Source: Pseudalkalibacillus berkeleyi (GTDB lineage Bacteria > Bacillota > Bacilli > Bacillales > Fictibacillaceae). From it: a stretch of DNA of 64,000 bases. Location: positions 1,302,001 to 1,366,000 of the forward strand of contig NZ_JAKIJS010000001.1 of NCBI RefSeq assembly GCF_021608225.1, read 5' to 3'. Positions 1 through 64,000 of the stretch are shown here, piece by piece. The translations under genes were made by a program, and so were the position numbers. Below the pieces are notes generated by a model. That model was given only the letters and a program-made list of their open reading frames with translations, was not told the DNA's origin and made no database searches. How positions within the stretch are numbered: the first letter of the stretch is position 1; the number at the start of each line of letters is the position of its first letter.

Positions 1-8
1 TCAAGCGG

Positions 9-40
9 CATCTTCATGTTCTATCGTGGAGATGTTTTTT
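9..40 (+). terminator. Hairpin with T-tract ahead of btuF
   Basis: CATCTTCA (9-16) pairs with TGGAGATG (27-34) with one G-U pair, followed by six T. It lies 52 bases before the btuF start. It could end an upstream gene or be the expression platform of a cobalamin riboswitch whose aptamer lies left of the window. No B12-box is visible in the bases present, so the riboswitch reading is only inference. Confidence 0.55.
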
Positions 41-92
41 ATTTGCTTCAATGTATCAAACGTTTCTATTATTCAATCAGGAGGCTTTTTTG

Positions 93-1064
93 ATGAAAAA
101 ATTATTATCTTTACTCTTCGCAGTTTTATTAACAATTAGTGGACTTGCCGGTTGTAGCGACCAATCAGCCAAACAGGAAGAAAACCAATCGAGCGATCAG
201 TCAGCGCAACCAACTGATGAAAATGCTTTTCCCGTAACCATTACCGATGCTCTTGATCATGAGGTGACGATAGAAGAAACACCTAAAAGAATCGTATCTC
301 TCATCCCAAGTAACACAGAAGTTATCTACGAACTAGGTCTAGAGAAAGAAATTGTTGGTGTATCTGATTTTGACAATTACCCAAAGGAAGTCAGCGACAA
401 GGAAAAAGTCGGCGGTCAAGAAATTAACGTTGAGAAAATAATCTCATTAAATCCTGACCTTGTACTCGCGCACGAGTCCGGGGCTCAACTTGCATCTGAG
501 GCACTTCAACAGTTGAGAGACTCGGGGATTGCAGTCATTGTGGTGAACGAGGCAGCTAATTTCGAAGAAGTGTATGATTCAATAACCATGATAGGGAAAG
601 CAACCGGTAAAGCTGATAAGGCTTCTGAAACAATCAATGACATGAAAAAACAAGTTGAGGAAGTAAAAAAGAAGGTTGCTGAGGTAGACGAACAAAAGTC
701 AGTCTTCGTCGAAGTTTCACCTGAACCTGAGATTTATACACCAGGTAAAAATACATTCATGCATGAAATGCTACAAATCATAAATGCAATAAATGCTTCA
801 GCAGACATTGATGGATGGGCGAAAATTGATCAAGAAACGATTATTGATAAGAATCCGGATGTCATTATTACGACTTACGGGTACTACACTGAGAATCCAA
901 AGCAACAAGTGTTAAATAGAGAAGGATGGAGCAAGGTTACAGCAGTAGAAAGTGACCAAGTACATGATGTACATTCTGACTTAGTGACTCGATCTGGTCC
1001 AAGACTAGTAGAAGGAGTAGAGCAGCTTGCGAAAGCCGTCTATCCTGAAGTATTTAGCGAATAA
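93..1064 (+). CDS. btuF: Cobalamin/corrinoid ABC transporter substrate-binding lipoprotein
   Basis: This is the extracytoplasmic corrinoid-binding lipoprotein of a BtuFCD importer. From the ATG at 93 (AGGAGG at 79-84, 8-base spacing) it has 323 residues, with a lipoprotein signal peptide ending in LAGC so that Cys21 would be lipidated. A Ser/Gln/Glu-rich linker follows, then a class III periplasmic-binding fold. The pattern of the helical-backbone type is visible in PKRIVSLIPSNTEVIYELGL and in the LNPDLVLAH segment. The first gene of the operon, it overlaps btuC by 38 bases. An in-frame start at 51 lacks a ribosome binding site and would spoil the signal peptide. The substrate could be another metal chelate by fold alone, but the cobalamin genes behind it make a corrinoid most likely. 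Confidence 0.9.
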   Translation: MKKLLSLLFAVLLTISGLAGCSDQSAKQEENQSSDQSAQPTDENAFPVTITDALDHEVTIEETPKRIVSLIPSNTEVIYELGLEKEIVGVSDFDNYPKEVSDKEKVGGQEINVEKIISLNPDLVLAHESGAQLASEALQQLRDSGIAVIVVNEAANFEEVYDSITMIGKATGKADKASETINDMKKQVEEVKKKVAEVDEQKSVFVEVSPEPEIYTPGKNTFMHEMLQIINAINASADIDGWAKIDQETIIDKNPDVIITTYGYYTENPKQQVLNREGWSKVTAVESDQVHDVHSDLVTRSGPRLVEGVEQLAKAVYPEVFSE

Positions 1065-2088
1065 TCGTAGTTTTGCTTATGGAATAAGTACGCTGTTTCT
1101 ACTACTCAGTTTATTACTCGGCATATCGATCGGTACGGTCCAAGTGCCGTTTATGAGTACAATCCTCATTGTAGGTCATGAAATACTTCCAATTATTAAT
1201 ATGAATTCAGTTGACCCTATGCATACGAATATTGTTCTCAATGTTCGTTTACCAAGGGTCATCCTAGCAAGTCTCGTTGGAGCAGCTCTCGCTATTGCAG
1301 GAGCTGCTTTCCAAGGCTTATTACGTAATCCGCTAGCTGACCCTTATACGCTGGGTGTTTCATCAGGGGCTTCTGTAGGAGCTGTCATAACATTATTCTT
1401 CCAATTATCCATTCCGTTTGTCGGCTCATTCACATTGCCATTAATGAGCATACTATTTTCATTTGTAACCATCTTCATCGTACTTAATTTTGCTCGAAAG
1501 ATTGAAAAGTCAATGAGAGTGGAGACGATCATTCTGACCGGGATCATTTTCAGCTCATTTCTAAGTGCAATTATTTCATTAATGATTGCGCTAACTGGTG
1601 ATGAACTCAGACAAATAATTGGTTGGCTTCTCGGAAGTGTTTCGATGAGGGGTTGGGTTTATATCAAAATTATTATGCCATTCTTGCTCATTGGATCCGC
1701 GATCTTATTATTCAATGCTAAAGAACTTAACGCGATGTCATTTGGTGAAGAGAAAGCACATCACCTAGGTGTCAACGTCCACAGAAGAAAAATGCTCGTA
1801 TTAACTGCAGGTTCCATATTAACAGGTTCTGCTGTTGCCGTATCAGGGACAATTGCATTTGTAGGGCTAGTGATCCCACATCTAACGCGTTTACTTTGGG
1901 GGCCAAATCATATACATTTACTCCCATTATCTATTTTGACCGGTAGTGGATTTCTTGTTCTTGCGGATCTTGTTGCGAGGACGATCATTTCACCAACCGA
2001 GCTACCTATAGGCGTCATCACTGCACTTATTGGCGCACCGATATTTGCGCTCATTCTCATGAAGAGTCGATCAGAAAGAAGTGATTAA
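1027..2088 (+). CDS. btuC: Corrinoid ABC transporter permease
   Basis: Membrane permease of the FecCD/BtuC family, 353 residues with about ten hydrophobic segments. The family signature is visible in NVRLPRVILASLVGAALAIA and in the cytoplasmic coupling region FVGLVIPHLTRLLWGPNH. The start is a TTG at 1027 inside btuF, supported by GAAGGAG at 1011-1017 with 9-base spacing. Later in-frame GTG/ATG codons would remove part of the first membrane segment. Translational coupling to btuF is likely because of the 38-base overlap. Two bases separate its stop from the next gene. It forms the channel through which the BtuF-bound corrinoid passes. Confidence 0.9.
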   Translation: MRKPSILKYLANNRSFAYGISTLFLLLSLLLGISIGTVQVPFMSTILIVGHEILPIINMNSVDPMHTNIVLNVRLPRVILASLVGAALAIAGAAFQGLLRNPLADPYTLGVSSGASVGAVITLFFQLSIPFVGSFTLPLMSILFSFVTIFIVLNFARKIEKSMRVETIILTGIIFSSFLSAIISLMIALTGDELRQIIGWLLGSVSMRGWVYIKIIMPFLLIGSAILLFNAKELNAMSFGEEKAHHLGVNVHRRKMLVLTAGSILTGSAVAVSGTIAFVGLVIPHLTRLLWGPNHIHLLPLSILTGSGFLVLADLVARTIISPTELPIGVITALIGAPIFALILMKSRSERSD

Positions 2089-2090
2089 CT

Positions 2091-3566
2091 GTGATCAATG
2101 TACAAAACCTGACAGGTGGATATGGTAAGCTTCCAATTGTTTCTGATCTTGCATTTAAAGTAAGAAAAGGAGAATTGTACGGTATCTTAGGTCCAAATGG
2201 TAGTGGGAAAACAACTGTGCTGAAAATGATAAGCGGCATCCTGCCTTTTGAACAAGGCTCAGTCACAATAAAGGGAAGATTACTAGAAAGCTATTCAACG
2301 AAAGAGCTCGCGAAGATCATTGCAGTTCTTCCACAGCATGCTAGCCAAAGTTTCTCCTATACGGTCAAAGATACCGTTTCCCTTGGAAGGTATGCGCATC
2401 AATCTGGATGGTTTCAAACATGGTCGGAAGAAGACGAAGAAATTGTTCAGCGAGTAATGAAACAGACCGGAGTTGACTCTTTTCAAAAGAAGGATATTCA
2501 AACGCTTTCTGGTGGGGAGAAGCAAAGAGTATTTCTGGCTCAAGCACTCGCCCAAGAGCCTGAAATTCTCCTATTGGACGAACCAACAAACCATCTTGAC
2601 CTTTCCTATCAGAAAGAGTTACTTGATGTGTTGAAATTATGGACAAGAGAAAATGGGTTAACCGTTATTTCTATCTTTCACGATTTGAATTTAGCGGGCT
2701 TATATTGCGATCAATTATTGCTTTTAGATAAAGGGAAAATTAACATCCAACATAAACCAAATGAAGTTCTGCGTGAAGAACGGATCCAGTCCGTATACAA
2801 AACAAAAATTAAGAAACAACCCCATCCAAATGTACCGGCTCCACAAATGATGCTGTTACCTGAAAGTAATGACAACGAAGGAAACACTGAAGTTGTTCAA
2901 TCATCCTTTATGAAGATATTAGAAGATAAAATAGTGTTAGAAACGGTTTATCCGTTAAAGACATTGTCATCAGGAGTAGTAGGATCGGGAAGTGGTTGGC
3001 ACAAAGTCTTTATTAATCGAAGAGTCGGTCTAGATTATGAGTGCAGTAATCACCGCGAGGAAATGCAGAATTACTTGATTCAAGAAGGGTATGAGCCATC
3101 CGATTGTGTTGGTATGATGACTGCCGTTCACCTTGAAGATGCTTCCTTCCAACATTTAAAGGATGATGAACTTTCTATTTTCGTTGTCGTTACTGCTGGT
3201 GTAGGGCATGCCATTGATGCCTCCAAAAGCCATCAACATAATTTTGACATGCAACCCGGTACGATAAATACTTGGATTTTCGTGAATGGAAATATGACGG
3301 AGGAAGCGTTCATTCAATGCATGATGACCGCTACAGAAGTAAAGTCAAAAGTGCTTCACGATCAAAATGTGAAAGATCCAGTTACAAACTCTTTTGCAAC
3401 TGGAACAGCAACGGATAGTATATTAGTCGCTGCTACCCAAAGTGGCGAAGATATTGAATTTGCAGGTACGATTACACCCCTAGGAAAGTTAGTAGGGCAA
3501 GCCGTTTATCATTGTACTACAGAAGCAATTGGTCATTATCGTAGAAGAGTAGGAAAAGGACATTAA
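2091..3566 (+). CDS. btuD-cbiZ: BtuD ATPase fused to CbiZ adenosylcobinamide amidohydrolase
   Basis: Two-domain protein of 491 residues. Residues 1-255 are an ABC ATPase with Walker A GPNGSGKT (34-41), signature LSGGEKQR, Walker B LLLDEP and the H-loop FHD. The C-terminal half (about 270-491) matches CbiZ, which hydrolyses the aminopropanol side chain of (adenosyl)cobinamide to give cobyric acid; the segments SGVVGSGSGWHK and TAGVGHAIDA fit that family. Comparable fusions are known in Bacillus (YvrA type). The GTG start at 2091 follows the btuC stop by two bases. Import and remodelling are thus physically linked: incoming pseudo-cobamides or cobinamide can be cut back at the membrane. Confidence 0.88.
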   Translation: MINVQNLTGGYGKLPIVSDLAFKVRKGELYGILGPNGSGKTTVLKMISGILPFEQGSVTIKGRLLESYSTKELAKIIAVLPQHASQSFSYTVKDTVSLGRYAHQSGWFQTWSEEDEEIVQRVMKQTGVDSFQKKDIQTLSGGEKQRVFLAQALAQEPEILLLDEPTNHLDLSYQKELLDVLKLWTRENGLTVISIFHDLNLAGLYCDQLLLLDKGKINIQHKPNEVLREERIQSVYKTKIKKQPHPNVPAPQMMLLPESNDNEGNTEVVQSSFMKILEDKIVLETVYPLKTLSSGVVGSGSGWHKVFINRRVGLDYECSNHREEMQNYLIQEGYEPSDCVGMMTAVHLEDASFQHLKDDELSIFVVVTAGVGHAIDASKSHQHNFDMQPGTINTWIFVNGNMTEEAFIQCMMTATEVKSKVLHDQNVKDPVTNSFATGTATDSILVAATQSGEDIEFAGTITPLGKLVGQAVYHCTTEAIGHYRRRVGKGH

Positions 3567-3625
3567 CACTTCAAAGAAGGGTGTACACACTTCTTTTGCT
3601 TGTTCTAATGAAAGGGGGCTTGGTG

Positions 3626-4186
3626 TTGACTACACCAACACTTGTATTCATCTCGGGTGGCGTAAGAAGCGGTAAAAGTTCCTACGCTGAAAACTTGTCA
3701 ATTCAAATCGCTGATGAAACCAATAGCCACCTACACTATATCGCTACAGGCGTTCCATCCGATCAGGAAATGGAGGAACGTATTAAAATGCACAAGGATC
3801 AACGATTAACACAAAATAAGAAGTGGATAACTTGGGAGAAAGCGGACGGAATTGGTGAACTGGCACCTCATTTTAATCATAGAGATGTTCTACTACTTGA
3901 CTGTTTGACAACACTCGTGAACAATGAATTCTTTTTAAACACAGGCGAAACAGTTGATTGCATTGAAAATCGTATTTTTACGAGTATTGAAAGATTACAG
4001 CACAAATGCCACACATTAATTGTAGTTTCTAATGAAGTGTTCTTTGATACGACTTATGATACTAAACTCGTTTTACCCTACAAGAAATTATTAGGTAGGC
4101 TGCATCAACGTATTGTAAAGCAGGCTTCTTACGCTTTTCGTGTAGAATTTGGTACTCCTATCAAAATGAAAGGAGACTCTCTATGA
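3626..4186 (+). CDS. cobU: Adenosylcobinamide kinase / guanylyltransferase
   Basis: CobU phosphorylates adenosylcobinamide and transfers GMP to it. About 186 residues from a TTG at 3626, chosen because AAAGGGGG (3611-3618) lies 7 bases upstream; GTG 3623, ATG 3608 and GTG 3581 are alternatives. The P-loop GGVRSGKS lies near residues 11-18. The segment ERIKMHKDQR carries the His expected to be guanylylated. The guanine-binding C-terminal motif is atypical: VVSNEVFFDTTYDTKLVLPY replaces the common EVGxGIVP form. A second, shorter CobU-like gene lies at 6989-7420, whose C-terminal motif is the canonical one. The stop overlaps cobQ in an ATGA. Confidence 0.83.
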   Translation: MTTPTLVFISGGVRSGKSSYAENLSIQIADETNSHLHYIATGVPSDQEMEERIKMHKDQRLTQNKKWITWEKADGIGELAPHFNHRDVLLLDCLTTLVNNEFFLNTGETVDCIENRIFTSIERLQHKCHTLIVVSNEVFFDTTYDTKLVLPYKKLLGRLHQRIVKQASYAFRVEFGTPIKMKGDSL

Positions 4187-5676
4187 AAGGCATTATGATC
4201 CAAGGAACTGCATCTGATGTTGGAAAAAGTTTAATAACAACAGCATTATGTCGTCTTTTTGTGAACGATGGGGTTAAGGTTGCACCTTTTAAGTCGCAAA
4301 ATATGTCCAATAACTCGTATGTGACAAGTAGTGGTGAAGAAATCGGAAGGGCACAAGGCATCCAAGCTGAGGCTGCAAAAACCGATGCGACGGTTTGGAT
4401 GAATCCCATTCTATTAAAACCTCAAGCTAATCAAAGTACGGAAATTGTCCTTCATGGTAAAGTGTTGAAAACATTACCTGGAAACATGTATCAAGAAAAT
4501 TTTTATCAAAAAGGGCTTGGGGTCATAGAGAATGCATTAGATCAACTTTCACAAACTTATGATTTAACCGTGATTGAAGGTGCAGGTAGTCCTGTTGAAA
4601 TGAATCTAAAGCAAAGGGACCTTGCGAATATGAAAGTTGCAGAGATTGCTAATGTTCCCGTCCTCCTCGTCGCTGATATTGATCGTGGCGGAGTATTTGC
4701 AAATATTATTGGCACGTTGGAATTGATGGACCCTTCAGAACGGAAGAGAGTGCAAGGTGTTATCATCAATAAGTTTCGTGGAAATCCTGAATGGTTTAAA
4801 GAAGGTGTACATTGGATAGAAGAAAGAACACATTTACCTGTTCTTGGCGTCATTCCATTTATAGACGATCATGGCATTGAAGAGGAGGATGCTCTGCCTA
4901 TTCAGCAACACGTTAGGAAGGGTGCTCCTCTAGATATAGCCGTCATACACTTACCATACATATCTAATTACAGTGACATCCATCCATTCACTTTCGAAGA
5001 AGATGTTTCAATTCGATGGGTAAAACAGGTTTCTGAGTTTGGTAACCCGGATGCAGTCATTATTCCTGGAACGAAAAGTACAATCCATGATTTACAGCAC
5101 TTAAAGAATATAAATCTTAATACTGTCATTCAACAGTATGCAGAAGAGGGTGGAGTCCTTTTTGGTATATGTGGAGGCTATCAAATGCTCGGTCAAAAAA
5201 TCATAGATGCAAAAGGAACCGATACAGGTCATAAAGGAACTCAAATAGACGGGTTGAAGATCGTTCAAGGCTATACAGAATTTCACGAGAGCAAGAAAAC
5301 CATTCGAGTAAAAGGTTCCCTTCATCCCAATATTCCTTATTCTCCTCTCACGTTGAATGGTTATGAAATTCATCTCGGTAAGACAATCTTACCACCTGAG
5401 ATCCAAGCGTTTTTGAAAGTGACGGAAGATCAATTTGATGGCTGTTACATAGATGGTGGAAGAATCATTGGAACATATCTACATCATGTATTTCATAATG
5501 ATACGTGGAGAAATGAGTGGTTAAATCAACTCAGAATGCGAAAAGGATTGCAACCTAGACGAATTGTCAATCCATCAGAAATAAAGGGTCAAAAATATGA
5601 CAAGCTAGCAGAGGTTGTTAATAAGCATTTAGATTGGAAGCGTTTAAGAGAATTGGTGGAAAAGTGGGAGGGGTGA
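4183..5676 (+). CDS. cobQ: Cobyric acid synthase
   Basis: CobQ/CbiP performs the glutamine- and ATP-dependent amidations that turn adenosylcobyrinic a,c-diamide into adenosylcobyric acid. It has 497 residues, the normal family length. The N-terminal dethiobiotin-synthetase-like ATPase starts MKGIMIQGTASDVGKS. The C-terminal class I glutamine amidotransferase has FGICGGYQMLG with nucleophile Cys330 and a downstream YLHHVFHN region. The ATG at 4183 has AAAGGAG 7 bases upstream and overlaps the cobU stop. Its presence in a salvage cluster suggests incomplete corrinoids are used too, or that ring synthesis genes exist elsewhere. Confidence 0.93.
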   Translation: MKGIMIQGTASDVGKSLITTALCRLFVNDGVKVAPFKSQNMSNNSYVTSSGEEIGRAQGIQAEAAKTDATVWMNPILLKPQANQSTEIVLHGKVLKTLPGNMYQENFYQKGLGVIENALDQLSQTYDLTVIEGAGSPVEMNLKQRDLANMKVAEIANVPVLLVADIDRGGVFANIIGTLELMDPSERKRVQGVIINKFRGNPEWFKEGVHWIEERTHLPVLGVIPFIDDHGIEEEDALPIQQHVRKGAPLDIAVIHLPYISNYSDIHPFTFEEDVSIRWVKQVSEFGNPDAVIIPGTKSTIHDLQHLKNINLNTVIQQYAEEGGVLFGICGGYQMLGQKIIDAKGTDTGHKGTQIDGLKIVQGYTEFHESKKTIRVKGSLHPNIPYSPLTLNGYEIHLGKTILPPEIQAFLKVTEDQFDGCYIDGGRIIGTYLHHVFHNDTWRNEWLNQLRMRKGLQPRRIVNPSEIKGQKYDKLAEVVNKHLDWKRLRELVEKWEG

Positions 5677-5679
5677 GTG

Positions 5680-6471
5680 ATGAATTATTTAAAAGGTCTC
5701 CTGATTAATATCCAATTTTTCACAGTAATCCCACTTAAGATGGAACTACCAATGGACAGAAACCATTTAGAAAGTTCGGTCAAAACATTTCCTATTTTGG
5801 GTTTGTTGCAAGGCATCAGCTATTTATTGTTCTTAATGATACTGGTAGAGTGGTCACCCTTTTCTACGCTTGCGATTGCTTTCTTTATTTGGCTTTACAC
5901 CATCATTTTTACAGGTGGCATACATTTGGACGGTTGGATGGATATGAGTGATGCTTATTTCTCTTATCAAGATGAAGAGAAACGATTAGAAATTATGAAA
6001 GATCCACGGACAGGGGCATTTGGAGTTTTATCAGTCATTATTTTGTTGTCAGCAAAGTTCTTCTTCATATATGAGCTGATCGCTTTGTCTTCGTACCAAC
6101 TCTGGTTTGCTATTCTACTGATCCCATTTCTGAGTAAAAGTATGATGGGTTACTTACTTCTTTCAGTAAAACCTGCGAAAGAAGAAGGGCTTGCCTATTT
6201 GTTTCACCAAGCTATTAACGGAAACAATCTTTGGCTTTATCCTGTTTATTTTTTACTCATATCGTTGGGGCTTAATGTAATCGTTGACCATGCCTTCATT
6301 CCAATCATTACTTTAACGATCATAACAATTTTGAGCTATCATTTCTTTCGAATAAAGAGCGTTCATTGGTTTAAGGGCATGACAGGAGATGTGTTAGGAG
6401 CCTCTATTGAGGGAGTTGAATTAATACTATGGATGACACTATGGTTGTTGCATTATTTCGTCATGGGATAA
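5680..6471 (+). CDS. cobS: Adenosylcobinamide-GDP ribazoletransferase (cobalamin synthase)
   Basis: CobS is the integral membrane enzyme that joins adenosylcobinamide-GDP to alpha-ribazole (phosphate). It has 263 residues from ATG 5680 (GGGAGGGG just upstream; GTG 5677 possible) and several hydrophobic helices. The acidic family motif is visible as GGIHLDGWMDMSDAYF, followed by MKDPRTGAFGV, which are hallmarks of CobS. It starts three bases after the cobQ stop and overlaps cobC by 43 bases. It receives activated corrinoid from CobU and the lower ligand from the CblT/CblS route encoded downstream. Confidence 0.92.
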   Translation: MNYLKGLLINIQFFTVIPLKMELPMDRNHLESSVKTFPILGLLQGISYLLFLMILVEWSPFSTLAIAFFIWLYTIIFTGGIHLDGWMDMSDAYFSYQDEEKRLEIMKDPRTGAFGVLSVIILLSAKFFFIYELIALSSYQLWFAILLIPFLSKSMMGYLLLSVKPAKEEGLAYLFHQAINGNNLWLYPVYFLLISLGLNVIVDHAFIPIITLTIITILSYHFFRIKSVHWFKGMTGDVLGASIEGVELILWMTLWLLHYFVMG

Positions 6472-7058
6472 CAGAAGACAATAAAAGAAGAGTGTATTTA
6501 GGTTGGAGTGATTCAAGCATCTGTAAGACTGAAGAACAACGAATTTCTCCATATCCCAATCGTTTTGATCACTATTACACGAGTGATCTTCAACGATGTA
6601 TCCAAACTTCACATCTATTATTTCCTCGGGTGGTTCCTACATTGGTACCAGAATTTAGAGAATTGAACTTTGGAGACTGGGAAAGATGCACATACGAAGG
6701 TTTAAAAGGGGATATGCACTACCAACGATGGTTAAATAATTTTGAAATGACTGCACCACCAAATGGTGAACATTTAGCAGATTTTCGCTCTCGCATTCAA
6801 GTAGGATGGCATAAATGTATGCAACAAAGTACAGGTAATCGAATCGCAATCATAACGCATGGTGGGGTTATTCGATCGCTATTAGCTGAATTTGCGCCTG
6901 AACCTAAGGATTTTTGGGACTGGAAAATTCCTTATGGTGCAGGTTACGAACTTCGATTTACGAAAGAGCACTTGAGGAGGGGTGAAAAATGCATTTCGTT
7001 ACAGGAGGTGCCTTCAACGGAAAAAGGTCGTGGGTCACAGAAACGTATCAACTATTAA
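6429..7058 (+). CDS. cobC: Histidine-phosphatase family protein, probable alpha-ribazole phosphatase
   Basis: Histidine (phosphoglycerate-mutase-like) phosphatase of 209 residues. The catalytic LFRHGITEDN places the phospho-accepting His at residue 12, and the second catalytic His lies in ITHGGVIRS. Such enzymes remove the phosphate from alpha-ribazole phosphate or cobalamin phosphate. The assignment to CobC rests on position between cobS and the CobU-like gene, since the fold alone is broad. The start at 6429 lies inside cobS with GAGGGAG 13 bases upstream, a little far. The last 23 codons overlap the next gene. Confidence 0.8.
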   Translation: MDDTMVVALFRHGITEDNKRRVYLGWSDSSICKTEEQRISPYPNRFDHYYTSDLQRCIQTSHLLFPRVVPTLVPEFRELNFGDWERCTYEGLKGDMHYQRWLNNFEMTAPPNGEHLADFRSRIQVGWHKCMQQSTGNRIAIITHGGVIRSLLAEFAPEPKDFWDWKIPYGAGYELRFTKEHLRRGEKCISLQEVPSTEKGRGSQKRINY

Positions 7059-7420
7059 ATAATAATGACTATTGCTGGATTTCTGCTTATAAGGATCATC
7101 CAATCCCTATAGATTTATATGAGCATAGTTCTTCATTAGTGATCCTAGAAGGTATTGAAATATGGATTCAAGACTTAGTTAAAAACGATGAAAATACGAA
7201 AGAGCGTTGCAATACAATGCTATTAAACTGGCTTTCCTGGGAACAGGATCGTAATAACCAGTTGATCGTCATTGGATCAGATATTACAAAAGGAATCGTA
7301 CCTGTCTCATCTATTGACCGCATTTGGCGAGATAGAACTGGCTGGTTCTATCAAGACATTGCAAGTAGGGCTGACAAGATGGATATCATTTGGTACGGCA
7401 TGAGACAACAAATGAAATAA
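6989..7420 (+). CDS. Short CobU-like protein (second, reduced copy)
   Basis: A 143-residue protein resembling CobU at both ends. The N-terminus VTGGAFNGKRSWV is a P-loop variant. The C-terminal part has GSDITKGIVPVSSIDRIW followed by DRTGWFYQDIASRADKMD, matching the CobU pattern GIVP, R-R-D-x-x-G-x-x-N/YQ-x-x-A-x-x-AD. It lacks the central stretch with the guanylylated His. The ATG at 6989 has GAGGAGGGG 6 bases upstream, so expression is likely although it overlaps cobC by 70 bases. It may be a partner or regulator of the full CobU, which has a degenerate C-terminal motif. That role is inference. Confidence 0.72.
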   Translation: MHFVTGGAFNGKRSWVTETYQLLNNNDYCWISAYKDHPIPIDLYEHSSSLVILEGIEIWIQDLVKNDENTKERCNTMLLNWLSWEQDRNNQLIVIGSDITKGIVPVSSIDRIWRDRTGWFYQDIASRADKMDIIWYGMRQQMK

Positions 7421-7432
7421 TGGAGGGATAAT

Positions 7433-8020
7433 ATGAAAATCTATACGAGAACAGGTGATAAAGGGCAAACAAGCTTAATTGGAGGACGAGTAGAAAAAGA
7501 TGACTTGCGCGTTGAAGCATACGGAACCATTGATGAAGTTAACTGCTTTGTCGGTCAAATAATAGCAGAATTAGAGCATAGTATATTTAAAGATGTTCTA
7601 ATAGACTTAGAGAAAATTCAGCATGAGTTATTTGATTGTGGTGGTGACCTTTCTAACATCAAGAAAAACAAACAAAATAAACTATCCCTTGAAGCGGTTA
7701 AATATTTAGAAGAGAAGATTGATCAATACGTCGATGAAGCCCCTGAACTAGAACGATTTATTTTACCTGGTGGATCGAAGTCAGCTGCATCTACTCACAT
7801 TGCAAGAACAATTACGAGAAGAGCAGAAAGACTTGTCGTTAAATTGCGCCGAGAAGAGCCTGGAATTTCTGAAGAGGTACTGTCTTATCTCAATCGACTT
7901 TCTGATTATTTCTTCGCATTAGGAAGAGTCATTAATTTCAGATTGAAAGTGAAAGATGTTGAATACATTCGGAGTGCAAAGGTTTTCGGAAACAAAAAGG
8001 GTGATCAATCCAGTGAATAG
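7433..8020 (+). CDS. pduO: Cob(I)alamin adenosyltransferase, PduO type
   Basis: Transfers the 5'-deoxyadenosyl group of ATP to the cobalt of cob(I)alamin or related corrinoids. It has 195 residues, with the N-terminal signature MKIYTRTGDKGQTSLIGG and the helix motif RTITRRAERLVV that binds ATP in PduO-type enzymes. GGAGGG lies 5 bases before the ATG. It provides the adenosylated substrates that CbiZ, CobQ and CobU use. It overlaps the start of the next gene by eight bases. Confidence 0.93.
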   Translation: MKIYTRTGDKGQTSLIGGRVEKDDLRVEAYGTIDEVNCFVGQIIAELEHSIFKDVLIDLEKIQHELFDCGGDLSNIKKNKQNKLSLEAVKYLEEKIDQYVDEAPELERFILPGGSKSAASTHIARTITRRAERLVVKLRREEPGISEEVLSYLNRLSDYFFALGRVINFRLKVKDVEYIRSAKVFGNKKGDQSSE

Positions 8021-8504
8021 TAAACGCCTCAGTTATTTGGCATTATTTATTGCGCTTTCTGTAATAGGCGCGTCCATAAAAATACCAGCAGTTGTTGGAA
8101 GCATTGCTTTAGATTCATTTCCAGCTTTGGTTGCTGGTGCACTCATCGGTAATATCCCAGGGGCAGTCGTCGCAGCATGTGGACATTTGTTATCTGCATT
8201 ATTTGTAGGGATGCCTCTTGGTCCTATGCATATCGTCGTCGCATTAGAAATGGCGATTCTCGTCTATTTATTCAGTGTACTATACCGAAATGGAAACAAG
8301 ATACTAGCGAGTGGCAGTTTCTTCTTTGGAAATGTATTTCTTGCACCACTTCCTTTCTTATTTTTGATTGGTGTTTCTTTCTATACCGCGATTGTACCAT
8401 CTATACTCGTTGCAACTGCAGTTAATGTTTGTATAGCAGCACTTATAACACCAAGACTTCAATCTTATATGAGTTTTCCAATTGTAAAAGGACGTGCAGG
8501 ATGA
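8013..8504 (+). CDS. cblT: ECF-type S component, probable alpha-ribazole transporter CblT
   Basis: A 163-residue membrane protein with about five or six hydrophobic segments and the small, Ala/Gly-rich make-up of energy-coupling-factor S components. The GTG at 8013 is chosen because the AAGGGTGATC stretch at 7997-8006 matches an extended Shine-Dalgarno sequence; starts at 7956 and 8001 are possible. Firmicutes salvage alpha-ribazole with the transporter CblT and the kinase CblS encoded side by side, and this gene is followed immediately by a PurM-like kinase candidate. No ECF ATPase or T component is nearby, so it would rely on a shared module. Substrate identity is inference from context. 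Confidence 0.7.
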   Translation: MNSKRLSYLALFIALSVIGASIKIPAVVGSIALDSFPALVAGALIGNIPGAVVAACGHLLSALFVGMPLGPMHIVVALEMAILVYLFSVLYRNGNKILASGSFFFGNVFLAPLPFLFLIGVSFYTAIVPSILVATAVNVCIAALITPRLQSYMSFPIVKGRAG

Positions 8505-9205
8505 GAAATGCAATAGTCGAGCACCTATCCAATGATGACTACTTAATCATTACGAATGATAATAGTGGGGGAATCGGAGAAAAGGAGCAAGACTTCATAA
8601 ACGTATCCTATGATCTCCTTAGTTATTACGCCTATCGAGTGGCAGTTGTTGAGTGTATGGCAACAAGAGGTGTACCGAAGTCTATTTTGCTCCATAATTA
8701 CTGTGGTGAAGAACATTGGGACAAGCTTGTAAGTGGAGTAAAGACCGGATTATCAGAGATAGGTTTAGATTATGTTCCAATTAACGGTAGTTCAGAAAGT
8801 AACTATCACTTGAAGCAATCCGCTATAGGATTAGTTTTAATTGCAAGAAGCAAGGCACCAAACATAAGAATACCAAGTTTAGAACCTGACTATCAATTTG
8901 CCGTCATCGGTGAACCACTAGTCGGTCAAGAGGTAACTGAGTATAAAGAACAAATTGCACCTCTATCAGTGATCCAAACCATTAGTACCTTAGAAAAAGT
9001 CTACATGTGGCCAGTCGGTTCAAAAGGAATATTGACCGAACTAAACCAAATGATTGGTAGTGACGTTAAACAGATTGAGTCTAAATTGGACCTTCTTAAA
9101 TCTGCCGGACCTTCAACATGTGTTATCATTGCTTACCCAAGTAGGCATACAAAAGAAATTAAGAAACTTTCTAAAGACCTTTTTTACCCATTGAATATAA
9201 GCTAA
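8501..9205 (+). CDS. cblS: AIR-synthase-like protein, probable alpha-ribazole kinase CblS
   Basis: 234 residues from ATG 8501, which overlaps the previous stop as ATGA. The N-terminal ITNDNSGGIGEKEQDFINVS resembles the ATP/Mg-binding start of the PurM/ThiL/SelD superfamily, and VVECMATRGVPKSIL resembles the following core. CblS of Listeria and Geobacillus is the known kinase that turns imported alpha-ribazole into alpha-ribazole phosphate. The pairing with a CblT-like gene and the operon end at a terminator support this. Another PurM-like phosphotransferase function cannot be excluded. Confidence 0.68.
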   Translation: MRNAIVEHLSNDDYLIITNDNSGGIGEKEQDFINVSYDLLSYYAYRVAVVECMATRGVPKSILLHNYCGEEHWDKLVSGVKTGLSEIGLDYVPINGSSESNYHLKQSAIGLVLIARSKAPNIRIPSLEPDYQFAVIGEPLVGQEVTEYKEQIAPLSVIQTISTLEKVYMWPVGSKGILTELNQMIGSDVKQIESKLDLLKSAGPSTCVIIAYPSRHTKEIKKLSKDLFYPLNIS

Positions 9206-9230
9206 TGTTGCATAGACCGTTACACGTTTT

Positions 9231-9261
9231 GAACCTCCAAACAAATGGGGGTTCTTTTTTT
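9231..9261 (+). terminator. Rho-independent terminator of the cobalamin operon
   Basis: GAACCTCCA (9231-9239) pairs with TGGGGGTTC (9246-9254) with one G-U pair and is followed by seven T. It lies 25 bases after the cblS stop and ends the run of eleven plus-strand genes. Confidence 0.9.
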
Positions 9262-9444
9262 ATATAAGTATTAATCTTTTATTCAAGACACTTACCTACA
9301 CTAAATCGCAACTTCCTGAATATGATAATAGTGATTCATTCAAAAACAATGCATTCTATCGATTGGTACTTCATATGATTTTTATAATAAAAGTATTTAT
9401 CGGGTAATTTATGGACAAGAAAAGAAAAAAGGAGATAGGGACTT

Positions 9445-9990
9445 ATGGTGAACCATTATTTCTTTGCGGAACAACCAATGGCATTCAGAAACCTTACCTA
9501 TACTCATCTTACCTTTGAAGAAGTTCGTAAACATATGCTAACGTTCATGAGGAAAGAGCCCATGGGCAATTATAAATTAATGATAGGGACCGATTCTCAT
9601 GTTTATCAAAATGAAACGATCTTCATTACAGGCCTTGTCATCCAAAGAGTAGGGAAAGGCGCGTGGGCATGTTACCGAAAAATCAAATACCCCGAACCGA
9701 TTCGCAATCTCCACCAGAAAATCTCCTATGAGACTTCATTAACAGAAGAGGTGGCCTCTCTTTTCGATGAGTCATTGAAAAACGAATTCATTCATATCGT
9801 TCTTCCTCATGTATATAAAGGATCTAGCTTTACAATGGAAGGACATCTTGACATAGGAAAAGGGAAACAAAACAAAACCCGTGAATTTGTTACTGAAATG
9901 GTCGCTCGAATTGAAGCACATGGCATTGAAGCAAAGATCAAGCCCGAATCCTTAGTTGCTTCAAGTTATGCAAACCGGTATACGAAATAA
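9445..9990 (+). CDS. ykuK: RNase H-like YkuK family protein
   Basis: A 181-residue protein matching the YkuK/DUF458 family with a ribonuclease H-like fold. The motif LMIGTDSHVYQN holds the first acidic residue expected of that fold, and the ending SLVASSYANRYTK is typical. The ATG at 9445 has AAAAAAGGAG 10 bases upstream. No biochemical role is established that I know of. It stands alone: the 240 bases before it hold the cobalamin terminator and a TATAAT-like hexamer at 9383-9388 without a clear -35. Confidence 0.8.
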   Translation: MVNHYFFAEQPMAFRNLTYTHLTFEEVRKHMLTFMRKEPMGNYKLMIGTDSHVYQNETIFITGLVIQRVGKGAWACYRKIKYPEPIRNLHQKISYETSLTEEVASLFDESLKNEFIHIVLPHVYKGSSFTMEGHLDIGKGKQNKTREFVTEMVARIEAHGIEAKIKPESLVASSYANRYTK

Positions 9991-10041
9991 CCCATTCACA
10001 AAACGTTAACAACAAATGACGAGGACTTATTGTATACTGAA

Positions 10042-10064
10042 CTCATATGACAAAATCATATGAG
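10042..10064 (+). promoter_or_regulatory. Perfect 9-bp inverted repeat in the leader of the PCYCGC lipoprotein gene
   Basis: CTCATATGA (10042-10050) and TCATATGAG (10056-10064) are exact inverted repeats with a 5-base spacer. A TATACT hexamer lies at 10033-10038 just upstream. The right arm merges with the GAGGAG ribosome binding site (10062-10067) of the gene starting at 10074. It could be an operator for a dimeric repressor or an RNA hairpin that hides the ribosome binding site. Confidence 0.6.
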
Positions 10065-10073
10065 GAGTAGATC

Positions 10074-10529
10074 ATGAAATTTAAATTAGGAATCACATTT
10101 ATGATTTCCGTATTAATTCTTGCCGCATGCAGCTCTGGAGAAGATGATCATGCATCCAAAATGACCCACGATATGAACAGTAACGATTGGTCACACTTCG
10201 AAGATATGGGTGTAGATACTTCAACGATTGAAGCGTATGACTTTGCAGTATCACATCCAGAGGTATTAGATTACATACCTTGTTATTGTGGTTGCTATGA
10301 TAGTGCCGGTCACGAAGGTAATACCGATTGCTTTGTCGATCAAGTTGATGACAATGTCGCAGTTCTAGATAACATGGGTCTTGGCTGAGGTATTTGTGTA
10401 GATATAGCCCGTGAGGCTAAATACGAATACAATAAAGGGACAGACCTTAAAACAATTAGAGAAAAAATAGAAAAAAGATATGAAAAAGAGGGGCTTGAGC
10501 CGACTCCTACCCCTATACCATCAACATAA
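10074..10529 (+). CDS. PCYCGC-motif (CYCXC family) lipoprotein with in-frame TGA, candidate selenoprotein
   Basis: Lipoprotein of 151 residues if the TGA at 10386-10388 is decoded. The signal peptide ends LAAC with Cys19. The family motif IPCYCGC is at residues 68-74, and another Cys is at 86. The frame then reads MGLG-TGA-GICVDIARE, so the TGA is the first position of a TGA-x-x-Cys redox motif where, as I recall, family members have Cys-Gly-x-Cys. A further 46 codons follow without interruption, ending EPTPTPIPST and TAA at 10527-10529, resembling the Pro-Thr tail of relatives. A hairpin with bacterial SECIS geometry begins two bases after the TGA, and a terminator follows the distal TAA. 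Read conventionally the product would be only 104 residues and lack the conserved C-terminus. A nonsense mutation is the alternative. Confidence 0.78.
10390..10430 (+). promoter_or_regulatory. Candidate bacterial SECIS element
   Basis: An RNA hairpin starting two bases after the TGA at 10386-10388. GTATTTGTGT (10390-10399) pairs with ATACGAATAC (10421-10430), including two G-U pairs. TAGCC (10405-10409) pairs with GGCTA (10415-10419). AGATA (10400-10404) faces A10420 as an asymmetric internal loop. The apical loop is CGTGA, with G at its second position. There are 21 bases between TGA and loop. Published bSECIS rules ask for a small loop with a G among the first two bases, 16-37 bases after the UGA. 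The hairpin lies inside the coding frame, as in other bacterial selenoprotein mRNAs. Confidence 0.7.
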
Positions 10530-10539
10530 TAATAACTAG

Positions 10540-10572
10540 AGATTGACCTTAAAAATTTGGTCAATCTTTTTT
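10540..10572 (+). terminator. Terminator after the candidate selenoprotein gene
   Basis: AGATTGACC (10540-10548) and GGTCAATCT (10559-10567) form a perfect 9-bp stem followed by a six-base T run. It lies 10 bases after the distal TAA at 10527-10529, not after the internal TGA, which fits the longer reading frame being the gene. Confidence 0.9.
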
Positions 10573-10607
10573 AATTCAAATAAAATTCAAATAAAGGAAT
10601 TGAATGG

Positions 10608-11669
10608 ATGATATTGAAACTACTAGGGGAAGAGGTGAGACGATTGATTATGACAAATTCAGATTTAAGTCAAATTGAAAGTGTAATGAAAGAAGAAAAC
10701 TTCTCGGGGGCTGTCCTTGTAAAGAAAGGAATGGAACAGCTGTACCAAGATGAAATGGGATATTCTAATCGATCTGATTTAATCCCCATAAAGCCTGACA
10801 CAAAGTTCGGAATTGCTTCAGGATGTAAATTGTTTACATCAATTTCCATTTGCCAATTAGTTGAAAATGGCGCATTGTCTTTTGAAACCAAATTAAAAGA
10901 TTGCTTAGATATTGACTTACCTCATTTTCATAAAGATATTACTGTTCATCATCTATTAACACATACATCAGGTATACCTGACTATTTTGATGAGGCTGTG
11001 ATGGATAATTACGAAGATTTGTGGAAGCAGCAACCGATGTACTTAATTAGGAAGACCAAAGATTTTCTTCCAATGTTTCAGCAAAAGGAGATGGTGTTTA
11101 CACCGGGAGAGAAATTTCATTACAATAATGCTGCTTTTATCTTATTAGGACTAATTGTTGAAAGTAAGGCAGACATGAGTTTCACAGATTATGTTGAAAA
11201 AAATATCTTCCAACAACTACATATGAACGATTCAGGATACTTTTTGACAGATCGATTACCCCAAAATACAGCTATAGGTTATATTGATGAGAAAGATGGG
11301 TCATACAGAAGCAATATATTTTCTGTACCTATACAAGGTGGCCCTGATGGTGGTGCATTTGTTACTACTGAGGATATGGCCAAAATTTGGGAGGGTCTGG
11401 TAAGCTTCAAGCTTATGAGTCAAGACTTTACTAAATTATTGTTAACCCCTCATGTAGAGGTAAGAGAAGATTTGTCTTACGGATACGGTGTTTGGCTAAA
11501 TATGAAAAAAGGGCAAATATATAAATACCATCTTATGGGATATGATCCAGGCGTGAGCTTTCATTCAGCATATTACCTGGATCAAGGCATTACACTCGTC
11601 ATTCCATCTAACCATAGTAACGGCCCTTTTAAAATAATGAAAGAAATAGAAAAAGTCTTTAATTTATGA
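10608..11669 (+). CDS. Serine hydrolase of the beta-lactamase class C/PBP4* family
   Basis: A 353-residue penicillin-binding-protein-like serine hydrolase. The catalytic SxxK is S71-G-C-K74 in GIASGCKLFTSI, the YxN motif is YNN in KFHYNNAAF, and HLMGYDPG takes the place of the third (K/H)xG motif. No signal peptide is visible, so it may act in the cytoplasm as an esterase or peptidase. The ATG at 10608 has AAAGGA 9 bases upstream. A second start at 10650 with GAGGTGA is equally possible and would remove 14 residues. The substrate is unknown. Confidence 0.82.
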   Translation: MILKLLGEEVRRLIMTNSDLSQIESVMKEENFSGAVLVKKGMEQLYQDEMGYSNRSDLIPIKPDTKFGIASGCKLFTSISICQLVENGALSFETKLKDCLDIDLPHFHKDITVHHLLTHTSGIPDYFDEAVMDNYEDLWKQQPMYLIRKTKDFLPMFQQKEMVFTPGEKFHYNNAAFILLGLIVESKADMSFTDYVEKNIFQQLHMNDSGYFLTDRLPQNTAIGYIDEKDGSYRSNIFSVPIQGGPDGGAFVTTEDMAKIWEGLVSFKLMSQDFTKLLLTPHVEVREDLSYGYGVWLNMKKGQIYKYHLMGYDPGVSFHSAYYLDQGITLVIPSNHSNGPFKIMKEIEKVFNL

Positions 11670-11714
11670 TCTTTCCGAGTTGTTTTGTAATCAAAGTAGT
11701 CGTATAAAGTAAAG

Positions 11715-11753
11715 ATCCCAAGTAATGGACTTATCCATTACTTGGGATTTTTT
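11715..11753. terminator. Strong terminator between convergent genes
   Basis: ATCCCAAGTAATGGA (11715-11729) and its exact complement (11734-11748) form a 15-bp stem with a CTTA loop, followed by six T on the plus strand. It ends the serine hydrolase transcript and touches the stop of the minus-strand gene, so it may serve both directions, though the minus-strand T run is short. Confidence 0.9.
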
Positions 11754-12060
11754 ATGAATTCTTCTTCATTCTCTGTTCTATTTCTTCATTTACGATAAAT
11801 GCCAAATCATCATTGCCGAATAAAGACAATACACCGAGCAAGGTTTGGTCTGGAATTTCTTCTGATTCTTTTTTTGGTACGGTCAATTCTATCGCTTGCA
11901 TTAATGCAGGATTTGCAGCCTGATTGGGATACGCTTTTACATAAAGAGCATGTGGATCTAAGTCATGATTTACACACCACTGTGCAAATACAAGAATCAT
12001 CATATGCTCATCTTTTTGATAATTATCGATTATCTTCTTTTCAAGATCTTTTGAATCCAC
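11752..12060 (-). CDS. Conserved hypothetical protein, about 102 residues
   Basis: I do not recognise the family. The product is acidic, without signal peptide or membrane segment. It has a helical start (KDLEKKIIDNYQKDEHMMIL), a Trp-Cys in the middle and a charged C-terminus ending EEIEQRMKKNS. The frame is open to a TTG at 12120, but no ribosome binding site precedes that. GTG 12060 has AAAGGGG 9 bases upstream and is chosen here. Confidence 0.65.
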   Translation of the reverse strand: MDSKDLEKKIIDNYQKDEHMMILVFAQWCVNHDLDPHALYVKAYPNQAANPALMQAIELTVPKKESEEIPDQTLLGVLSLFGNDDLAFIVNEEIEQRMKKNS

Positions 12061-12220
12061 TTTCAATTTCCCCTTTACGCCATATGTACTTATTATAAGG
12101 GAGGCAAGCCGATAATCCAATTATTGATAACGAATATTTCACAAGAGTTTGGTAAAAATCTTGGAGTACACATCTTTTCTAAATTGCCCTCAACTATACA
12201 GAACATATGGAGCGTATAAT

Positions 12221-13426
12221 ATGCAAAATAAAAACATAGCCCTGTTTGCTTTAGCTTCAATCCCTTTATTAATGACATTAGGAAACTCCATGTTCATTCC
12301 TGTCCTACCTATTATTGAAAAAGAAATAGGCATCACCTCATATCAATCCAGTCTGATCATAACCATCTATTCTGCAGTTGCCATTTTCTTAATACCTTTA
12401 GCTGGATATTTATCTGATCATTTTGGTAGAAAAAAAGTCATTATACCTAGCTTGTTTCTCGTAGGGGTTGGGGGGCTTATAAGCAGCTGGGCAGCTGTAT
12501 CTTTAGCTGATCCATATATGGTGATCCTTTTGGGGCGATTTTTACAAGGTGCAGGCGCTGCTGGAGCATCACCTGTCGTACTCCCTACAGTTGGAGACCT
12601 CTTTACAACAGATAAAGAAGTTAGTTCAGGCTTAGGATTAATTGAAACATCAAATACATTCGGTAAAGTTCTAAGTCCTATATTAGGTGCAATTCTTGCT
12701 ACATGGGCATGGTACATTCCTTTTTGGTCAGTCCCTATTCTCTCAATGATTTCCATTTTGTTAATCTTTTTTCTTGTTAAACCTCCAAAAGGGGAAAGTA
12801 CGCCAATCCCCTTTAGAACTTTCATTAAACTCACCAGAAAAATATTTAAGTGCAATGGACGTTGGTTATTTGGTACGTTCATTATTGGAGGTATCAATAC
12901 GTTCATATTGTTTGGTTTTCTCATTTATTTATCCTCTGTACTAGAGGATACGTACAAAGTGAATGGAGTTGCGAAAGGGTTATACCTAGCCATACCATTA
13001 CTTATACTTTGTCTTGCTTCTTATTTTACTGGCAAGAGAATTGGAGAAGAAACCAACTTAATGAAACGTCTCATCCTTTTTGGGAATATGTTGATCACAA
13101 TTTCTCTAATTACTATGGTGTTCATGGATTCTTTATCCACAATAATAATAGTCCTGTCCGCTACTGGACTTGGCATTGGTATATGCCTACCCTGCTTGGA
13201 TGCCTTGATTACTGAAGGAATCGATAAAGAAGAACGGGGAACGATTACTTCAATTTATAGTAGTACAAGGTTTATTGGGGTAGCACTAGGTCCACCAGTT
13301 GTTTCTATTTTGCTAAAACAATCAGTAAACGTTGTCTTCATTACTCTCGCCATCATCTGTTTAATTTCAATCATTTTCACTATTACAACATTAAAAGGAA
13401 AGAGCAATTTGTTATTTAAAGCGTAA
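12221..13426 (+). CDS. MFS transporter, drug:H+ antiporter-1 type
   Basis: A 401-residue integral membrane protein with about twelve hydrophobic segments. Motif A of the major facilitator superfamily is clear as GYLSDHFGRKK between helices 2 and 3. GRFLQGAGAAGASPVVLP resembles motif B and the start of helix 5 in 12-TM drug exporters. The ATG at 12221 has ATGGAG about 8 bases upstream; an upstream in-frame start at 12149 would add a non-conserved extension. Substrate unknown. The stop lies only eight bases from the convergent next gene and no terminator is obvious there. Confidence 0.82.
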   Translation: MQNKNIALFALASIPLLMTLGNSMFIPVLPIIEKEIGITSYQSSLIITIYSAVAIFLIPLAGYLSDHFGRKKVIIPSLFLVGVGGLISSWAAVSLADPYMVILLGRFLQGAGAAGASPVVLPTVGDLFTTDKEVSSGLGLIETSNTFGKVLSPILGAILATWAWYIPFWSVPILSMISILLIFFLVKPPKGESTPIPFRTFIKLTRKIFKCNGRWLFGTFIIGGINTFILFGFLIYLSSVLEDTYKVNGVAKGLYLAIPLLILCLASYFTGKRIGEETNLMKRLILFGNMLITISLITMVFMDSLSTIIIVLSATGLGIGICLPCLDALITEGIDKEERGTITSIYSSTRFIGVALGPPVVSILLKQSVNVVFITLAIICLISIIFTITTLKGKSNLLFKA

Positions 13427-13434
13427 TGAAGAAA

Positions 13435-13866
13435 CTATAGCCAAAGCTCTTTTTCTGTAATCTGTTGAGCATCATCTTTCGAATTCTGCAAATGAATTTC
13501 CGCATAGTCTTGCCATTGTATGATCGACTCAATGAAGGTTCGATAAGAATCTGGAGCATCATCGAGCATTGTCATCAAACCTTCTCGTACTTGTTTATCT
13601 CTTTGTTCAGCATTTTTCAAACAGCCGACCAAGGTTTGAATGATAGATTGCTCTGTATCACCATTCATTAATCTAAGTGCTGAACCAGAAGCGGTCACTC
13701 GATGATAGGAGGCAGGCACAAGGTGTGTATGCATCTGTTCATTTCCTTTTAAGTTTGCTGTTTCTTGAATATAGAAGAGTTGTGTACTCATTGAGCAAAC
13801 CATCAGCTCCCCGTAAAGACTCCGGTTTATTGCGGTTGCAACAGGTTCCCAGCTATTCTGTCTCAC
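13435..13866 (-). CDS. Conserved hypothetical protein, 143 residues
   Basis: Family not recognised. It starts at GTG 13866 with GGGGG 7 bases upstream. No signal peptide or membrane helix is seen. The sequence is mixed helical with a central SASGSALRLMNGDTEQ-like segment and an acidic C-terminal third. It is convergent with the MFS gene and stands alone otherwise. Confidence 0.6.
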   Translation of the reverse strand: MRQNSWEPVATAINRSLYGELMVCSMSTQLFYIQETANLKGNEQMHTHLVPASYHRVTASGSALRLMNGDTEQSIIQTLVGCLKNAEQRDKQVREGLMTMLDDAPDSYRTFIESIIQWQDYAEIHLQNSKDDAQQITEKELWL

Positions 13867-14149
13867 AAATACACCCCCATATCATTCATTTCACTTAGGG
13901 TATTATATGTCTACAATGCTTGTATGCTTGCAAAAAGCTTCAAACACTAATTGCTCATATGTAGAAGACAAAGCCAGCTTCTTAGCTGACTCTAAACTTT
14001 CCCGTATGTTATTGATGAAATTAAATTTCTCTATTTAAGTATTCACTCCTTATACTTTATTTTGCTATGTATCCCTAATATAAATCAATGAGATTAGTCC
14101 ATCAAATATTAGTCTAATTATTCAGTCAATTAAAGAAACCGTAATTTAT

Positions 14150-14175
14150 GTTATAAATAATACACTCTAGGGTAT
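14150..14175 (+). promoter_or_regulatory. SigB-like promoter upstream of the rhodanese/MBL gene
   Basis: GTTATA (14150-14155), a 14-base spacer and GGGTAT (14170-14175) closely match the general-stress sigma-B consensus GTTTAA-N12..15-GGGWAW. A TATAAT hexamer at 14180-14185 may serve SigA. The rest of the 360-base gap 13867-14226 is AT-rich, and I see no gene in it. Confidence 0.5.
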
Positions 14176-14226
14176 CACATATAATAGAGGCAAATTATTA
14201 GCTAATTTAACGGAGGGGATACGACA

Positions 14227-15345
14227 ATGGAACCATTAACAGTCAACGAACTTGTAAAGAAAATTTTAGACAAAGAAGAAGTCTTCTTGTTAGATGTTAG
14301 AAAGCAAGAAGATTACGAAGACTGGTCTGTTGAAGGTAAATCAATTCGAAGTATGAACATTCCATTTAGTGATTTGAAAAATAAAGTAGAAGAAGTGAAA
14401 CAACAACTTCCTGAAGATAAAACGATTTACGTCATGTGCGCCAAAGGTGTCTCGTCAAAACAAGCTGTGCAGTTGCTAGAAGATGCAGGAGTCGAAAATA
14501 TTACTCATGTCAAAGGCGGAATGACGGCCTGGAGTGAGCATCTTGAACCTATAAAGATTGGTGAAACAAGCAAGGGGGGCAGTCTTTATCAATTTGTACG
14601 AATCGGAAAAGGATGTTTGTCTTATTTAATTGAGTCTAATGGCGATGTTGCGATCGTTGACTCCAATCGGATGGCGGATGTTTACTTGGACTTCGTCAAA
14701 AAGAATAATTGGACGATTCAAGCTGTAATCGATACTCACCTGCATGCAGACCATATTTCTGGTGGATATTCCATTTCTAAAAAATCAAATGCATCCTATT
14801 GGTTTCCACCTGAAGATGATGAGGGCCTCGAATTTGAGTACAGTGCACTTAAGGAAAATCAAACCATACAAATTGGCGATATCAAAATAGAGCCTATTTA
14901 TTCACCTGGTCATACCGTTGGGAGTACCAGTTTAATCGTGGATAATCAATTCTTGCTTACTGGTGACATCTTATTTATAGAGTCAATTGGGAGACCTGAC
15001 CTTGCAGGCAAAGCAGATGCTTGGGTTGACGACTTAAGAAATACATTATATGAACGGTACGAAGAACTGCCACAGGATTTGATTGTTCTGCCTTCACACT
15101 TTGGAGATATGAATGAGATGAATGAAGACGGTAGTGTTCAAGCCAAATTAAATGACCTATATAAAAAGAACGAACGATTGAATATTGATGATGCTGAAAC
15201 ATTCAACCATATGGTTACCGATAATCTACCACCCCAACCAAACAGTCATGAAGAGATACGCAAAACGAATATGGGGCAGAAAAATCCAGATGATGATGAA
15301 AAGCAAGAAATGGAAGTCGGACCAAACCGTTGTGCAGTTAGTTGA
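14227..15345 (+). CDS. Rhodanese / metallo-beta-lactamase fold protein, probable sulfur-transferring persulfide dioxygenase
   Basis: 372 residues. The N-terminal rhodanese domain (about 1-105) has active-site loop C71-AKGVSS. The C-terminal metallo-beta-lactamase domain has THLHADH (H171, H173, D175, H176), then SPGHT and LLTGD, and a late SHFGD. Fusions of these two domains oxidise or relay persulfide sulfur, as in CstB, although there the rhodanese part is C-terminal. Here it is N-terminal, as I recall for YrkH-like proteins. The ATG at 14227 has GGAGGGG 8-9 bases upstream. The upstream SigB-like promoter points to stress induction. The tail ends with Cys-Ala-Val-Ser. Confidence 0.85.
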   Translation: MEPLTVNELVKKILDKEEVFLLDVRKQEDYEDWSVEGKSIRSMNIPFSDLKNKVEEVKQQLPEDKTIYVMCAKGVSSKQAVQLLEDAGVENITHVKGGMTAWSEHLEPIKIGETSKGGSLYQFVRIGKGCLSYLIESNGDVAIVDSNRMADVYLDFVKKNNWTIQAVIDTHLHADHISGGYSISKKSNASYWFPPEDDEGLEFEYSALKENQTIQIGDIKIEPIYSPGHTVGSTSLIVDNQFLLTGDILFIESIGRPDLAGKADAWVDDLRNTLYERYEELPQDLIVLPSHFGDMNEMNEDGSVQAKLNDLYKKNERLNIDDAETFNHMVTDNLPPQPNSHEEIRKTNMGQKNPDDDEKQEMEVGPNRCAVS

Positions 15346-15410
15346 ATGATTATTAAAAAAAGATGAATAATAAGCGATAGAAAGTTAAAAGAATAGACGA
15401 AGAATATCCA

Positions 15411-15447
15411 TGGAGGCTGTTAAAATACTTAAACAGCCTCCAATTTT
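15411..15447 (+). terminator. Terminator after the rhodanese/MBL gene
   Basis: TGGAGGCTGTT (15411-15421) and AACAGCCTCCA (15432-15442) form an 11-bp stem with a 10-base loop. Only ATTTT follows, so the U-tract is weak. Confidence 0.65.
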
Positions 15448-15505
15448 GATGTGAATTGTCGGTTTAATGCGAAAAATATCAAAAATTGAATTCTTTCTAA
15501 ACCAT

Positions 15506-15519
15506 TGTAAGCGTTGTTA
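15506..15519 (+). promoter_or_regulatory. cre-like site upstream of odhA
   Basis: TGTAAGCGTTGTTA fits the CcpA catabolite-responsive consensus TGWNANCGNTNWCA except for one position (T for C). It lies 155 bases before odhA. No convincing -35/-10 pair could be placed nearby. The rest of the 15443-15673 leader is AT-rich and featureless. Confidence 0.35.
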
Positions 15520-15673
15520 TGTTAATATGGTCTAGGAAGTTTAGTTTACCGTATTTAAAGGAATTCTAAGTAGTAAATTAAGCTTCGGAATTGCTGTCAT
15601 TTCTACTTAATAATGTGAGAATTAAAAATGCTAAAAAAAGCGTTAAACCATATGTACTAGGAGGGTATATGAA

Positions 15674-18544
15674 ATGGCTACAAACGGACCAAGCAACGAG
15701 AAGCCATGGCAGGGATTTTCTGGCCCCAACCTTGGCTATGCGATCGAATTGTATGAACAATACAAAACTGATCCAGATTCGGTCGAACCAAATTTAAAAG
15801 AACTATTTGATAAATGGGGACCTCCACCAACTTCTTTTGAGGATGCTCCTACTGGTGAAGTGAAACAAGATCCATCTTCAATGAAGAAAGTGGTCGCAGC
15901 TGTCAAGTTAGCTGAAAACATCCGCACATATGGTCATCTAGCAGCTGAAATTAATCCACTTGAAAAAGCACAAAAGGATACTCGTGTTCTAGATCCGAAC
16001 GAATACGGACTTTCTGAAGAAGATTTACAATCGATTCCAGCAGATGTTGTATGGAGTGAAGCGCCAAGTAATATTCGAACAGGTCTGGAAGCGATAAATC
16101 GTTTAAAGGAAATTTACACAAAATCGTTAGCATACGAATTCAACCATGTCCATGAAGATGAAGAACGTAATTGGTTATTTGAGATGGTAGAGACAGATTC
16201 TATTTATCGCTCTTTATCTTCTGATGATCGTGTGAACCTGTTACAGCGTCTTACAGAAGTAGAAGGTTTTGAAAAGTTTTTACATCGCACATTTGTCGGT
16301 CAAAAACGTTTTTCTATTGAAGGACTTGACTCGATGGTCCCTATGCTTGACGACATCATTAAGTCGGGCGTGAAAGATGGTGCGCGGAACGTCATGATCG
16401 GCATGGCTCACCGTGGCCGATTAAATGTACTCGCACACGTGTTAAACAAGCCATATGAAAAGATTTTTGCAGAGTTTCATCATTCACCTAATAAGGAGTT
16501 ATTCCCTTCTGAAGGGTCAATGGGGATAAACTATGGATGGACTGGGGACGTAAAATATCATCTAGGTGGAAACCGTGAGATTGAAGAGGGGACTACTGAG
16601 CCAGCATCGATTACACTTGCTAACAACCCAAGTCATCTTGAATATGTAAATCCTGTAGTAGAAGGTTACACACGTGCAGCTCAAGAAGATCGAACGAGTG
16701 CAGGATATCCAAAACAAGACGTTTCTAAATCATTTTCAATTATGATTCATGGGGATGCAGCATTCCCTGGTGAAGGAATTGTCGCTGAAACATTGAATTT
16801 AAGTCGATTACCTGGCTATCAATTAGGCGGTTCAATTCACATTATCGCCAACAACCTATTAGGTTTTACAACGAAAAGCCATGATTCACGTTCTACTCGG
16901 TACGCAAGCGATCTTGCAAAAGGATTTGAAGTACCCATTGTACACGTAAATGCAGATGATCCAGAAGCATGTCTTGCTGCCATTCACTTAGCTTACCAAT
17001 ATCGTATGCAATTTAAGAAAGATTTCTTGATTGATTTGATCGGTTATCGTAAGTATGGTCATAATGAAATGGATGATCCAAATGCAACAAACCCTAAGCT
17101 TTATGAAAAAGTAAACAAACACCGAACTGTTCGTGAACTTTATGCTGAAGTTTTACAAAATGATGGCGTCATTAATGGAGATCAGTCAAACAAGATGGAC
17201 AAACAAGTCCAAGACATGCTCCAAGAGAAATATGAACAGGTTTCTAGTGGAGAAGACGACGGTGATATTAATGAAGCTGAAACACCAGAACAAATTGTTC
17301 ATGGGTTACCAAAGGTCAATACTGCATTACCACTTGAAGAGCTAAAATCAATGAATGAAGGTTTATTGAAATGGCCTGAGAACTTCAATGTGTATCCAAA
17401 ATTAGAAAAGATTTTAAATAGACGTAAAAAAGTATTTGAAGAAGAAAACGGTAAAGTTGACTGGGCAATGGGTGAAACACTCGCTTATGCTAGTATTTTG
17501 AAAGATGGAACACCAATCCGACTTACAGGTCAAGATACAGAACGTGGTACGTTTGCTCAACGTCACTTAGTATTGCATGATCCACAATCGGGAGACGTGT
17601 TCTCTCCATTGCACAAACTGCCTGAAGCAAAAGCATCATTCGGTATTCACAATAGCCCATTATCTGAGGCATCCGTTGTCGGTTATGAATACGGGTATAA
17701 TGTGATTGCACCAGAGACATTGGTTCTTTGGGAAGCACAATATGGTGACTTCGCAAATGCTGCACAGGTCATTTATGATCAGTTTATTTCAGCCGGTCGT
17801 GCAAAATGGGGACAAAAATCCGGAATGGTTCTGTTATTACCGCATGGGTATGAAGGACAGGGTCCAGAACACTCGAGTGCTCGATTAGAACGCTTCTTAC
17901 AATTATCTGCTGAAAATAACTGGACGGTTGCAAACTTGACGAGTGCAGCGCAATACTTCCATATTTTAAGAAAGCAAGCTGCAATTCTTGATAAAGAAGA
18001 AGTTCGTCCATTAGTGATTATGACACCGAAGAGTTTACTCCGTAATCCACGTGTAGCTTCTACACCGAAGGAATTTACGGACGGAGAGTTCAAGCCAGTC
18101 ATGCGACAACCAAATCATGACACGAAAAAGGACAAAGTAAAACGACTTATCCTTTGTACTGGTAAAGTTGCGGTAGATGTCCAAACTGAGATGGAATCAA
18201 GTGATCAAAATTGGGATTGGATTGACGTATTGCGCATTGAACAGCTTTATCCGTTCCCTGAAGATGAAATTATTGAGCAACTAGAGCAATATGAAAACTT
18301 AGAAGAAATAATCTGGGTTCAAGAAGAACCTAAAAACATGGGTGCTTGGTTCTATGTCGAATCAAGAATCAAATCGATTGCATCAAACCGCGTTACGATC
18401 TCCTACATTGGTCGTCCAGACCGATCCAGTCCAGCTGGAGGGGAACCAGATGTTCACAAAAGAGAACAAGAACGCATCTTAAATCAAGCACTGAACTTAA
18501 ACCAAACGAACACTGTGACAACTGAAGGAGGTAATGTATCGTGA
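15674..18544 (+). CDS. odhA: 2-oxoglutarate dehydrogenase E1 component
   Basis: Thiamine-diphosphate-dependent E1 subunit of the 2-oxoglutarate dehydrogenase complex, which decarboxylates 2-oxoglutarate and loads succinyl onto the E2 lipoyl arm. 956 residues, as expected for Bacillus OdhA. The short N-terminal helix that docks E2, [15 protein letters not shown], is present. Cofactor regions include [17 protein letters not shown] and [18 protein letters not shown], followed by [14 protein letters not shown]. The ATG at 15674 has AGGAGGG 8 bases upstream. It overlaps odhB by four bases, so E1 and E2 are made together. Lipoamide dehydrogenase (E3) is not in the window. Confidence 0.97.
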
Positions 18545-19827
18545 TTGAAATTAAAGTACCAGAACTTGCAGAGTCTATTTCAGAAGGAACGATATCAGAA
18601 TGGTTAGTAAACAAGGGTGATAAAGTTAGCAAAGGTGACCCTGTATGTGAACTTGAAACAGACAAAGTCAACGTAGAAGTAAGCGCAGAAAACGACGGCG
18701 TCATCACAGAATTCTTAAAGGAGTCTGGTGATACAGTTGAGGTTGGTGAAGTAATCGCAAAACTTGACGAAGCTGGTGAAGGAAGCAGCGCACCATCTGA
18801 CAAAGACGACAAGGAAGAGGCACCTAAACAAGAAGTGAAGGAAGAGAAATCTACTAAAGAAGAGAAGGCTCCTGCTTCACAAGAAACTGAGGAAGAAGAA
18901 CAAGACGACACAGACCGTACACTTGCTTCACCTGCAACACGCAAACTAGCACGGAAGCTAGGTGTTGATTTAAACAAAGTTAAAGCAACTGATCCACTTG
19001 GAAGAGTCCGTTCTGAAGATGTGAAAGCACATGCAGAACAAGGTAACTCAGAAAAAGAATCAGCTAAGAAATCAGAATCTAAGAGTAGCAAACCAAGTTC
19101 ATCTACTCCAGAACAAAATTTCGAAAAACCAGTTGAGCGGGTGAAAATGTCTCGCCGTCGCCAAACGATTGCAAAACGTTTAGTTGAAGCACAACAAACA
19201 GCTGCAATGCTTACAACATATAACGAAGTAGACTTGACTGCAGTCAATGACCTTCGTAAGCGTCGTAAGGAACAGTTCCTAGAACAAAATGATGTTAAGC
19301 TTGGCTATATGTCATTCTTTACGAAAGCTGTTGTCGCTGCATTGAAGAAGTTCCCACGTATCAACGCAGAGATTCAAGGTGATGAAATTCTTCTTAAGAA
19401 ATTTTATGACATTGGTATCGCTGTTGGTGCAGAGGAAGGTCTAGTCGTACCTGTTGTCCGTGATGCTGACAAACTGAGCTTCGCTGGAATCGAACAAGAG
19501 ATCAAGAACTTGTCTAAGAAGGTTAAGTCTAAGAAGTTGACAATTGAAGAGTTGCAAGGTGGAACATTTACAATCACAAACGGTGGTGTATTTGGGTCCT
19601 TGATGTCTTCACCAATCTTGAACTCACCACAAGTCGGTATCCTCGGTATGCATAAGATTCAATGGCGTCCAGTAGCAATTGATGAAGAACGCATGGAAAA
19701 CCGTCCAATGATGTATATCGCACTATCATACGACCACAGAATCGTAGACGGAAGCGAAGCAGTAAGCTTCCTAGTGAAAATTAAAGAACTACTTGAAGAC
19801 CCAGAATCGCTCCTTCTAGAAGGATAA
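18541..19827 (+). CDS. odhB: Dihydrolipoyllysine-residue succinyltransferase (E2)
   Basis: E2 core of the 2-oxoglutarate dehydrogenase complex, 428 residues. The lipoyl domain (1-75) carries the modified Lys42 in [11 protein letters not shown]. An acidic Glu/Lys/Ser linker follows, then the E3/E1-binding domain [18 protein letters not shown], a second linker and the catalytic domain ending with [15 protein letters not shown], which holds the active-site His and Asp. The GTG start overlaps the odhA stop (GTGA). A perfect-context terminator lies downstream. Confidence 0.96.
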
Positions 19828-19836
19828 AACCTTAAA

Positions 19837-19881
19837 AACTGTCTTGTCATCAACTTATTGTTGATGCAAGGCAGTTTTTTT
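19837..19881 (+). terminator. Terminator of odhAB
   Basis: AACTGTCTTGTCATCAAC pairs with GTTGATGCAAGGCAGTT (one bulge, one G-U pair) around a TTATT loop and is followed by seven T, just after the odhB stop. Confidence 0.92.
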
Positions 19882-19913
19882 GGTGAGATCAACTTAGTTT
19901 ATCTTTTGGTCCG

Positions 19914-20104
19914 GTGCGGGTACTAAAATCTGCGGTTTCTCTATTTCAGGGTACGTGCGAACCTCTCCCTGGTACTGAAATCTGCGTTTTCCTTTTTTTA
20001 GGGTGCGTGCGAACCTCTCCCTGGTACTGAAATCTGCGTTTTCCTTTTTTCAGGGTGCGTGCGAACCTCTCCCTGGTACTGAAATCTGCGTTTTCCTTTT
20101 TTTG
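19914..20104. repeat. 52-bp tandem repeat, three full copies plus a degenerate partial copy
   Basis: Full units start at 19949, 20001 and 20053, each 52 bases long. They begin GGGTGCGTGC, contain GAACCTCTCCCTGGTACTGA and end with a T-rich run. The first has one change, GTACGTGC. A partial diverged unit (GGTACTAAAATCTGCGG) precedes them from about 19914. The stretch lies between the odhB terminator and the next gene. An open frame on the minus strand through it only reflects the repeat. From 20105 to 20230 I see nothing apart from the AAGGAGG ribosome binding site of the next gene. Confidence 0.9.
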
Positions 20105-20230
20105 GGTAAACGGATAAAATAGGGCATGTTATACAGGACACCCTGTAACACGTTGAATCATGCCAAGCAGAACATTTTGATTCTTGATGTAATTGTATTA
20201 TCATTTCAATCCATAAGGAGGTTTTAAGTT

Positions 20231-21166
20231 ATGAAAGCTATTGTGATCGAACAATATGGTGGTAAAGAGACTTTAAAGGAAAAGGACGTCGAAACACCAA
20301 CAATAAATGAAGATCAAGTGTTGGTCGAAATTCATGCGACCTCCATTAATCCTATAGATTGGAAGGTGAGGGAAGGTTATCTGAAAGATATGTTACCTTT
20401 CGAATTTCCACTCATACTTGGTTGGGATGCAGCAGGGGTCATCGTGCAAAAAGGAAAGAATGTAACTACATTCGATGTGGGAGACCGGGTATTCACACGA
20501 CCTGCAACGACGAATCAAGGTACTTATGCAGAATTTGTACCTGTCGAAGAAAATTTACTTGCAAAGATGCCTGAGGAAATGAGCTTTGAAGAGGCTGCTT
20601 CTATTCCACTTGCTGGTTTAACCGCTTGGCAGTGTCTCGTTGACTTCGGTAAAATCAAAGAAAATGATAAAGTGCTCATTCATGCTGGTGCTGGCGGTGT
20701 TGGTAATTTCGCTATACAAATTGCAAAGAGCTTTGGAGCACATGTTGCAACAACAGCAAGTGAGTTGAACAAAGAGTTCTTACAGTCCCTTGGAGCAGAT
20801 GAGATCATTGACTATAAACATGCAGATTTCTCAACCATTCTTCATGACTTCGATATTGTCTTAGATTCAATAGGTGGTGAAGTACAGTCTAAAAGCTATC
20901 AAGTCTTAAAGGAAGACGGTAAACTCGTCTCAATTGTTCAACCTCCGAATGAAGAAGAGGCAAAAAATCATAAAGTCCATGCAGGTTTTGTATGGTTAGA
21001 ACCGGATGGAGAACAGCTTCAAAAGCTAGCAGAATTGTATACTGCAGGACAATTAAAGCCGATTGTTGGTGAAACGTTTGATTTCAACGAACAAAGCCTT
21101 CAAGATGCACATGCACTAAGTGAAACACACCATGCACGCGGGAAAATCGTCATCAAGATTAAATAA
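20231..21166 (+). CDS. NADP-dependent medium-chain oxidoreductase (quinone oxidoreductase type)
   Basis: 311-residue zinc-independent member of the medium-chain dehydrogenase family. The N-terminal GroES-like catalytic domain contains ATSINPIDWKVREGYL and GWDAAGVI. The Rossmann domain has the glycine-rich IHAGAGGVGNFAIQIAK that binds NADPH. The structural and catalytic zinc ligands of alcohol dehydrogenases are absent, as in quinone oxidoreductases. The ATG at 20231 has AAGGAGG upstream. It likely reduces quinones or enones; the substrate cannot be told. Flanked by terminators, so a single-gene unit. Confidence 0.88.
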   Translation: MKAIVIEQYGGKETLKEKDVETPTINEDQVLVEIHATSINPIDWKVREGYLKDMLPFEFPLILGWDAAGVIVQKGKNVTTFDVGDRVFTRPATTNQGTYAEFVPVEENLLAKMPEEMSFEEAASIPLAGLTAWQCLVDFGKIKENDKVLIHAGAGGVGNFAIQIAKSFGAHVATTASELNKEFLQSLGADEIIDYKHADFSTILHDFDIVLDSIGGEVQSKSYQVLKEDGKLVSIVQPPNEEEAKNHKVHAGFVWLEPDGEQLQKLAELYTAGQLKPIVGETFDFNEQSLQDAHALSETHHARGKIVIKIK

Positions 21167-21187
21167 TTCTTTCAATGAGATCAGACT

Positions 21188-21228
21188 ACAAAAAACAGCA
21201 ATACCTGACACAGGTGTTGCTGTTTTTT
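21188..21228 (+). terminator. Terminator after the oxidoreductase
   Basis: AAAACAGCAATACCTG pairs with CAGGTGTTGCTGTTTT (one G-U-type pair) around an ACA loop and runs into a T tract near 21222-21228. Confidence 0.92.
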
Positions 21229-21406
21229 ATTATTTTTACGCCATCTGTATTAGTGAATCCCAGACAAATCTCAACTTCCACTACGTTAATTATGCGAAAA
21301 GTCCTAATTAACTGATAATTCCGACATATTTAGTCAATTTTCCCTATTGTAAAAATATTTGGAATTCTTTACTTTTAAATAGACACTAAATTTAAGGAGT
21401 GAGCAA

Positions 21407-23851
21407 ATGAGTAAAAGGTTATCAAAAGGGGTTAAGCAAAAAGGGGTAACGGTTAGTTTAGCATTAACGCTTGCACTAGGAAGTACAATTCTTCCTCAAA
21501 ATGTTGATGCCACGTCGATTAAAAGTGAAAAGGTAGACAAGAAGCAGGACCAGTTAAAGGTGTTGCACAAGTTTGAAAAGATGAAAGGAAAGGAAGGATT
21601 AAAGGTATCCTGGGATAAAAAACGTGGCGTACCTGATTTTGTCTCTGGGAAACTTTCTGACAAAAAAGTAAAATCGAAAAGTGATGTGAAAAGTTACCTG
21701 AATGACCAAAGAGAGCTATTCAATTTAAACGCAGGTGATTTTGACATTATAGATGTAAATCAAGACGAACTTGGCATGACACACTACAAAACACAATTAA
21801 AAGTCGACGGTATACCTGTATATGGTGCGGAGCTTTCTGTACATACGAATCAGGATGGAAATGTCGTTGCCATGAATGGACAAGTTGAGCCCAAGTTAGA
21901 ACAAATTCAATGGAACAAGAAAGTTAAATTATCAGAGAAAAAGGCAATAAAGAAAGCTGAAAAAATACTCGATTTTAAACCAAATAAGAACACCTACACT
22001 TCTAAACCAACAGCTGATCTTTATCTCTATGAGTCTGGTGACAATTGGATGCCGGTATATTTAGTAGAGTTACAGTTTATTGACCCTAAACCTGGCCGTG
22101 AATTTGTTTTTGTAAGCGCTACCAACGGAGAAGTCATCCATCATTACGATGCACTACACACTGCAACTGGAACGGGTGTAGATGTGAATGGTGATACGAG
22201 AACGATTAACACGCTTTATTCCGGAGGTCAATATACGTTATACGATGATACGAAAGCGATGAGTGGGGTAATCCGAACGTACACTGCTAATAATGGTACA
22301 TCCCTACCTGGCTCAGACGTTACAGATTCTGATAATAACTACAATGCTAGCAATCAAGCAGCTGCGGTTAGTGCGCATTACAATGCGGGTGTAACGTACG
22401 ATTATTTCTACAACACACATAATCGAAACAGCTATGATGGAAATGGCTCTGATATCATTTCCACAGTCCATTACAGTACCAATTATAATAACGCATTCTG
22501 GAATGGATCTCAGATGGTATATGGAGATGGCGATGGAAGTACATTTACGGAACTATCGGGCTCTCTAGATGTTGTTGCACATGAATTAACGCATGCCGTA
22601 ACAGAAAACACAGCTAATCTCGTTTATGCAAATCAGTCAGGTGCTTTAAATGAATCATTTTCCGATGTATTTGGCGTAATTGTCGAAGCAGAAAACGGTG
22701 ACTTTGATTGGTTACTTGGTGAAGATGTTTACACACCAGGTACGCCAGGAGATGCACTGAGAAGTATTTCTTCTCCATCACAATATGGACAACCTGAGCA
22801 TATGAATGATTATCAAAATCTACCGAATACGGAAGAAGGCGACTGGGGTGGCGTTCATACAAACAGTGGTATTCCGAATAAAGCCTTCTATAATATAGCA
22901 ACAGATATTGGTTTAGATAAATCTGGAGATATTTATTACAGAGCATTATCTTCCTATTTAACTTCACAGTCTGATTTTGATGATGCAAGAAGTGCATTGT
23001 TACAAGCGGCTACTGATCTTTACGGTTCAAGTAGTCCAGAATATCAGGCAGTTGATGATGGTTTTGCAGCAGTTGGAATTGGTGGTACTAGTTCCGGAGA
23101 CACTTATGAAGCCAATGATACGCTTGCAACAGCACATGGTCCAATTGCAAGTGGCACAACGTATAACTCTTACATTTGGTCATCTTCTGACGTAGATTAC
23201 TTTAAATTTGATGCAGTTGATTCAGGAAACATATCTGTAAGCTTGTCTAATTTACCAGGTGATTACGATGTTTACTTATACAATAGTGCTGGTAGTTTAC
23301 TAGCACAATCAGAAAATGGCGGCACGACGAGTGAATCGATTTCATATTCAGCAACTGGTGCAGGTACCTTTTATGTGAAGGTGGTTGGATATAACGGAGC
23401 ATCTAGTACATCTACCGCTTATGCCTTGAATGTTACGTACCCGACAGGCTCCCAAAGCACTGCACAATGGTATTATGAAACGGCATCAGCTGACACACCA
23501 CATCCATATCCGAACAACTATAATAGTGGTCATACGTATTCAAAGCCTGGTGCACAACAGGTTGCAATCCACTTCTCAAGATTCGAAACAGAAGCTGGCT
23601 ATGACTTTGTATATGTGAAAGATAAGAATGGAACAGTTATTGAACAACATGATGGTGTCAAATCTGCATTTTGGGTTATTGTTGATGGTGACGAAATCAC
23701 AGTTACACTTGATTCTGATAGCTCTGTAACAGATTACGGATACCACATTGATGAAGTCGCATATTTCAACGATCAACCCCTCCTAAAAGGAACTAACAAA
23801 ATCGTACAAGATGAAAAAGCTGAAACAACCTCTTCATCACCAATCGAATAA
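21407..23851 (+). CDS. Secreted M4 (thermolysin/bacillolysin-type) metalloprotease with C-terminal accessory domains
   Basis: 814 residues. A signal peptide (about 1-36) is followed by an FTP/PepSY propeptide up to about residue 245. The M4 catalytic domain has H392-ELT-H396 and E416 in NESFSD as zinc ligands, spaced as in thermolysin, and the second-half active-site His in GGVHTNSGIPNKAFY. After it come a PPC-type beta domain (about 580-670, DVDYFKFDAVDSG and GDYDVYLYNSAGSL) and a CUB-like final domain (about 690-790) with a Tyr-rich start. It would be exported and self-processed to degrade extracellular protein. GGAG lies upstream of the ATG at 21407. A weak SigA-like pair (TTGTAA at 21347, 17 bases, TACTTT) precedes it. 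Confidence 0.95.
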   Translation: MSKRLSKGVKQKGVTVSLALTLALGSTILPQNVDATSIKSEKVDKKQDQLKVLHKFEKMKGKEGLKVSWDKKRGVPDFVSGKLSDKKVKSKSDVKSYLNDQRELFNLNAGDFDIIDVNQDELGMTHYKTQLKVDGIPVYGAELSVHTNQDGNVVAMNGQVEPKLEQIQWNKKVKLSEKKAIKKAEKILDFKPNKNTYTSKPTADLYLYESGDNWMPVYLVELQFIDPKPGREFVFVSATNGEVIHHYDALHTATGTGVDVNGDTRTINTLYSGGQYTLYDDTKAMSGVIRTYTANNGTSLPGSDVTDSDNNYNASNQAAAVSAHYNAGVTYDYFYNTHNRNSYDGNGSDIISTVHYSTNYNNAFWNGSQMVYGDGDGSTFTELSGSLDVVAHELTHAVTENTANLVYANQSGALNESFSDVFGVIVEAENGDFDWLLGEDVYTPGTPGDALRSISSPSQYGQPEHMNDYQNLPNTEEGDWGGVHTNSGIPNKAFYNIATDIGLDKSGDIYYRALSSYLTSQSDFDDARSALLQAATDLYGSSSPEYQAVDDGFAAVGIGGTSSGDTYEANDTLATAHGPIASGTTYNSYIWSSSDVDYFKFDAVDSGNISVSLSNLPGDYDVYLYNSAGSLLAQSENGGTTSESISYSATGAGTFYVKVVGYNGASSTSTAYALNVTYPTGSQSTAQWYYETASADTPHPYPNNYNSGHTYSKPGAQQVAIHFSRFETEAGYDFVYVKDKNGTVIEQHDGVKSAFWVIVDGDEITVTLDSDSSVTDYGYHIDEVAYFNDQPLLKGTNKIVQDEKAETTSSSPIE

Positions 23852-23865
23852 TCTAGTGAGATATG

Positions 23866-23906
23866 GAAAAGCATTATTGATGGAATTCAATAGTGCTTTT
23901 CTTTTT
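23866..23906 (+). terminator. Terminator after the M4 protease
   Basis: GAAAAGCATTATTGA (23866-23880) pairs with TCAATAGTGCTTTTC (23887-23901), one G-U pair, followed by five T. Confidence 0.9.
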
Positions 23907-23983
23907 GCATTTTTGATCATTCGAAAAGGATTTAATGATTATTAAACGAAGAATAGGATGTAGAAGAAGGAGGGGAATACAAT

Positions 23984-24310
23984 TTGAAATACAAAATGTC
24001 CAATAACATAGGATTTCAAGTAAAAGATGTTAATGAAGCGAAAGAATTTTATGAAAAAGTGTTTGGATTTAAACAACCCTCTGATAGCCAAGTACAAGAA
24101 ATAGAATTTAGAACGGAACATCATTCTATTTTCTTAATTGAAGGTGAAGAAAATCTCGGACCTGTATTGGAGATAATCGTAGAAGATTTAGAAGAAGCAA
24201 GAAAGCATCTCTTAGAAAACCATTTTACTATTGTAAGATGGGAAGGAAAAGGAAATGACTGTTATGTTCGTGACCCTTATGGCATGATTTACAATCTATG
24301 GGAATCTTAA
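23984..24310 (+). CDS. VOC family protein (glyoxalase/bleomycin-resistance fold)
   Basis: 108-residue single-domain protein with paired beta-alpha-beta modules: IGFQVKDVNEAKEFYEKVFGF at the start and VRDPYGMIYNLWES at the end, both typical of the vicinal-oxygen-chelate superfamily. The start is TTG 23984, 9 bases after AAGGAGGGG; ATG 23996 is too far from it. Specific activity unknown. It is followed after 18 bases by a DUF1801 gene, probably in the same transcript. Confidence 0.82.
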   Translation: MKYKMSNNIGFQVKDVNEAKEFYEKVFGFKQPSDSQVQEIEFRTEHHSIFLIEGEENLGPVLEIIVEDLEEARKHLLENHFTIVRWEGKGNDCYVRDPYGMIYNLWES

Positions 24311-24328
24311 TAATTTGGAGGTCATCAT

Positions 24329-24754
24329 ATGTATGAATTAAAGACAAAGGAAAATAACAATGACGTGATTGAATTTATCGAAAATGTTGATAGTCCAAAG
24401 AAACGTGAGGATGCGTATAAATTACTAGATATTTTTACAGAGACGACTGGATACAAAGCGAAGATGTGGGGACCTAGTATTATTGGTTTCGGGTCTTATC
24501 ATTATAGTTATGATTCTGGTCATGAAGGTGACGCTGCTTTAGTTGGTTTCTCTCCGCGCAAAGCAAAGATTAGTTTATATTTCGCAGCAGGTGATCAGAA
24601 GCGTGAAGAGCTGTTAAACGATTTCGGAAAACATACGACCGGTAAAGCATGTGTTTACATTAATAAAGTAGATGACATTGATGTTGACGTACTAAAGGAT
24701 TTGATTAATCATTCGATCGATTTTTTAAAGCAAAATTATGAGGTAAGAAATTAA
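24329..24754 (+). CDS. DUF1801 family protein
   Basis: 141 residues. The segment MWGPSIIGFGSYHYSYDSGH followed by EGDAALVGFSPRK is the hallmark of DUF1801 (YdhG-like) proteins, whose function is not established. GGAG lies 8 bases before the ATG. The stop is part of the ribosome binding site of the decayed gene behind it. Confidence 0.85.
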   Translation: MYELKTKENNNDVIEFIENVDSPKKREDAYKLLDIFTETTGYKAKMWGPSIIGFGSYHYSYDSGHEGDAALVGFSPRKAKISLYFAAGDQKREELLNDFGKHTTGKACVYINKVDDIDVDVLKDLINHSIDFLKQNYEVRN

Positions 24755-24766
24755 GGAGTTTTCGTA

Positions 24767-25140
24767 TTGAACAGGTATTTTATTAACATTTACAATCAAG
24801 ATGTACATAATACTGAGTAGGGAAATGTAAAAAGACCTGTGATCTTTTGTTTACATGGATTAGGTAGTACGAGCCTTAGTTTTCTTGAAATTGCTGAACA
24901 TTTGAAAGACGATTATCGAATCATTTCCATTGATGCTCCTGGTCATGGAAAGACACCACCATTTGATGAAGAAGTTAATTACTATGAAAATGACTTTGAA
25001 GAACATGTGGAAACATAGGATGAATTTTTAGATATGGTACCAAATGATTCTCAACGGCTAACACCACACATATGCTTCATTGGGATGATCCAGATATAGT
25101 TGTTGAAGAAATACGTAAGACTTGGAAATTATATAGATGA
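24767..25140 (+). pseudogene. Decayed alpha/beta hydrolase gene
   Basis: A TTG at 24767 with AAGGAG 8 bases upstream opens a frame reading NRYFINIYNQDVHN, stopped by TAG at 24818. The same frame continues RPVIFCLHGLGSTSLSFLEI and ISIDAPGHGKTPP, the oxyanion and early core of an alpha/beta hydrolase, to a second TAG at 25016. A different frame then gives THMLHWDDPDIVVEEIRKTW and a TGA at 25138, the usual C-terminal His region. The middle with the nucleophile elbow is missing. Two stops, a frame change and an internal deletion make this a remnant. Confidence 0.85.
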
Positions 25141-25151
25141 ATGTAATTTGA

Positions 25152-25180
25152 GAGAGAGGCAAATAAATCCTCTCTTTTTT
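25152..25180 (+). terminator. Terminator after the hydrolase remnant
   Basis: AGAGAGG (25153-25159) pairs with CCTCTCT (25169-25175) and is followed by a six-base T run. The 117 bases between here and the ribosome binding site of the giant gene hold CATATTGTA at 25288-25296, resembling a SigK -10. Confidence 0.85.
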
Positions 25181-25330
25181 GTTTGCAATGAATAGCAACA
25201 AGAGGTACAACTGATTCCATTTGAAGTAGAAATCCCGACATATTCCTTAAGTAAACTGTTCAATAGGTATTATATTACGTTTCCTAGCATATTGTAATTG
25301 GGATTTATTTCTTTTTGTGGAGGTGTTGGG

Positions 25331-28300
25331 ATGCCATTTCCCAAGAATAATCAATTTACCCCAATTAGAGTGGGCGGGATACCTTATGCAGATGTAATTA
25401 AGGATATGAACCCAGCCAGTACAGATATCGTAGGGAATGGTAGTTTTCCCTCTTTTTATTTTGCGTATGACACGATCAACGTCTATTTTCGAATGCGTGT
25501 CAGGTCTGATCCTCGAAACAAGTCAAAAACATCCTTTGCCAACTTTGCTTGGGGTGTGTTGTTAAATACAACAGGTGTTGCAGGGACCTACGACTGGCTC
25601 CTAGCTGTGAATGGACGAAAGAATCGAGTCAATCTCGTTCAAAACGTAGATAAGAAGTTCAATTCCTGGAACGATAAAGCGGAAGGGACGAACGGGAAGG
25701 GAGAACCGAACTATTCTCGACAAATCATCAACTTTGACGTCGCACGTGTTGTTCAAGCTGATACAACATTCGGCAATACACAAAACTATTTTATTGATTT
25801 TCTCATTCCAGCATCTACGTTCTTTTCCTTTTTAGAAGTATCGCCTGAAGATGCGGTACAGATGATTGCTTTTACGGCTACGAACAATAACAATTACAAT
25901 AAGGATTCACTAAGAAGATCAGAAGGATTCCAGTTCAAGGATGCACTATCCAATCCTGTGACGATCGACTCGGGTAATGTCAAAGCGCAATTAGAAATAT
26001 CTAAGGAAATGACTTCTGGTCCGACTGAACCTATTGCAGGACAAGATTATGAGTGGTCTGGAAAGATTACATTAACGAATATCGGAAAAAGTCAGGCGAC
26101 AATCGTAAACGTCGTTGATGTCGTTGCGTTAGATGTTGTATCAGGATTTACTGTTACTTCTATCTCACAAGGATCAACAGCTTTCAATCAAGGAATGAAA
26201 ACACTCACTTGGACAGTTGGGGATTTGGAGGCGGGCGAAAGTGCTACGCTGAATTTTGTAGAAAATGGATCGTTCTATACGTCAGGTAATCAAGTTTTGA
26301 ACGTTGCAACTGCAATCGGCTATGACTTATTCACCGGAGGAGAGTTAGTTCCAGTCAGAAAACCTATTGCAGTTGATGTCCAAGCGACAGGTGGTGTTGC
26401 TGGAAATGTACTCAATCAGGTGAACGGACTTCCTGAAGGTGAAGTCACCGTACGTTTGTTATCCGGTGCAACAGAGGTGGCTGTTACAGAAACAAACAGT
26501 GCAGGGGATTATAACTTTTCCACGGTTAATCCTGGTTCATATAACTTAGAATTTTCCAAACCGGACTTTACCACTTCTAATCGAGTCGTTGTAGTTACAG
26601 AAGATAACGTTACGATTGTTAATCAATATTTAGACCCTTTATTAGGGAACTTGGAGGGTACAGTTACTTCGAGCGGGGGCTCGGCAATCGAAAGTGCTGA
26701 AGTGTTCATGATGAATAATGTAGGCGATATTGTTTCAAAGGCAACGACTTCACCTACAGGACAATATACGTTAAACAACATACAACCAGGGCACTACGTG
26801 TTAACTGCTACAGCGGACAATTTCCAGTCCAATTCAATAGGGAAGGAGATTGTTTCTAATTCTACTACAACAGAGAACTTCGTACTTATTTCTAATCCAG
26901 GAACGGTGCAAGGTGAAATCGCAGGTAATGGAACTCCATTATCTAGTGCAACAGTTGATATAATCGGTTCGACAGGACTCATTGTTGCTTCTACTACGAC
27001 AGATGGGGCAGGACAATATGTCATTAACCAATTGGCGCCAGGCTCCTATCGATTACGTTCTAGTAAATCATCTTTTCAAACATTCAACATAGGCTTTGCT
27101 GTATTGGCAGGGCAAACGGTAGAGGTGAACCTGGATTTGTTACCTAATCCTGGTTCTTTAAGTGGTACTGTAAAAGATGATGATACAGGTGATCTCTTAC
27201 AAGGTTCGAGTATAAAAGTAACCAACAGTTTTGGTTTAACTTGTGCACATGCAACGACTGATTTGAATGGAGAATATTTTGTGGAAGCGTTAGCACCAGG
27301 AAATTACGCAGTTTCGTGTGCATCGCAAGGACATGGTACAGAAAATATAGGCGCATATATAAAGTCCGATCAAAACACCAACCTGAGTATCTCTTTAAAA
27401 AGATTAACAGGCGTTCTTGCAGGAACCGTATTATCTGATGGTACTCCTATAAGTGGAGCGAAAATCGATGTCGTATCTAATAATGTAGTCATTTCCAAGA
27501 CAGTGTCGGATGAAAATGGTTCCTACATCATTAACGGATTGACTCCAGGTAGATATACAATCATTTTTACCGCAGAAGGCTATTCCACGACGACACTAGG
27601 AGCAATTATAGAAAACAACCAAACATTTTCACTTAATGCAGAGCTCAAGACGTTGTTTGGTTCTATCACAGGTACTGTAACGGATATTGAGGGGAACGTA
27701 CTTCCTGGAGCGGTCCTCCTGATTAATAATTCTGATTCAGATGTACTCGTATCTAGACGTGTTACCAATTCTAATGGTAACTATTCAGTAGGTGAATTGA
27801 ATCCTGGGAGCTATATTGTAACGGCGTCATTTAACAATTATCAATCTTTATTAGGTGGAACAATCATTACATCAGGAGATCAATCTGAATTAGATTTCTC
27901 TCTTTCTCCAGATCCTTCATCCGTTGAAGGGACGATCTACAACGAAGAAACGGATGAACCAATAATGGGTGTTTCAATTCTAATGCAACTAATTGATTCG
28001 AATGGCGTGGTACTAGCAACAACGTTTTCAAACATTGATGGTGAGTTTATTTTTGAGAATGTTCTACCGAACACATACACAGTTAATGCAAGTACTGACG
28101 GCTTTAGGAGTTCTTATGCGAGTGTGAAAACAGAGCCAGGCCAAGTCAGCACAACCCGGATAGAACTTGTTCCAATCCCTGGTTTCATTACAGGTACGTT
28201 GACGGATGAAGATACAGAGTTACCTATTGGCGGTGCAACAATCACAATTAGTAACGCACTCGGCTTTCAAGTTGATTCAATGTTAACAAGTGCAGACGGG

Positions 28301-31300
28301 CAATTTCTATCCATGGGCTTACCTGCAGGGATATATACACTTGCGGTTGTAGCAAAAGGATATGAAACAAACCTTGTTGGAGAGATCGTACCTTGGGGGT
28401 TCACGAAAAGTATCGATATTCAACTAAAAGCAAATCCTGGATCGATTAAAGGAACGATTACACCTGCTGCTGATAACTTAGTTGTACAATTATTCTCATT
28501 AGATAATCAACTGATCAACTCAACTGCAGCCGACCCATCAGGCGTTTACGAATTTCAAAATTTAGCACAAGGTAACTATATTTTGAAGGCGGCTGCCCTT
28601 AACTATTCAATTGCTTGTACAGGGGCTTATGTAGAAGCAGGAAATGAAACAATTGTCCCGATGACCATTAAACCAAATCCAGGAACAATAAGCGGAAACA
28701 TCGTTAATGACATAGGTGAGACATTGCCGAATACAACAATCTCTCTTTTGGACGTAAACGAAACGCCAATCGCTTATGGAAACACTGATATCAATGGTAA
28801 CTATTTTATAGGGAATGTTCCACCGGGTAGTTACGCGCTCATTGCAAAATTAATGATGCATACAACTACAACTGGAACCGTAACAGTTAACCCTGGGCAA
28901 GAGGTAACGGATGTTGATTTTGTCATGGACCGTAAAAGAGGCATAATCTCAGGTGGGGTTTCCGATTCGATAACAGGCAAAGTCGTGACAGGTGCATCTA
29001 TTCTTCTACGAAACAGCTTAGGCATTCTCATTAAAAACGCGACAACCGATCAATTCGGAAAGTTTTTATTCTTTAATATCGGTCCCGATTCCTATACTGT
29101 CACATCCTCAGCACCGAATTATTCGACTGAAATAAATGGGGTAATCGTACAGAGTGGTGAAACTTCTGGTCTCAATGTACGATTACGTAGCTTGGTTGGG
29201 AACATATCCGGTCAAGTCGTAGATGAGAATGGAAATCCCATTGGTGGAGATAACGTTCAGGTGAAATTGATGGGTGCCAACAGGGAACTGCTTCAGGCGT
29301 TATTAGCATCACCTGATGGATCGTTTATCATTCCAAGCTTATCTGAGGGGACGTATCAAGTGAGTGCGACACTTGAAGGTTATACGTCAAATCTCGTATC
29401 CGTCATCATCACACCTGGAGAAGTAAGTAATGTGAAGGTCCAATTATCTCCGATCCTCACAACTTTACAAGGAACAGTATTTAATTCGGAGACAGGTGAG
29501 CCTATTTCTGGAACAGCTGTTACCTTATCATTAACGAAGAATACGGGTGTTTTCGTTACGAATCAGTATCCTAGTAACGAAGGTGTATTCATATTTGATT
29601 CGATCTCTCCTGGGATTTACTTGTTAAATGTGAATGCTGAAGGGTATGGAAATCAAGTGCTTACCTTAACTGTTCCAGAGGAAGGAACCACCATAGATGT
29701 TCCTTTGTTGAGAAATCCTGGTGCGATTACGGGTTATGTGACCAATCAACTCTCTAGTGAACCTTTAACCAATGCGGTTGTCACAATTGTTAATCAAGGA
29801 AAAACCTTAGAAAACAACGTTGTTAGTGATAGCTTCGGTCAATTTACCTTCCCTAACTTATCACCGGGTCGTTATCGCGCACTCGTAACAGCCGGAGGAT
29901 TCTCAAGTCAAAGTGCGACATTTGATGTTCTATCTGATCAGACAACTTCACTTAGCTTTATTCTAACACCAGAACCTGGAGATTTAATCGGAACTGTAAC
30001 AAGCACGGTAACAGGTGAGCCTATCGCTAGTGTAAATATTCAAGTACGATATTTGACACCTACTGGGCCTGTTTATGCGAGCACGCTTACTGACGAACAA
30101 GGTGTGTTTCGTACGCAAGGTTTGTATGCCGGAACATATACCGTTATTGCTTTTTCAGAAGAAAGGTTCGGTTCATCGAGTGCTTCAGTAGTCGTTCCTG
30201 CAAACGGAACAAGGACAATTGACTTTGCCCTTGAGCCATTCCCTTCAACTGCAGAAGGGACGATTCGCGATGAAATCACAGGTGAACCAGTGGAAAATGT
30301 ATTTGTACGATTATTAGATATACATGGCAGCTCAATTCAAGTTGTGAATTCAGATAGAGATGGTTTTTACCGTTTTTCCGGATTTACGTCCAGTCAATAT
30401 TTAATATCAGCGATTTCCCCTGATTATCAGCGCGTTCAAGTTTCTGTGAACCCTCAACCTGGAGAAACAGTCGTTGCAGATCTATTCTTTACACCTGAAC
30501 CTGGAAGGATTTCTGGATTGATTTTAGATATAGAAACCGGTTCACCACTAGTTGGTGCTCAAGTTGAAGTTTATTCACCAGGTTCGACAGTCCCAGTAGC
30601 TAGAAGAACAGCAGGCGCAAGCGGGAACTTTTTGATTGAAGGGGTAGCGCCCGGAACGTTTACGATTAATGCGTATACGCTCAACTATAGCCAAGAAATC
30701 AAAGGAATCGTTGTTGAGCCGAACGATACGACCGACCTTGAATTTCGCCTCGCACCTGATCCAGTTTCCGTTTCAGGTACTGCAGTGGATGAGAATGGTC
30801 ACCCATTAGCAAATGTCAGCGTACGTATCATTGATCGACACGAAGTCGAGATCGGAAATGGGATTTCAGATATCGATGGCAATTTCGCGATAGGTAATTT
30901 ACCAAATGGTTCATATACGATTATCGCTGGTATAGATGACTATGCTGAGTTCACAACAGGTATTTCTGTTCCCCCTGGTGGAGAATTTGTAGGCCTAGAA
31001 GTTGTGATGATTCAGCTTGGAGGCACGTTCTCAGGGAAAGTAGTGAGTACAGAAACAAGTGAAGGGATTGCAGGGGTTTTGGTCTCAGTATCAACACCAG
31101 AAGGAATTCCGATTATTTCGACGAACTCCGATCCAAACGGTGATTTTGTCTCTCCATTGTTATCTCCTGGGATGTATACTGTGATCGCGAGTTCACCGTA
31201 TTTTATACAGGATCAAACAGGTGTCATCATCGTATCCAATGAAACTTCAAATGTTTCATTTGCTCTTCAAGGTATTGGCGGTACGATAAAAGGCGCTGCA

Positions 31301-34300
31301 GTCACCGTGAACGGTGAACCAATCACAAACAATTCTGTAACCATTCGATTGCTAAACGATAACGGGGCGTTGCTTCAGACTTTACAGGCAAAATCAGATG
31401 GAACCTTCGAAATTTTAAACCTTCCACAGGGAACCTATCAAGTAAATGTGAACGCAGAAGGTTTTCAAACTGCTACTGTAGGATCTATCGTTGTAAATGG
31501 AGAAGTAACAAACCTCATTACTCCTCTTACTCTAGCTGGAGGATCAATTGAAGGGACAATTGTTGATTCTGAAACGGGATTATCTATACCAGGCAGTTTT
31601 GTAGAGGTATCCGATGTGAACGGCGTGCTTGTCACAACAATCACAAGTGATCAAAACGGAGAATTCATTTTACCAGATGTTAAAGTTGGACCGCTCAATA
31701 TAAAAGGTATTGCACCTAGTTACGGGGCATCAACGATTGGTGTCATTGTTGAGCCGGGAGAAATATCTTCTATTCAACTTTCTTTGACACTAATAACGGG
31801 GTCGTTAAGTGGGGTCGTTATAGATCCGGACGGCACTCCGATCGGCAACAGTACAGTACTATTAAACGATGCTACCAATACTTCTGTATCAACAGTCATT
31901 ACAGGTACTGATGGATCATATGAAATACTTCAACTTGTACCAGGTGATTATACCTTAAATGCCGACGCTAATCGTTTCGGTAGTAATATTGTGTCTGGTA
32001 CGATACTCCCCGATCAAGAGAGCGTTGTTGATATTGTGTTAATACCAGATGGGGGAATCGTTCAAGGTACGATCAAGAATAAGGTCAATGATGAACCCTT
32101 AATTGGTGCCTCACTTGAACTTAGATCTGTCAGTCCATTTGGTCCAGTCATTAATACTGTGCTAACAGATAGTGATGGGAACTATAATTTTGGAACGATA
32201 TCGGTTGGAACCTATACGATTGTCGTCACCATGAATAATTTTGGTAGTGAAACCGGATCTATACTTGTAGAGAATGCAGTCACACACACGCATGACTTTA
32301 ACCTTTCGCCAAATCCATCAAGTGTTCAAGGTACGATTTCTACAGATGGTGTACCCATCATGAAAACGGTTGTTAAGCTCGTAAATGTTACAGGAACAAA
32401 TGTCGCTGAAGTTCAAACCGATGAACAAGGTCGTTTCTTAATCCAAAACTTCAATGCAGGTACCTATTCTTTATTGGTTAGTAATCCGGACTACCAAGCC
32501 GCTACAAAAGGATTTACTGTAAAAGAAGGGGAGACTGCTACGACTGATTTTGATTTAACTGCACTCCCTGGTGTTATAAAAGGAACAATTGTTGATGAGC
32601 AAACAGGACTACCAATAGGTGGAGCGGTGATCCAGATTGTCTTTGGTGACAGTGTGCAACCTATTGACCGTGCAATCACAGACCCTTCAGGTAATTATGT
32701 AATCGATGGGTTAGCACCAGGTGGGTATACAGTATCAATGACCACTCCAAATTATAATACGTTTATGTCAGGTGCAACGGTAACGCCGAACGATACAATC
32801 CAGATTGACGGCTTGTTAGGACCAAATCCCGGAGTGGCTACAGGTACTGTTTCAGGTCCTGAAGGTCCAATAACCGGGGCAACAATTAAAGTAATTGATG
32901 TGAATGGAACTGTCATTGGATCAGCTGTATCAGACGGAAGTGGTTCCTTCTCGATTGGAAACCTACCGGTTGGAACGTTTGCGGTGACAGTGGTAGCACA
33001 GGATCACCACAGTGACACCCAGGGGATTACGATTTCACCTGGAGAAGTGGAAAGTATGGAATTCAGCTTAAACACTCAACCCGGATCCATTATTGGGAAA
33101 ATTCGAGATCAAAACGGCAATCCTCTTCCAGGAACGGTTATAAATGTATTGTTGAATGGATTGATCATCTCTTCAGTCGTTACCGATGAGGATGGAGACT
33201 ACACATTTGAAAACCTACAACCGAATTCATATCAAGTCTCATCCAATAAACCAGGCTATGCAGTTTCCTCTATCGGTGCGGTAGTAAACAGTAATGAGGT
33301 TGCAACGGCAAACGCAACATTGACTTCAGTATCTGGAAGCATTAATGGTACTGTTACAGATCAGGATGGAAACCCAATTCGTAATCAATCCATCTTCGTT
33401 AACCTATTTGACCAAAATAATAGCTTCATAACGTCTGTTCTTGCACAACCTGATGGCACGTATACGATCACAAATGTATTAGAAGGAAATTATATCCTTA
33501 CAACAACCACAGAAGGGTATAGTCCAAACACATTTTCGATTCCAGTTGAATCTGGTGAGGTGTCTGAACTGGATCTATTATTAACACCACAAGGTGGGAC
33601 ACTTTCTGTGCAGGTTATAGAGAATCCCACGAGTATTCCGTTGCCAGGTGTTATTACAGATGTTTATAATGACACAGGAATTCCAATTACTTCTGGTATT
33701 ACAGATCAAGATGGTTCTTTAAAAGTGGAAAATCTAGAAGAAGGTCTCGTAGTGATTTCCGCAGCCGCTCCAAACTACACGAACGCTACACAATCAGCAA
33801 TCATTGAGAACGGCGCAATAGCAGAAGCACTACTTGCAATATCACCAGAAACAAGCAATCTTGTTGGCGTCATAACAGACCCTAATGGTAATCCAATCGC
33901 TGGCGCAACAATACAAATTATGGATTCGAAGAGATCCGTGGTTACAACTGTATTGACTCAAAGCGATGGTGGGTACGCAGTATTTGATTTAGCCTTAGGC
34001 ATTTATACGATGCTCATCAATAGTCCTGGTTATGAACAGCAATCACTCAGTGCAGATATTAAGTCAGGGGAGTCTACAGTTACGAATCTAAACTTAGCGT
34101 TTTCACCAGGGAACGTAGAAGGGGTCGTCACGGATGCTGAAACAGGTTCGTTCTTAGCAAGGACAAATGTAGAATTACGATTGATTAGTACGTCTGGGCC
34201 AGTGGTGGCGTCGACAATCACAGATGCACAAGGGAATTATCGTTTTACAGATGTAACAAGTGGCAACTATACAATTGTCGCAACGCATCGTGTGTACGGT

Positions 34301-35626
34301 AATGATTCAACTACGATTGCAGTAGAACCAAACATGACGACATTTGCTGATCTTCAATTAATAAGAAAGACTGCAAGTGTAGCTTGTACAGTACGGAATA
34401 GCGAAAGTGATGAGCCACTTCCGAACACACTTTTAAGAATTGCTTCTCAAAACGGTACGGTAGTTGCTGAAATGCAAACCGATTTAAAAGGTGAAATTCT
34501 ATATGAGGGACTTCAACCCGGAAAATACAGTATGGCTGCAATTAATCGTGATTATAGAAGTGAGATCACCAGCTTCACCGCTGACCCTGGTGAGCCTACC
34601 CGATTAATTTACAATTTAGTTGCTTTACCAAGCCAGTTTACAGGTATTGTTACGGATGCAAGTACTGGTATACCAATTGTAGGCGCAATAGTAGAGGCGT
34701 ATGATCTTTTGGATCGACCCGTTGCTGTAGCTTTAACCAATATCGAAGGCGCGTATACAATACCAGCGTTAAGTGATGGAACATACACGTTGAGGGCTAC
34801 TGCACAAGGGTATGGAGCTGCGGCTAGATTATCAACATTAATTGTAAACGATACAAATATTGAGAATTTTGCATTGTTACCGAATCCTGCAACTGTTTCA
34901 GGTACAGTTATCAGTTCAGGCAACGGTCCGCTAAAAGATGCAGCCGTTTCTGTATTTAATGTAGATGGGACTGTAGTTGGAAACACGAGCACAAATACTG
35001 ACGGAACCTATTTCATCGGCAATTTAAATGCTGGTCAATATTCGGTATCCGCTGATGCTGACGGTTATTTAGAAGAAAATATCAAATTATCACTTACAAA
35101 TGGTGAAGAAAAGACTGGCGTTGATTTTAATTTGAAGCCAGGAGCCAATGGAGACATCGTGGGTCAAGTATCAGACAGCACAACTGGCCTTCCCCTTTCA
35201 GACGTGTTCATTCAACTCTTGACAAGGAATGATGAGCTAATCGACGAAGTTACAACAAATGCAGAAGGTGTATTTTCATTCCTAGGTACACCTGCTGGTT
35301 CATATGAATTACGTGCTACAATATCCGGATATGATCCTTATTCCACTCTAGTTGAATTACGTGATGAAGAGGAGCTACTCTTATTGATATCACTGGTGGC
35401 TTTAAAACGCGAGCCATCCTACCCGGGTGCACAACAATTCTACATCGTCAGTGGAGGAAAGGTCATCAGTTTAAATAATGGCACATTACCAACCATATTC
35501 ACTTTAGTTGAAAAGAACGATGACGAAACTTGTGCAACATTCTCTTACGTAGAAGCAGTAGGAGGGGTCAATACGAAAAGATTCATCTTATTTGATCTCA
35601 CTCAGATTACACTAATTAGAGTTTAG
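25331..35626 (+). CDS. Giant repeat protein with about 35 carboxypeptidase-regulatory-like domains
   Basis: About 3,431 residues. Residues 1-220 form a unique Asn/Phe-rich domain. Residues 220-355 resemble a DUF11 domain (GQDYEWSGKITLTNIGKS). From about 355 to 3350 I count 35 repeats of 80-90 residues. Each opens like NPGxIxGTVTDxxTGxPIxG, has a middle xDxxGxYxIxxLxPGxYxL, and ends near xGxxVxxGxxxxxxxxL: the transthyretin-like carboxypeptidase-regulatory fold. A unique 70-residue end follows, starting PSYPGAQQFYIVSGG. No signal peptide, membrane helix or LPXTG motif is visible. ATG 25331 has GGAGGTG 5 bases upstream; TTG 25298 lacks one. A long stalk or surface fibre is likely. Lack of a signal peptide together with a possible mother-cell promoter suggests the spore surface, but that is inference. 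Confidence 0.85.
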   Translation: MPFPKNNQFTPIRVGGIPYADVIKDMNPASTDIVGNGSFPSFYFAYDTINVYFRMRVRSDPRNKSKTSFANFAWGVLLNTTGVAGTYDWLLAVNGRKNRVNLVQNVDKKFNSWNDKAEGTNGKGEPNYSRQIINFDVARVVQADTTFGNTQNYFIDFLIPASTFFSFLEVSPEDAVQMIAFTATNNNNYNKDSLRRSEGFQFKDALSNPVTIDSGNVKAQLEISKEMTSGPTEPIAGQDYEWSGKITLTNIGKSQATIVNVVDVVALDVVSGFTVTSISQGSTAFNQGMKTLTWTVGDLEAGESATLNFVENGSFYTSGNQVLNVATAIGYDLFTGGELVPVRKPIAVDVQATGGVAGNVLNQVNGLPEGEVTVRLLSGATEVAVTETNSAGDYNFSTVNPGSYNLEFSKPDFTTSNRVVVVTEDNVTIVNQYLDPLLGNLEGTVTSSGGSAIESAEVFMMNNVGDIVSKATTSPTGQYTLNNIQPGHYVLTATADNFQSNSIGKEIVSNSTTTENFVLISNPGTVQGEIAGNGTPLSSATVDIIGSTGLIVASTTTDGAGQYVINQLAPGSYRLRSSKSSFQTFNIGFAVLAGQTVEVNLDLLPNPGSLSGTVKDDDTGDLLQGSSIKVTNSFGLTCAHATTDLNGEYFVEALAPGNYAVSCASQGHGTENIGAYIKSDQNTNLSISLKRLTGVLAGTVLSDGTPISGAKIDVVSNNVVISKTVSDENGSYIINGLTPGRYTIIFTAEGYSTTTLGAIIENNQTFSLNAELKTLFGSITGTVTDIEGNVLPGAVLLINNSDSDVLVSRRVTNSNGNYSVGELNPGSYIVTASFNNYQSLLGGTIITSGDQSELDFSLSPDPSSVEGTIYNEETDEPIMGVSILMQLIDSNGVVLATTFSNIDGEFIFENVLPNTYTVNASTDGFRSSYASVKTEPGQVSTTRIELVPIPGFITGTLTDEDTELPIGGATITISNALGFQVDSMLTSADGQFLSMGLPAGIYTLAVVAKGYETNLVGEIVPWGFTKSIDIQLKANPGSIKGTITPAADNLVVQLFSLDNQLINSTAADPSGVYEFQNLAQGNYILKAAALNYSIACTGAYVEAGNETIVPMTIKPNPGTISGNIVNDIGETLPNTTISLLDVNETPIAYGNTDINGNYFIGNVPPGSYALIAKLMMHTTTTGTVTVNPGQEVTDVDFVMDRKRGIISGGVSDSITGKVVTGASILLRNSLGILIKNATTDQFGKFLFFNIGPDSYTVTSSAPNYSTEINGVIVQSGETSGLNVRLRSLVGNISGQVVDENGNPIGGDNVQVKLMGANRELLQALLASPDGSFIIPSLSEGTYQVSATLEGYTSNLVSVIITPGEVSNVKVQLSPILTTLQGTVFNSETGEPISGTAVTLSLTKNTGVFVTNQYPSNEGVFIFDSISPGIYLLNVNAEGYGNQVLTLTVPEEGTTIDVPLLRNPGAITGYVTNQLSSEPLTNAVVTIVNQGKTLENNVVSDSFGQFTFPNLSPGRYRALVTAGGFSSQSATFDVLSDQTTSLSFILTPEPGDLIGTVTSTVTGEPIASVNIQVRYLTPTGPVYASTLTDEQGVFRTQGLYAGTYTVIAFSEERFGSSSASVVVPANGTRTIDFALEPFPSTAEGTIRDEITGEPVENVFVRLLDIHGSSIQVVNSDRDGFYRFSGFTSSQYLISAISPDYQRVQVSVNPQPGETVVADLFFTPEPGRISGLILDIETGSPLVGAQVEVYSPGSTVPVARRTAGASGNFLIEGVAPGTFTINAYTLNYSQEIKGIVVEPNDTTDLEFRLAPDPVSVSGTAVDENGHPLANVSVRIIDRHEVEIGNGISDIDGNFAIGNLPNGSYTIIAGIDDYAEFTTGISVPPGGEFVGLEVVMIQLGGTFSGKVVSTETSEGIAGVLVSVSTPEGIPIISTNSDPNGDFVSPLLSPGMYTVIASSPYFIQDQTGVIIVSNETSNVSFALQGIGGTIKGAAVTVNGEPITNNSVTIRLLNDNGALLQTLQAKSDGTFEILNLPQGTYQVNVNAEGFQTATVGSIVVNGEVTNLITPLTLAGGSIEGTIVDSETGLSIPGSFVEVSDVNGVLVTTITSDQNGEFILPDVKVGPLNIKGIAPSYGASTIGVIVEPGEISSIQLSLTLITGSLSGVVIDPDGTPIGNSTVLLNDATNTSVSTVITGTDGSYEILQLVPGDYTLNADANRFGSNIVSGTILPDQESVVDIVLIPDGGIVQGTIKNKVNDEPLIGASLELRSVSPFGPVINTVLTDSDGNYNFGTISVGTYTIVVTMNNFGSETGSILVENAVTHTHDFNLSPNPSSVQGTISTDGVPIMKTVVKLVNVTGTNVAEVQTDEQGRFLIQNFNAGTYSLLVSNPDYQAATKGFTVKEGETATTDFDLTALPGVIKGTIVDEQTGLPIGGAVIQIVFGDSVQPIDRAITDPSGNYVIDGLAPGGYTVSMTTPNYNTFMSGATVTPNDTIQIDGLLGPNPGVATGTVSGPEGPITGATIKVIDVNGTVIGSAVSDGSGSFSIGNLPVGTFAVTVVAQDHHSDTQGITISPGEVESMEFSLNTQPGSIIGKIRDQNGNPLPGTVINVLLNGLIISSVVTDEDGDYTFENLQPNSYQVSSNKPGYAVSSIGAVVNSNEVATANATLTSVSGSINGTVTDQDGNPIRNQSIFVNLFDQNNSFITSVLAQPDGTYTITNVLEGNYILTTTTEGYSPNTFSIPVESGEVSELDLLLTPQGGTLSVQVIENPTSIPLPGVITDVYNDTGIPITSGITDQDGSLKVENLEEGLVVISAAAPNYTNATQSAIIENGAIAEALLAISPETSNLVGVITDPNGNPIAGATIQIMDSKRSVVTTVLTQSDGGYAVFDLALGIYTMLINSPGYEQQSLSADIKSGESTVTNLNLAFSPGNVEGVVTDAETGSFLARTNVELRLISTSGPVVASTITDAQGNYRFTDVTSGNYTIVATHRVYGNDSTTIAVEPNMTTFADLQLIRKTASVACTVRNSESDEPLPNTLLRIASQNGTVVAEMQTDLKGEILYEGLQPGKYSMAAINRDYRSEITSFTADPGEPTRLIYNLVALPSQFTGIVTDASTGIPIVGAIVEAYDLLDRPVAVALTNIEGAYTIPALSDGTYTLRATAQGYGAAARLSTLIVNDTNIENFALLPNPATVSGTVISSGNGPLKDAAVSVFNVDGTVVGNTSTNTDGTYFIGNLNAGQYSVSADADGYLEENIKLSLTNGEEKTGVDFNLKPGANGDIVGQVSDSTTGLPLSDVFIQLLTRNDELIDEVTTNAEGVFSFLGTPAGSYELRATISGYDPYSTLVELRDEEELLLLISLVALKREPSYPGAQQFYIVSGGKVISLNNGTLPTIFTLVEKNDDETCATFSYVEAVGGVNTKRFILFDLTQITLIRV

Positions 35627-35652
35627 GGAAATGAATGACTAAAGAAGGATCT

Positions 35653-35686
35653 AATACCAGCTCGAGAAATAGGGCTGGTATTTTTT
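35653..35686 (+). terminator. Terminator of the giant gene
   Basis: AATACCAGC (35653-35661) and GCTGGTATT (35674-35682) form a perfect stem with a 12-base loop, ending in a T run. Confidence 0.9.
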
Positions 35687-35776
35687 CTGTTATAAATTTA
35701 AAAAATGAACGTTACCTAAGGGTGTCTTTACTAAAAACATGATAGAATGATGAAAAATGCAAAATGGGGAATGATG

Positions 35777-38428
35777 ATGGACTTCTCATCGATGTCTCCT
35801 TTCGAATTAGGAGAAACAAATGACAAAAACGCTATTCCTTATCTATTAGAATATTTAAAAGAAGGTAAGGATCAAGATAAAAGATTGGCAGCATCTGCAA
35901 TCAGAAAACTTTCACGGTCGTATAATCAAGCAAGTGCTACGGCTTATAAATCTTTAATACATAATTTAAGAAGTGAAAAAGCTCAAGTACGTCAATATTC
36001 ATTAAAAGCAATAAGTAGTCTATCCTTTAAAAACATTCAGGTATCACCAACTCATTATTCATTAGTTAAAGATATTGCGGATAACGATGATCAAGAATAT
36101 AACCGTTCAATGGCTCAAAAAATGATTGAACAGTGGGCTGAAGTACTTCGTGATCCTAAACGAGAGATAGAAGATACCGATGTCTCAGAAGCTCACTTTC
36201 CCACAGGCGCAACTCGAAAGGTCATTGAAAAAGCTGAGTTAGCAAGTACTGAAACGACTATTGAATTGGTGAGGGAAGAGGAAGAAGATGCTTATTATTT
36301 TCGTGCGCTCGAAAATACTGGTATTAAGCTAAATAAACCACAACTGGAAGCCACAAGACATTTTGAACGCGCTGCACTCGTTTTAGCTGGAGCAGGGAGT
36401 GGTAAGACAAGGGTATTAACCTCACGCGCCGGCTATTTGCTTTCTTTATACGGTGTGAATCCAAAGCAAATCTTATTGTTAACATTCACAAAGAAAGCAG
36501 CTAATGAAATGAAAGAAAGACTAGCTAAACTGCCAGGTATAACGAATAAGATTACCAGAGACTTAACGATGGGCACCTATCATTCTATTTTTCTCAGAAT
36601 GTTAAGAAACCAAGGGGAACAGAGAAGAATCTTAAGTAATGACAAACAAAAGCATATATATATCAAAGTAATTATGAGAGATATGGGTTTAAAGGATGAT
36701 TATGAACCTGAATCTCTATTAGCGATATTGTCTGATTACAAAAACAATATGATGACAGTGGGGGACTTGCCAGAAAAAACGCCTATTGAAAAAGAAGTGA
36801 AAGAAATCTTAAAGAGATATGAAACAAGAAAAAGAGAAGGCCAATGGATGGACTTTGATGATATCTTGCTTGATTCTTATTTTCTTCTAAAGGATCATGA
36901 TTCTCTATTAGATAGGGTTCAAAATCAATTTTCTTATGTCCTTTGTGATGAATGGCAAGATACGAATCCAATTCAATATGAACTAATTAAAATGATTGCA
37001 AAGCCTCAAAACAATTTATTTGTTGTAGGTGACGACGATCAAACAATCTATGAGTTCAATGGGGCAGATTCATCGATTATCCTTAATTTTGGTGATGATT
37101 TTCCAGGAACAACAGTTTATCATCTAGACATTAATTATCGTTCAACTTCTGCTATTGTTGGATTGGCCAATAAACTAATATCGGTTAACCAAAAGCGGTA
37201 TAAAAAGACCTTACAAGTTGCCGAAGAGAATGGACTTCCACCGTTTTTTATTAGGCCTGATGATGTAAATAGTGAAGCGATCAATATCGTTGAAAGGATA
37301 ATGAAAGAGGCGGAGCAGGGCGTTCGTTCATATAGGGACTATGCAGTATTATTTCGGTCACACAGTAATAGTCGCGCGATTTTCGATCAATTGGTATTAA
37401 AAGACGTTCCCTTTGTGACGTTCGGAGATTCAAACACGTTCTACGAGCAATCAATTGTAAAGCCCGTTTTAGATTATTTAAGATTGATCGTAAATCCGAA
37501 AGACATAGAAGCGGTTAGAGGAGTATTGCCAACGCTTTATTTAAATCGAGAGAAAGCAACGGACTTTATTATGACAAGGGAATTTGCTGATCCCTCCGAT
37601 CATCTCCTCTCGCACGTAATGGATTTACCTAATCTAAAAGGGTACCAGAAAAAACAAATTAACGAACGAATTCGAGCTATACAAAGTCTTAAAGGAAAAG
37701 ATCCTTTACAAGCGGTAAAAAAGATAAGAACATTCTATGATAAATATTTAGAAGCGGATGAACGAAAGCATCTCACCATGCAGAAAGAAATGATATTAGA
37801 TACTTTATCGGAAATTGAGTCAGCAGCTAAACCATTTAAGAGTATTGTTGATTTCCTCCAATTTGTAAATGAAATCATTATGAAAAATAAAGAAATGGAA
37901 CAACTGCGTAAGGATCCGAATGCAGATGTCCTGAAATTAATGACGATTCATAAATCAAAAGGTTTAGAGTTTCCTGTCGTATACTTAATCGGTGCTTCAG
38001 AAAACATACTTCCTCATCGATCGTCGTTAGATGCCGACACTCGAAAGGATATGGTGGTAAAGAAAGATACACAAATTTTGAAAACAGCTATAGAGAGCGA
38101 GCGTAGGCTTGCTTATGTAGCCATCACAAGAGCCGAAGAGGAAATATGTATTAGCTCACCGAAAATGTACCGGGAGCAAACTACACGCGTTTCCCGATTC
38201 ATTATGGACGTATTTAAGGATCCAACAAAGCAACCAACTCATTCTCAGAACAAAAGGATAACCAATAAGAAAGCTAAAACCAAAGAATCGTTATTGGTAT
38301 GGGATTGTACACAGGACACTTGTAATGCCTGGAAGAGATTAAATCCAGAAGAAAAACAAATAGATACAAAAGAATGCCCATTGTGCAAAGGAACAATGGA
38401 ACGGAGAGTTCGAGAAGTAAGTTATTAA
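35777..38428 (+). CDS. UvrD/PcrA-like superfamily 1 helicase with N-terminal HEAT-like repeats and C-terminal zinc ribbon
   Basis: About 883 residues. Residues 1-130 are paired helices of HEAT type (AIPYLLEYLKEGKDQDKRLA, then VRQYSLKAISSLSF). The helicase core starts near 195 with motif I AGAGSGKTR (about 203), motif II LCDEWQDTN with Trp instead of the usual Tyr, and motif III GDDDQTIYEFNGAD. Motif IV-VI regions follow, with HKSKGLEFPVV and YVAITRAEEE. The last 50 residues hold two Cys pairs, CTQDTC and CPLC, likely a zinc ribbon. Probably a 3'-5' DNA helicase of the YjcD kind. ATG 35777 is favoured by GGGG 7 bases upstream; in-frame ATGs from 35747 exist. Confidence 0.87.
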   Translation: MDFSSMSPFELGETNDKNAIPYLLEYLKEGKDQDKRLAASAIRKLSRSYNQASATAYKSLIHNLRSEKAQVRQYSLKAISSLSFKNIQVSPTHYSLVKDIADNDDQEYNRSMAQKMIEQWAEVLRDPKREIEDTDVSEAHFPTGATRKVIEKAELASTETTIELVREEEEDAYYFRALENTGIKLNKPQLEATRHFERAALVLAGAGSGKTRVLTSRAGYLLSLYGVNPKQILLLTFTKKAANEMKERLAKLPGITNKITRDLTMGTYHSIFLRMLRNQGEQRRILSNDKQKHIYIKVIMRDMGLKDDYEPESLLAILSDYKNNMMTVGDLPEKTPIEKEVKEILKRYETRKREGQWMDFDDILLDSYFLLKDHDSLLDRVQNQFSYVLCDEWQDTNPIQYELIKMIAKPQNNLFVVGDDDQTIYEFNGADSSIILNFGDDFPGTTVYHLDINYRSTSAIVGLANKLISVNQKRYKKTLQVAEENGLPPFFIRPDDVNSEAINIVERIMKEAEQGVRSYRDYAVLFRSHSNSRAIFDQLVLKDVPFVTFGDSNTFYEQSIVKPVLDYLRLIVNPKDIEAVRGVLPTLYLNREKATDFIMTREFADPSDHLLSHVMDLPNLKGYQKKQINERIRAIQSLKGKDPLQAVKKIRTFYDKYLEADERKHLTMQKEMILDTLSEIESAAKPFKSIVDFLQFVNEIIMKNKEMEQLRKDPNADVLKLMTIHKSKGLEFPVVYLIGASENILPHRSSLDADTRKDMVVKKDTQILKTAIESERRLAYVAITRAEEEICISSPKMYREQTTRVSRFIMDVFKDPTKQPTHSQNKRITNKKAKTKESLLVWDCTQDTCNAWKRLNPEEKQIDTKECPLCKGTMERRVREVSY

Positions 38429-38526
38429 ACAGTAACGAATGATTTAGAAAATCCACTTAATTTCCTAGTTGGTACAAATGGTTCCAGGTTATTAAATAAA
38501 ACATTGTTGAAAAGAGTGGTAAAAAT

Positions 38527-39294
38527 ATGGTTTTGGAGAAGGTTATAAAGGAGATCAATATTCAGAGTGAGTACAAGAGTTTTGTAGAGGAGTATACAGC
38601 TTGCTTGCTTTCAGAGTTCAGTGGGAAGGTTCACAGTATTTATATGTGTGGCTCAATTCCTAAAGGTACTGCTAAGCCATTTAAGTCTGATGCAGATTTT
38701 ACAATAGTATGCGAAAGACCAGAAGATATAGATTATGATAGAGTATCATGTCTGAAGGACCAGATTTTACAAAAATATCGATTAGTAACTAAGGTTGATA
38801 CGGTTATTTGTTCACTTGATGATGTAAGAAGTAAGCCCAATGAATGGGGATTTTGGATCAAGATAATCTGTGTTTGTATACATGGTACTGATATTGGCGA
38901 AGAAGTACCGCCTATTCTTATTTCACCTGAGTTCATATTAGACTTGAATTCAGACACTCAAGAGGCAGTGGATCGCGTGCGCGGTTTTCTATCTAATGCC
39001 AATGATGAGACACTGAAATCTAGATATATCAAAGGTTACTCAAAAAGATTAATTCGTGCATTATACACTTTGGTTTTAGAAGATACAGGGGTTTGGCAAG
39101 ATGACATTACTAAGATGAAGAGTGCCATATCAGATTATTGCAATATTGATTCAGCTTTAGTTGACTATCTGTATGCGTGTTACTTGGATAGTAATGTAGA
39201 TGTTGAAGAGTTTCTTGGGATTGCAGAAGAAGTATATAGTTATATTGAAAAGGCTTTAACTGCATTGATGGAAGAAAGCTCTGTTATTAAATAA
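38527..39294 (+). CDS. Nucleotidyltransferase-fold protein
   Basis: 255 residues with a polymerase-beta-type nucleotidyltransferase motif, GSIPKGTAKPFKSDADFTI, i.e. GS followed by DxD, at about residues 42-60. A helical C-terminal half with KGYSKRLIRALYTLVLEDTG follows. The layout resembles aminoglycoside or kanamycin nucleotidyltransferases and minimal toxin-antitoxin MNT proteins, but no HEPN partner is adjacent, so I leave the substrate open. Composition is more AT-rich than the flanking core genes, hinting at transfer. Confidence 0.75.
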   Translation: MVLEKVIKEINIQSEYKSFVEEYTACLLSEFSGKVHSIYMCGSIPKGTAKPFKSDADFTIVCERPEDIDYDRVSCLKDQILQKYRLVTKVDTVICSLDDVRSKPNEWGFWIKIICVCIHGTDIGEEVPPILISPEFILDLNSDTQEAVDRVRGFLSNANDETLKSRYIKGYSKRLIRALYTLVLEDTGVWQDDITKMKSAISDYCNIDSALVDYLYACYLDSNVDVEEFLGIAEEVYSYIEKALTALMEESSVIK

Positions 39295-39358
39295 TGGTTA
39301 TTAAATAATGTTGGCAAAGTATTGTCATTAATGTAGGTAATTTAATGTCGACGGACAA

Positions 39359-39387
39359 TAGGGGCTGCAATTTGTTTGTAGCCCCTA
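39359..39387 (+). terminator. Terminator-like hairpin after the nucleotidyltransferase gene
   Basis: TAGGGGCT (39359-39366) pairs with AGCCCCTA (39380-39387). The following CCTTTATT is a poor U-tract. A second hairpin, GTCTCACTA (39456-39464) with TAGTGAGAC (39482-39490), lies between here and the minus-strand gene at 39504 and may end that gene. Confidence 0.5.
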
Positions 39388-39503
39388 CCTTTATTACTAA
39401 AAGTTAGTAGACATAATATCTATTATAGGAATCAATGTGTATGAAACAAATATTCGTCTCACTACCAAAGTATACTCCCGATAGTGAGACAGAATTGAAT
39501 TTT

Positions 39504-39872
39504 TTAGAGTTTTAAATAATTCATGTTCGCAATTACATTTTGATTAGATTGATCATTATCTATAAGATCCTCTTCATCATCGATTTCAGCATTACCGACA
39601 ATACCTTTGTTCGTTTTCATTTTAGACTGAATCACACCTGATTGTTTATCATTACTATTAATGACACCAAAATTATGAATGTCCTTAATTTTATTATAAA
39701 GTTCTTTTGGTTCAACATTACTTGCCAGATCTAAAACTCCATTATTTATAATCGTGATACTTTCATTAGCAAATTCAACTTCTGTTGACGTTAATTTATA
39801 TTCTCCATCAATGACAATGAGTTTGCCCTCATAACATATAAATGGAATATTTGCCTCTTTACTTTTGTTCAC
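39504..39872 (-). CDS. Hypothetical protein, 122 residues
   Basis: Family not recognised. The first two-thirds are beta-rich (FICYEGKLIVIDGEYKL, then ITIINNGVLDL), followed by an acidic Asp/Glu/Asn-rich tail. No signal peptide or membrane segment. The frame opens at GTG 39872 with no visible ribosome binding site, and a small open frame ends 30 bases before it. The true 5' end may therefore have been lost, or translation may depend on the upstream small gene. Confidence 0.45.
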   Translation of the reverse strand: MNKSKEANIPFICYEGKLIVIDGEYKLTSTEVEFANESITIINNGVLDLASNVEPKELYNKIKDIHNFGVINSNDKQSGVIQSKMKTNKGIVGNAEIDDEEDLIDNDQSNQNVIANMNYLKL

Positions 39873-39901
39873 TAACGTGTGAATGAGTTCATTCTTGCAA
39901 A

Positions 39902-40018
39902 TTATTTTCTTAGCAAAATGGATCTTTCCAAGTCCTCTGCCTCCTTTTCATTTGCAGCTAATGATTTTCCAAATTTCGTTAGTTCCATCTTGTGTTTTTT
40001 GTAAAGTTCTTCAATCAA
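39902..40018 (-). CDS. Possible small helical protein, 38 residues
   Basis: A TTG at 40018 preceded by GGAGTGAGG 8 bases upstream opens 38 codons reading LIEELYKKHKMELTKFGKSL, then AANEKEAEDLERSILLRK and TAA. The content is amphipathic helix. It lies 30 bases before the unrecognised gene at 39872. It might be a remnant of a longer gene. The remaining stretch 40019-40338 holds a hairpin with T6 on the minus strand near 40275-40310 and a LexA-like palindrome at 40245-40258, but no convincing gene. Confidence 0.35.
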   Translation of the reverse strand: MIEELYKKHKMELTKFGKSLAANEKEAEDLERSILLRK

Positions 40019-40338
40019 CTGTAAAACCTCACTCCATAAATAGAAGTACACTGTTCAAATGCCATTCGTATGTATAACGTTTTAAATGTATAAAGTGTTG
40101 GAATTTTTTTAATTTAATTAAAATTTTATCAAATGTGCGATGAAGAATTCACTTAATTCTATTTGATTGTGGTTGTATTAGTAATAAAAGAATTGCCTAC
40201 TGGAACCCCAATAGACCTTAAAAGTTCAGGTACAGCCACGCGCAAGAACGTTCGTTCGTCTCTCAGTTGATTGGATACAAAAAACCGCTTCTCTAAGAGA
40301 AGTAACGCTCTGAGTATCACCTCCATCCATTTATACAA

Positions 40339-40380
40339 AATGAAGACCAAGTAGATTGAACATGCTACTTGGTCTTCATT
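40339..40380 (-). terminator. Terminator of the homocysteine methyltransferase gene
   Basis: AATGAAGACCAAGTAG (40339-40354) and its exact complement (40365-40380) form a 16-bp stem. On the minus strand the stem is followed by a short T run (ATTTTG). It lies 40 bases after the minus-strand stop at 40421. Confidence 0.75.
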
Positions 40381-40420
40381 GATATAGCCACCGGATTTCA
40401 CGTTTAGTGATACTCCCCTC

Positions 40421-41491
40421 CTATGCCTTCGTTCTATATTCAAGGTTATGCTGCTTTAACGTTTCATCCTGACCGAATAAGAAATGTTTTTCCATGTTAG
40501 GTGAATATTTAGAATTTGGTGCTACTTTACCAACTGCTTCTGATACTTCTCGAATCATTGCTGGTGAAGCGCCACAACACAATCCAATGAATTGCACACC
40601 TGTTTCAAAATGAGCTTTCCTCGCCCATTCAGCAAGTTCATATCGATTATGGTATAACGGATCTAATGAGGTTGGAAATGTGGTTTCAGTTGGTATAGAA
40701 CATGTACATCCTTGATCAGGTAGGTTAAAGAATGTCGGATTTTCCTCTGTTGTTCGGTACGGCAATGGTAGTGCAGCGATATGACCACTTACACTCGAAC
40801 GAATCTTTTCAACATAAGGATGCATGGTATGTATGCCTCTAAAGCAATTCATACCGACTACGAGCGCTCCTTGCTCTTTTAAAATTCTACATGAGTCCTC
40901 AACAGTATACCCATCACGTAGAACGCCTTCAGCCATGAGACCATGCGTAATCACAGCCTCTAGACCACCTTTAATGATTTCTTCAAGAGCAATCAATGCT
41001 TCTTCATGGTAGTAGAACGTTTCGCCAATGATGAAGTCCACACCTTCATCTACACACCACTCTACCATTTCTGCAAACATTGCCCGTACTTCAATTTTCG
41101 ATTGCGCGTCTTCAGGGTCAAATATGTTCGTATTTGAAATATTACCCGCTACGAGCGCATCTTCTTCAGGGTGCTCGATTGCTACTTTTTTTGCCGATCG
41201 GATGGCTTGTCTGCTTAGCTTTTCAACAAGATTTTCCTTACCAATGATCCTCATTTTTTCTCTATGGGCATTGTACGTAAATGCGACGATGACATCCGAT
41301 CCAGCATTCATGAAGTCTCTGTACGCTTGCTCTAACGCTTGTGTGTTTTCTAAAGCGACTTCCGGTACAAACGAACCTGCTTGTAAGTAGCCTCGCCGCT
41401 CTAGTTCAAATAAGTAGCCTTCACCGCATACTACCGGACCTTCTGCTAATCGATTAGATAAACTACGTTTTTGTTGGTTGTGTACACTCAT
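40421..41491 (-). CDS. Homocysteine S-methyltransferase family protein
   Basis: 356-residue barrel enzyme of the betaine/S-methylmethionine-homocysteine methyltransferase family. It has the zinc-binding Cys residues expected: one in VVGMNCFRG and the pair in FIGLCCGASPAMIR near the C-terminus. It moves a methyl group to homocysteine to form methionine, without cobalamin. The ATG at 41491 has GGAGG 10 bases upstream. A SAM riboswitch with terminators lies in the 390-base leader, so expression should fall when S-adenosylmethionine is plentiful. This supports a methionine-making role. The methyl donor is not evident. Confidence 0.87.
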   Translation of the reverse strand: MSVHNQQKRSLSNRLAEGPVVCGEGYLFELERRGYLQAGSFVPEVALENTQALEQAYRDFMNAGSDVIVAFTYNAHREKMRIIGKENLVEKLSRQAIRSAKKVAIEHPEEDALVAGNISNTNIFDPEDAQSKIEVRAMFAEMVEWCVDEGVDFIIGETFYYHEEALIALEEIIKGGLEAVITHGLMAEGVLRDGYTVEDSCRILKEQGALVVGMNCFRGIHTMHPYVEKIRSSVSGHIAALPLPYRTTEENPTFFNLPDQGCTCSIPTETTFPTSLDPLYHNRYELAEWARKAHFETGVQFIGLCCGASPAMIREVSEAVGKVAPNSKYSPNMEKHFLFGQDETLKQHNLEYRTKA

Positions 41492-41569
41492 TACTCCTAT
41501 TCCTCCATTCGTTTGTTAAGGATTGTTCGCACTTTTCAATTATTGAATTACTTATTGAGGAAGTAAAAA

Positions 41570-41615
41570 AGAGACGATTTCAACTCTCTGTATTACATTG
41601 AGTTGAAAATCGCCT
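41570..41615 (-). terminator. Second leader terminator, between SAM riboswitch and methyltransferase gene
   Basis: On the minus strand GAGGCGATTTTCAACTC pairs with GAGTTGAAATCGTCTC (one extra base, one G-U pair), followed by TTTTTT. It lies about 75 bases before the start codon and about 50 bases after the first leader terminator. An 8-bp hairpin (41620-41627 with 41653-41660) separates the two. Confidence 0.8.
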
Positions 41616-41664
41616 CTAGTGTGTCTAGTCAGCAATATTCATCCTATACACTTAGACACAAAAT

Positions 41665-41699
41665 AAAAAAGCCTTCCCCAATTTGGAAGACGTTTAGGC
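41665..41699 (-). terminator. First leader terminator directly after the SAM aptamer
   Basis: On the minus strand, within GCCTAAACGTCTTCC and GGGGAAGGC, the pairs CTTCC/GGAAG and GCC/GGC form a hairpin followed by TTTTTT. It starts 18 bases after the aptamer's P1 helix and is probably the riboswitch expression platform. Confidence 0.7.
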
Positions 41700-41716
41700 A
41701 AAATCATATCATCACC

Positions 41717-41819
41717 TTATCTACCAAAATGGATACCCATTTTGCTGGAGTTAGCACCTTACATAACATGCAGGTTGCTGGACATCGCAGGGCCAGTTCC
41801 CTCCGTCGCTCTGGATAAG
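41717..41819 (-). ncRNA. SAM-I (S-box) riboswitch aptamer
   Basis: Read on the minus strand: CTTATCCAGAGCGACGGAGG opens the aptamer, followed by GAACTGGCCCTGCGATG, CAGCAACCTGCATG, AAGGTGCTAACTCCAGCA and a closing GATAAG. CTTATC and GATAAG form P1. These are the conserved S-box blocks, including the kink-turn GA pair region and the pseudoknot strand. Binding of S-adenosylmethionine would favour termination ahead of the homocysteine methyltransferase gene. Confidence 0.95.
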
Positions 41820-41880
41820 TTTTAATTGTTTTACATTTTATACAGTGTAGTTTTCATTGTCAACAATTTTTTGAATTTTA

Positions 41881-42159
41881 TTATAACCAGCGTCTCATTC
41901 GTTTAATATACCGCTTAGAGCGAAAGAGAAGCTCGGTTTTTATATATTTGGGTGCATCTATCGAGTTAATCATTTTCACGGATGGATAAACACCATCCTG
42001 GTTGTATTTCACCTCAAAGCTCCCTTTGCAAATCGTGTTTCCTGTTTGTTTATCGATTACTTCAGCATCTACTGTCGCAACTTTATTTATGAATTGCTGA
42101 TCATCGGACTCTTTTTCCAATGTTTCTAGATCCGTAACTTCAAATAAAAATTGAGGCAC
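41881..42159 (-). CDS. Hypothetical protein, 92 residues
   Basis: Family not recognised. The GTG at 42159 has AGGGTGA 6 bases upstream. A beta-strand-like body (FLFEVTDLETLEKES, VDAEVIDKQTGNTICKGSFE) ends in a strongly basic, aromatic tail (YIKTELLFRSKRYIKRMRRW), which could contact membrane or nucleic acid. It stands between the SAM leader and the SRPBCC remnant. Confidence 0.6.
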   Translation of the reverse strand: MPQFLFEVTDLETLEKESDDQQFINKVATVDAEVIDKQTGNTICKGSFEVKYNQDGVYPSVKMINSIDAPKYIKTELLFRSKRYIKRMRRWL

Positions 42160-42214
42160 CGCTAATCACCCTAATCGTAAATTTATTTAATCATAACACG
42201 TTCCTTGATAGGAT

Positions 42215-42247
42215 AAAGAAAAAGATACTGCAATTATTGCAGTATCT
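42215..42247 (-). terminator. Terminator after the SRPBCC gene
   Basis: AGATACTGCAA (42223-42233) and TTGCAGTATCT (42237-42247) form an 11-bp stem with a 3-base loop. On the minus strand the stem runs into TTTTTC. Confidence 0.88.
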
Positions 42248-42270
42248 CCTTTGATGACCTAAACGTAGCG

Positions 42271-42743
42271 TTAACGAATGATATTGTCCTCAGAATTATC
42301 AGTATATGGTTCACCTTCTTGATCCACTGCGTAATCCTTTAAGCTATTTAAGTAATGAATCCACCCGTTATTACAAGCATCAAAACATTCAAGAGCTTGT
42401 GTTAAACCTTTGTGTGTAAAGTGTAATTTACATTCACCCTCAATTAAAGGTTCTATATGAAACTGTATGGTAGTGCCGACCCAATCCTCAAGATTGTCAA
42501 ACCCACTTGACTCGGGATGCTTGGATGCAATTACATCCAATTCAACAACCTCGTTTTGTTTAAGTTTCTCGTTACAACATAGAAACCAGCCTTTGGAAAA
42601 TTAAATTCTGAAATTCCTCCGACTTCATCACTGATGTTTGCAAAATTAGTCCACCAATTCCTTACGCCATTTTGTGTATGAATGGAATTATATAATTTCC
42701 CTGCAGATACCGGAATACTCATTTCTACCGTAAAATCTTTCAT
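42271..42743 (-). pseudogene. Frameshifted SRPBCC (AHSA1-like) gene
   Basis: The first frame from ATG 42743 (GGAGGA about 8 bases upstream) reads DFTVEMSIPVSAGKLYNSIH and then FPKAGFYVVTRN. It then runs out of frame to a stop at 42531. The frame one base earlier continues LKQNEVVELDVIASKHPESS and EDWVGTTIQFHIEP through to GWIHYLNSLKDYA, stop at 42271. Together they make a full activator-of-Hsp90-type SRPBCC domain of about 155 residues. A single-base loss near 42555-42575 explains the break. A sequencing error is possible. The START-like lipid-binding fold gives no specific function. Confidence 0.8.
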
Positions 42744-42868
42744 AAATTAATCTCCTCCATATTATGAATGTGACCAATAGGTAACATGTGACTATAAGGT
42801 AACGTATAGTGTTGACTATTACAACATTCCAATTTAAATATGCTGAGAGTGGTAGTAATAAAGTACTG

Positions 42869-42973
42869 AGTTCCCCAAGAGAGAGCCGAAGTTCCCCGAG
42901 TCATCGTAAAAGTTCCACAAGTGAGAGCGGAAGTTCCCCGAGAGGAAGCGAAAGTTCCACAAGAGAACGCAAC
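42869..42973. repeat. 21-bp tandem repeat, five imperfect copies
   Basis: Units start at 42869, 42890, 42911, 42932 and 42953. Each begins AGTTCCCC or AGTTCCAC, continues with (A/G)AG and ends in a purine-rich part such as GAGAGCGGA. The period of exactly seven codons keeps reading frames open on both strands, giving false Ser/Arg- or Gly/Thr-rich frames. No ribosome binding site supports a gene. The surrounding 42744-43061 is otherwise AT-rich and empty. Confidence 0.9.
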
Positions 42974-43079
42974 AGTAGAATAAATTATATATAATCTCCA
43001 TAATTTATAAAGGGAAGTGGGCTTTTTGCGTTGAATATTAACAGGTATTCCCATTATTCATTTGGAGGAGATAGAACAA

Positions 43080-43268
43080 ATGTATAACCATAAGGAAGGC
43101 ATTCCATATAGCCAAGATCCAACATTTGAAAATGTAAAAAATGAAGATAAATTAAACGATTCGGTTATGGATTATCAAAATGGATCCGTGTCGTCTAAGC
43201 GGTCAAATTATGATTATTCTATGGTGATTCCATTAGACCAAGTACCATACAGACCACATGATGAATAA
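43080..43268 (+). CDS. Small hypothetical protein, 62 residues
   Basis: The ATG at 43080 has GGAGGAG 9 bases upstream, an excellent site. The product is hydrophilic and Asn/Asp/Tyr-rich (NHKEGIPYSQDPTFENVKNE), ends VIPLDQVPYRPHDE, and has no hydrophobic segment. Not recognised. It is followed by a terminator it shares with the convergent azoreductase gene. Confidence 0.65.
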   Translation: MYNHKEGIPYSQDPTFENVKNEDKLNDSVMDYQNGSVSSKRSNYDYSMVIPLDQVPYRPHDE

Positions 43269-43301
43269 CAAAAGGTTAAGCCAGATGGGCTTAACCTTTT
43301 G
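43269..43301. terminator. Bidirectional terminator between the small gene and azoR
   Basis: CAAAAGGTTAAGCC and GGCTTAACCTTTTG form a perfect 14-bp stem around a short loop. T runs are present on both strands through the stem base. Confidence 0.88.
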
Positions 43302-43306
43302 TTCAT

Positions 43307-43942
43307 TTAAAATTGACTTGCGTAAGATTTCGCTTTTTCTAAAGCCGCACCTTTGATTTCTTCAAGTTTGTCAGGCATAAATGCGTGTCCTTCAATAATG
43401 ATGGAATCAGTGTCAGTAACCCCTAGGAATCCCATAACTGCTTTAATATAGCGATCTCCCATTTCTAGATCTGCTGCTGGTCCTTCTGAATAAATGCCTC
43501 CACGTGCTTGAATGTGCAAGGCTTTCTTACCTTCTAATAACCCAACAGGTCCATTTTCTGTATATTTGAATGTTGATCCTGCAATAGAAACCGTATCAAT
43601 GTATGCCTTCATCTTCGGAGGTACGCTAAAATTCCAAAGCGGAGTTACAAACACATATTTATCTGCGTTCTTGAACTGTTCAGTAAGGACATTGATTCTT
43701 CTTACTTTATCTTGTTCGTCTGGGCTTAATAAATCAAACTCTTGACCTTGTTGAAGCTTTCCCCAACCGTTAAATACATCTGTATCAATATACGGGATGT
43801 CATAGTCATATAAGTCTAATCGGATGATCTCATCCTCAGGGTTTTCCTCTCTATATGCTTGAATAAATTCCTCTCCAACTGCTAAACCAAGGGACTCTTC
43901 AACCGATTTAGGATTTGCTGTAATGTATAGTACTTCTGCCAT
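43307..43942 (-). CDS. azoR: FMN-dependent NADH-azoreductase
   Basis: 211-residue flavodoxin-like oxidoreductase of the AzoR family. The N-terminal FMN phosphate-binding loop region is [16 protein letters not shown]. The isoalloxazine-contacting [18 protein letters not shown] is present, and [11 protein letters not shown] follows. It reduces quinones and azo compounds by two-electron transfer. The leader has a GTTACT-N7-AGTAAC inverted repeat 25 bases upstream, suggesting control by a redox-sensing repressor. The ATG at 43942 has AGGAGG upstream. Confidence 0.93.
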
Positions 43943-43966
43943 GATCTTCCTCCTAAAAATTATTTT

Positions 43967-43985
43967 GTTACTTTTTTATAGTAAC
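43967..43985 (-). promoter_or_regulatory. Inverted-repeat operator upstream of azoR
   Basis: GTTACT (43967-43972) and AGTAAC (43980-43985) flank a 7-base AT spacer. A second, looser copy (minus-strand GATACTATAAAAATAAAGTT) follows immediately upstream. B. subtilis azoreductase is repressed by the DUF24 regulator YodB, whose box has, as I recall, a TTACT...AGTAA form. The regulator here is inference. Confidence 0.5.
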
Positions 43986-44042
43986 TTTATTTTTATAGTA
44001 TCATAAATTATCTTGAATTCAAAATAAAATACTCGATTTATT

Positions 44043-44074
44043 AAAAAAGAATAAGAGCCGGTTCAACAGCTCTT
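44043..44074 (-). terminator. Terminator of the DUF3892 gene
   Basis: AAGAGC (44053-44058) pairs with GCTCTT (44069-44074). On the minus strand ATTC and then TTTTTT follow. The stem touches the stop codon at 44073. Confidence 0.6.
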
Positions 44075-44300
44075 AAAAGATCGGTAATCCATCTAAGTTG
44101 TTATCTTTACGGTTATCTGGATTAGATCGGATATAGGTTTCGCCATCTTTCTCCCGGACAACGCTTACGTTCTCAATTCTTTCCTCATCTACTTCCTGTA
44201 TGGCTTCTTCATATGATAATTCTCTACCAGAGCTTGTTTGGAACATTTGAATCTTTCCATTTTCATCTTTCCTTACCGCTGAAAACTGTTCTTTCTCCAT
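44073..44300 (-). CDS. DUF3892 family protein, 75 residues
   Basis: Matches the DUF3892 pattern: FSAVRKDENGKIQMFQTSSG, then ELSYEEAIQEV, and a C-terminal YIRSNPDNRKDNNLDGLPIF. Small soluble protein common in Firmicutes; function not established. The ATG at 44300 has AAAGGAGG 8 bases upstream; the TTG two codons earlier is too close to it. Confidence 0.85.
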   Translation of the reverse strand: MEKEQFSAVRKDENGKIQMFQTSSGRELSYEEAIQEVDEERIENVSVVREKDGETYIRSNPDNRKDNNLDGLPIF

Positions 44301-44383
44301 CAACAAAACCTCCTTTACACTTCCTAGTTTTTTCGAGATTTACGTTTATATTCACCGAACAGCGTAACTTTCATAAGTGCACA

Positions 44384-44428
44384 CAAAAAAAACAGCAACT
44401 GACCGTAACAAGACGGTACAATTACTGT
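44384..44428 (-). terminator. Terminator of the VOC gene at 44438
   Basis: On the minus strand ACAGTAATTG pairs with CAGTTGCTGT (two G-U pairs), with an inner ACCGT/ACGGT stem, followed by TTTTTTT. Confidence 0.9.
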
Positions 44429-44437
44429 AAGTAGAAA

Positions 44438-44818
44438 TTATTCTTCATTTGATATTAAGGCTAGAACTGCACCAGCCGGGTCCTTGATCACACAGAAGCG
44501 GCTCGCTCCCATCATTCTTGGACCATCTAAAATCTTACCGCCCAAATTCACACACTTTTGAGCACTAGCTTCAACATTTTCAACATTTACATACATGAGC
44601 CATTGTGCAGGGATATCTGAATTTGACCCTTTAGCATGACAAATGCCTGTCACGACTTCATCATCATCTTCTGGTGATTTAATATTAAAATCATGGTAAT
44701 CGCCCATATCATGATTTTCTGCTTTCCACCCGACGACTTCAGAATAAAAGTCCTTTATTTCTTCAGCATTTTTTACAGTTAGGTCTCTCCATACAATTTC
44801 ACCTATCTTAGCTTTCAT
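44438..44818 (-). CDS. VOC family protein
   Basis: 126-residue vicinal-oxygen-chelate protein. The first module has WRDLTVKNAEEIKDFYSEVV and the second has VNVENVEASAQKCVNLGGKI; the end FCVIKDPAGAVLALI is typical. Members include glyoxalase-like and antibiotic-resistance enzymes, so the activity is open. Divergent from the LVIVD-repeat gene, with a 22-bp palindrome between them. Confidence 0.83.
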   Translation of the reverse strand: MKAKIGEIVWRDLTVKNAEEIKDFYSEVVGWKAENHDMGDYHDFNIKSPEDDDEVVTGICHAKGSNSDIPAQWLMYVNVENVEASAQKCVNLGGKILDGPRMMGASRFCVIKDPAGAVLALISNEE

Positions 44819-44902
44819 TTGCCACCTCCAGATTGATTTTTCTTTAATTAAATATTCGTAATCCTACATACATGAACCTGCTAAAATCTAATAAATAAAT
44901 TT

Positions 44903-44924
44903 AGTTCTATATGCATATAGAACT
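44903..44924. promoter_or_regulatory. 22-bp perfect palindrome between divergent genes
   Basis: The two 11-base halves AGTTCTATATG and CATATAGAACT are exact complements. It sits 85 bases before the VOC start and 53 bases before the -35 of the rightward promoter. A site for a dimeric repressor or activator is likely; no regulator gene is adjacent. Confidence 0.55.
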
Positions 44925-44976
44925 TTAATGTCATTTTTCATATTAGTTAATATGCCTTATTCACTTTTACATAAGA

Positions 44977-45005
44977 TTGTACTATTCGATGTGTTTAACT
45001 AATAT
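44977..45005 (+). promoter_or_regulatory. SigA-like promoter of the LVIVD-repeat gene
   Basis: TTGTAC (44977-44982), a 17-base spacer and TAATAT (45000-45005). The leader to the TTG start at 45069 would be about 57 bases and AT-rich. Confidence 0.5.
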
Positions 45006-45068
45006 TTGATGTAATTTTCAAATAATTGTGTTATTTTGTTGTAAATATTTTGTATTGGAGGAATTATA

Positions 45069-46439
45069 TTGAATAGGAGAATCGTCACGCGTTTATCTTT
45101 AGCTGGAATTATGAGTCTCTCTTTATACGCACCTTCCATCTCCGCTCATGACAACCTTGATGATGTTGCAATAGAGAAAGGCGCTCAAGAGGGTGAACTG
45201 ACAAACATATCGATGCTTGAAGGGAATAAAAACCTAGAAAATTGGTACGAAGCTGCTGCTGTTCAAATTAAAGAAAATGACGGAATACAGAATTCAACTG
45301 CTGATGTTTACGCACATAAAGGATTTGCGTATCTAGGTACACATACTGCTGGAGGAGGCAACGGGGGTGTTCGTGTATTTGATCTTAAAGATCCATCTAG
45401 TCCTATAGAAATTTCAAAGTTTGCTGATGATATTCCTGGTACTTGGCAGGAAAAAGTTATTGTCAAAACCGTAAATACACCCTATTTCAAAGGTGACCTT
45501 GCTGTCGTAAGCGTTCAACAGCTTGATCGTGGTAACGCTCTCTCAAAGGGTGGTTTCCTTTTGTATGATGTGAACGACCCGTATAATCCAAAAAAATTGG
45601 GATTTTGGGAATTAGATAAACGGGTCAGAGGTACACACGAATTGTATTTAACTGTCCAAGGGAATAAGCCAGTTGTCCTCACAGCGAATCCATACGCAGA
45701 TTATTATACTCATGGAGAACAAAAAGACTTTGCATTAGTGGATGTCACAAATCCAGCCAATCCACAAACCATATATGAGTTTGATCCTAGAATGCTAAAT
45801 GAAGTGCCGGAGGATTTCAACGGTTATCATTGGAATTCTCCTGACGGAAAAACTCGACCTGTTTTCAACCATAGTACGATGACAGATAATACCGGGAAAA
45901 CAGCATTTCTCTCATTTTGGGATTTAGGAACGATCATGCTGGATATTTCAAACCCTTATGATGTCGAATATTTAGGGAGAACTGATTTCGCACCAGATGT
46001 TCAAGGTGCTGCTCACTCATCAGCGTTAGCAAAGGGTGGAACGGTTCTGATTGAAACGCGTGAAGTATACCATCCAACTCGAGAGGGGTACGAAAGATCG
46101 TATGGCTATACACGCATTTTTGATATTAAGGATAGAACAAATCCTAAACTACTAAGTACATTCAAAACGGATTTAGTAGACCATGTTGAAGATGGTGTTA
46201 CTTTTGCAAATACGGTACATGATCCTAAAGTACGTGGTAATACATTATACCTTTCACATTATGCTGGTGGAGTGAGAGCGGTAGATATTACTGACCCATC
46301 AAATCCAGAACAGATTGGGAAATATGTGCCTGAACAAGCATTCTTCTGGGGTGTTTTCATTGACCAGAATTATATTCTTGCATCAGATATGGGGCAAGGT
46401 CTTAAAGTATTACTCAAAAATAATAGTAAAAACAAATAA
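45069..46439 (+). CDS. Exported LVIVD-repeat (beta-propeller-like) protein
   Basis: 456 residues with a signal peptide (about 1-26, ending SISA). The mature part has repeated blades of the LVIVD kind: GVRVFDLKDPSSPIEISKF, GFLLYDVNDPYNPKKLGFW, FALVDVTNPANPQTIYEF, TIMLDISNPYDVEYLGR, and VRAVDITDPSNPEQIGKY. No anchor is visible, so it is probably secreted. A hydrolase or binding role is possible, but none is shown by motifs. TTG 45069 has GGAGG 7 bases upstream. Confidence 0.82.
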   Translation: MNRRIVTRLSLAGIMSLSLYAPSISAHDNLDDVAIEKGAQEGELTNISMLEGNKNLENWYEAAAVQIKENDGIQNSTADVYAHKGFAYLGTHTAGGGNGGVRVFDLKDPSSPIEISKFADDIPGTWQEKVIVKTVNTPYFKGDLAVVSVQQLDRGNALSKGGFLLYDVNDPYNPKKLGFWELDKRVRGTHELYLTVQGNKPVVLTANPYADYYTHGEQKDFALVDVTNPANPQTIYEFDPRMLNEVPEDFNGYHWNSPDGKTRPVFNHSTMTDNTGKTAFLSFWDLGTIMLDISNPYDVEYLGRTDFAPDVQGAAHSSALAKGGTVLIETREVYHPTREGYERSYGYTRIFDIKDRTNPKLLSTFKTDLVDHVEDGVTFANTVHDPKVRGNTLYLSHYAGGVRAVDITDPSNPEQIGKYVPEQAFFWGVFIDQNYILASDMGQGLKVLLKNNSKNK

Positions 46440-46455
46440 TCATGCTTGAATCTGG

Positions 46456-46497
46456 AAAAGCGGCCTCTTCCTCTGAAGGAGTAAAGAGACCGCTTTT
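46456..46497. terminator. Bidirectional terminator between the LVIVD gene and its minus-strand neighbour
   Basis: AAAAGCGG-C-CTCTT and AAGAG-A-CCGCTTTT form a long stem with one mismatch and T runs at both ends. Confidence 0.85.
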
Positions 46498-46498
46498 A

Positions 46499-46795
46499 TT
46501 AACGTGAGAATAAGAATTCATATTGCACCAGTACTGTAATAATCGTTGTGATGATAAATGGGAAACCGAATGCCGCAATGGTTAAACCGATCTTACGGTT
46601 CCACCTTTCTTCGTTGGGGTCGAGGTCTTGTATGTATTGTGACCGTTTCACGAACGAGCCTAAAAAAACACCTGATAAACCGAATGTTGCAGCACTAATA
46701 ATTGCAATTACTTTTAAAAAAAGTAAAGGATCGAATAACCCGAGTACTGCAAGAATCACAAGTATAACTATTCCACTCAATAAAGATATCTTCAA
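46499..46795 (-). CDS. Small membrane protein, DUF5316-like
   Basis: 98 residues with three hydrophobic segments (about 3-22, 27-50 and 73-95) separated by a charged KRSQYIQDLDPNEERWNRK loop. It resembles DUF5316 proteins, an uncharacterised Bacillaceae family; the match is from memory. It follows the HAD gene by 12 bases in the same direction and may be cotranscribed. Confidence 0.6.
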   Translation of the reverse strand: MKISLLSGIVILVILAVLGLFDPLLFLKVIAIISAATFGLSGVFLGSFVKRSQYIQDLDPNEERWNRKIGLTIAAFGFPFIITTIITVLVQYEFLFSR

Positions 46796-46807
46796 AGAAA
46801 CATCCTT

Positions 46808-47344
46808 TCAACTTTCGTGTAATATCCAATGGATCGCTTCATTCAAGTCATGAGCAATGAAATCTGTTGTTACCTGATTCCAACGTCCAAAATACTCCTT
46901 ATTGTGAAATTTTCGAAGAGATTCCTTCCCTGAACCAGTCTGGACAAGTATCTTAAATGATCCCGCTTCCTCAGCGGCCAACATATCCGTCCATCGATCA
47001 CCAATGACGATACACTTTGAAAGATCTAAATTGTATTTGTTTGAAGCTTCAAGTAACATACCGGTTCTGGGCTTTCTACACGCACATTTTTTTCCTGGAT
47101 CATGAGGACAAATATAAACGTCATCAAATCCGAACTCTTTTAGTTCTTCATCGAACTCTTCTTTTGTTGCCAATCCATTAGATATACCAGGTTGGTTTGT
47201 AAATGATAGAATCTTTATTCCATTGTCTTTCAATTGTTTGAGTGAATGTTGAACATTAGGATAAAGCTTAAAATCACCTGGATAAACGATCTCATTACCG
47301 CCACCTAATGTACCATCTCTATCTATGAATACAGCTTGTACCAT
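46808..47344 (-). CDS. HAD-IIIA hydrolase (GmhB/histidinol-phosphatase type)
   Basis: 178-residue haloacid-dehalogenase-type phosphatase. Motif I is FIDRDGTLGG with nucleophile Asp, motif II is SFTNQPG, and motif IV is IGDRWTDMLAA. A Cys-His cluster CPHDPGKKCACRKP is the structural zinc loop of GmhB-like phosphatases. Substrate open (heptose bisphosphate or another sugar phosphate). The ATG at 47344 has GGAGGA 6 bases upstream. Confidence 0.85.
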   Translation of the reverse strand: MVQAVFIDRDGTLGGGNEIVYPGDFKLYPNVQHSLKQLKDNGIKILSFTNQPGISNGLATKEEFDEELKEFGFDDVYICPHDPGKKCACRKPRTGMLLEASNKYNLDLSKCIVIGDRWTDMLAAEEAGSFKILVQTGSGKESLRKFHNKEYFGRWNQVTTDFIAHDLNEAIHWILHES

Positions 47345-47367
47345 CAATTGTCCTCCATTATTCTCAT

Positions 47368-48249
47368 TCAGTAATGGTCGTGTAAAAAACGTTTAATTTT
47401 TTCATTGATTTCAACTAGATTTTCCTCAGATGGATAATGTCCCATCTCCATTGATGTAAATGCTATCAAATTATTAATGATATCCTCCGATTTCACTTTC
47501 AATTTGTGTTCCGGGAAAAACAGATCTGATTTACCTGAAATGATGAATGTGGGAGCATTGTAACTAGTTAGCTCACTTTTTTCAGTTAATTTAGGCATCT
47601 CTTGTTCAAGTTTAATGTGCTTGAAAATATCACCTATGATAGTTCTGTCACGATTTTTCATTGTGTTGGCAGACATCCTGTCAGTAATCCTTTTAAGATG
47701 CTTTTCTGCTGTATTCATACGAAATAACATTAAAGGAATAAGAACCTTCTTTACCATTTCAAACTTAGAGCCCAGACTGATTCCTGCAGGAGATACTAAT
47801 ACTGCACATTTGATTTTTTCTGGCATATACGAAGCAACTCTCAATATGATTCCAGCTCCGTACGATGGTCCCACAAAGGCAGATTGTTTAATATGAAAAT
47901 GTTCCATAATATCAGATATCCAAATCGCAAACGATTCATCTGTTGCTGAAATGCGTCGCTCATCACTGTAACCTGGATGACCAATGGTATCTGGAGCATA
48001 GATTCGATAGGTATCCATTAAAGGTGTGAACCATGATAATGTCATGGGATTGATACAATTCCCACCCTGCAATATAATAAGCGGCTTACCGTCGATCGGT
48101 CCTGTGATTAACACATTTGTTCTTCCGTATGATGTATCAACATATTCTTTATGAATTTCATAAGGGAACAAGCTTAAATATTTGTCATAATGGTTAGTTA
48201 TTATTTTTCTACCCATTTCATTTTTATAAATAGAACCGGATTTACTCAT
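47368..48249 (-). CDS. Alpha/beta hydrolase
   Basis: 293 residues from ATG 48249 (GGGAGGG 5 bases upstream). The oxyanion region ILQGGNCINP, the nucleophile elbow AFVGPSYGAGI with the Ser, and a late acid (SGKSDLFFP) and His (EMGHYPSEEN) complete the triad. No signal peptide. It is likely an esterase or similar; substrate unknown. Twenty-odd bases separate it from the HAD gene downstream, so these genes form a minus-strand run. Confidence 0.82.
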   Translation of the reverse strand: MSKSGSIYKNEMGRKIITNHYDKYLSLFPYEIHKEYVDTSYGRTNVLITGPIDGKPLIILQGGNCINPMTLSWFTPLMDTYRIYAPDTIGHPGYSDERRISATDESFAIWISDIMEHFHIKQSAFVGPSYGAGIILRVASYMPEKIKCAVLVSPAGISLGSKFEMVKKVLIPLMLFRMNTAEKHLKRITDRMSANTMKNRDRTIIGDIFKHIKLEQEMPKLTEKSELTSYNAPTFIISGKSDLFFPEHKLKVKSEDIINNLIAFTSMEMGHYPSEENLVEINEKIKRFLHDHY

Positions 48250-48333
48250 TAATACCCTCCCATCCATTAAATCGTTACCTAATACTAGATTAACAAATAA
48301 ATACAAAAAGGAGGGGATTTAATTAATATTGAA

Positions 48334-48368
48334 AATCAAAAACCTGTCTTGTGAAAATGGACAGGTTT
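48334..48368 (-). terminator. Terminator of the Tyr/His-rich small gene
   Basis: AAACCTGTC (48340-48348) pairs with GACAGGTTT (48360-48368). On the minus strand TTTTTGATTTTC follows. Confidence 0.85.
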
Positions 48369-48384
48369 ATTGTTTCTTTAATGT

Positions 48385-48657
48385 TTAGTATGCATATAAA
48401 TAACTAGGACTTGCGTGTGGAAAGTAGGGTTGTTTACATTTGTGACAATAACCATGCCATGGTCTTGGTGCAGGTCTTTGCATGGGTCTACTAAATGCAT
48501 ATTGATATTGGGGCATAAAGTGGCTAGGCGAGTAAACAGGTCCAGACAATTTCTTCTTATCAGGATGTGATGGATATTTGTAATTCATCTGATGTAATTG
48601 TTCAACTTTCTTATAATAATCGTCTAAATTCTCATGAAGATTGTATTGTTCGAGCAT
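48385..48657 (-). CDS. Small Tyr/His/Pro-rich hypothetical protein, 90 residues
   Basis: The ATG at 48657 has GGGAGGG 10 bases upstream. The N-terminal third is helical (NLHENLDDYYKKVEQLHQMN). The rest is rich in Tyr, Pro and His, with a CHKC pair near the end. Such composition is common in spore coat proteins, but I do not recognise a family. Confidence 0.6.
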   Translation of the reverse strand: MLEQYNLHENLDDYYKKVEQLHQMNYKYPSHPDKKKLSGPVYSPSHFMPQYQYAFSRPMQRPAPRPWHGYCHKCKQPYFPHASPSYLYAY

Positions 48658-48765
48658 GCAACGTTGTCCCTCCCTCATTGTAGATGGGTTCCTACTATAT
48701 ATATTCGAAGGTACAAGTTTCGAGCTTATCCCATCTACATTTAGGTGTCTGAAAATTTGGGTAAG

Positions 48766-48809
48766 AAAAAAGCTGAGCTCATAAGAATAAAGATCCTTCG
48801 AGTCAGCTT
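48766..48809 (-). terminator. Terminator of parEC
   Basis: On the minus strand AAGCTGACTC pairs with GAGCTCAGCTT with one bulged base, followed by TTTTTT. Confidence 0.8.
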
Positions 48810-48821
48810 GGTTATCTGTTG

Positions 48822-51257
48822 TTATTCGTTCTCTTCCTTCTTTGTGGTCCAGACGCTAGTGACTTGTCCTGCCTGAGTTTCATCAATCATAAAGGAACCG
48901 TTACTATACCGGTCTGCCGGTCTTAATTGAGAGGGATCGATCATTTCTTCTAATCCCTTTTCAGACTGTATCTTTACGATTTCATTTTCTTTCACGTGCA
49001 CGACCTTTACAATTCTATGCGGATTCGATTTCAATTCTCTTAACATGACGACACCCCTTTTAGCACGAGATGTTTTTTCAAATTCATTTTCGAGACGCAT
49101 TTTCTTAACCGCTCCTCGATTAGTTATGAGAACCATTTGCGCCTTCACTTCTTTTTCTTTAACAAATCCACTGACGACGTAATCTCCATCTTTCAAGTTG
49201 ATGGCTTTCACCCCTGCAGCTCTTTGTCCTACAACACTGATTTCTTCTTCTTCATACCAAAGACCGTAACCATTTCGGGTAGCGATAAATACATCTTTCT
49301 GACAATCCGTGATATAAACATCAACAAGTTCGTCATCCTTCTTCAGCTTTAATGCCATAAGCGGTTTGGAATATCGCTGTGCTTTGTAATTCTCGAGCTC
49401 TGTACGTTTAACCATACCATTCTTAGTGAAGAATACGATAAATTCGTTCGTTTTAAATTCATCTATGACCATTGAATCTACGATAAATTCATCACGATCG
49501 ATGGAAACGATATTCGTTACGTGTTGACCAGCATCTTTCCATCGGATATCTGGCAACTCATGGACAGGGATATGAAGATAATTCCCTTTATTTGTGAAGA
49601 CGAGTAACGTATTGGTCGTATTGGCTTGGAATGTTCTCAGCACCCGGTCTGTTTCCTTCATCCCTGGTGGTTCACCATTAGATGCGGCATAAGACCTTGG
49701 ACTAGTTCGTTTCACATAACCTTCCTTCGTAACAGATACGACAACATCTTCTGAAGGTATCATGACTTCAAGGTTAATTTTTATTTCAGATATCTCAGCT
49801 TCGATCACAGAACGGCGATCATCTGCATACGTCTTTTTTACACGAGCCAATTCTTTTTTAATGACCGAAAATAATTTACGGTCACTGTTTAGAATAGATA
49901 GTAGCTCCTGAATACTCTTCTCTAATTCTTCGGATTCTTTTTGTAATGAATGTACATCTGTATTCGTTAAACGATAAAGTTGTAGCGTAACGATGGCTTC
50001 TGCTTGAGGCTCGGTAAAATCAAACTGTTGTATTAAGTTTTGCTTTGCATCCTTCTTATCTTTCGATGAGCGTATTGTTGCGATCACTTCATCAAGTACG
50101 GATATTGCTTTAATTAAACCTTCAACGACATGCTGACGATCTTGAGCTTTCTTCAGCTCGTATTTGGAGCGGTTTGTTACCACTTCTCTTTGGTGTTGAA
50201 CGTATGCATCTATTAAAGATTTCAATCCCATTAATTGAGGCGTTCGGTTATGAATCGCTACCATATTAAAGTTGTAGGAAATCTGTAAGTCCGTATTCTT
50301 AAATAAGAAGTTTAATACACCCTCAGAATCTGCCTCTTTCTTGAGTTCTATGACGACTCTAAGGCCAGTACGGTCTGTCTCATCGCGCACTTCCGAGATT
50401 CCATCGACCTTTTTATCAATTCGTAGCTCGTCCATACGTTTTACTAGGTTCGCTTTGTTCACTTCATATGGAATTTCAGTAATGACGATTTGTTGTCTGC
50501 CACCACGGAGTTCTTCAATATCCGTCTTTGCACGTACAACAATTTTTCCCTTACCAGTTTGGTAAGCTTGTTTAATGCCTTCTAATCCTTGGATAATTCC
50601 ACCTGTTGGGAAGTCAGGACCTTTAATCACGGTCATTAATTCATCAACTGAGCACTCAGGATGATCGATTTGCATCGTAACTGCATCAATTACCTCTCCT
50701 AAGTGGTGAGGAGGGATTTCAGTCGCATATCCAGCTGAAATTCCTGTTGAACCATTCACTAATAGTCCAGGGAAAAGTGCTGGTAGGACGACAGGCTCTT
50801 CTTGGGTATCATCAAAGTTCGGTGTGAAATCGACCGTATTTTTATCAATATCCTTCAAAAGCTCTGAAGCAATGGGAGAGAGCCTTGCTTCTGTATAACG
50901 CATTGCAGCAGGTGGATCTCCATCAACGCTCCCATTATTTCCATGCATTTCTACCAATACATTACGCACTTTCCAGTCTTGACTTAGCCTAACCATCGCA
51001 TCATATACGGATGTATCCCCGTGTGGGTGATAATTACCGATTACATTACCAACGGTTTTGGCAGACTTTCGAAATGGTTTATCAGCTACGTTTCCTTCAT
51101 GATGCATTGCATAAAGGATTCTCCGTTGTACTGGCTTTAAGCCATCGCGTGCATCAGGTAAAGCACGTTCTTGAATAATATATTTACTATACCGGCCGAA
51201 ACGATCACCGATAATATCTTCTAATGGTAAATCTAAATATTTCTCTGCATTCGCCAA
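48822..51257 (-). CDS. parC: DNA topoisomerase IV subunit A
   Basis: 811 residues, the breakage-rejoining subunit of the enzyme that decatenates daughter chromosomes. The catalytic Tyr121 is in [11 protein letters not shown]. The quinolone-determining region reads [20 protein letters not shown], with Thr82 and Asp86 where S. aureus GrlA has Ser80 and Glu84. The C-terminal half forms the DNA-wrapping beta-pinwheel. The start is TTG 51257 with GGAGGA about 8 bases upstream, three bases after parE. Length, lack of a GyrA-box and the parE neighbour separate it from GyrA. Confidence 0.96.
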
Positions 51258-51260
51258 AGC

Positions 51261-53234
51261 TTATTCCTCCTCAACTACAGCCAAGTTCTCGTTTTCTAAG
51301 ATGTTTGTTTCTTCGTCTAATCCGAAAGCAACATTCGATTCAATCCATTTACGTCTAGGTTCAACTTTATCACCCATGAGGACAGATACCCGACGTTCAG
51401 CCCTTGCAATATCTTCTATCTTTACTCGAATTAACGTTCGGGTTTCGGGATTCATAGTTGTCTCCCACAACTGGTCAGCGTTCATCTCACCAAGACCTTT
51501 ATAGCGCTGAATCGTATATCCTTTTCCTACTTTTTTCATGGCTTGTTTGAGGCCTTCTTCATCCCAAGCGTATTCAATAACTTCTTTCTTTCCTTTGCCT
51601 TTACTTATTTTATATAGCGGTGGTAAGGCAATATACACTTTCCCAGCTTCAATCATCGGTTTCATGTAACGGTAAAAGAAAGTAAGTAATAGGACTTGAA
51701 TGTGTGATCCATCCGTATCAGCATCCGTCATAATGACCACTTTGTCGTAATTCGCATCTTTTATTGTAAAGTCAGCACCTACACCAGCACCTATCGCATT
51801 GATCACTGTTCTAATTTCTTCGTTTTTAAAAATATCTGCAAGCTTCGCCTTCTCCGTATTGATTACTTTTCCTCGAAGCGGAAGAATTGCTTGGAACTTC
51901 CTGTCTCGACCCTGCTTTGCAGATCCACCCGCTGAGTCACCCTCTACAAGGTATAATTCATTTTTACTAGGATTACGAGAAGATGCTGGTGTCAATTTAC
52001 CACTCAACATTGAATCTTTCCTGTTCTTCTTTTTGCCATTTCGCGCATCCTCACGTGCTTTACGTGCAGCTTCACGCGCTTGTGCAGCCTTAACGGACTT
52101 TCGAATAAGCATTTCACTTACTTTTGGATTTTCCTCTAAGAAGTAATTGAGTTGCTCTGATACGACAGCATCAACAGAAGAGCGCGCATCGCTAGTCCCT
52201 AATTTACTTTTCGTCTGTCCTTCAAACTGGAGCTTTTCTTCTGGAATTCTTACTGAAACGATCGCAGTTAGACCTTCGCGGATGTCCGATCCGTCTAAGT
52301 TCTTCTCTTTTTCTTTAAGCAGTCCAGTCTTTCGAGCATACTCATTAAAGATACGTGTCATGGCAGTCTTTGATCCTGACTCATGTGTACCGCCATCCTT
52401 GGTTCGGACATTGTTCACAAATGACAGCATATTTTCCGAATAACCATCGTTGAATTGGAAAGCAAACTCTACTTCAATGGCATTTTGAAAACCTTGAAAT
52501 GAAACCACTTGATGCAAGGTGTCCTTTTCTTCGTTTAAATAATCAACAAATGCCTCGATACCTGTATCAAATTGAAAAACGACCGTTTCGTTATCATTCT
52601 TCCGTAGATCAGATAATTCGATTTTCATTCCTTTTAGTAGAAAAGCAGCTTCTCGGAGTCGCTCGCTTAACGTTTCATAATTGTAATTAGTCGTTGAAAA
52701 AATGGTTGGGTCAGGTTTGAAGTGGATGATTGTACCTGTTTTTCTCGTAGAACCAATCTTTTCTAACGTCGTTGCAGGCTTTCCTCCATTTTCAAAACGT
52801 TGTTTATATGTGACACCATCACGATGAATGGTTACTTCAAGCCATTCTGACAATGCGTTTACAACGGATGCACCTACACCGTGAAGTCCACCACTTGTTT
52901 TGTAACCACCTTGACCAAACTTTCCACCTGCGTGGAGCACAGTCAAAATGACTTCTGGAGTTGGTTTGCCTGTTTTATGCATACCAGTCGGCATACCTCT
53001 TCCTTCATCTGTTACGCTAATGCTATTATCATTATGTATTTTCACATTGATGGCATTACCGAATCCTGCTAATGCTTCATCAACTGCGTTATCAACAATT
53101 TCATATACAAGATGGTGTAGACCGCGGCTGTCTGTACTCCCAATATACATACCAGGTCGTTTACGGACAGCTTCAAGACCTTCCAACACCTGTATGGCAT
53201 CATCATTATATGTAAGGTGTTCTTTAGTAGCCAT
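51261..53234 (-). CDS. parE: DNA topoisomerase IV subunit B
   Basis: 657 residues, the ATPase subunit partner of ParC. GHKL ATP site: YEIVDNAVDEALAG, then TDEGRGMPTG and the KTSGGLHGVGASVVNALS lid. TOPRIM domain: YLVEGDSAGGSA and the metal-binding MTDADTDGSHI. The ATG at 53234 has AAAGGGG 10 bases upstream; an in-frame start at 53270 lacks a site. Three bases separate it from parC. A promoter with an embedded LexA-like box lies 48-76 bases upstream. Confidence 0.96.
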   Translation of the reverse strand: MATKEHLTYNDDAIQVLEGLEAVRKRPGMYIGSTDSRGLHHLVYEIVDNAVDEALAGFGNAINVKIHNDNSISVTDEGRGMPTGMHKTGKPTPEVILTVLHAGGKFGQGGYKTSGGLHGVGASVVNALSEWLEVTIHRDGVTYKQRFENGGKPATTLEKIGSTRKTGTIIHFKPDPTIFSTTNYNYETLSERLREAAFLLKGMKIELSDLRKNDNETVVFQFDTGIEAFVDYLNEEKDTLHQVVSFQGFQNAIEVEFAFQFNDGYSENMLSFVNNVRTKDGGTHESGSKTAMTRIFNEYARKTGLLKEKEKNLDGSDIREGLTAIVSVRIPEEKLQFEGQTKSKLGTSDARSSVDAVVSEQLNYFLEENPKVSEMLIRKSVKAAQAREAARKAREDARNGKKKNRKDSMLSGKLTPASSRNPSKNELYLVEGDSAGGSAKQGRDRKFQAILPLRGKVINTEKAKLADIFKNEEIRTVINAIGAGVGADFTIKDANYDKVVIMTDADTDGSHIQVLLLTFFYRYMKPMIEAGKVYIALPPLYKISKGKGKKEVIEYAWDEEGLKQAMKKVGKGYTIQRYKGLGEMNADQLWETTMNPETRTLIRVKIEDIARAERRVSVLMGDKVEPRRKWIESNVAFGLDEETNILENENLAVVEEE

Positions 53235-53281
53235 AACCCTCGTGCCCCTTTCAAAACTCAAACAAATCATTTTTTATTTGT

Positions 53282-53310
53282 ATCGTACCAGAACATTTGT
53301 TCACATACAA
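53282..53310 (-). promoter_or_regulatory. parEC promoter containing a LexA-like box
   Basis: On the minus strand: TTGTAT (53310-53305), a 17-base spacer and TACGAT (53287-53282). The spacer contains TGAACAAATGTTCT (53303-53290), with the exact GAAC-N4-GTTC core of the Bacillus LexA/DinR box CGAACRNRYGTTYC. As I recall, parE-parC belongs to the SOS regulon of B. subtilis. Confidence 0.65.
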
Positions 53311-53502
53311 CGTAAATATCTGTCATGTTGTACACCTATTCTATCGGTTGTACGTACATTTATCTTTATTTCCGCCCACAATAACCCATTATATCATACG
53401 GTTTTTTACGCTCTATCTTTATATTATCATTCGTTTTGCCCAATTGAGTGGTTTTCATTCAAAATCTTGATCTTTAAAGCAATTTTGTGAGCAAAATATA
53501 AA

Positions 53503-53528
53503 TGAACCACCCTTATCCGAGTGGTTCA
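53503..53528 (-). terminator. Terminator of the CoA-binding protein gene
   Basis: TGAACCAC (53503-53510) pairs with GTGGTTCA (53521-53528). On the minus strand TTTATATTTT follows. It lies 8 bases past the stop. Confidence 0.8.
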
Positions 53529-53535
53529 CATTACT

Positions 53536-53946
53536 CTACATGGAAGCATGCTCAACTTTTATACATCGATCCATCACTATAGTCGTGTTACTATCTTTTA
53601 GGATATTTGGAACATCCTCATTCAAGATTCCTAACTGAGCCCAAAACACACTCGGTTCAATCTCCTTAACTTCTTCAGCTATTGCAGGTAATTCTTCACT
53701 ACGTCGGAATACATTCACGATATCTATTGGTCCATCAATATCCTTTAGGGATGCATATGCCTTCAATCCCATCGATTCTTCAATCGTCGGATTGACAGGG
53801 ATGATTTCATAGCCTTGATCCTTCATATAGCGTGCAACCTGATAAGAAGTTCGTTCAGGTTTGTTTGAAAGTCCTACAACCGCAATTCGTTTCTTCGATT
53901 GTAAGATATCTTTAATTGTGGCTTGATCTGGATTTTGAAAAGTCAT
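53536..53946 (-). CDS. CoA-binding domain protein (YccU family)
   Basis: 136 residues, one Rossmann-like CoA-binding domain: RIAVVGLSNKPERTSYQVAR with the nucleotide loop, then EIIPVNPTIEESMGLKAY. The end VMDRCIKVEH carries the conserved Cys and His of YccU-like proteins. Function unproven; often linked to CoA or ADP-sugar binding. The ATG at 53946 with GGGAGTG upstream is preferred to the frame opening at 53976. Confidence 0.87.
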   Translation of the reverse strand: MTFQNPDQATIKDILQSKKRIAVVGLSNKPERTSYQVARYMKDQGYEIIPVNPTIEESMGLKAYASLKDIDGPIDIVNVFRRSEELPAIAEEVKEIEPSVFWAQLGILNEDVPNILKDSNTTIVMDRCIKVEHASM

Positions 53947-54066
53947 GATTACCACTCCCAAGTTAAGTATATACATCTAACTTTCACTAAATTGATAAAT
54001 TAAAACACATATATAAATAAATTCGGTTAAATATCTACGTATCCTGCTTATCTCAACAATATTCTG

Positions 54067-54094
54067 TTGCATTTTTCATTAACGAACATATATT
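54067..54094 (+). promoter_or_regulatory. SigA-like promoter of the 41-residue gene
   Basis: TTGCAT (54067-54072), a 16-base spacer and TATATT (54089-54094). The leader to the ATG at 54143 would be about 43 bases. Confidence 0.45.
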
Positions 54095-54142
54095 GTAATC
54101 AAGAAAGGATTTTGCACACACGCAAAAAAGGAGGTATTCACA

Positions 54143-54268
54143 ATGTCTAATCATTTAAAGAAAAAGCTTTCCTACTATACTTGGTTACTCAGTTTTCTTT
54201 CAATTATCGATGAGAAAGAAAAGGAGGAGATCTTACAAAAGATCCAAGGAAGAAGCCCCCATTTCTAA
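54143..54268 (+). CDS. Small protein of 41 residues
   Basis: ATG 54143 is preceded by AAAAAAGGAGG 8 bases upstream, one of the best ribosome binding sites in the window. The frame reads SNHLKKKLSYYTWLLSFLSI, then IDEKEKEEILQKIQGRSPHF and TAA: a basic start, a short hydrophobic stretch and an acidic amphipathic helix. Not recognised. It is convergent with the M32 carboxypeptidase gene. Its promoter candidate is at 54067-54094. Otherwise the 317-base gap holds nothing. Confidence 0.7.
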   Translation: MSNHLKKKLSYYTWLLSFLSIIDEKEKEEILQKIQGRSPHF

Positions 54269-54293
54269 ATAGAAATAAGGACTTTTAAAATGA

Positions 54294-55817
54294 TTACTTA
54301 ATTTTATATACGTCTCGGTATTTGTCGGACAAATACTTAATTAAATGTTCCGCATTTAGTCCTTCCCCAGTAACATCATTAATAATCTCAATCGGTTTCT
54401 TCATCTTTCCGTGTTGGTGTACATTTTTCGTCAGCCATTCTTTGATTGGTAGTAAATTACCTTCTCTTAGCTTTTGATCGAAATCAGGTAAGTCCTTTAA
54501 CATCGCATTCTTTAATTGAGCTGCGTAAATGTAGCCTAATGCATAGGAAGGGAAGTAGCCAAAATCTCCGCCAGACCAGTGAATATCTTGTAGCACACCT
54601 TCAGCATCATTCTTCGGTTGAACACCTAAATATTCCTTCATTTTCTCATTCCATATTTCAGGTAAATCCTTGACTTCCATTTGGTTGCTAAACAACCCTT
54701 TCTCAATCTCATAACGGATGATGATATGAAGCGGATACGTCATTTCATCTGCCTCTATACGAATTAACGATGGCCCTGCTACATTAATCGCTCTATAGAA
54801 GTCATCCATTTTGATTTGATCAAATTGTCCGTTTGAAAAGGATTTGAAGCTGTCGTAATTATGCTCCCAGAAAGAATAGTTTCGACCGACAAAGTTTTCC
54901 CAAAATAAGGATTGTGATTCATGGATCCCCATCGAGGTTCCACTACACAAAAGAGTTCCGATTAACTCATCACTAATGTTCTGTTCATATAAGGCATGCC
55001 CGCCCTCGTGAATCGTACCAAATACAGCCGTTCTGAAATCAGACTCATCGTACTTTGTTGTAACTCGAACATCTCCTGGATTCAACCCAATAGCAAATGG
55101 ATGATTCGTTTCATCAAGACGTCCCGCTTTAAAATCATATCCCATTTGTTTGAGGACATGCATGCTGAAATCTTGTTGCTTGGAGGCTGGGAATGACTCA
55201 AATAAGAACTTTGTATGAGGCTGATGCTTAGAATCAACTACATCCTTAACGAGCGGAACAATCGCTTCTCTTAATTGATTAAACACGCGATCAATGGTAT
55301 CCACATTCACACCAGGTTCATACAAATCCAATAATGTATTATAAGGATGGTCTTTATATCCCCAATAATTTACGAAATTCTTCTTAAATCCTACAAGTTT
55401 CTCTAGGTAAGGTTGTAACATGGAGAAATCGGAATTTGCCTTTGCTTCTTCCCAAATATTTTCAGCCTTAGATTGCGTAATGATATATTCCTTATATTCA
55501 TCTTCAGGAATCTTCTTATTTCGTTCGAATTCCTGTTTCGCCTCTTCAACAGCTTTTTTTGTAATGGGTGTAAGGTCGGAATGGAGTGAAGGATCTGATA
55601 ATGAATCTAAACACTCTTTCATCTCTTTTGAAGTAGAAAGCTTAAATACCTCCGAAGATAACATACCAATGACTTCTGAGCGCTGCTCTACACCTTTTTT
55701 GGGTGCCCCTGTTCGCAGGTCCCACACCATTAATCCAATTGCTTCATTATAACTTGTGATTCGTTGAGTTAAATCTCTGAATTTCTCTTCTGTTTTATGT
55801 ACCGTTGTATTCGCCAT
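54294..55817 (-). CDS. ypwA: Thermostable carboxypeptidase, M32 family
   Basis: 507-residue zinc carboxypeptidase. The active-site FGTIHEGGHALYEQ (HExxH near residue 269) and the family segments DEMTYPLHIIIRYEIEKGL and GYFPSYALGYIYAAQ mark family M32 (BsuCP/Taq carboxypeptidase). It removes C-terminal residues except Pro, probably in the cytoplasm. The ATG at 55817 has GGGGGT 9 bases upstream. B. subtilis YpwA lies in the same neighbourhood. Confidence 0.94.
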   Translation of the reverse strand: MANTTVHKTEEKFRDLTQRITSYNEAIGLMVWDLRTGAPKKGVEQRSEVIGMLSSEVFKLSTSKEMKECLDSLSDPSLHSDLTPITKKAVEEAKQEFERNKKIPEDEYKEYIITQSKAENIWEEAKANSDFSMLQPYLEKLVGFKKNFVNYWGYKDHPYNTLLDLYEPGVNVDTIDRVFNQLREAIVPLVKDVVDSKHQPHTKFLFESFPASKQQDFSMHVLKQMGYDFKAGRLDETNHPFAIGLNPGDVRVTTKYDESDFRTAVFGTIHEGGHALYEQNISDELIGTLLCSGTSMGIHESQSLFWENFVGRNYSFWEHNYDSFKSFSNGQFDQIKMDDFYRAINVAGPSLIRIEADEMTYPLHIIIRYEIEKGLFSNQMEVKDLPEIWNEKMKEYLGVQPKNDAEGVLQDIHWSGGDFGYFPSYALGYIYAAQLKNAMLKDLPDFDQKLREGNLLPIKEWLTKNVHQHGKMKKPIEIINDVTGEGLNAEHLIKYLSDKYRDVYKIK

Positions 55818-55965
55818 TCAATTCAACCCCCATTTTTATTGATTATGATTAAAATAGTCCATCCTACATATTAGACGTAGAACGATTAAACCCTTTTAAA
55901 TAATATGAATTGTATTAAATTTAATAAATAAGTACGGTACGGTACGTGAAAATTATTATAAAAAT

Positions 55966-55995
55966 AGCCAACTCCAATAAAAGAGGAGTTTGGCT
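55966..55995. terminator. Terminator of the small gene at 56001
   Basis: AGCCAACTCC (55966-55975) pairs with GGAGTTTGGCT (55985-55995) with one bulged T. On the minus strand ATTTTTA follows and on the plus strand GTTTTC, so it may work both ways. Confidence 0.78.
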
Positions 55996-56000
55996 GTTTT

Positions 56001-56192
56001 CTAGTACTTATTTTGAACGTTTGCATATTTGCTCATGTTCAATTGGTACCCTGATTCGAATGATATTGCTTCATGTAATTGAGATTGAATATCGGTACAA
56101 GCTGTGGAATAGCATGGATCCTTCCCGTTGATATCCTCTAAGGTTTTCATGGCCTTACAAACTTTTTCGATATCTGAATATCGTTCATACAT
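56001..56192 (-). CDS. Small hypothetical protein, 63 residues
   Basis: ATG 56192 has AGGGTGG about 7 bases upstream. The product is hydrophilic with three Cys (one in EKVCKAMKTL, two in DPCYSTACTDIQ) and an Asn/Tyr-rich end. Not recognised. The ribosome binding site lies in the right arm of a 9-bp hairpin (56197-56205 with 56228-56236) between this gene and ypsC. Confidence 0.6.
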   Translation of the reverse strand: MYERYSDIEKVCKAMKTLEDINGKDPCYSTACTDIQSQLHEAISFESGYQLNMSKYANVQNKY

Positions 56193-56245
56193 ATATGAAC
56201 CACCCTACCTTTCTTCCCTAATAGTATGGGTGGTTCTTTGTTCAA

Positions 56246-57397
56246 TTAAACCTCTACATGCTTGCGAGGAGGCTTTCTACCGAAGTATTGATAGTAGTGC
56301 GTTTTCAAATCGCCATTATAGAGCTTTCGCTTCTTAGAAGCTTTCTTTCCGTATAATTGTTCAAAGCCTTCATGAGAAGTTAGAATGTACAATGACCAAG
56401 TATCTAACGCTCCAAATACTTGTCCTAACTCGCGATACAATTTCTCAACATAATCTCTTTCGTTCAAACGTTCCCCATAAGGTGGATTGCCGATTACATA
56501 CCCGTAGTCAGATTTAGCTCTGAAATCTTTCATCTGCATCTGTTTGAATTTAAGTTCACCTTCAAATCCAGCTTCAGCAGCGTTATTTTCAGATAGCTCG
56601 ATCATTTTATGATCAATGTCACACCCCATAATATCAACTGGGAGATCAAAATCAGCGATATCATGTGCTTCCTCTACGGCTTGATACCAAAGCTTCTTAT
56701 CAAGCCATGACCAATTTTCTGCAGCAAACTCACGATTAAGGCCAGGTGCAATCTTCTTAGCAATCATTGCAGCTTCAATCGGAATCGTACCTGAGCCACA
56801 AAATGGGTCTAAGAAAGGTCGATCCGCTCGCCAGTTTGTAAGTTGTATTAATGCGGCAGCAAGTGTTTCCTTAAGTGGCGCTTCATTATGAAGGTATCGG
56901 TATCCACGTTTATGTAGACCCGTGCCACTCGTGTCGATCGTTAATGTGGCGATATCTTTATGAAGGGCTACTTCCACCCGATAAAAGGCTCCATTCTCAG
57001 AAAGCCACCCATCTATACCATACGTTTCCTTCATCTTTTCTACGATTGCTTTCTTAACAATTGCCTGACAGTCAGATACACTGAAAAGTTTCGACTTAAC
57101 AGAGCGTCCTATGACTGGGAATTCTGCGTTTTCCGGCAAAAAATCTCCCCATGGAAGTGCTTTCGTCTGTTCAAATAACTCTTCAAATGATAAAGCTTTA
57201 AATGAGCCAATTTTCAACTTAATCCTATCTGCAGTTCTTAACCATAAGTTCAACCTAGGAATTGCCCTCTCGTCCGCTTCAACAATAATTTTCCCATTTT
57301 CTACTTGTACCTTCTCATATCCAAGCGATTTCACTTCATTCGCTACAATTGATTCTAAACCCATTGCTGCTGTTGCGATCAACGTTATCGGTTTCAT
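56246..57397 (-). CDS. ypsC: THUMP-domain class I SAM-dependent RNA methyltransferase (YpsC)
   Basis: 383 residues. The N-terminal THUMP RNA-binding domain (about 1-160) is followed by a Rossmann methyltransferase with SAM motif LDPFCGSGTIPIEAA and the catalytic IGNPPYGERL. Related to the N-terminal half of RlmL, which makes N2-methylguanosine in 23S rRNA; a tRNA or rRNA guanine is the probable target. Same position next to rnpB as in B. subtilis. Confidence 0.92.
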   Translation of the reverse strand: MKPITLIATAAMGLESIVANEVKSLGYEKVQVENGKIIVEADERAIPRLNLWLRTADRIKLKIGSFKALSFEELFEQTKALPWGDFLPENAEFPVIGRSVKSKLFSVSDCQAIVKKAIVEKMKETYGIDGWLSENGAFYRVEVALHKDIATLTIDTSGTGLHKRGYRYLHNEAPLKETLAAALIQLTNWRADRPFLDPFCGSGTIPIEAAMIAKKIAPGLNREFAAENWSWLDKKLWYQAVEEAHDIADFDLPVDIMGCDIDHKMIELSENNAAEAGFEGELKFKQMQMKDFRAKSDYGYVIGNPPYGERLNERDYVEKLYRELGQVFGALDTWSLYILTSHEGFEQLYGKKASKKRKLYNGDLKTHYYQYFGRKPPRKHVEV

Positions 57398-57512
57398 CTA
57401 TTAAGACCCCATTCTTTATGTAAGCTTGTTTTTTCATTATACCCGAATCGAGAAAATTGCTTCAATGAGCAACTCATGACCCTATACAGATTGTTAAATA
57501 TTTTAGTAAAAT

Positions 57513-57537
57513 AAAAAAGCCCTCAAAAGTGGGCTTT
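57513..57537 (-). terminator. Terminator of rnpB
   Basis: AAAGCCC (57516-57522) pairs with GGGCTTT (57531-57537). On the minus strand TTTTTTATTTTA follows. Confidence 0.9.
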
Positions 57538-57948
57538 CGGTCTACCGTTTTGTAAGCCATGTTCTGTTCCCTGTACTCAGTCAGAGCAATGCTCCTCGTA
57601 CGAGGGTGGTAATCATCTATCTTCAGATGTTCTCCAACATCTGCCCTTCTCTTCGTTTAATTCCTCCAAGAAGGCTCCCCTACCATAATTTGGGTTTCTC
57701 GCTCGTGGGGTTTACCTCGTTCCACTCCCGCAGTTTCCTGAAGGACTTCGTCACTGTGGCACTTTCAAAGTATTCACACCATATCAAAGACTTAGGTGTT
57801 TTCCCTGCCGTTACTCCAGTCGGAACCAGAGTACCCTAACTTATGATTTCATTAGGCACGAACATTACAATCATCTCAGACTGTGCGAGCATGGACTTTC
57901 CTCTATACTCCCTTAAAGAAGTACAGCGATTACCCAAACGGTATGACC
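57537..57948 (-). ncRNA. rnpB: RNase P RNA, type B
   Basis: About 410 nt, the catalytic RNA that trims tRNA 5' leaders. On the minus strand the conserved blocks appear in order: GGGTAATCGCTG, GAGGAAAGTCCATGCTCGCA, GTTCGTGCCTA, GACGGCAGGGAAAA-type P10-11 region, GAAAGTGCCACAGTGACGAA, AACCCCACGAGCGAGAAACC and the 3' ACAGGGAACAGAACATGGCT. The ends pair as P1 (GGTC-TACCGTTT with AAACGGTA-GACC). The layout is that of the Bacillus type B RNA. Ends are placed by comparison with B. subtilis from memory. Confidence 0.97.
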
Positions 57949-58010
57949 GCAAGAGTCAGACTTCATTATACATGACACCTATTTCGTTTTCAATGTAAAT
58001 TAAACCCAAA

Positions 58011-58316
58011 TCAATCGTAAAGCTTACTTCCAAATACGTGTTTCTCCAAATTGGACAGTCGTTTTAAGATATCATAATTCGTAATTCCCGCACCATTTCC
58101 TTGTTGTTTCGGTTGTTCACCTGCACGCTGAACTTCTTTTCTCAGCTTCATATTTTCTTCGTTCAGACGATCAATTTCTTTTTGATACTGTTCATAATCC
58201 TTTATTATGACGTCTAGGAACTGATCTACTTCGTCCTGGTCATACCCACGGAATCCGGTTTTGAAATCCTTCTCTAAAATTTCTTTAGAAGACAATTGCA
58301 CTCGTTTATTTTCCAT
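58011..58316 (-). CDS. gpsB: Cell-division regulator GpsB
   Basis: 101-residue DivIVA-like protein. The N-terminal lipid/PBP-binding motif LEKDFKTGFRGYDQDEVDQF is followed by a coiled coil (IIKDYEQYQKEIDRLNEENM), a variable Gln-rich linker and the C-terminal trimerisation helix ILKRLSNLEKHVFGSK. It shuttles penicillin-binding protein 1 between septum and side wall. The ATG at 58316 has GGGGTGA 8 bases upstream. Confidence 0.96.
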   Translation of the reverse strand: MENKRVQLSSKEILEKDFKTGFRGYDQDEVDQFLDVIIKDYEQYQKEIDRLNEENMKLRKEVQRAGEQPKQQGNGAGITNYDILKRLSNLEKHVFGSKLYD

Positions 58317-58418
58317 TTTTACAGTCACCCCATTATCAATCATTCTTTATTTGTTCATTCGCAATTTTTCATTTCTATCCATCATTATACCAATTTAAAC
58401 AAAATATTCATCTATTGA

Positions 58419-58988
58419 TTATGTTGCCCAATCATTCATATTTGATTTCTGCTCATCAATATAGTCATTAATATCAAAAAAAGAAATGGATAGTATAGGA
58501 TATTCGTTGCCATCCTCCTGATATTTGTGCGCCGTTTTCAAATAATATTCAGGGTATCCTGGCTGATCCGTGTCATACAGTACGATAAGTGCATCCGTTT
58601 TTTGGATGATAAACTGGTTACAAGCCTGTAGCTGCCCTGGATTCTCATAAGGTCGTTTCGACACACTATCGACGAAATCAGCTTGTGAAAGAATTTGATG
58701 ATAATATTCTTGTGAGGGTTCCTTCCACTTCTGTTCTTGGTCTTCAAATGGTGTAAGAACTGCTAAATTTAATTCTGGGTAGTCTTCCTTCAATTCGAGC
58801 ACAACTTCACCCGTCCAAAGCTCAACCCCTTGTTGACCAGTAATAACAACCCATTCTAAGCCCTCATCAACTAACTGAATGATTCTTTTTTTCATGACAC
58901 CTTTTATGTAGGGAATCGCTTCATGTTTAGGTGTGAAAATACCAAGTTCATGGGCTTTATATCCCGTTATAGCAACAACTTTAATCAT
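58419..58988 (-). CDS. ypsA: YpsA family SLOG-domain protein
   Basis: 189 residues of the YpsA/DUF1273 family. The N-terminal VVAITGYKAHELGIF and the WVVITGQQGVELWTGEVVLE region form the Rossmann-like SLOG nucleotide-sensor fold. In Gram-positives it has been linked to cell division, which fits its place beside gpsB. The ATG at 58988 is about 11 bases after AGGAG. Confidence 0.92.
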   Translation of the reverse strand: MIKVVAITGYKAHELGIFTPKHEAIPYIKGVMKKRIIQLVDEGLEWVVITGQQGVELWTGEVVLELKEDYPELNLAVLTPFEDQEQKWKEPSQEYYHQILSQADFVDSVSKRPYENPGQLQACNQFIIQKTDALIVLYDTDQPGYPEYYLKTAHKYQEDGNEYPILSISFFDINDYIDEQKSNMNDWAT

Positions 58989-59107
58989 ACAATAAATAAC
59001 TCCTAACACGAAAAGCATAGTGCTCTTTTACAGTGTATCACATGTGTATATACAAAATTTGTTGAAATACAGCTAGTTTATCAAAAAAATTCATAAGAAA
59101 AAAGAAA

Positions 59108-59135
59108 ACACGAACCGAATAAGCTCGGTTCGTGT
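59108..59135 (-). terminator. Terminator of cotD
   Basis: ACACGAACCGA (59108-59118) and TCGGTTCGTGT (59125-59135) form an 11-bp stem. On the minus strand TTTTCTTTTTT follows. Confidence 0.92.
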
Positions 59136-59143
59136 ATACTAAA

Positions 59144-59452
59144 TTACCATCCGAAACCTGGACGTGGACCATAGCCTCCACCTGGACCACCGGGGCCTCC
59201 ACCATAGCCTCCACCTTGTTGACAACCGCATTTAGGTGGTACCATACAGTGTTTGTGGTGAGTTTTACAGCATGACTTCGTACAGTGTTTCTCCATATGC
59301 TTATGCTCATAAATATTGTGATGGACATGTTCTTCTATTACCGGATGGATATGAGGCACGACTTTGTAATGACAAAAATGCTTGACACACTTCTTTGGTG
59401 GATGAACCACCGGACACATCATTTGAGGTTTTTTACATTGCATCCCATACAT
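59144..59452 (-). CDS. cotD: Spore coat protein, CotD family
   Basis: 102 residues, very rich in His, Cys, Pro and Lys, opening MYGMQCKKPQMMCPVVHPPK, with a Gly/Pro-rich end (GGGYGGGPGGPGGG). This is the make-up of the inner-coat protein CotD, and the position between ypsA and yprB is as in B. subtilis. Made in the mother cell during sporulation. The ATG at 59452 has AAAGGAG 5 bases upstream. Confidence 0.9.
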   Translation of the reverse strand: MYGMQCKKPQMMCPVVHPPKKCVKHFCHYKVVPHIHPVIEEHVHHNIYEHKHMEKHCTKSCCKTHHKHCMVPPKCGCQQGGGYGGGPGGPGGGYGPRPGFGW

Positions 59453-59553
59453 TCTCCTTTAAAAGTATTTGTTACGTTTGAGATATTGTATGAGAATGAC
59501 AAGAGACTTGTCTGAGTAAATCGCCTTCTTTCTTCATTATCTGGTAAAAATGG

Positions 59554-59649
59554 TCAAGCACCTACGCTCATCAAGTATACAGTCATGCCGATCATTAGAA
59601 AGAATAAAGGAACAACCATCCTTCTCAATGTCGGATTCCCCCTACTCAT
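59554..59649 (-). CDS. Possible small membrane protein, 31 residues
   Basis: The frame from ATG 59649 reads SRGNPTLRRMVVPLFFLMIG, then MTVYLMSVGA and TGA. A basic N-terminus and one transmembrane helix make it protein-like. The best ribosome binding site, AGGA, is 12 bases upstream, which is far. It lies in the gap between cotD and yprB (59453-59807), which otherwise holds only the yprB terminator. Confidence 0.45.
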   Translation of the reverse strand: MSRGNPTLRRMVVPLFFLMIGMTVYLMSVGA

Positions 59650-59723
59650 GTAAAGTTTCATCCTCGATAATGGATGTTTTCGACAATATTTTCAATATCC
59701 CCGAAATAAATGACTCATAATGT

Positions 59724-59777
59724 AAAAAAAATCCCGGTATATCACGAAAATAATCGTATTTTGCGCTTACCCGGGGA
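59724..59777 (-). terminator. Terminator of mrfAB
   Basis: On the minus strand TCCCCGGGTA pairs with TACCGGGA with one bulged G, enclosing an inner ACGA/TCGT stem, and is followed by TTTTTTT. Confidence 0.8.
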
Positions 59778-59807
59778 ATATCGACCTGTTTTTATTTCCC
59801 CATATTT

Positions 59808-61049
59808 TTACCCTAATTTCCCTTTTAGTCTTTTGATTCTTTTTTGAAAAGCAAGTCGAACCTTCTCATCATTATTTCTAACGATTCTATTTGTGTTTTT
59901 CCAAGTACGATAGGCATTTTCAGCAAAAGATAAAGCCATATCATAATCTTTGTATTTATGTTCATAAATTTTTGAGAGCTCCACGAAAGATTCAGAATCT
60001 TCTTTCTCTTTTAATGATTCTTTCCAATATACCTCCGCATAAATCTCATTTTTCTTCTTTTTGTAGAGTGCTGCAAGCGCTTTTTTTGATTGAAATGAAT
60101 GGGTTGTATCTAAGAGTCTTTTATATCTGATTTCTGCTTCAGCTAAATCACCGACAGCTTCAAACCATTTTGCAATCTCGTATTGCTCTGTCACATTTAA
60201 TGAAGGATGGTTTCCATCTAGAACAACTTTAGACAAGTGGGTATATAATGCAATCAATGTTATTACATCCAATTCATTATGCTCGAATACACCTTTTAAG
60301 ATAGTTGGATCGTTTGATCGTAAGAATTCGAAATAAAGCATAGGCGCTAAGTAACCAGGTGTATCTTCCTTTCTTTCTATGTTTAATAGCTCCTGCTCAA
60401 CTACAGAAAGACGGAGTGACTCATACGTTTTTTTCCAAACCCTTCTAGATGCATGTAACAAATCGAAATGGCCGAAGGCTGGGAGTTGTGGAACCACGTC
60501 TCTTACTAAGGTGTGTCGCGTTTTCACTTGTGGCCAGTCAAATGCTTTTCCGTTGTATGTGACTAAATTACTCATCTCCTCCACATCAGACAGAAAGTGA
60601 TGGTATAAGGCTACCTCGTTTCCTGGTCCAGGCAAGAAATATTGCCGAACTTGTATGGCTTGATCAACAATTCGAGCAATACCTAGCAAAAAAATTGTAT
60701 TGCCAGCACCCGTTCCTAAACCGGTCGTTTCCGTATCAAAGAACAAGAGATCTTCGACTTTTCTCCCATTTGCAGAGAGCGGATGATGTTGTGGTCGTTC
60801 GTTCCATCGTTGAACCGTATCGTATAGATCTTTTACTTGATAAGGTCCTATACGATCGTTTTGATCATACAGTCGTTCACGCACGATACAATGTTGGTCA
60901 TCAAATGTCGCCTTCTCGCCTAAAAATCCATCCCATTCTTGCATCGTTTCTGAGACGCTTTCATTGCTAGCTTGCTTCTGGACCGTTTGCTCACTTCCAA
61001 CATGGGTCAATTCTTTTTTAAAACGATTCAACTTATTTTGTAATGACAT
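59808..61049 (-). CDS. mrfB: DEDD-type 3'-5' exonuclease MrfB (YprB) with TPR-like C-terminus
   Basis: 413 residues. The ribonuclease-H-like YprB domain has FFDTETTGLG (Asp105, Glu107), VTYNGKAFDWPQVKTRH with the second Asp, and EHNELDVITL with the last Asp. The C-terminal 130 residues are TPR-like helix pairs. In B. subtilis MrfA and MrfB act together, apart from UvrABC, in repair of mitomycin C lesions. The start overlaps mrfA by 17 bases. Confidence 0.92.
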   Translation of the reverse strand: MSLQNKLNRFKKELTHVGSEQTVQKQASNESVSETMQEWDGFLGEKATFDDQHCIVRERLYDQNDRIGPYQVKDLYDTVQRWNERPQHHPLSANGRKVEDLLFFDTETTGLGTGAGNTIFLLGIARIVDQAIQVRQYFLPGPGNEVALYHHFLSDVEEMSNLVTYNGKAFDWPQVKTRHTLVRDVVPQLPAFGHFDLLHASRRVWKKTYESLRLSVVEQELLNIERKEDTPGYLAPMLYFEFLRSNDPTILKGVFEHNELDVITLIALYTHLSKVVLDGNHPSLNVTEQYEIAKWFEAVGDLAEAEIRYKRLLDTTHSFQSKKALAALYKKKKNEIYAEVYWKESLKEKEDSESFVELSKIYEHKYKDYDMALSFAENAYRTWKNTNRIVRNNDEKVRLAFQKRIKRLKGKLG

Positions 61050-63327
61050 CTCTCGAATCGTTCCTTCCTTCCATTAAAAATCGTAATGCTAGGTCTTTCA
61101 TATCGTTGTATTGCATTTCGTTTCCTACACATGAAGGACAACCTTTCTCACATGGGCACTTATTAATAAGTCGTTCTGCTTCAATGATAATATCCGATAA
61201 GTGTTCATACACATACTCACTAAGTCCGATCCCTCCTGGGTACCGATCGTAGAAGAAGATCGTCGGTTTTTGAGAATGTGACGCCTTCACTTGTGGAACG
61301 ACATGTAAATCACTAACATCACACATGACGAATAGTGGAGCGACATGGCGAAGCACGTTTGAAATGCCTACTAACCCTTCTTCAAGCTCTTGTTCCGATA
61401 AACCTTTCACCAATTCATCTGAAAAGCTCACCCAAGTAGAAGAAGTATGAAGTTCTTCTTCAGGTAGTGTGATGGGTCCGGATCCGATATTTTCATGAGT
61501 CCCAAACTTAATTTTCTTAAAGATCGTTGCCATCGCATTCACGGTGACATCCCCATAACCGATATGAGCATTTGGGTAAGATTTATTCTTATCTTCTTCT
61601 AATACTTTAAGGGATACTGCTAAATTTGCATCAGTGTAGTAATCAACATCAACTTCACGAATAAAAGCCTTCTTTTCTTCGTAATCAAGCTTTTCTACTT
61701 GATATTGAACACCTTGATGAAGATAGATCGCTTCCTCGTGTAGAAGTGTCATCGAACTGAAACGATCCATCTCTCCAATGACTTGAACGTTTGCCACATT
61801 TGATTGATCAATGATGACTACGTTCTCTTGTGATGCAGAGCGTAAACTAATGTTGTGTGCAGGGAAAGAGTCATTCATCCAATACCAGCGGTCCCCTTGC
61901 TCATGGAGTACGCCTTCTTCAGTCAGAAAGTACATAATTTCATCAATTTCTACGCCATCAAATGTTTCATTATGCTGAAATGGAAGCTCGTATGCTGCAC
62001 ATTTCAAATGGTCAACGAGTATCAATAAGTTGTCAGGATTAATTCTTGCTGTTTCAGGGTTTCGATTAAAGAAATAATCTGGATTTTGAATAATGTATTG
62101 ATCTAGTGGCGAAGAGCTAGCAACCAGCACAACCACTGACTCGTCCTGCCTTCTACCTGCACGGCCCCCTTGTTGCCAAGTACTCGCAATCGTACCAGGG
62201 TAACCGTTCATAATGCATACTTGAAGTTGACCAATATCAACGCCTAACTCAAGGGCATTCGTACTCACAACACCTATGATTTCTCCATTTCTGAGCCCCC
62301 GCTCAATTTCCCGCCGCTGCTTCGGCAGATAGCCGCCGCGATAGCCTCGAATTGATTTGTTACCAATCTTTCTTTGAATCAATTCTTGTAGGTAAGTAAG
62401 AAGTATTTCAACTCGAACACGGCTTCTGGCAAAAACAATCGTTTGCACTTCATTCTCCAAGAATAATGAAGCGAGTTTCTTGGATTCTAAAGTGGCACTA
62501 CGTCGAATATTAAGTGATTTATTGACTATTGGAGGATTGTAGAAGACAAAATGCTTCCTTCCAACTGGCGCACCGTTATTATCAATCAACCGAACTTGTT
62601 CTCCGGTCAGCTTTTCGGCCAATTCCTTAGGATTCGCAATCGTTGCAGATGTACAAATAAAAGTAGGCTGGCTACCATAATATGCGCATATCCGTTTCAA
62701 CCTGCGAATTACATTTGCAACATGACTCCCAAATACACCTCTATATGTATGGAGTTCATCGATGACAATATATTTTAAATTCTCAAACAGAGATACCCAT
62801 TTCGTATGGTGAGGTAAGATTGCTGAATGCAACATATCCGGATTTGTCATGACGACGTGTCCGGCTTTTCGGATGACTTGTCTAATGTTAGATGGGGTAT
62901 CTCCGTCGTACGTATAACTTTTGATTTCTATGTCGATTTCGTCTATGAGTTCGTTCATTTCACTTTTCTGATCTTGAGCAAGCGCTTTTGTTGGAAAAAG
63001 GTAAAGTGCGCGACTGCTTTCATTTTCCGCCACCTCTTGCAAAACAGGAAGATTGTAGCAAAGTGTTTTTCCGGATGCAGTAGGTGTAACAGCCACGAAG
63101 CTTTCCTGATTACGAGCAGCTTCAACAGCAGAATATTGGTGAGTGTATAATCCATTAACCCCTCTATTCATTAACGCTTGACGAATTTTGGGATGGATAT
63201 ATTCAGGAATGTCAACTGAGCTCCCAGCCTTTTCAGGAATCGTTTTCCAATGTGCTATGTTTGAAGCAATTGAGTCCTCTTGGTTCATCACTTTTAGAAT
63301 TTCATTCAAGTGTTTTCTCATTTTCAT
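61033..63327 (-). CDS. mrfA: DEAD/DEAH-box helicase MrfA (YprA) with C-terminal Cys cluster
   Basis: 764 residues. Walker A VTPTASGKT (81-88), DELHTY as the DEAH-type motif II, CTSATIANP as motif III, TNALELGVDIG and QQGGRAGRR as motifs V-VI. The C-terminal DUF1998 region ends with CPCEKGCPSCVG, the four-Cys zinc site needed in MrfA. ATP-dependent 3'-5' translocase for mitomycin repair with MrfB. ATG 63327 has GGAG 8 bases upstream and is preferred to GTG 63336. A LexA-like box lies just upstream. Confidence 0.93.
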   Translation of the reverse strand: MKMRKHLNEILKVMNQEDSIASNIAHWKTIPEKAGSSVDIPEYIHPKIRQALMNRGVNGLYTHQYSAVEAARNQESFVAVTPTASGKTLCYNLPVLQEVAENESSRALYLFPTKALAQDQKSEMNELIDEIDIEIKSYTYDGDTPSNIRQVIRKAGHVVMTNPDMLHSAILPHHTKWVSLFENLKYIVIDELHTYRGVFGSHVANVIRRLKRICAYYGSQPTFICTSATIANPKELAEKLTGEQVRLIDNNGAPVGRKHFVFYNPPIVNKSLNIRRSATLESKKLASLFLENEVQTIVFARSRVRVEILLTYLQELIQRKIGNKSIRGYRGGYLPKQRREIERGLRNGEIIGVVSTNALELGVDIGQLQVCIMNGYPGTIASTWQQGGRAGRRQDESVVVLVASSSPLDQYIIQNPDYFFNRNPETARINPDNLLILVDHLKCAAYELPFQHNETFDGVEIDEIMYFLTEEGVLHEQGDRWYWMNDSFPAHNISLRSASQENVVIIDQSNVANVQVIGEMDRFSSMTLLHEEAIYLHQGVQYQVEKLDYEEKKAFIREVDVDYYTDANLAVSLKVLEEDKNKSYPNAHIGYGDVTVNAMATIFKKIKFGTHENIGSGPITLPEEELHTSSTWVSFSDELVKGLSEQELEEGLVGISNVLRHVAPLFVMCDVSDLHVVPQVKASHSQKPTIFFYDRYPGGIGLSEYVYEHLSDIIIEAERLINKCPCEKGCPSCVGNEMQYNDMKDLALRFLMEGRNDSRDVITK

Positions 63328-63351
63328 ACCGTTCACTCCATTCTATTTTCT

Positions 63352-63380
63352 ATTTTATCGAATAAACGTTCGTAGGAAAA
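63352..63380 (-). promoter_or_regulatory. Putative mrfA promoter with LexA-like box
   Basis: On the minus strand a TAAAAT -10 (63357-63352) and a weak TTTTCC -35 (63380-63375) are 17 bases apart. The spacer contains CGAACGTTTATTCG (63372-63359), which matches CGAAC-N4-GTTCG except for one base. Confidence 0.4.
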
Positions 63381-63430
63381 GAGTTTGTGGCTAGAATGGT
63401 AATATTAGGCCCTGTTTTAAATAAAGAAAA

Positions 63431-63456
63431 GAGCTTCGGGTCAACGAAGCTCCTTC
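63431..63456 (-). terminator. Terminator of the enoyl-CoA hydratase gene
   Basis: GAGCTTCG (63431-63438) pairs with CGAAGCTC (63445-63452). On the minus strand TTTTCTTTATTT follows. Confidence 0.88.
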
Positions 63457-63466
63457 TCATTACACT

Positions 63467-64000
63467 TTAATTATCCACTTGTTTACTTACCTCATCTAGA
63501 AACCCTTTCAAACCTTCGTTTTTAATTAATGAACCGATGCCTTCGATTTCAGTTTCTGTATTGAGGAAAAACATGGAAATTGCTACTTCTACGTTATAAT
63601 CTAGTGCATCCCGCAGGCCTTGTATTTCATACGTTTTGTTGACCGATCTCTTGGTCAGTTTTACTGCTGATGAGGGGAGTTTGGATATACGCCTAGCAAG
63701 TCCTGTTACCTCTGTTTCAAGTTGTTCCTTTTCGACCACCTTATTAAAAATACCAGCTTCTTTTGCTTCATAAGCATCTAGTATATCACCTGTAAGCAAA
63801 AGTTCCTTCGCTTTGCGAATGCCTACAACCCAAGGCATCATCAATGTTGGTGGTGCTGCTCCGAATCGGATTTCAGGTTCACCGAACTTTGCCTCATTTG
63901 ATGCAATTGCTAAATCTGTACTCAAGACCCAGTCAGCAGCTCCCCCTAGAGCATGACCACTAACCGCTGCTATTGTAAGTTTTTTCAATGACCATAGCTT
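63467..64000 (-). CDS. Enoyl-CoA hydratase/isomerase family protein (5' end outside window)
   Basis: The C-terminal 177 codons or so of a crotonase-family protein; the frame continues past the right edge (KLWSLKKLTIAAVSGHALGG). The oxyanion-hole Gly region GHALGGAADWVLSTDLAIA and the following FGEPEIRFGAAPPT are present. The usual catalytic Glu region reads GIFNKVVEKEQL. Possibly fatty-acid or aromatic degradation. The N-terminal part with the first oxyanion residue cannot be seen. Confidence 0.85.
   Translation of the reverse strand, partial: KLWSLKKLTIAAVSGHALGGAADWVLSTDLAIASNEAKFGEPEIRFGAAPPTLMMPWVVGIRKAKELLLTGDILDAYEAKEAGIFNKVVEKEQLETEVTGLARRISKLPSSAVKLTKRSVNKTYEIQGLRDALDYNVEVAISMFFLNTETEIEGIGSLIKNEGLKGFLDEVSKQVDN

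Follow-up and report, generated by a model that had tools for sequence, protein, structure and literature searches.

A PCYCGC-family lipoprotein of Pseudalkalibacillus berkeleyi very probably carries selenocysteine at an in-frame TGA conserved in Bacillales relatives

Introduction

Selenoproteins of the PCYCGC kind are already on record. A 2026 AEM review (PMC13188914) lists a CYCXC family protein (hypothetical protein OS_HP4) with the domain PF13798, a UxxC motif and one Sec, citing for it a 2007 study of a deltaproteobacterial Olavius symbiont, and the equivalog model NF041379 bears the name CYCXC family (seleno)protein; an earlier, sequence-only reading of the locus described here had given the family just such a name, and both sources bear this out. 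Cys-type PCYCGC lipoproteins are also known, with AOT13_14730 of Parageobacillus thermoglucosidasius as an example (PMC13068155). A 2006 survey (PMC1794560) counted three selenoprotein families in Bacillales and left the PCYCGC family unnamed in its main text. Our literature search on selenoproteins of Bacillaceae and Bacillales found no description of a PCYCGC Sec clade, nor any paper mentioning PCYCGC together with selenocysteine. The kind of protein is thus known, while its Bacillales clade and the biology of that clade appear undescribed in the literature found.

Results

A continuous PCYCGC reading frame interrupted by one TGA

The window analysed is a stretch of 64,000 nucleotides of the P. 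berkeleyi genome, and all features of the gene lie on its plus strand. A frame of 151 residues runs from 10074 to 10526 and closes with a TAA at 10527-10529, and it holds a single in-frame TGA at 10386-10388 (residue 105), after which 46 residues follow. The plain ORF list ends the gene at this TGA, giving 104 amino acids. A likely ribosome-binding site (GAGGAG, 10062-10067) stands 6 nt ahead of the ATG, and the first codons (10074-10130) encode a lipoprotein signal peptide with the lipobox LAAC and a predicted lipidation site at Cys19 (codon 10128-10130), a residue invariant in an eight-member Sec-clade alignment and at least 90% conserved in alignment A3. The PCYCGC motif itself occupies residues 69-74 (10278-10295), and His80 and Cys86, C-terminal to it, are also invariant. 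The TGA, a putative selenocysteine 105, opens a U-x-x-C motif (UGIC) that is completed by Cys108. Past the TAA, an intrinsic terminator (10538-10575) was found by RNA folding, with an 11-bp stem that starts 8 nt past the stop and a U run; its energy is -14 kcal/mol, and none of 200 shuffles was as stable, though a consensus terminator scan missed it because its loop is 10 nt long. Of these elements, the split frame, the truncation expected from standard gene calling, the TGA-Gly-Ile-Cys motif and the strong terminator had been pointed out in the sequence-only reading and were recovered here. Elsewhere in the window, a 258-aa frame with a TTG start (8429-9205) follows an ECF transporter S component, adjoins cobalamin-type genes and has no Pfam match.

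The read-through protein belongs to PF13798 (PCYCGC), which matches its residues 11-149 with an E-value of 1.9e-27 (96.4 bits, against a gathering score of 25), so that the homology continues across the TGA. No PF13798 gene other than this one (10074-10529) was found in the P. berkeleyi genome. The NF041379 model, matched by all 31 aligned members (best E 1.4e-22), has a cut-off of 90 bits, which the window protein misses with 71.9 bits; we therefore place it as a relative within PF13798 and not as that equivalog.

A conserved hairpin directly follows the TGA

In known bSECIS elements the loop lies 16-37 nt downstream of the UGA and has a G within its first two bases. RNAfold predicts for the window a hairpin (10390-10430) that has 10+5 pairs and a 5-nt loop, CGUGA, starting 21 nt past the TGA, at -13.8 kcal/mol (z -3.75); both the loop's distance and the G at its second position agree with this rule, as had been proposed. 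The 15-bp hairpin of the sequence-only reading stands only in part. It folds as described, but across relatives pairing in the lower 10 bp (10390-10399 with 10421-10430) holds for just 67.7% of cells, whereas the five apical pairs are formed in 43 of 43 sequences (alignment A2, 100% of cells paired), so that a 15-bp hairpin overstates the functional element. The conserved core is UAGCC-CGUGA-GGCUA (10405-10419, loop 10410-10414), and the CGUGA loop is found in 39 of the 43 sequences.

In this same alignment, three of the apical pairs show changes on both sides (A-U/C-G/U-A, G-C/A-U and C-G/G-C), the covariation score of the apical stem was reached by no shuffle, and RNAalifold independently recovered the same five pairs. 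The compensatory changes that keep the stem are largely synonymous: among the 43 Bacillales Sec copies, the third bases of an Ile and an Ala codon covary as ATA-GCT (35 copies), ATC-GCG (7) and ATT-GCA (1). Since the A-U/C-G/U-A changes are synonymous, constraint on the protein does not explain them.

The TGA is conserved in one clade of the family

When 60 relatives were examined together with P. berkeleyi, eight genomes had a PF13798 copy interrupted by a single TGA, and in the translated copies this TGA was always the first position of U-x-x-C, where Cys-type homologues have C-x-x-C. A profile built from the Sec copies and run over 397 genomes of the order gave a two-peaked score distribution: all 26 matches of at least 167 bits, from 25 genomes, have exactly one internal TGA, and none was seen among the matches listed at 148 bits or less, which are Cys paralogues. 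Full-length SelA was present in 25 of the 25 TGA genomes, compared with 181 of the 397 overall (hypergeometric 1.1e-9, a statistic that ignores shared ancestry). The Sec copies form a separate and well-supported clade in the tree (100/98). Over all pairs of the 43 Sec copies, pN/pS was 0.39 upstream of the TGA and 0.40 downstream, and by this comparative measure the codons past the TGA are under purifying selection. Outside Bacillota, two homologues share the position of the TGA, one from a MAG titled Deltaproteobacteria (L106) and one from a Chloroflexi MAG (L107), and both genomes have SelA; their hairpins keep the CGUGA loop and differ in their stem pairs. Bacillus sp. cl95 has two Sec-type PCYCGC genes (L078 and L079) on one contig, about 10 kb apart.

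In Lentibacillus populi, Oceanobacillus halotolerans and Virgibacillus sp. YIM 98842 (L085, L086 and L088), the TGA site reads TGT, and the hairpin is absent from all three of these Cys orthologues, which form one clade (100/98) nested inside the Sec clade. Full-length SelA is lacking in O. halotolerans and in Virgibacillus sp. YIM 98842 and is present in L. populi, so Cys serves in a SelA-positive genome too. A switch from Sec to Cys within a single clade, with the hairpin lost and two of three genomes without SelA, amounts to a natural experiment on Sec retention.

The genome encodes the selenocysteine machinery

The P. berkeleyi genome contains selC, selB, selA and selD. One tRNA-Sec scores above the Rfam cut-off (59.9 bits) and is called by ARAGORN as tRNA-SeC with anticodon TCA, SelB (353 bits) is encoded 1.5 kb away, and SelA (552 bits) and SelD (420 bits) follow within about 10 kb, with the three protein identities confirmed against NCBIfam. 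MnmH, the tRNA selenouridine synthase, is encoded close by. SelD often carries an in-frame TGA itself, and the selD found here (L009:17028-18075, minus strand; about 1101027-1102074 of genome contig C1) has one in GGUGCK, with a plain caller starting late, at a GTG past the TGA. A resolvase-like serine recombinase gene (L009:10977-11558) separates the tRNA-Sec from selB. Between selB and selD (L009:13546-16993) are a GT4 glycosyltransferase, which scores below cut-off against models for the GPMC system and for the SenB selenosugar synthase, and an ABC transporter of the PhnDEC type. The binding protein of this transporter also matches a 'putative selenate' SBP model, likewise below cut-off; the two are a candidate module for selenium uptake and selenosugar synthesis.

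A selenocysteine formate dehydrogenase was considered as a further Sec client and set aside: among the matches listed for the P. berkeleyi genome no TGA-bearing copy was seen, and some related genomes have one. In four genomes that combine SelA with a PCYCGC gene of the Sec type (G034, G080, G117 and G310), nothing matched the formate dehydrogenase alpha family, so something else, perhaps the PCYCGC selenoprotein, keeps the machinery in use there.

Selenocysteine, termination or readthrough

The plain ORF caller ends the gene at the TGA, which could then be an ordinary stop that leaves a 104-residue lipoprotein, or the mark of a pseudogene derived from a Cys-type PCYCGC gene. Decay does occur in the family, since one genome (G009) has a disrupted, pseudogene-like Cys-type copy (L058, G009:C46:7000-8000) with a TAG and a frame break. 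Such a stop is nevertheless difficult to reconcile with a downstream frame that evolves under purifying selection and keeps its homology to PF13798 up to its end, with the recurrence of the TGA at one site in 25 genomes, with the covariation of the hairpin and with the presence of SelA in every TGA genome; given the comparative data, termination or decay is strongly disfavoured, and we think it very improbable. Reading of the UGA by a near-cognate tRNA, for example that for Trp, would also account for the downstream conservation. It would not lead one to expect Cys at position 105 in the translated TGA-less homologues, nor a bSECIS-type hairpin alongside the entire Sec machinery, nor a replacement of Sec by Cys that comes with loss of the hairpin and, in two of three genomes, absence of SelA, and this makes it the most improbable of the readings weighed here.

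Selenocysteine at UGA 10386-10388 is thus, on comparative grounds, the reading that we hold with high confidence. It had been proposed from the sequence alone together with findings that would count against it, and these point the other way: selA, selB, selC and selD are all present within about 10 kb, homologues have the Cys of the usual Cys-x-x-Cys at residue 105, and close strains keep the TGA and conserved codons beyond it instead of ending there. The accompanying expectation that selenoproteins are rare in Bacillaceae does not hold at the level of the machinery, given the frequency of full-length SelA in the order. The comparative evidence supports a recoding of UGA10386 through the conserved hairpin immediately 3' of it, with the encoded SelB, tRNA-Sec, SelA and SelD as the apparatus and with translation continuing past Sec105 for the remaining 46 residues up to the TAA. 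SelB would engage the hairpin with the CGUGA loop, and the product would be exported and probably lipidated at Cys19, giving a membrane-anchored, outward-facing selenoprotein.

A possible role in metal handling or thiol redox

In an AlphaFold2 model (pLDDT 88, pTM 0.78), Sec105 directly precedes a helix (106-120). A PDB sequence search found no relative of the PCYCGC protein, and Foldseek gave no match at E <= 0.001. Gene neighbourhoods were compared for 35 loci of the Sec clade, a set that contains the three Cys orthologues, with close relatives counted separately and cluster representatives checked against Pfam. A metal or thiol-redox gene lies within about 2.5 kb in about 22 of the 35, by manual count and Pfam, and the Pfam-confirmed neighbours comprise CopC, CopD, SCO1, a heavy-metal P-type ATPase usually accompanied by an ArsR-type regulator, ZnuA, cation efflux, TlpA, CcdA and YtkA. 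In Halalkalibacter akibai, for example, the gene is in line with CopC-CopD, and TlpA and YtkA follow; TlpA-CcdA are directly upstream of it in Bacillus sp. B1-b2, and SCO1 and a cation efflux gene are near it in Calidifontibacillus and in Ammoniphilus, respectively. By inspection, Cys-type paralogues mostly have other neighbours, namely genes for an ABC transporter and for a HIT-like protein, and a minority lie near SCO1-like or iron-type binding proteins. The neighbours in P. berkeleyi itself, an RNase H-like YkuK-type protein and a beta-lactamase-family hydrolase, have no metal link, and the proposed role therefore rests on the relatives.

These neighbourhoods suggest an extracytoplasmic role in metal handling or thiol redox, for which we see roughly as much reason for acceptance as for doubt. 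Sec105, which stands where the helix begins and is paired with Cys108 through the U-x-x-C motif, could form with Cys70, Cys72, Cys74, Cys86 and His80 a redox-active and/or metal-binding selenol/thiol site. In relatives this site would probably act on the outside of the membrane, either in the handling of copper or zinc or in thiol-disulfide exchange, and its electrons could plausibly come from CcdA and a thioredoxin of the TlpA/ResA type.

The protein might instead be a CcmH-like thiol reductase acting in cytochrome c maturation or oxidase assembly, and not a protein that binds or delivers metal. In the structural comparison, periplasmic domains of CcmH rank first and second, with Z of 4.3 and 3.8 that are far under the trust level, and some relatives have a CcdA, TlpA or SCO1 neighbour gene. 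An hhalign comparison with CcmH covered 35 columns (P 2.5e-4, a level that none of 200 column shuffles reached), but its score of 29.2 was nearly equalled by the unrelated decoys CopC (28.6) and SCO1 (27.3); an ArsR decoy set was ignored because PCYCGC fragments contaminated it. As no CcmH Pfam match (PF03918) is listed for any of 31 members either, we set CcmH homology aside, and regard a CcmH-like role as unlikely.

Discussion

Taken together, we tentatively hypothesise, as a picture that may well not hold in full, that extracytoplasmic selenoproteins with a lipid anchor form a clade spread throughout Bacillales, in which CxCxC and UxxC would build a selenol/thiol site that handles copper or zinc and receives its electrons from CcdA-TlpA. 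In genomes such as that of P. berkeleyi, for which the matches listed include no selenoprotein formate dehydrogenase, such a protein could be the chief user of Sec apart from SelD. Because the ORF caller stops at 104 residues and the NF041379 cut-off is missed, misannotation is likely for a selenoprotein that at least 25 of the 397 genomes sampled from one order have conserved. Moreover, its gene neighbourhood offers a testable functional hint for PF13798/OS_HP4, which is still labelled 'unknown function'.

Compared with CYCXC/OS_HP4 (NF041379), the Bacillales proteins share the Pfam family PF13798, the UxxC motif and a single Sec per protein, but they are lipoproteins, form a clade of their own (100/98) and have a SECIS with a nearly fixed CGUGA loop, and the window protein scores 71.9 bits against that model's 90. 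The SelD gene of P. berkeleyi likewise contains a TGA in frame and, a short way downstream of it, a G+C-rich hairpin, although SelD is a selenium-activating enzyme of an unrelated family and lacks an export signal. Among known relatives, the Cys-type PCYCGC lipoproteins of Bacillaceae are alike in the PF13798 domain, the lipobox, PCYCGC, the other conserved cysteines and a C-terminal Thr-Pro motif; they differ in having Cys for Sec and a WDDHG-type sequence before the motif, where the Sec clade has LDxMG, and they form a separate clade, which coexists with a Sec copy in one genome (G049).
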